From Treponema sp. (GTDB taxonomy: Bacteria; Spirochaetota; Spirochaetia; Treponematales; Breznakiellaceae): a stretch of DNA of 8,094 bases. Shown here piece after piece: positions 1 to 8,094 of this stretch; the stretch's first letter is position 1, and the number at the start of each line of letters is the position of its first letter. Both the position numbers and the translations under genes were made by a program. The notes under the pieces are model-generated. The model worked only from the letters and a program-made list of their open reading frames with translations. It did no database searches and was not told the DNA's origin. The DNA lies in contig JAITHH010000331.1 of the NCBI GenBank assembly GCA_031280065.1, positions 1-8,094 of the forward strand. The letters run 5' to 3'.

Positions 1-750
1 CAGGCTAAAGCCTTCGCGCATCTGTGCTAATAGGGGGTATTGCGAGCGCTACACCGTGCCGCATATTCGGGCTCAACGCCCTGCGGGCGCGATGTTGGGT
101 GTGCCCCGCTCAGGCTAAAACCTTCGCGCATCTGTGCTAATAGGGGGTATTACGAGCGCTACGGCGGGCCGCATACGCCGGGTCAACGCCCTGCGGGCGC
201 GGATGCTTGGCGCTCACTGCTCAGGCTAAAGCCTTCGCGCATCTGTGCTAATAGGGGGTATTGCGAGCGCTACGCCATGCCGCATACGCTGCCTCAACGC
301 CCTGGCGGGTGCTTTTGTTTGCCGCGCACCGCTCAGGCTAAAGCCTTCGCGCATCTGTGCTAATAGGGGGTATTGCGAGCGCTACGCCATGCCGCATACG
401 CTGCCTCAACGCCCTGCGGGCGCGGATGCTTGGCGTGCACTGCTCAGGCTAAAGCCTTCGCGCATGTGTGCTAATAGGGGGTATTGCGAGCGCTACGGCG
501 GGCCGCATACGCCGCCTCAACGCCCTGCGGGCGCGGATGCTTGCCGCGCACCGCTCAGGCTAAAGCCTTCGCGCATTTGTGCTAATAGGGGATATTGCGA
601 GCGCTACGGCGGGCCGCATACGCCGGGTCAACGCCCTGCGGGCGCGATGTTGGGTGTGCCCCGCTCAGGCTAAAGCCTTCGCGCATCTGTGCTAATAGGG
701 GGGATTGCGAGCGCTGCACCGGGCCGCATACTCTAGCCTAACGCCCTGAC
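1..750. repeat. Tandem array of seven ~111-bp units, left end open
   Basis: Seven head-to-tail units begin with CAGGCTAAAGCC at 1, 111 (here CAGGCTAAAACC), 222, 334, 445, 556 and 666, giving unit lengths of 110, 111, 112, 111, 111 and 110 bp. The seventh is diverged and decays by about 750. Each unit has a nearly invariant first half of about 52 bp, a short variable middle around a GCCGCATA core, and a third block containing the dyad CGCCC-TGC-GGGCG followed by a variable tail. The first half also carries the dyad AGGC-TAAA-GCCT, which unit 2 breaks. The window starts exactly at a unit boundary, so the array may continue leftwards. Open frames through the units have no ribosome-binding site, and the 110/112-bp units shift the frame, so the array is best read as non-coding. 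Function is unknown. It ends only about 20 bp before the promoter of the downstream operon. Confidence 0.95.
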
Positions 751-769
751 ACGCGGTTTTCCCCCATTC

Positions 770-797
770 TTGACAGCCCGTTATTATGCACTATATT
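770..797 (+). promoter_or_regulatory. Sigma70-like promoter of the TPR operon
   Basis: A consensus -35 TTGACA at 770-775 and a -10 TATATT at 792-797 are separated by 16 bp. The expected transcription start, about 7 nt after the -10, falls near 803-806, at or inside the AAGGAGG ribosome-binding site at 803-809. The leader would therefore be only about 10-13 nt. The promoter follows the repeat array directly. Confidence 0.65.
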
Positions 798-802
798 TAG
801 GA

Positions 803-809
803 AAGGAGG
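803..809 (+). promoter_or_regulatory. Ribosome-binding site of the TPR gene
   Basis: AAGGAGG, a full anti-16S match, lies 6 nt before the ATG at 816. It fixes that ATG as the start. Confidence 0.85.
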
Positions 810-815
810 GGTCCT

Positions 816-1361
816 ATGGAAACATCAGCGTCATTAAACGATTCTGGTATCGCGCTTACCGAAGCCAACAGGCCCTACGAGGCAATCCCCTTGTTCCAAA
901 AAGCCCTGATCATGGATCCCGAAAACCCCCTGTTATGGATCAACTTAGGTATTGCCCAACAGCGGACCGGCGATTACGAAGAAGCGCTGGCGAGTTTTCA
1001 ACGGTCGGTGTGCATCGAAGACCGGCTGGCCGCGCCCTGGGCGTCAATGGGGCTTATCTATTACGAACAGGAACAGTTCGATCTGGCGGAAGAGTGCTAC
1101 CATTCGGCGCTGTACCGCGATGGGGACGCCCCTATGACCTGGAATAATCTGGGGGTACTCTACTTTGCCGAGGGCAACTACGAAGATGCCCGCCATTGTT
1201 TTGAAGAGGCGGTGAGCCTTGCGCCCCTGTACTACGAGGCGCTCTTCAACCTGCGGGACGCCTGTAGGGAACTGGAAGACTACCGGGCCGCGGCTGAATT
1301 TGAGCGGGTACTCTCCAGCATGGAGGCGGGCGCGTCAATCCCGCGGGGTATTGACCGGTGA
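816..1361 (+). CDS. Tetratricopeptide-repeat protein (5 TPRs)
   Basis: This 181-residue protein is almost wholly TPR. Repeats with 34-residue spacing begin near residues 4, 38, 72, 106 and 140, each with the expected small/aromatic pattern (W..LG, Y..A, A..P). The third and fourth contain WASMGLIYYE and WNNLGVLYFAEGNY. There is no signal peptide or membrane segment, so it should be a cytoplasmic scaffold that binds another protein; the partner is unknown. The start at 816 is supported by a strong ribosome-binding site and an upstream promoter. The last codons overlap the start of the YmdB-like gene by 4 nt (GTGA), which implies co-transcription and probable translational coupling. TPR folds are generic, so a specific role cannot be assigned. 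Confidence 0.93.
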   Translation: METSASLNDSGIALTEANRPYEAIPLFQKALIMDPENPLLWINLGIAQQRTGDYEEALASFQRSVCIEDRLAAPWASMGLIYYEQEQFDLAEECYHSALYRDGDAPMTWNNLGVLYFAEGNYEDARHCFEEAVSLAPLYYEALFNLRDACRELEDYRAAAEFERVLSSMEAGASIPRGIDR

Positions 1362-2197
1362 GAATTCTCTACATCGCGGAAATCGTGGGGAAGGCGGGTA
1401 TTTATGCCTTCAAAAAGAGCTTACCGGCGCTCAAACAGCGCTATGCCGTCAACTTGGTCATCGCCTGCGCTGACGGCGTGACGGGCGGGAACGGTTTGGG
1501 CCGGAATCATGCGGCGTATCTCCATAAGCTGGGGGCTGATGTGCTTACCACCGGGGATTGCTGCTTCTATAAGAAGGATCTGGTGGAAAACATGGGCCGC
1601 ATCCGCTATGTCCTGCGGCCCGAAAACCTCAATCCCGCCGCTCCGGGCGCGGGCGCGAGGGTGTTCCACGCGGGAAATGAAAAGGTCGCGGTGGCGGTTC
1701 TCCTGGGGCAGAGCGGTTTTACCCGGCTCCATGGGGAGAATCCCGTGGCCCGGCTCCCGGCCCTGCTGGAACGGCTGCGGAAAGAAACTCCATATATAAT
1801 CGTCGATTTCCATGCGGGCGCTACCGGCGAAAAGCGTACCCTCTTCACCGCTTTGGACGGGCTGTGTTCCGCGATCATCGGCTCCCACAGCCGGGTTCAG
1901 ACCGCCGATGCGGAGGTATTCCCCGGAGGAACCGCGGTTATCACCGACGCGGGACGCACAGGCAGCGTTGACTCAGTGGGCGGGGCGGACGCGGAGAGCC
2001 GCATCAAGGAATACCTGTCGGGGATACCCGAATGGACCAAGGACGCCTGGGGCCGGCTTGAGATTCAAGGGGTCCTTATCGACATTAACCGTGACGGCAA
2101 AGCCCGGTCAATCGAGCCTATCCGGGATTCAGCGCCAGACGCGCCGGGGAGTCTTACGGCGGCCGAAAACGATCCGGCTGCTGAGGAGCCGGAATGA
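1358..2197 (+). CDS. YmdB-family metallophosphoesterase homologue with altered metal site
   Basis: This 279-residue protein aligns along its length with the YmdB family (TIGR00282). B. subtilis YmdB is a dinuclear-metal phosphodiesterase acting on cyclic nucleotides. Family landmarks are present: an MRIL-start strand (1-10), GGNG (43-46), LRPENLNP (86-93), VDFHA (149-153), SHSRVQTAD (176-184) and TDAGRTGS (196-203). The usual ligand positions are changed: Asp8 is Glu8, Glu-Asn in NGEN is Asp39-Gly40, Asn-His in GNH is Asp67-Cys68, and the second His of THTH is Arg179. His152 and His177 are kept. The catalytic acid His68 is thus Cys, so catalysis may be lost or altered. The start is GTG at 1358, set by alignment of the first strand, with only a weak G-rich ribosome-binding site. 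The C-terminal ~25 residues are acidic and low in complexity. The gene overlaps both neighbours by 4 nt. Confidence 0.85.
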   Translation: MRILYIAEIVGKAGIYAFKKSLPALKQRYAVNLVIACADGVTGGNGLGRNHAAYLHKLGADVLTTGDCCFYKKDLVENMGRIRYVLRPENLNPAAPGAGARVFHAGNEKVAVAVLLGQSGFTRLHGENPVARLPALLERLRKETPYIIVDFHAGATGEKRTLFTALDGLCSAIIGSHSRVQTADAEVFPGGTAVITDAGRTGSVDSVGGADAESRIKEYLSGIPEWTKDAWGRLEIQGVLIDINRDGKARSIEPIRDSAPDAPGSLTAAENDPAAEEPE

Positions 2198-2598
2198 ACC
2201 AAACCGCGCTTGTCCGGGAGGTGTCCGGGCCGCTCGTTACCGTAAAACCGAATCCTCCCGCCGCCTGTTTTGGCTGTCTCCAAGGCGAGTGCCGGGATAA
2301 GGCCGGTCTGATCGTGGCGGAGAACCCGGCGGGGTTTGAACTTGCCGCGGGCCAGGTGGTTGAGACGGAGTTTCCCGGCGTTCATGCGCTGCGGCAGGCG
2401 CTTATGGCGGCGGTCCCGCCCATCCTGGGTTTCGCCGCCGCGTATTTTCTTGCTGGTCTTTTCCTTCCCGCTTCCGGGGAGCCGCTGCGGGCCGTTTGCG
2501 GGGTTGCCGGTCTTTTTCTCGCGGGTTTTATCCGTTACCGCTTCCGCCGCTCCTCTCCCGCGCTGCCCCGAATTGTCCGCGTTATAGGCGAACACTAA
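2194..2598 (+). CDS. RseC/MucC-like (SoxR-reducing system) membrane protein
   Basis: This 134-residue protein has the RseC/MucC layout. A small N-terminal beta-rich domain carries a cysteine cluster C25-x2-C28-x4-C33 (CFGCLQGEC), followed by AGLIVAEN and a VVETEFPGV segment. Two membrane helices follow at about 66-91 and 98-114, with a basic cytoplasmic tail (RYRFRRS). RseC proteins are linked to anti-sigma control (RseABC) and, with Rnf-type electron transport, to keeping SoxR reduced. No Rse, Rnf or SoxR gene is in the window. The ATG overlaps the previous stop (ATGA), and GAGGAG at 2183-2188 serves as ribosome-binding site. The protein is slightly shorter than the ~150 residues common in proteobacteria. 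The cysteine cluster and the two-helix topology support the call; an iron-sulfur or redox role is inferred. Confidence 0.75.
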   Translation: MNQTALVREVSGPLVTVKPNPPAACFGCLQGECRDKAGLIVAENPAGFELAAGQVVETEFPGVHALRQALMAAVPPILGFAAAYFLAGLFLPASGEPLRAVCGVAGLFLAGFIRYRFRRSSPALPRIVRVIGEH

Positions 2599-2611
2599 GA
2601 CATACCAGTCA

Positions 2612-2654
2612 GCGGGGAGTTGTATCCGCAAAGAGGATACACGGCTTCCCCCGC
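2612..2654. other. Imperfect long hairpin after the TPR operon
   Basis: An inner stem GTATCC (2622-2627) pairs with GGATAC (2635-2640) across a 7-nt loop. An outer stem GCGGGG (2612-2617) pairs with CCCCGC (2649-2654), with unpaired bases between the two. It begins 14 bp after the RseC-like stop codon. There is no T run directly after it, so intrinsic termination is uncertain. It may act as a 3'-end stabiliser, or as part of a terminator together with the following stem. Confidence 0.5.
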
Positions 2655-2664
2655 CTATAAACCC

Positions 2665-2693
2665 TTGACGGATCGTACCCGTCATTTTATCAT
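2665..2693 (+). promoter_or_regulatory. Promoter of the gntR-SPFH operon
   Basis: TTGACG (2665-2670) and TATCAT (2688-2693) are separated by 17 bp, close to sigma70 consensus. Transcription would start at about 2699-2702, on or next to the ATG at 2702. The mRNA would then be leaderless, which agrees with the absence of any Shine-Dalgarno sequence before 2702. Confidence 0.6.
2666..2690 (+). terminator. Possible intrinsic terminator of the TPR operon
   Basis: TGACGG (2666-2671) pairs perfectly with CCGTCA (2679-2684) over a 7-nt loop and is followed by TTTTAT. The stem is short and the T tract weak. The same bases overlap the -35 element proposed for the downstream gene, so this may be a weak or dual-use terminator. 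Confidence 0.4.
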
Positions 2694-2714
2694 TGTACTA
2701 GATGAATAGTACAA
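2693..2714. promoter_or_regulatory. Perfect inverted-repeat operator over the gntR start codon
   Basis: TTGTACTA (2693-2700) and TAGTACAA (2707-2714) form a perfect 8-6-8 dyad with spacer GATGAA that contains the start codon. It begins on the last base of the -10 element and covers the predicted transcription start. Size and symmetry fit a dimeric GntR-family regulator, so autoregulation by the encoded YtrA-type protein is the simplest reading. The dyad is seen directly; the binding protein is inferred. Confidence 0.75.
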
Positions 2715-3136
2715 GTGTTGAACCAGGAATCACTTTTTCCCTGGACCCATCTAATGGCGTGCCGATTTACCGGCAGATCATCCAGCAGATCGAATACGCC
2801 ATTCTGTCCGGGCGGATGCGGCCTGGAGACCGGCTGCCCACGATCCGTTCCCTGGCGGTGGAACTTAAAACCAACCCGAATACTATCGCCAGGGCTTACG
2901 GGGAATTGGAAATCCGGGGAATCCTGGCGACCCAGGTGGGGAGCGGTACGTATATCTCCGACAAAAAGCCGACGGCAGGTGAAGACGGCCTGGCCCGGAA
3001 GATAGAAGAGGTGCTGAGGCGTTTTATCCAGGAGATGCGGGGGCTGGGGGTGGAGAAGCGGGAACTGATACGGATGATCGATGAATATCGAGAACAGACA
3101 GCGGAGAATAAGGAGCAGGGAGCGGCACATGGCTAA
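2702..3136 (+). CDS. GntR-family regulator, YtrA subfamily
   Basis: This 144-residue protein carries the GntR winged helix at about 19-85: VPIYRQIIQQIEYAILSG, then RMRPGDRLPTIRSLA, the recognition region NPNTIARAYGELE and the wing GSGTYIS. It lacks the large effector-binding domain of FadR or HutC proteins. The C-terminus (about 90-144) is a short, charged, helical tail, as in the YtrA subfamily, which commonly represses membrane-protein or ABC-transporter operons and responds to envelope stress. The ATG at 2702 has no Shine-Dalgarno, and the next in-frame Met is inside the domain, so leaderless translation from 2702 is favoured. The operator covering its own start suggests negative autoregulation. 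It overlaps the SPFH gene by 8 nt, so the stomatin is the likely main target. Ligand unknown. Confidence 0.92.
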   Translation: MNSTSVEPGITFSLDPSNGVPIYRQIIQQIEYAILSGRMRPGDRLPTIRSLAVELKTNPNTIARAYGELEIRGILATQVGSGTYISDKKPTAGEDGLARKIEEVLRRFIQEMRGLGVEKRELIRMIDEYREQTAENKEQGAAHG

Positions 3137-4088
3137 GATAGACGGCAATAATGGAAAACATCGAGAAAACAGCGCAGCGGCTTTCGTGAAGAACAAACGC
3201 CGGGGAGCGGAGGCGGATTTTACCCTGGGCCTGCTGCGGTTTTTGATGTTCGCTGCCGCGGCGGGCATGACTGCGGCTTTGGGCCTCTTCCCGCAGATGC
3301 TCTCTGATTGGGCGGGAATGGCTCTCTGCGGCGGTCTTTACATGCTTGCGCTGATTCTAGTCTGCGTCCGCAAGGCCGACGAGTGGGAACGGGCCATCGT
3401 GCTCCGCTTCGGCAGGTTCCACAAAGTCCGGGGGCCGGGGCTGTTCTTTCTCCTGCCTATTGCCGACCGCGTGGCCCGGAAGGTGGACATCCGCATCCGG
3501 GTAACGGACTTTTCCGCGCAGGAAACGCTTACCAAAGATTCGGTTACGGTTACGGTGGACGCCCTGTGCTTCTGGCTGGTCTGGGACCCGCAAAAGGCGA
3601 TTCTTGAGGTTGAGGATTACGAGGATGCGGTGGTGCTCTCCTCCAAGACGGCCCTGCGGAACGCCGTGTCCAGCCATGATCTTTCGACCTTCCTGGAGCG
3701 GGGGGATTTGATCGAGAAGCAGATTCAGGAAGAGGTGGATAAGAAGACGACGGAGTGGGGAATCACGGTACAGTATGTGGAGATCACCGACATCCAGATA
3801 CCCGAACCCTTGCAGGATTCGCTGTCCCGGCTGGCTCAGGCGGAACGGGAGAAGAAGGGGCGGATTCTGCTGGCGGAGGCGGAGATCGAGATTGCCCGGA
3901 AGCTGGAAGAGGCGGTGCGGATTTACTCCCAAAACGAACCGGCGATGAAGCTCAAGATTCTCTCGATATTGAACGAGGGGCTCAAGGCGGGGAACTCCAT
4001 GATGCTGGTTCCCAACTCCATTGCCGAGGAGCTTGAGACCAAGGACATCTTCGGGCTGGAGGCGTTGAATGAATTGCGGAAGCGGTAA
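3129..4088 (+). CDS. SPFH-domain membrane protein, slipin/stomatin type
   Basis: This 319-residue protein has a basic N-terminus (1-30) and two hydrophobic helices at about 32-54 and 62-80. An SPFH domain starts near 83 (ADEWERAIVLRFGRF, then RGPGLFFLLP), followed by VDIRIRVTDF and the TKDSVTVTVDA strand typical of slipins. A helical region with AEREKKGRILLAEAEIEIARK (237-258) and a C-terminal oligomerisation segment (about 265-310) complete the stomatin layout. Such proteins form oligomeric scaffolds in membrane microdomains. ATG 3129 is chosen over an in-frame upstream ATG at 3081 because a GGGAG/AAGGAG region (3110-3122) precedes it and the upstream extension lies inside the gntR frame. 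Slipins often sit next to an NfeD-family gene; none is present. The partner is the gntR-type gene, suggesting stress-induced expression. Substrate or client unknown. Confidence 0.9.
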   Translation: MAKIDGNNGKHRENSAAAFVKNKRRGAEADFTLGLLRFLMFAAAAGMTAALGLFPQMLSDWAGMALCGGLYMLALILVCVRKADEWERAIVLRFGRFHKVRGPGLFFLLPIADRVARKVDIRIRVTDFSAQETLTKDSVTVTVDALCFWLVWDPQKAILEVEDYEDAVVLSSKTALRNAVSSHDLSTFLERGDLIEKQIQEEVDKKTTEWGITVQYVEITDIQIPEPLQDSLSRLAQAEREKKGRILLAEAEIEIARKLEEAVRIYSQNEPAMKLKILSILNEGLKAGNSMMLVPNSIAEELETKDIFGLEALNELRKR

Positions 4089-4113
4089 GACGGCCCTAGG
4101 GTAACGCTGATTG

Positions 4114-4128
4114 CGGACCTTCGGTCCG
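4114..4128. other. Short perfect hairpin after the SPFH gene
   Basis: CGGACC (4114-4119) pairs with GGTCCG (4123-4128) across loop TTC, 25 bp after the SPFH stop. No T run follows, so an intrinsic terminator is doubtful. The same 17 bases (4109-4125) are the exact complement of 4198-4214, so a longer-range fold competes with this hairpin. Confidence 0.5.
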
Positions 4129-4137
4129 GCGGATGAA

Positions 4138-4229
4138 ACCGCGGATTACACGGATAAAAAGGATGGCACAGATGAGTAGAAACAACATCAGTGTCGAACC
4201 GAAGGTCCGCAATCCGTGTCATCTGCGGT
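4138..4229. repeat. Inverted-repeat module A
   Basis: The left arm ACCGCGGATTACACGGAT (4138-4155) and right arm ATCCGTGTCATCTGCGGT (4212-4229) are complementary at 16 of 18 positions. The left half shows GGAT/AGAT motifs about every 9-10 bases (4142, 4152, 4161, 4170). The right half contains CGAACCGAAGG at 4195-4205. Confidence 0.85.
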
Positions 4230-4249
4230 AAAAAAACAGTAACCAAGGA

Positions 4250-4351
4250 ACCGCAGATTGCACTGATGAAAAAGATACCGCAGATGAAGAGAAACAAAAT
4301 CAGCGTCGAACCGAAGGTTCGCAATCTGTGTACATCCGTGCCATCTGCGGT
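4250..4351. repeat. Inverted-repeat module B
   Basis: The left arm ACCGCAGATTGCACTGATG (4250-4268) pairs with CATCCGTGCCATCTGCGGT (4333-4351) at 17 of 19 positions. The interior repeats that of module A, with GAGAAACAAAATCAG and CGTCGAACCGAAGG at about 4289-4316. A and B are therefore diverged direct copies of one ~95-bp foldback unit. A third, partial copy follows at 4364-4387. Confidence 0.85.
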
Positions 4352-4434
4352 TTAAATCCGTACCGAACCGAAGGGACGCAATCCGTGGACTTTGTTTATA
4401 AAACCTGATTTAATCATAGTTACCCTATTAAAGT

Positions 4435-4485
4435 AGCACTGATTGCGCCATATATGGCGAATGCTCGGCTGCATAAATCAGTGCT
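4435..4485. other. Three-way-junction foldback before the AraC-type gene
   Basis: A perfect 10-bp outer stem (AGCACTGATT 4435-4444 with AATCAGTGCT 4476-4485) encloses two inner dyads. These are the perfect 14-bp palindrome CGCCATATATGGCG (4446-4459) and ATGC-TCGGCT-GCAT (4461-4474). The fold ends 20 bp before the AraC-type start codon. It could be the end structure of the repeat element, an RNA leader fold or an operator; the sequence does not decide. Confidence 0.7.
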
Positions 4486-4505
4486 TCCCTAGGACGGGGG
4501 GATTT

Positions 4506-6746
4506 ATGGGTAAAAAAAGCTGGCTGGGAAAATATTTTTGGTCCTACCTCCTCATCGGCGTCTTCCCCCTGCTCCTGGGCTTTGTGTTTTACTATACGAA
4601 CATCACCACCGTGGAGCGGGAGGTGGCGAACAACAATTTCGCCGCCCTGGAAAAGGCCGGGAAGGAACTGGATTACATGGCCGGGGAGATGAAAAACATC
4701 GCCTACCATCTTTCGGGGTACCTCACCGAAACCTTCCCCGGGTCCTTTGATGAGGGCGCCGCCCCCAAGGACCTGTTGTCCCAGCGGCTCAAGACCTACG
4801 AGGAGGCGCTTAAATTCCCGGTGAGCATCGTCCTTTTTTTCCGGGGACGGACCGAGCTGTACACTTCCCAGGGGATCATGGCCTACCGGGATTTCGAGCG
4901 GGCCGTGGAAAGGGAAGGGGACCTTACCATGTCGGGCTTTTACACCGCCATCAACGGCCTGCGGAACAACGCCTCCTACCGGCTTGCCCACAACTTTTTC
5001 TCCGGCCGGAAGGACGCCACGGGGGTGGTGTATTTCTACCCCCTGCCTTACCTGGACATGATTCCCCGGGCGACCCTCTGTTTTATCTTCCAGAGCGTCA
5101 GCATCAGCGGGGTCCTGGAAAATTATCTGGGGGAAAACGCGAGGACGGTTTATTGTTTCAACGAAATGCTCAAGCTCTTGTACGCCGGGGGGTCCCCGAA
5201 TTTGCCCGAAAGTTTTACCAAGCCCCTGGCGGGAATCAAAGGGGTGGGGGTCCAGAAACGGAGGATAAACGGCGGACGCTACGTGGTCATGCGGTCCCTG
5301 TCGGAAAATACCGGCGTGAGCCTGGTTTCGGTTACGGAGGAGGGGAAATTTTTCTCCCGGATCCGGGATACAAAACTGGTCCTCCTGGGATCTATGGTGC
5401 TGCTGGAACTGATTATCCTCATCCTCGCGGTGGTGATGACCCGGCGGAATTACAAGCCCATCAGCAGCCTGTTAAATAATTTCGGGGGCTCCGGGTGGAA
5501 GCATGAAAGCCAGGGGGATAATGAATTCGATTTTATCATGGGGAAGATGAATACCATTGAAGAAGAGAACCAGGAGCTGGCCCATACCCTGGACCGGCAG
5601 CGGCCCATGGTCGCCTGGTCCTGCATCAGGACGCTCCTCATGGGGGATTACGGCGGCACGGAGGAGATGAACTACTTTCTCAAATGCGCCGCCATCAATT
5701 TTCCCTACCCCTGGTTTTTCGTCCTCATCGCCGCTCCGGTTTACGAAGAGGGCGCGGACCTGAACCGCCGGATATCCCTCCTCCTTTCCGCCCTGGACCG
5801 GCACGATTTTCCCCAATGCCGCCTCTACGGCATCGAGCTTATTCTGGAGCATCAGGCCGCAGTGATCGTCAATGCTGGGGAAACCCGGCGGGAGGGATCG
5901 GATATCCGCAGCGCCGCCGCCGCTTTGCTGACGGACTACCTCGGCGGACAGTACGGCATAAAAATAAAAATCGGCGCCGGGCGGCTCTACGACCGTCCCG
6001 AGGCGGTCAAGGCCTCCTTTCTGGAAGCCAATGCGGTGATGACCGACTACCTCCTGGGGCCCCGGAACGTCATGCTCTTTGAAGAGGCCGCGAGCCTTGG
6101 GAACGAAGGCTGCCGCTATCCGGTGATCGAGCAGTCCCTGTACATCCAGAGCATCAAGCAGGCGAACACCGAAGGCGCCCTCAAGGCGGTGGACGCCATG
6201 GCCGCCAAGGCCGGGGAGGCCGGTTCCATCCCCGTTACCCAGTGCCTGTGCTTCGACATCATCAATACCATGATCCGGGCGGCGAACCAGCTCAACGGCG
6301 AGATTCCCCTCAAGGACCTCAAGGCCCTGACCGGCTTTACTGATCTGGAACAGTTCCGGCTCAAGGTCCGGGAGATAACCGGGGAAATTTGCCGCAGATC
6401 CGGGGAGGCGCGGAAAGAAAAGGACAGCCGCCTCAAGGCCCGGATCATCAGCTATGTCCACGAACAGTTTTGGGCCCCGCAGTTCAGCCTGCAGGAGGTG
6501 GCGGATCATTTCGACATTTCCCCCACCTATCTGAGCCGGTTTTTCAAGCAGGAGACGGGCTATAATTTTATCGAATACATTTCCATGCTCAGGATGGATA
6601 AGGCGAAGGAACTCCTCACCGGCACCGGGAAGCAGATCAAAGAAATCGTCCGCGACGTGGGCTACATGGACACCGCCAGTTTCCTCCGCAAATTCCGGGC
6701 CCTGGAGGGGATAACCCCCGGCCAGTACCGGGAACGGATGAAGTAG
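4506..6746 (+). CDS. Membrane-anchored AraC-family transcriptional regulator
   Basis: This 746-residue protein has a first membrane helix at about 11-31, a long extracytoplasmic sensor region (about 32-288, probably Cache-like), a second helix at about 290-311 and a cytoplasmic linker with EEENQELAHTLDRQ. A middle domain (about 365-530) has a sequence pattern resembling the degenerate GGDEF-like module of YesN-type regulators. A C-terminal AraC/XylS double helix-turn-helix (about 641-746) carries FSLQEVADHFDISPTYLSRFFKQ and VGYMDTASFLRKF...GITPGQY. This is the architecture of Paenibacillus- and Treponema-type regulators that usually control carbohydrate uptake or breakdown genes. ATG 4506 is chosen: it gives a normal MGKKSW anchor start after a G-rich stretch (4491-4502). 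In-frame TTG 4443 and ATG 4461 lie within the foldback. No clear promoter was found. The ligand is unknown; the convergent sulfatase is the only contextual hint. Confidence 0.92.
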   Translation: MGKKSWLGKYFWSYLLIGVFPLLLGFVFYYTNITTVEREVANNNFAALEKAGKELDYMAGEMKNIAYHLSGYLTETFPGSFDEGAAPKDLLSQRLKTYEEALKFPVSIVLFFRGRTELYTSQGIMAYRDFERAVEREGDLTMSGFYTAINGLRNNASYRLAHNFFSGRKDATGVVYFYPLPYLDMIPRATLCFIFQSVSISGVLENYLGENARTVYCFNEMLKLLYAGGSPNLPESFTKPLAGIKGVGVQKRRINGGRYVVMRSLSENTGVSLVSVTEEGKFFSRIRDTKLVLLGSMVLLELIILILAVVMTRRNYKPISSLLNNFGGSGWKHESQGDNEFDFIMGKMNTIEEENQELAHTLDRQRPMVAWSCIRTLLMGDYGGTEEMNYFLKCAAINFPYPWFFVLIAAPVYEEGADLNRRISLLLSALDRHDFPQCRLYGIELILEHQAAVIVNAGETRREGSDIRSAAAALLTDYLGGQYGIKIKIGAGRLYDRPEAVKASFLEANAVMTDYLLGPRNVMLFEEAASLGNEGCRYPVIEQSLYIQSIKQANTEGALKAVDAMAAKAGEAGSIPVTQCLCFDIINTMIRAANQLNGEIPLKDLKALTGFTDLEQFRLKVREITGEICRRSGEARKEKDSRLKARIISYVHEQFWAPQFSLQEVADHFDISPTYLSRFFKQETGYNFIEYISMLRMDKAKELLTGTGKQIKEIVRDVGYMDTASFLRKFRALEGITPGQYRERMK

Positions 6747-6768
6747 GCCGGGCTGCCCGAACCCAATA

Positions 6769-8094
6769 CTAGATTTTTTTCTTCCTCACCGCCTCTTCCA
6801 TGGGGAGTCCCGTGTCGTAATCCAACTGACGGGGTTCGTACTCCTCGTTTTCCCGCTGCCGGGTATAGCCGTCGTTTTCCCAGACCGGCTGTTTGTCCTT
6901 CCGCCAGGGCCGGGCCGTCCACTGATAGCCCCGGTAGATGTCCCGGGTACGGTTCATGTTTTCCAGCAGCGCATCGTGGAGTTTGTTCCGGGCCGCGGCG
7001 GAGTCCTCGCAGTCGATCCGGTTGACCATCTCGTGGGGGTCTTTTTCCAGGTCGTAGAATTCATCCCGGTCCAGAAGGTTAATCACCAGCTTATACCGTT
7101 GGCTGACCGCGGCCCGCATCATTTGAAGGCCGCCGAACCCGTCATGATCCACTTCGTAGCGGGTAAACTCGATGAACACCTCTTCGTTAATGAGCTTCCG
7201 GGTATCGTAAATCTGGGGCAGCATACTCTTTCCCTCAAGGAGTTTGGGGAGGGGGAGGCCCAGGTAATCCATGACCGTGGGAACCAGATCGATATGGGAA
7301 GCCGGGGCATCCACAACTTTGCCCTGTTCTCCCCCCCGGATAATGAGGGGGATATTCGCCACTTCTTTGTACGCCGCGGCGTTCTTGCTTTCCAGTTTAT
7401 GGGCGCCCAGCATATCCCCGTGATCGGAGGTGAAGATCACCAGGGCATCGGGGGCGACTTCGTTCACCCGGCTAATCACCCGGCCTATTTCGGCGTCCAC
7501 AAAACTGTTGCACCCCAGACGCAGGGCCAAGGACCGGGAAGGCCGGTTTATTTCTTCCGCCCCCCGGTGGAGCTTTTCCCCCGCCCAGAGCCGCTGCAAG
7601 AGAGGCTTGTCCGCAAGATCGTCGGAGAAGACCGGACTGTCGTCGAATTTGAAACCCTCGTACATGGTATTGTAGGGGGCGGGGCAGAGGAAGGGACCGT
7701 GGGGTTCGTCGTAGGAGACCGCCAGAAAAAAGGAGTTCTCCCTGTTTTCCTCAAGGAAGTCCAGGGCCCGGCTGGAACAGCGGTGGGCGTAGGTGAACTC
7801 CGCGCACATCCAGGGTTCATAGGCGCTTTCCGGCCGCCGGGATTTACGGCGTTCACCGGGATTGAGTTCTTCCAGGTAGGTCCGCATATCGTACCAGTAC
7901 TTTTTGTCCCAGCCTTCGGGGCAGCGGCCGGTGCCGAAATAATCCCCCCCGTCCAGATGCCACTTCCCGATATAGCCGCAGCGGATTCCCTGACCGGCCA
8001 GGCGCTGGCCGATGGTTTTTACATTGTCCCCCAGGGCGATGGAATTGGCGGTCATGCCGTTGGAATGGGGAAACAGGCCGGTAAACAGGGCCGA
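6769..8094 (-). CDS. Sulfatase, 3' part (N-terminus beyond window)
   Basis: The reading frame stays open to the right edge, so this is the C-terminal part, 441 visible residues, of a sulfatase (alkaline phosphatase superfamily, arylsulfatase-like). The first visible residues SALFTGLFPHSNGM immediately follow where the family signature C/S-x-P-x-R lies, so the formylglycine residue is only a few codons outside. Visible motifs are GYIGKWHLDG (40-49), DEPHGPF (129-135), and the metal-binding SDHGDMLGAHKLESK (223-237), which contains the conserved Asp-His pair. The C-terminal half has FYDLEKDPHEMVNRI, typical of this family. The protein would hydrolyse a sulfate ester; the substrate could be a sulfated glycan, choline-O-sulfate or an aryl sulfate. 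A signal peptide cannot be assessed. It converges on the AraC-type gene with only 22 bp between stops and ends in a basic RKKKI tail. Confidence 0.93.
   Translation of the reverse strand, partial: SALFTGLFPHSNGMTANSIALGDNVKTIGQRLAGQGIRCGYIGKWHLDGGDYFGTGRCPEGWDKKYWYDMRTYLEELNPGERRKSRRPESAYEPWMCAEFTYAHRCSSRALDFLEENRENSFFLAVSYDEPHGPFLCPAPYNTMYEGFKFDDSPVFSDDLADKPLLQRLWAGEKLHRGAEEINRPSRSLALRLGCNSFVDAEIGRVISRVNEVAPDALVIFTSDHGDMLGAHKLESKNAAAYKEVANIPLIIRGGEQGKVVDAPASHIDLVPTVMDYLGLPLPKLLEGKSMLPQIYDTRKLINEEVFIEFTRYEVDHDGFGGLQMMRAAVSQRYKLVINLLDRDEFYDLEKDPHEMVNRIDCEDSAAARNKLHDALLENMNRTRDIYRGYQWTARPWRKDKQPVWENDGYTRQRENEEYEPRQLDYDTGLPMEEAVRKKKI

Follow-up and report, generated by a model that had tools for sequence, protein, structure and literature searches.

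The left end of the 8,094-nucleotide Treponema stretch analysed here (the window) is occupied by a tandem repeat that stops just short of the putative promoter of an operon encoding a TPR protein, and the arrangement raises the question of whether the repeat serves that operon or is an entity in its own right. TRF reported a single array at positions 1-748 (period 111, 6.7 copies, 88% matches, score 1107), and the repeat starts at 1, 111, 222, 334, 445, 556 and 666, with spacings of 110, 111, 112, 111, 111 and 110, resolve it into six full units and a partial seventh of period 110-112 bp, the last of which departs from the repeat pattern after about position 725. Both analyses confirm the seven-unit array of about 111 bp proposed in the first-pass annotation, and its end, placed there some 20 bp from the TTGACA of the operon, was measured at 21 bp. 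The window also starts inside the array, as had been claimed, and seven units is therefore a minimum. A covariance model of the unit, described below, matches the window at all seven units, including units 1 and 7, which lay outside its training set. The features are as follows.

1..748, plus strand: tandem array of six full units and a partial seventh, cut by the left edge of the window (TRF, unit starts, model matches).
1..98, plus strand: unit 1, 5' end cut (model R1, E 3.8e-7; outside the training set).
99..212, plus strand: unit 2, 16 of 20 consensus pairs kept (model E 5.1e-15; in the training set).
210..324, plus strand: unit 3, 16 of 20 pairs kept, terminal GGCG-type bases common to both neighbours (model 214-321, E 8.4e-11; in the training set).
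322..435, plus strand: unit 4, 18 of 20 pairs kept (model E 3.8e-20; in the training set).
433..546, plus strand: unit 5, 18 of 20 pairs kept (model 436-543, E 3.8e-11; in the training set).
544..656, plus strand: unit 6, 17 of 20 pairs kept (model E 3.1e-18; in the training set).
658..712, plus strand: unit 7, domain A (defined below) recognised and the rest degenerate (model positions 5-60 of 114, E 1.1e-7; outside the training set).
TTGACA at 770-775 and TATATT at 792-797, plus strand: putative promoter of the TPR operon, read from the sequence and not part of the element.
816..1361, plus strand: TPR protein gene downstream of the array (Pfam TPR; matches in 195 of 195 family genomes).

Two dyads had been described as recurring unit by unit, and this holds for most units only: AGGC-TAAA-GCCT is intact in six of the seven, unit 2 reading AGGCTAAAACCT, and exact CGCCC-TGC-GGGCG is present in five, with a variant in unit 3 and none in unit 7. 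Units 1-6 form a mosaic: identity is 92-100% over the first 60 bases and 73-92% over the remainder, and variants are common to non-adjacent units, which is what exchange within the array would predict. The sequence differences among the units also speak against a misassembly, which the first-pass annotation had named as one outcome that would undo the array, and leave it as a lesser possibility. The suggestion that the locus varies in copy number is plausible, for in a comparison across genomes the copies differ in number and arrangement from place to place and from genome to genome. Two open frames of 107 and 142 aa cross the array, the former with no Pfam match and the latter with an EGF match below threshold only, and we take both for a side effect of the repeat period, which is nearly a multiple of three. 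Elsewhere in the window, a second repeat-rich intergenic stretch at 4119-4440 contains GCGGATTACACGGAT / CATCTGCGGT motifs and two copies of GTCGAACCGAAGGTYCGCAATC, by eye unlike the 111-bp unit. A large AraC-type regulator gene at 4506-6746 adjoins a sulfatase gene (Pfam Sulfatase, SGSH_C) at 6769-8094, which is cut by the right edge.

The distribution of the unit was followed in genome collections. In the species-genome collection its pattern matched one contig, JAITHL010000027.1, from a Treponema sp. metagenome-assembled genome (G001) that carries two single copies. BLAST found related pieces in 36 of the 195 genomes of the family of G001, and a 22-base pattern with at most 2 mismatches occurred in 33 of the 195 and, when reversed, in none; in genome G170 there were 61 pattern matches at up to 3 mismatches vs 1 for the reversed control. 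The covariance model matched 101 of the 195 genomes of this family, that of the nearest relative, at E 0.001. In a draw of 392 genomes from the whole phylum, some of them family members, it matched 5, all from the family of G001; since at most 19 candidates per genome were scored in the family search and at most 9 in the phylum search, the latter is the less sensitive and copy numbers are lower bounds. No Rfam match at gathering score was obtained for the window, and at 8 loci with copies Rfam returned tRNA, tmRNA and sub-threshold matches only, none to a family of the copies themselves. Window positions 330-735 were unmatched in plasmid records, one G170 copy and one window unit were unmatched in phage records, and three patterns gave 0, 2 and 0 matches in viral contigs. 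In the literature searched, mainly openly readable papers, we found no description of this repeat, and Treponema is not mentioned in PMC2267715. The unit is one member of a dispersed family of structured elements, about 114 nt long and apparently mobile. Copies elsewhere are scattered with no fixed position, an outcome that the first-pass annotation had listed as refuting, and this speaks against the phased operator considered below.

The element folds into two adjoining hairpin domains. Domain A consists of P1 (GGCGC..GCGCC) around P2 (AGGC-TAAA-GCCT), and domain B of P3 (CGCC..GGCG) around P4, a stem whose letters change freely. Covariation was analysed in 46 copies aligned by sequence only. 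From a starting pool of 156 non-identical pattern copies, filters that required an identifiable 3' end (or a variant form of the middle) and mutual similarity below 85% left 41 and 18, of which 32 and 9 were chosen by eye, and five window units were added. RNAalifold alone gave the P1 core, P2, P4 and one doubtful pair and did not recover P3; P3 and a longer P1 were added to the consensus structure by hand. Standard pairs fill 91.8% of cells vs 80.4% in shuffles, which ignore the kinship of copies, and changes on both sides are seen at 14 of 20 pairs vs 7.4. The covariation score is 0.315, compared with 0.123 in shuffles and at most 0.089 when partners are slid by one to three columns. The 3' end filter constrains one side of P3, so the cleanest evidence comes from P4, which played no role in the choice of copies: it is 96.1% paired, with double changes at four of five pairs. 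P1 is the weakest helix, with 84.7% of cells paired and two inner pairs failing in 20 and 16 of the 46 copies. Single copies were no more stable in folding than their shuffles, with z from -1.70 to +0.59 over 8 folds that drew on six copies, three of these from the window. The hairpin part of the multi-hairpin RNA that had been suggested for the array is thereby upheld, with compensatory changes in copies from other genomes.

In order to see where the copies sit, we used a context set of 106 distinct copies, counting each place once and heavy in G170. Of the 106, 25 overlap an ORF of at least 100 aa by more than 30 nt, many of them only at the end of the ORF; among 2120 places taken at random in these loci, 1618 (76%) do so. 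The copies are therefore mostly intergenic, often at gene 3' ends. Some genes take their stop codon from a copy and end inside the element, among them a peptide chain release factor gene (G165, L196) and an HSP90-type gene beside a G001 copy. Stops close all three reverse-strand frames in 87% of 114 copies, compared with 63% in shuffles (highest 73%), and all three forward-strand frames in 37%, compared with 23% (highest 33%). Over the first 60 nt of the reverse strand 2.07 frames are closed vs 1.93 (highest 2.05), which is marginal; built-in stops are a modest effect. The element ends are GGCG-type on both sides and not fixed to the base, and no target motif was found beyond a C-rich edge. 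Flanking stems of at least 6 bp accompany 23.7% of 97 copies vs a shuffle mean of 13.5% (highest 32%), and general insertion into palindromes is not established. Single copies in G088 do lie inside longer palindromes.

Several loci have peculiarities of their own. At L107:135-478 (G170) and L144:1172-1514 (G173) copies end right before a tmRNA gene or overlap its first base. L094 (G170) holds, on the minus strand, three tRNA-Ser genes and one tRNA-Arg gene together with a second repeat containing pieces like tRNA 3' ends; three element copies are nested in this repeat, one copy of which is free of the element. Another short repeat, ATGAGTAATCACG-CACGG, lies beside the second copy of G001 and at several places in L003 (G001), and in L214-L218 (G178) copies are set into a short tandem repeat of type AACTAAGCCTGTTGAGGGTCCTC. 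The contig of L332 encodes microvirus-type major head and replication genes, and at its end a frame resembling the start of a pseudouridine synthase runs into a diverged copy.

Copies in frame were found inside three genes, encoding Lon (G175, L211), a DEAH-box helicase (G152, L152) and an ADP-ribosylglycohydrolase-like product on a viral contig with Mu-like transposition genes (L331). The model matches 1 of 13 lon loci and 1 of 16 helicase loci. The insertion spots in these two genes are variable linkers, and several relatives have a short linker and others different inserts without the element. A helicase relative that is 94-95% identical in two aligned parts reads GACGCGCC at the spot, where GCGC is common with the element ends; this hints at a site preference, short of proving one. 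At L331:12495-13709 the phage copy sits between two near-repeats of a coding stretch, EIDIDELEY/EIDIDELQY. All three copies are read on the reverse strand and entered in the frame GAT GAA. Ordinary copies continue with TAA after GAT GAA; in its place the helicase and phage copies have AAA, and the Lon copy also differs at this position and has domain A read in another frame. A peptide search across the 195 genomes returned 25 matches, spread over 18 genomes, of which a single one falls in a long open frame, and it is not exhaustive since it missed the Lon copy. Read-through of the element within genes is rare, with three genes found.

The main rival reading is an RNA function, in which the unit would be a multi-copy structured RNA, either a 3'-UTR element or a small-RNA family, kept by the host for, for example, termination or transcript stability. 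The covarying stems, the intergenic copies near gene 3' ends and the adjacency of some copies to tmRNA or tRNA genes would all fit such a role. So would the orientation of the downstream gene. Among the 67 of 106 copies that have a neighbour on each side and overlap no ORF, this gene runs opposite to the element in 47 cases and in the same direction in 20 (p 0.0013), a bias that is not what pure drift predicts. However, upstream genes are evenly oriented (34 to 33), and the copies have no common neighbours, the 149 flanking ORFs giving 192 Pfam families of which none occurs in more than 3. A terminator role was rejected on the finding of a T-rich tail at only 7 of 110 P4 hairpins, and a known RNA family on that of no Rfam match. 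Folding energy is unexceptional, and the in-gene copies are read as protein. On balance, we consider an RNA kept for host function unlikely.

Movement of the unit as a REP-like element by a Y1 (RAYT-type) transposase is highly improbable. The element resembles REPs in being palindromic, albeit imperfectly, dispersed and extragenic, and Y1 genes are present in 119 of the 195 family genomes, but REPs are described as 20-40 bp long with a GTAG or CGTC tag in the part of PMC3733652 consulted, whereas the present element has about 114 nt and two domains. The linked or co-occurring transposase of REP/RAYT systems is also not seen here: the element is near none of 44 Y1 loci, and Y1 genes are rarer in genomes with it (54 of 101 vs 65 of 94; odds ratio 0.51, p 0.028), although these genomes are drafts and the absence of a Y1 gene is accordingly weak evidence. 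A MITE would have its ends in common with an autonomous transposon; no autonomous form was found when Y1 loci were searched for flanking copies.

The first-pass annotation had also raised in-phase protein binding, by which the array would act as an operator controlling the TPR operon, and its regular spacing and its end 21 bp before TTGACA are the features that favour it. We compared the best 30 TPR loci, with orthologues of 75-83% identity and, in 29 of the 30, at least 600 nt upstream. Comparable -10-like stretches were seen by eye upstream of the orthologues, but the element was found at none of the 30 loci, which makes a conserved operator unlikely; as far as the TPR loci show, the window array is lineage-specific. 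The unit is, moreover, scattered in other places, and with a DNA helical repeat of 10.5 bp per turn, 111 bp is a non-integer number of turns. An operator role can hardly be maintained on these data. Integron attC sites can be practically dismissed, despite a similar length range, imperfect palindromes, a fold kept while the sequence changes and one-strand clusters in G170. The R boxes are absent from the element: among 114 copies, none has the R-box-like RYYYAAC in the 20 nt next to its 5' end and 2 have GTTRRRY in the 20 nt next to the 3' end (2 and 0 on the reverse strand). A published analysis (PMC3607928) reports no integrons in T. primitia or T. azotonutricium.

In light of these comparisons, the unit is probably a small (about 114 nt) non-autonomous dispersed mobile element of the BOX or Rickettsia-palindromic-element kind that has been tandemly amplified in the window. 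Like BOX of Streptococcus pneumoniae, as described in the part of PMC3049150 consulted, it is dispersed, structured and intergenic, with modules variable in number: 11 places in G170 carry domain A twice, spaced 58-60 nt apart, and some copies there are trailed by additional pieces of domain B, as judged by eye. BOX differs in belonging to another phylum and in having boxA-boxB-boxC in place of the two modules A and B, and is reported by the same source to have terminal inverted repeats and target duplications. We saw no target-site duplication in near-identical copies and at one gene site, where relatives are too diverged to place the ends at base level. Rickettsia palindromic elements share with it a length of about 100-150 bp, a palindromic structure and an in-frame presence in unrelated genes, here three, to which they add a peptide (PMC10969869, in the part seen). 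According to that part, nearly half of the R. conorii elements lie within ORFs, whereas coding copies are rare here and the 25 of 106 ORF overlaps do not amount to a large coding share. Both systems were compared by description, and with the coding share different we file the element under neither.

The copies occur in many unrelated places, mostly between genes, and for lon and the helicase the other loci examined lack one. The element may be moved in trans as a folded DNA strand, with selection for folding maintaining its stems; a preference for sites resembling its own GGCG/GCGC ends is a weaker possibility. Neither a mobilising enzyme nor an autonomous parent was found at the Y1 loci searched for flanking copies or among the 25 commonest Pfam families of the 149 flanking ORFs, which include no transposase. 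The window array would have grown from one inserted copy by local tandem duplication and exchange, possibly via the terminal GGCG bases common to neighbouring units, and its place beside the TPR promoter would be incidental. Whole copies stand head to tail in eight other genomes (G072, G073, G096, G099, G170, G174, G176 and G178), in runs of at most 3 copies among those inspected, which makes the window array the longest seen; many copies lie near contig ends, so arrays may be under-counted.

Taken together, the data allow a wider and more tentative proposal, namely that this is a class of structured mobile DNA restricted to spirochetes, with two hairpin domains that serve as modules and are copied independently of each other. 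It may be suited to existence both next to genes and within them: its reverse strand would tend to close genes that run into it, and derived copies without that stop would add a peptide of about 38 residues. An enzyme that reads folded single-stranded DNA would move it in trans. Such a system would resemble the Rickettsia palindromic elements, but with a modular build and in a lineage other than the Rickettsiales. The covariance model makes annotation of the element possible, and arrays such as that in the window may cause broken short-read assemblies. If the mobile-element reading is right, repeats that are found neither in Rfam nor in the papers searched would leave their mark on the DNA between genes, on gene ends and occasionally on proteins, and would do so in about half of the genomes searched from a spirochete family to which most termite-gut symbionts probably belong. 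The way in which short palindromic elements that bring no transposase of their own spread and settle in frame within genes could then be studied in a second lineage.
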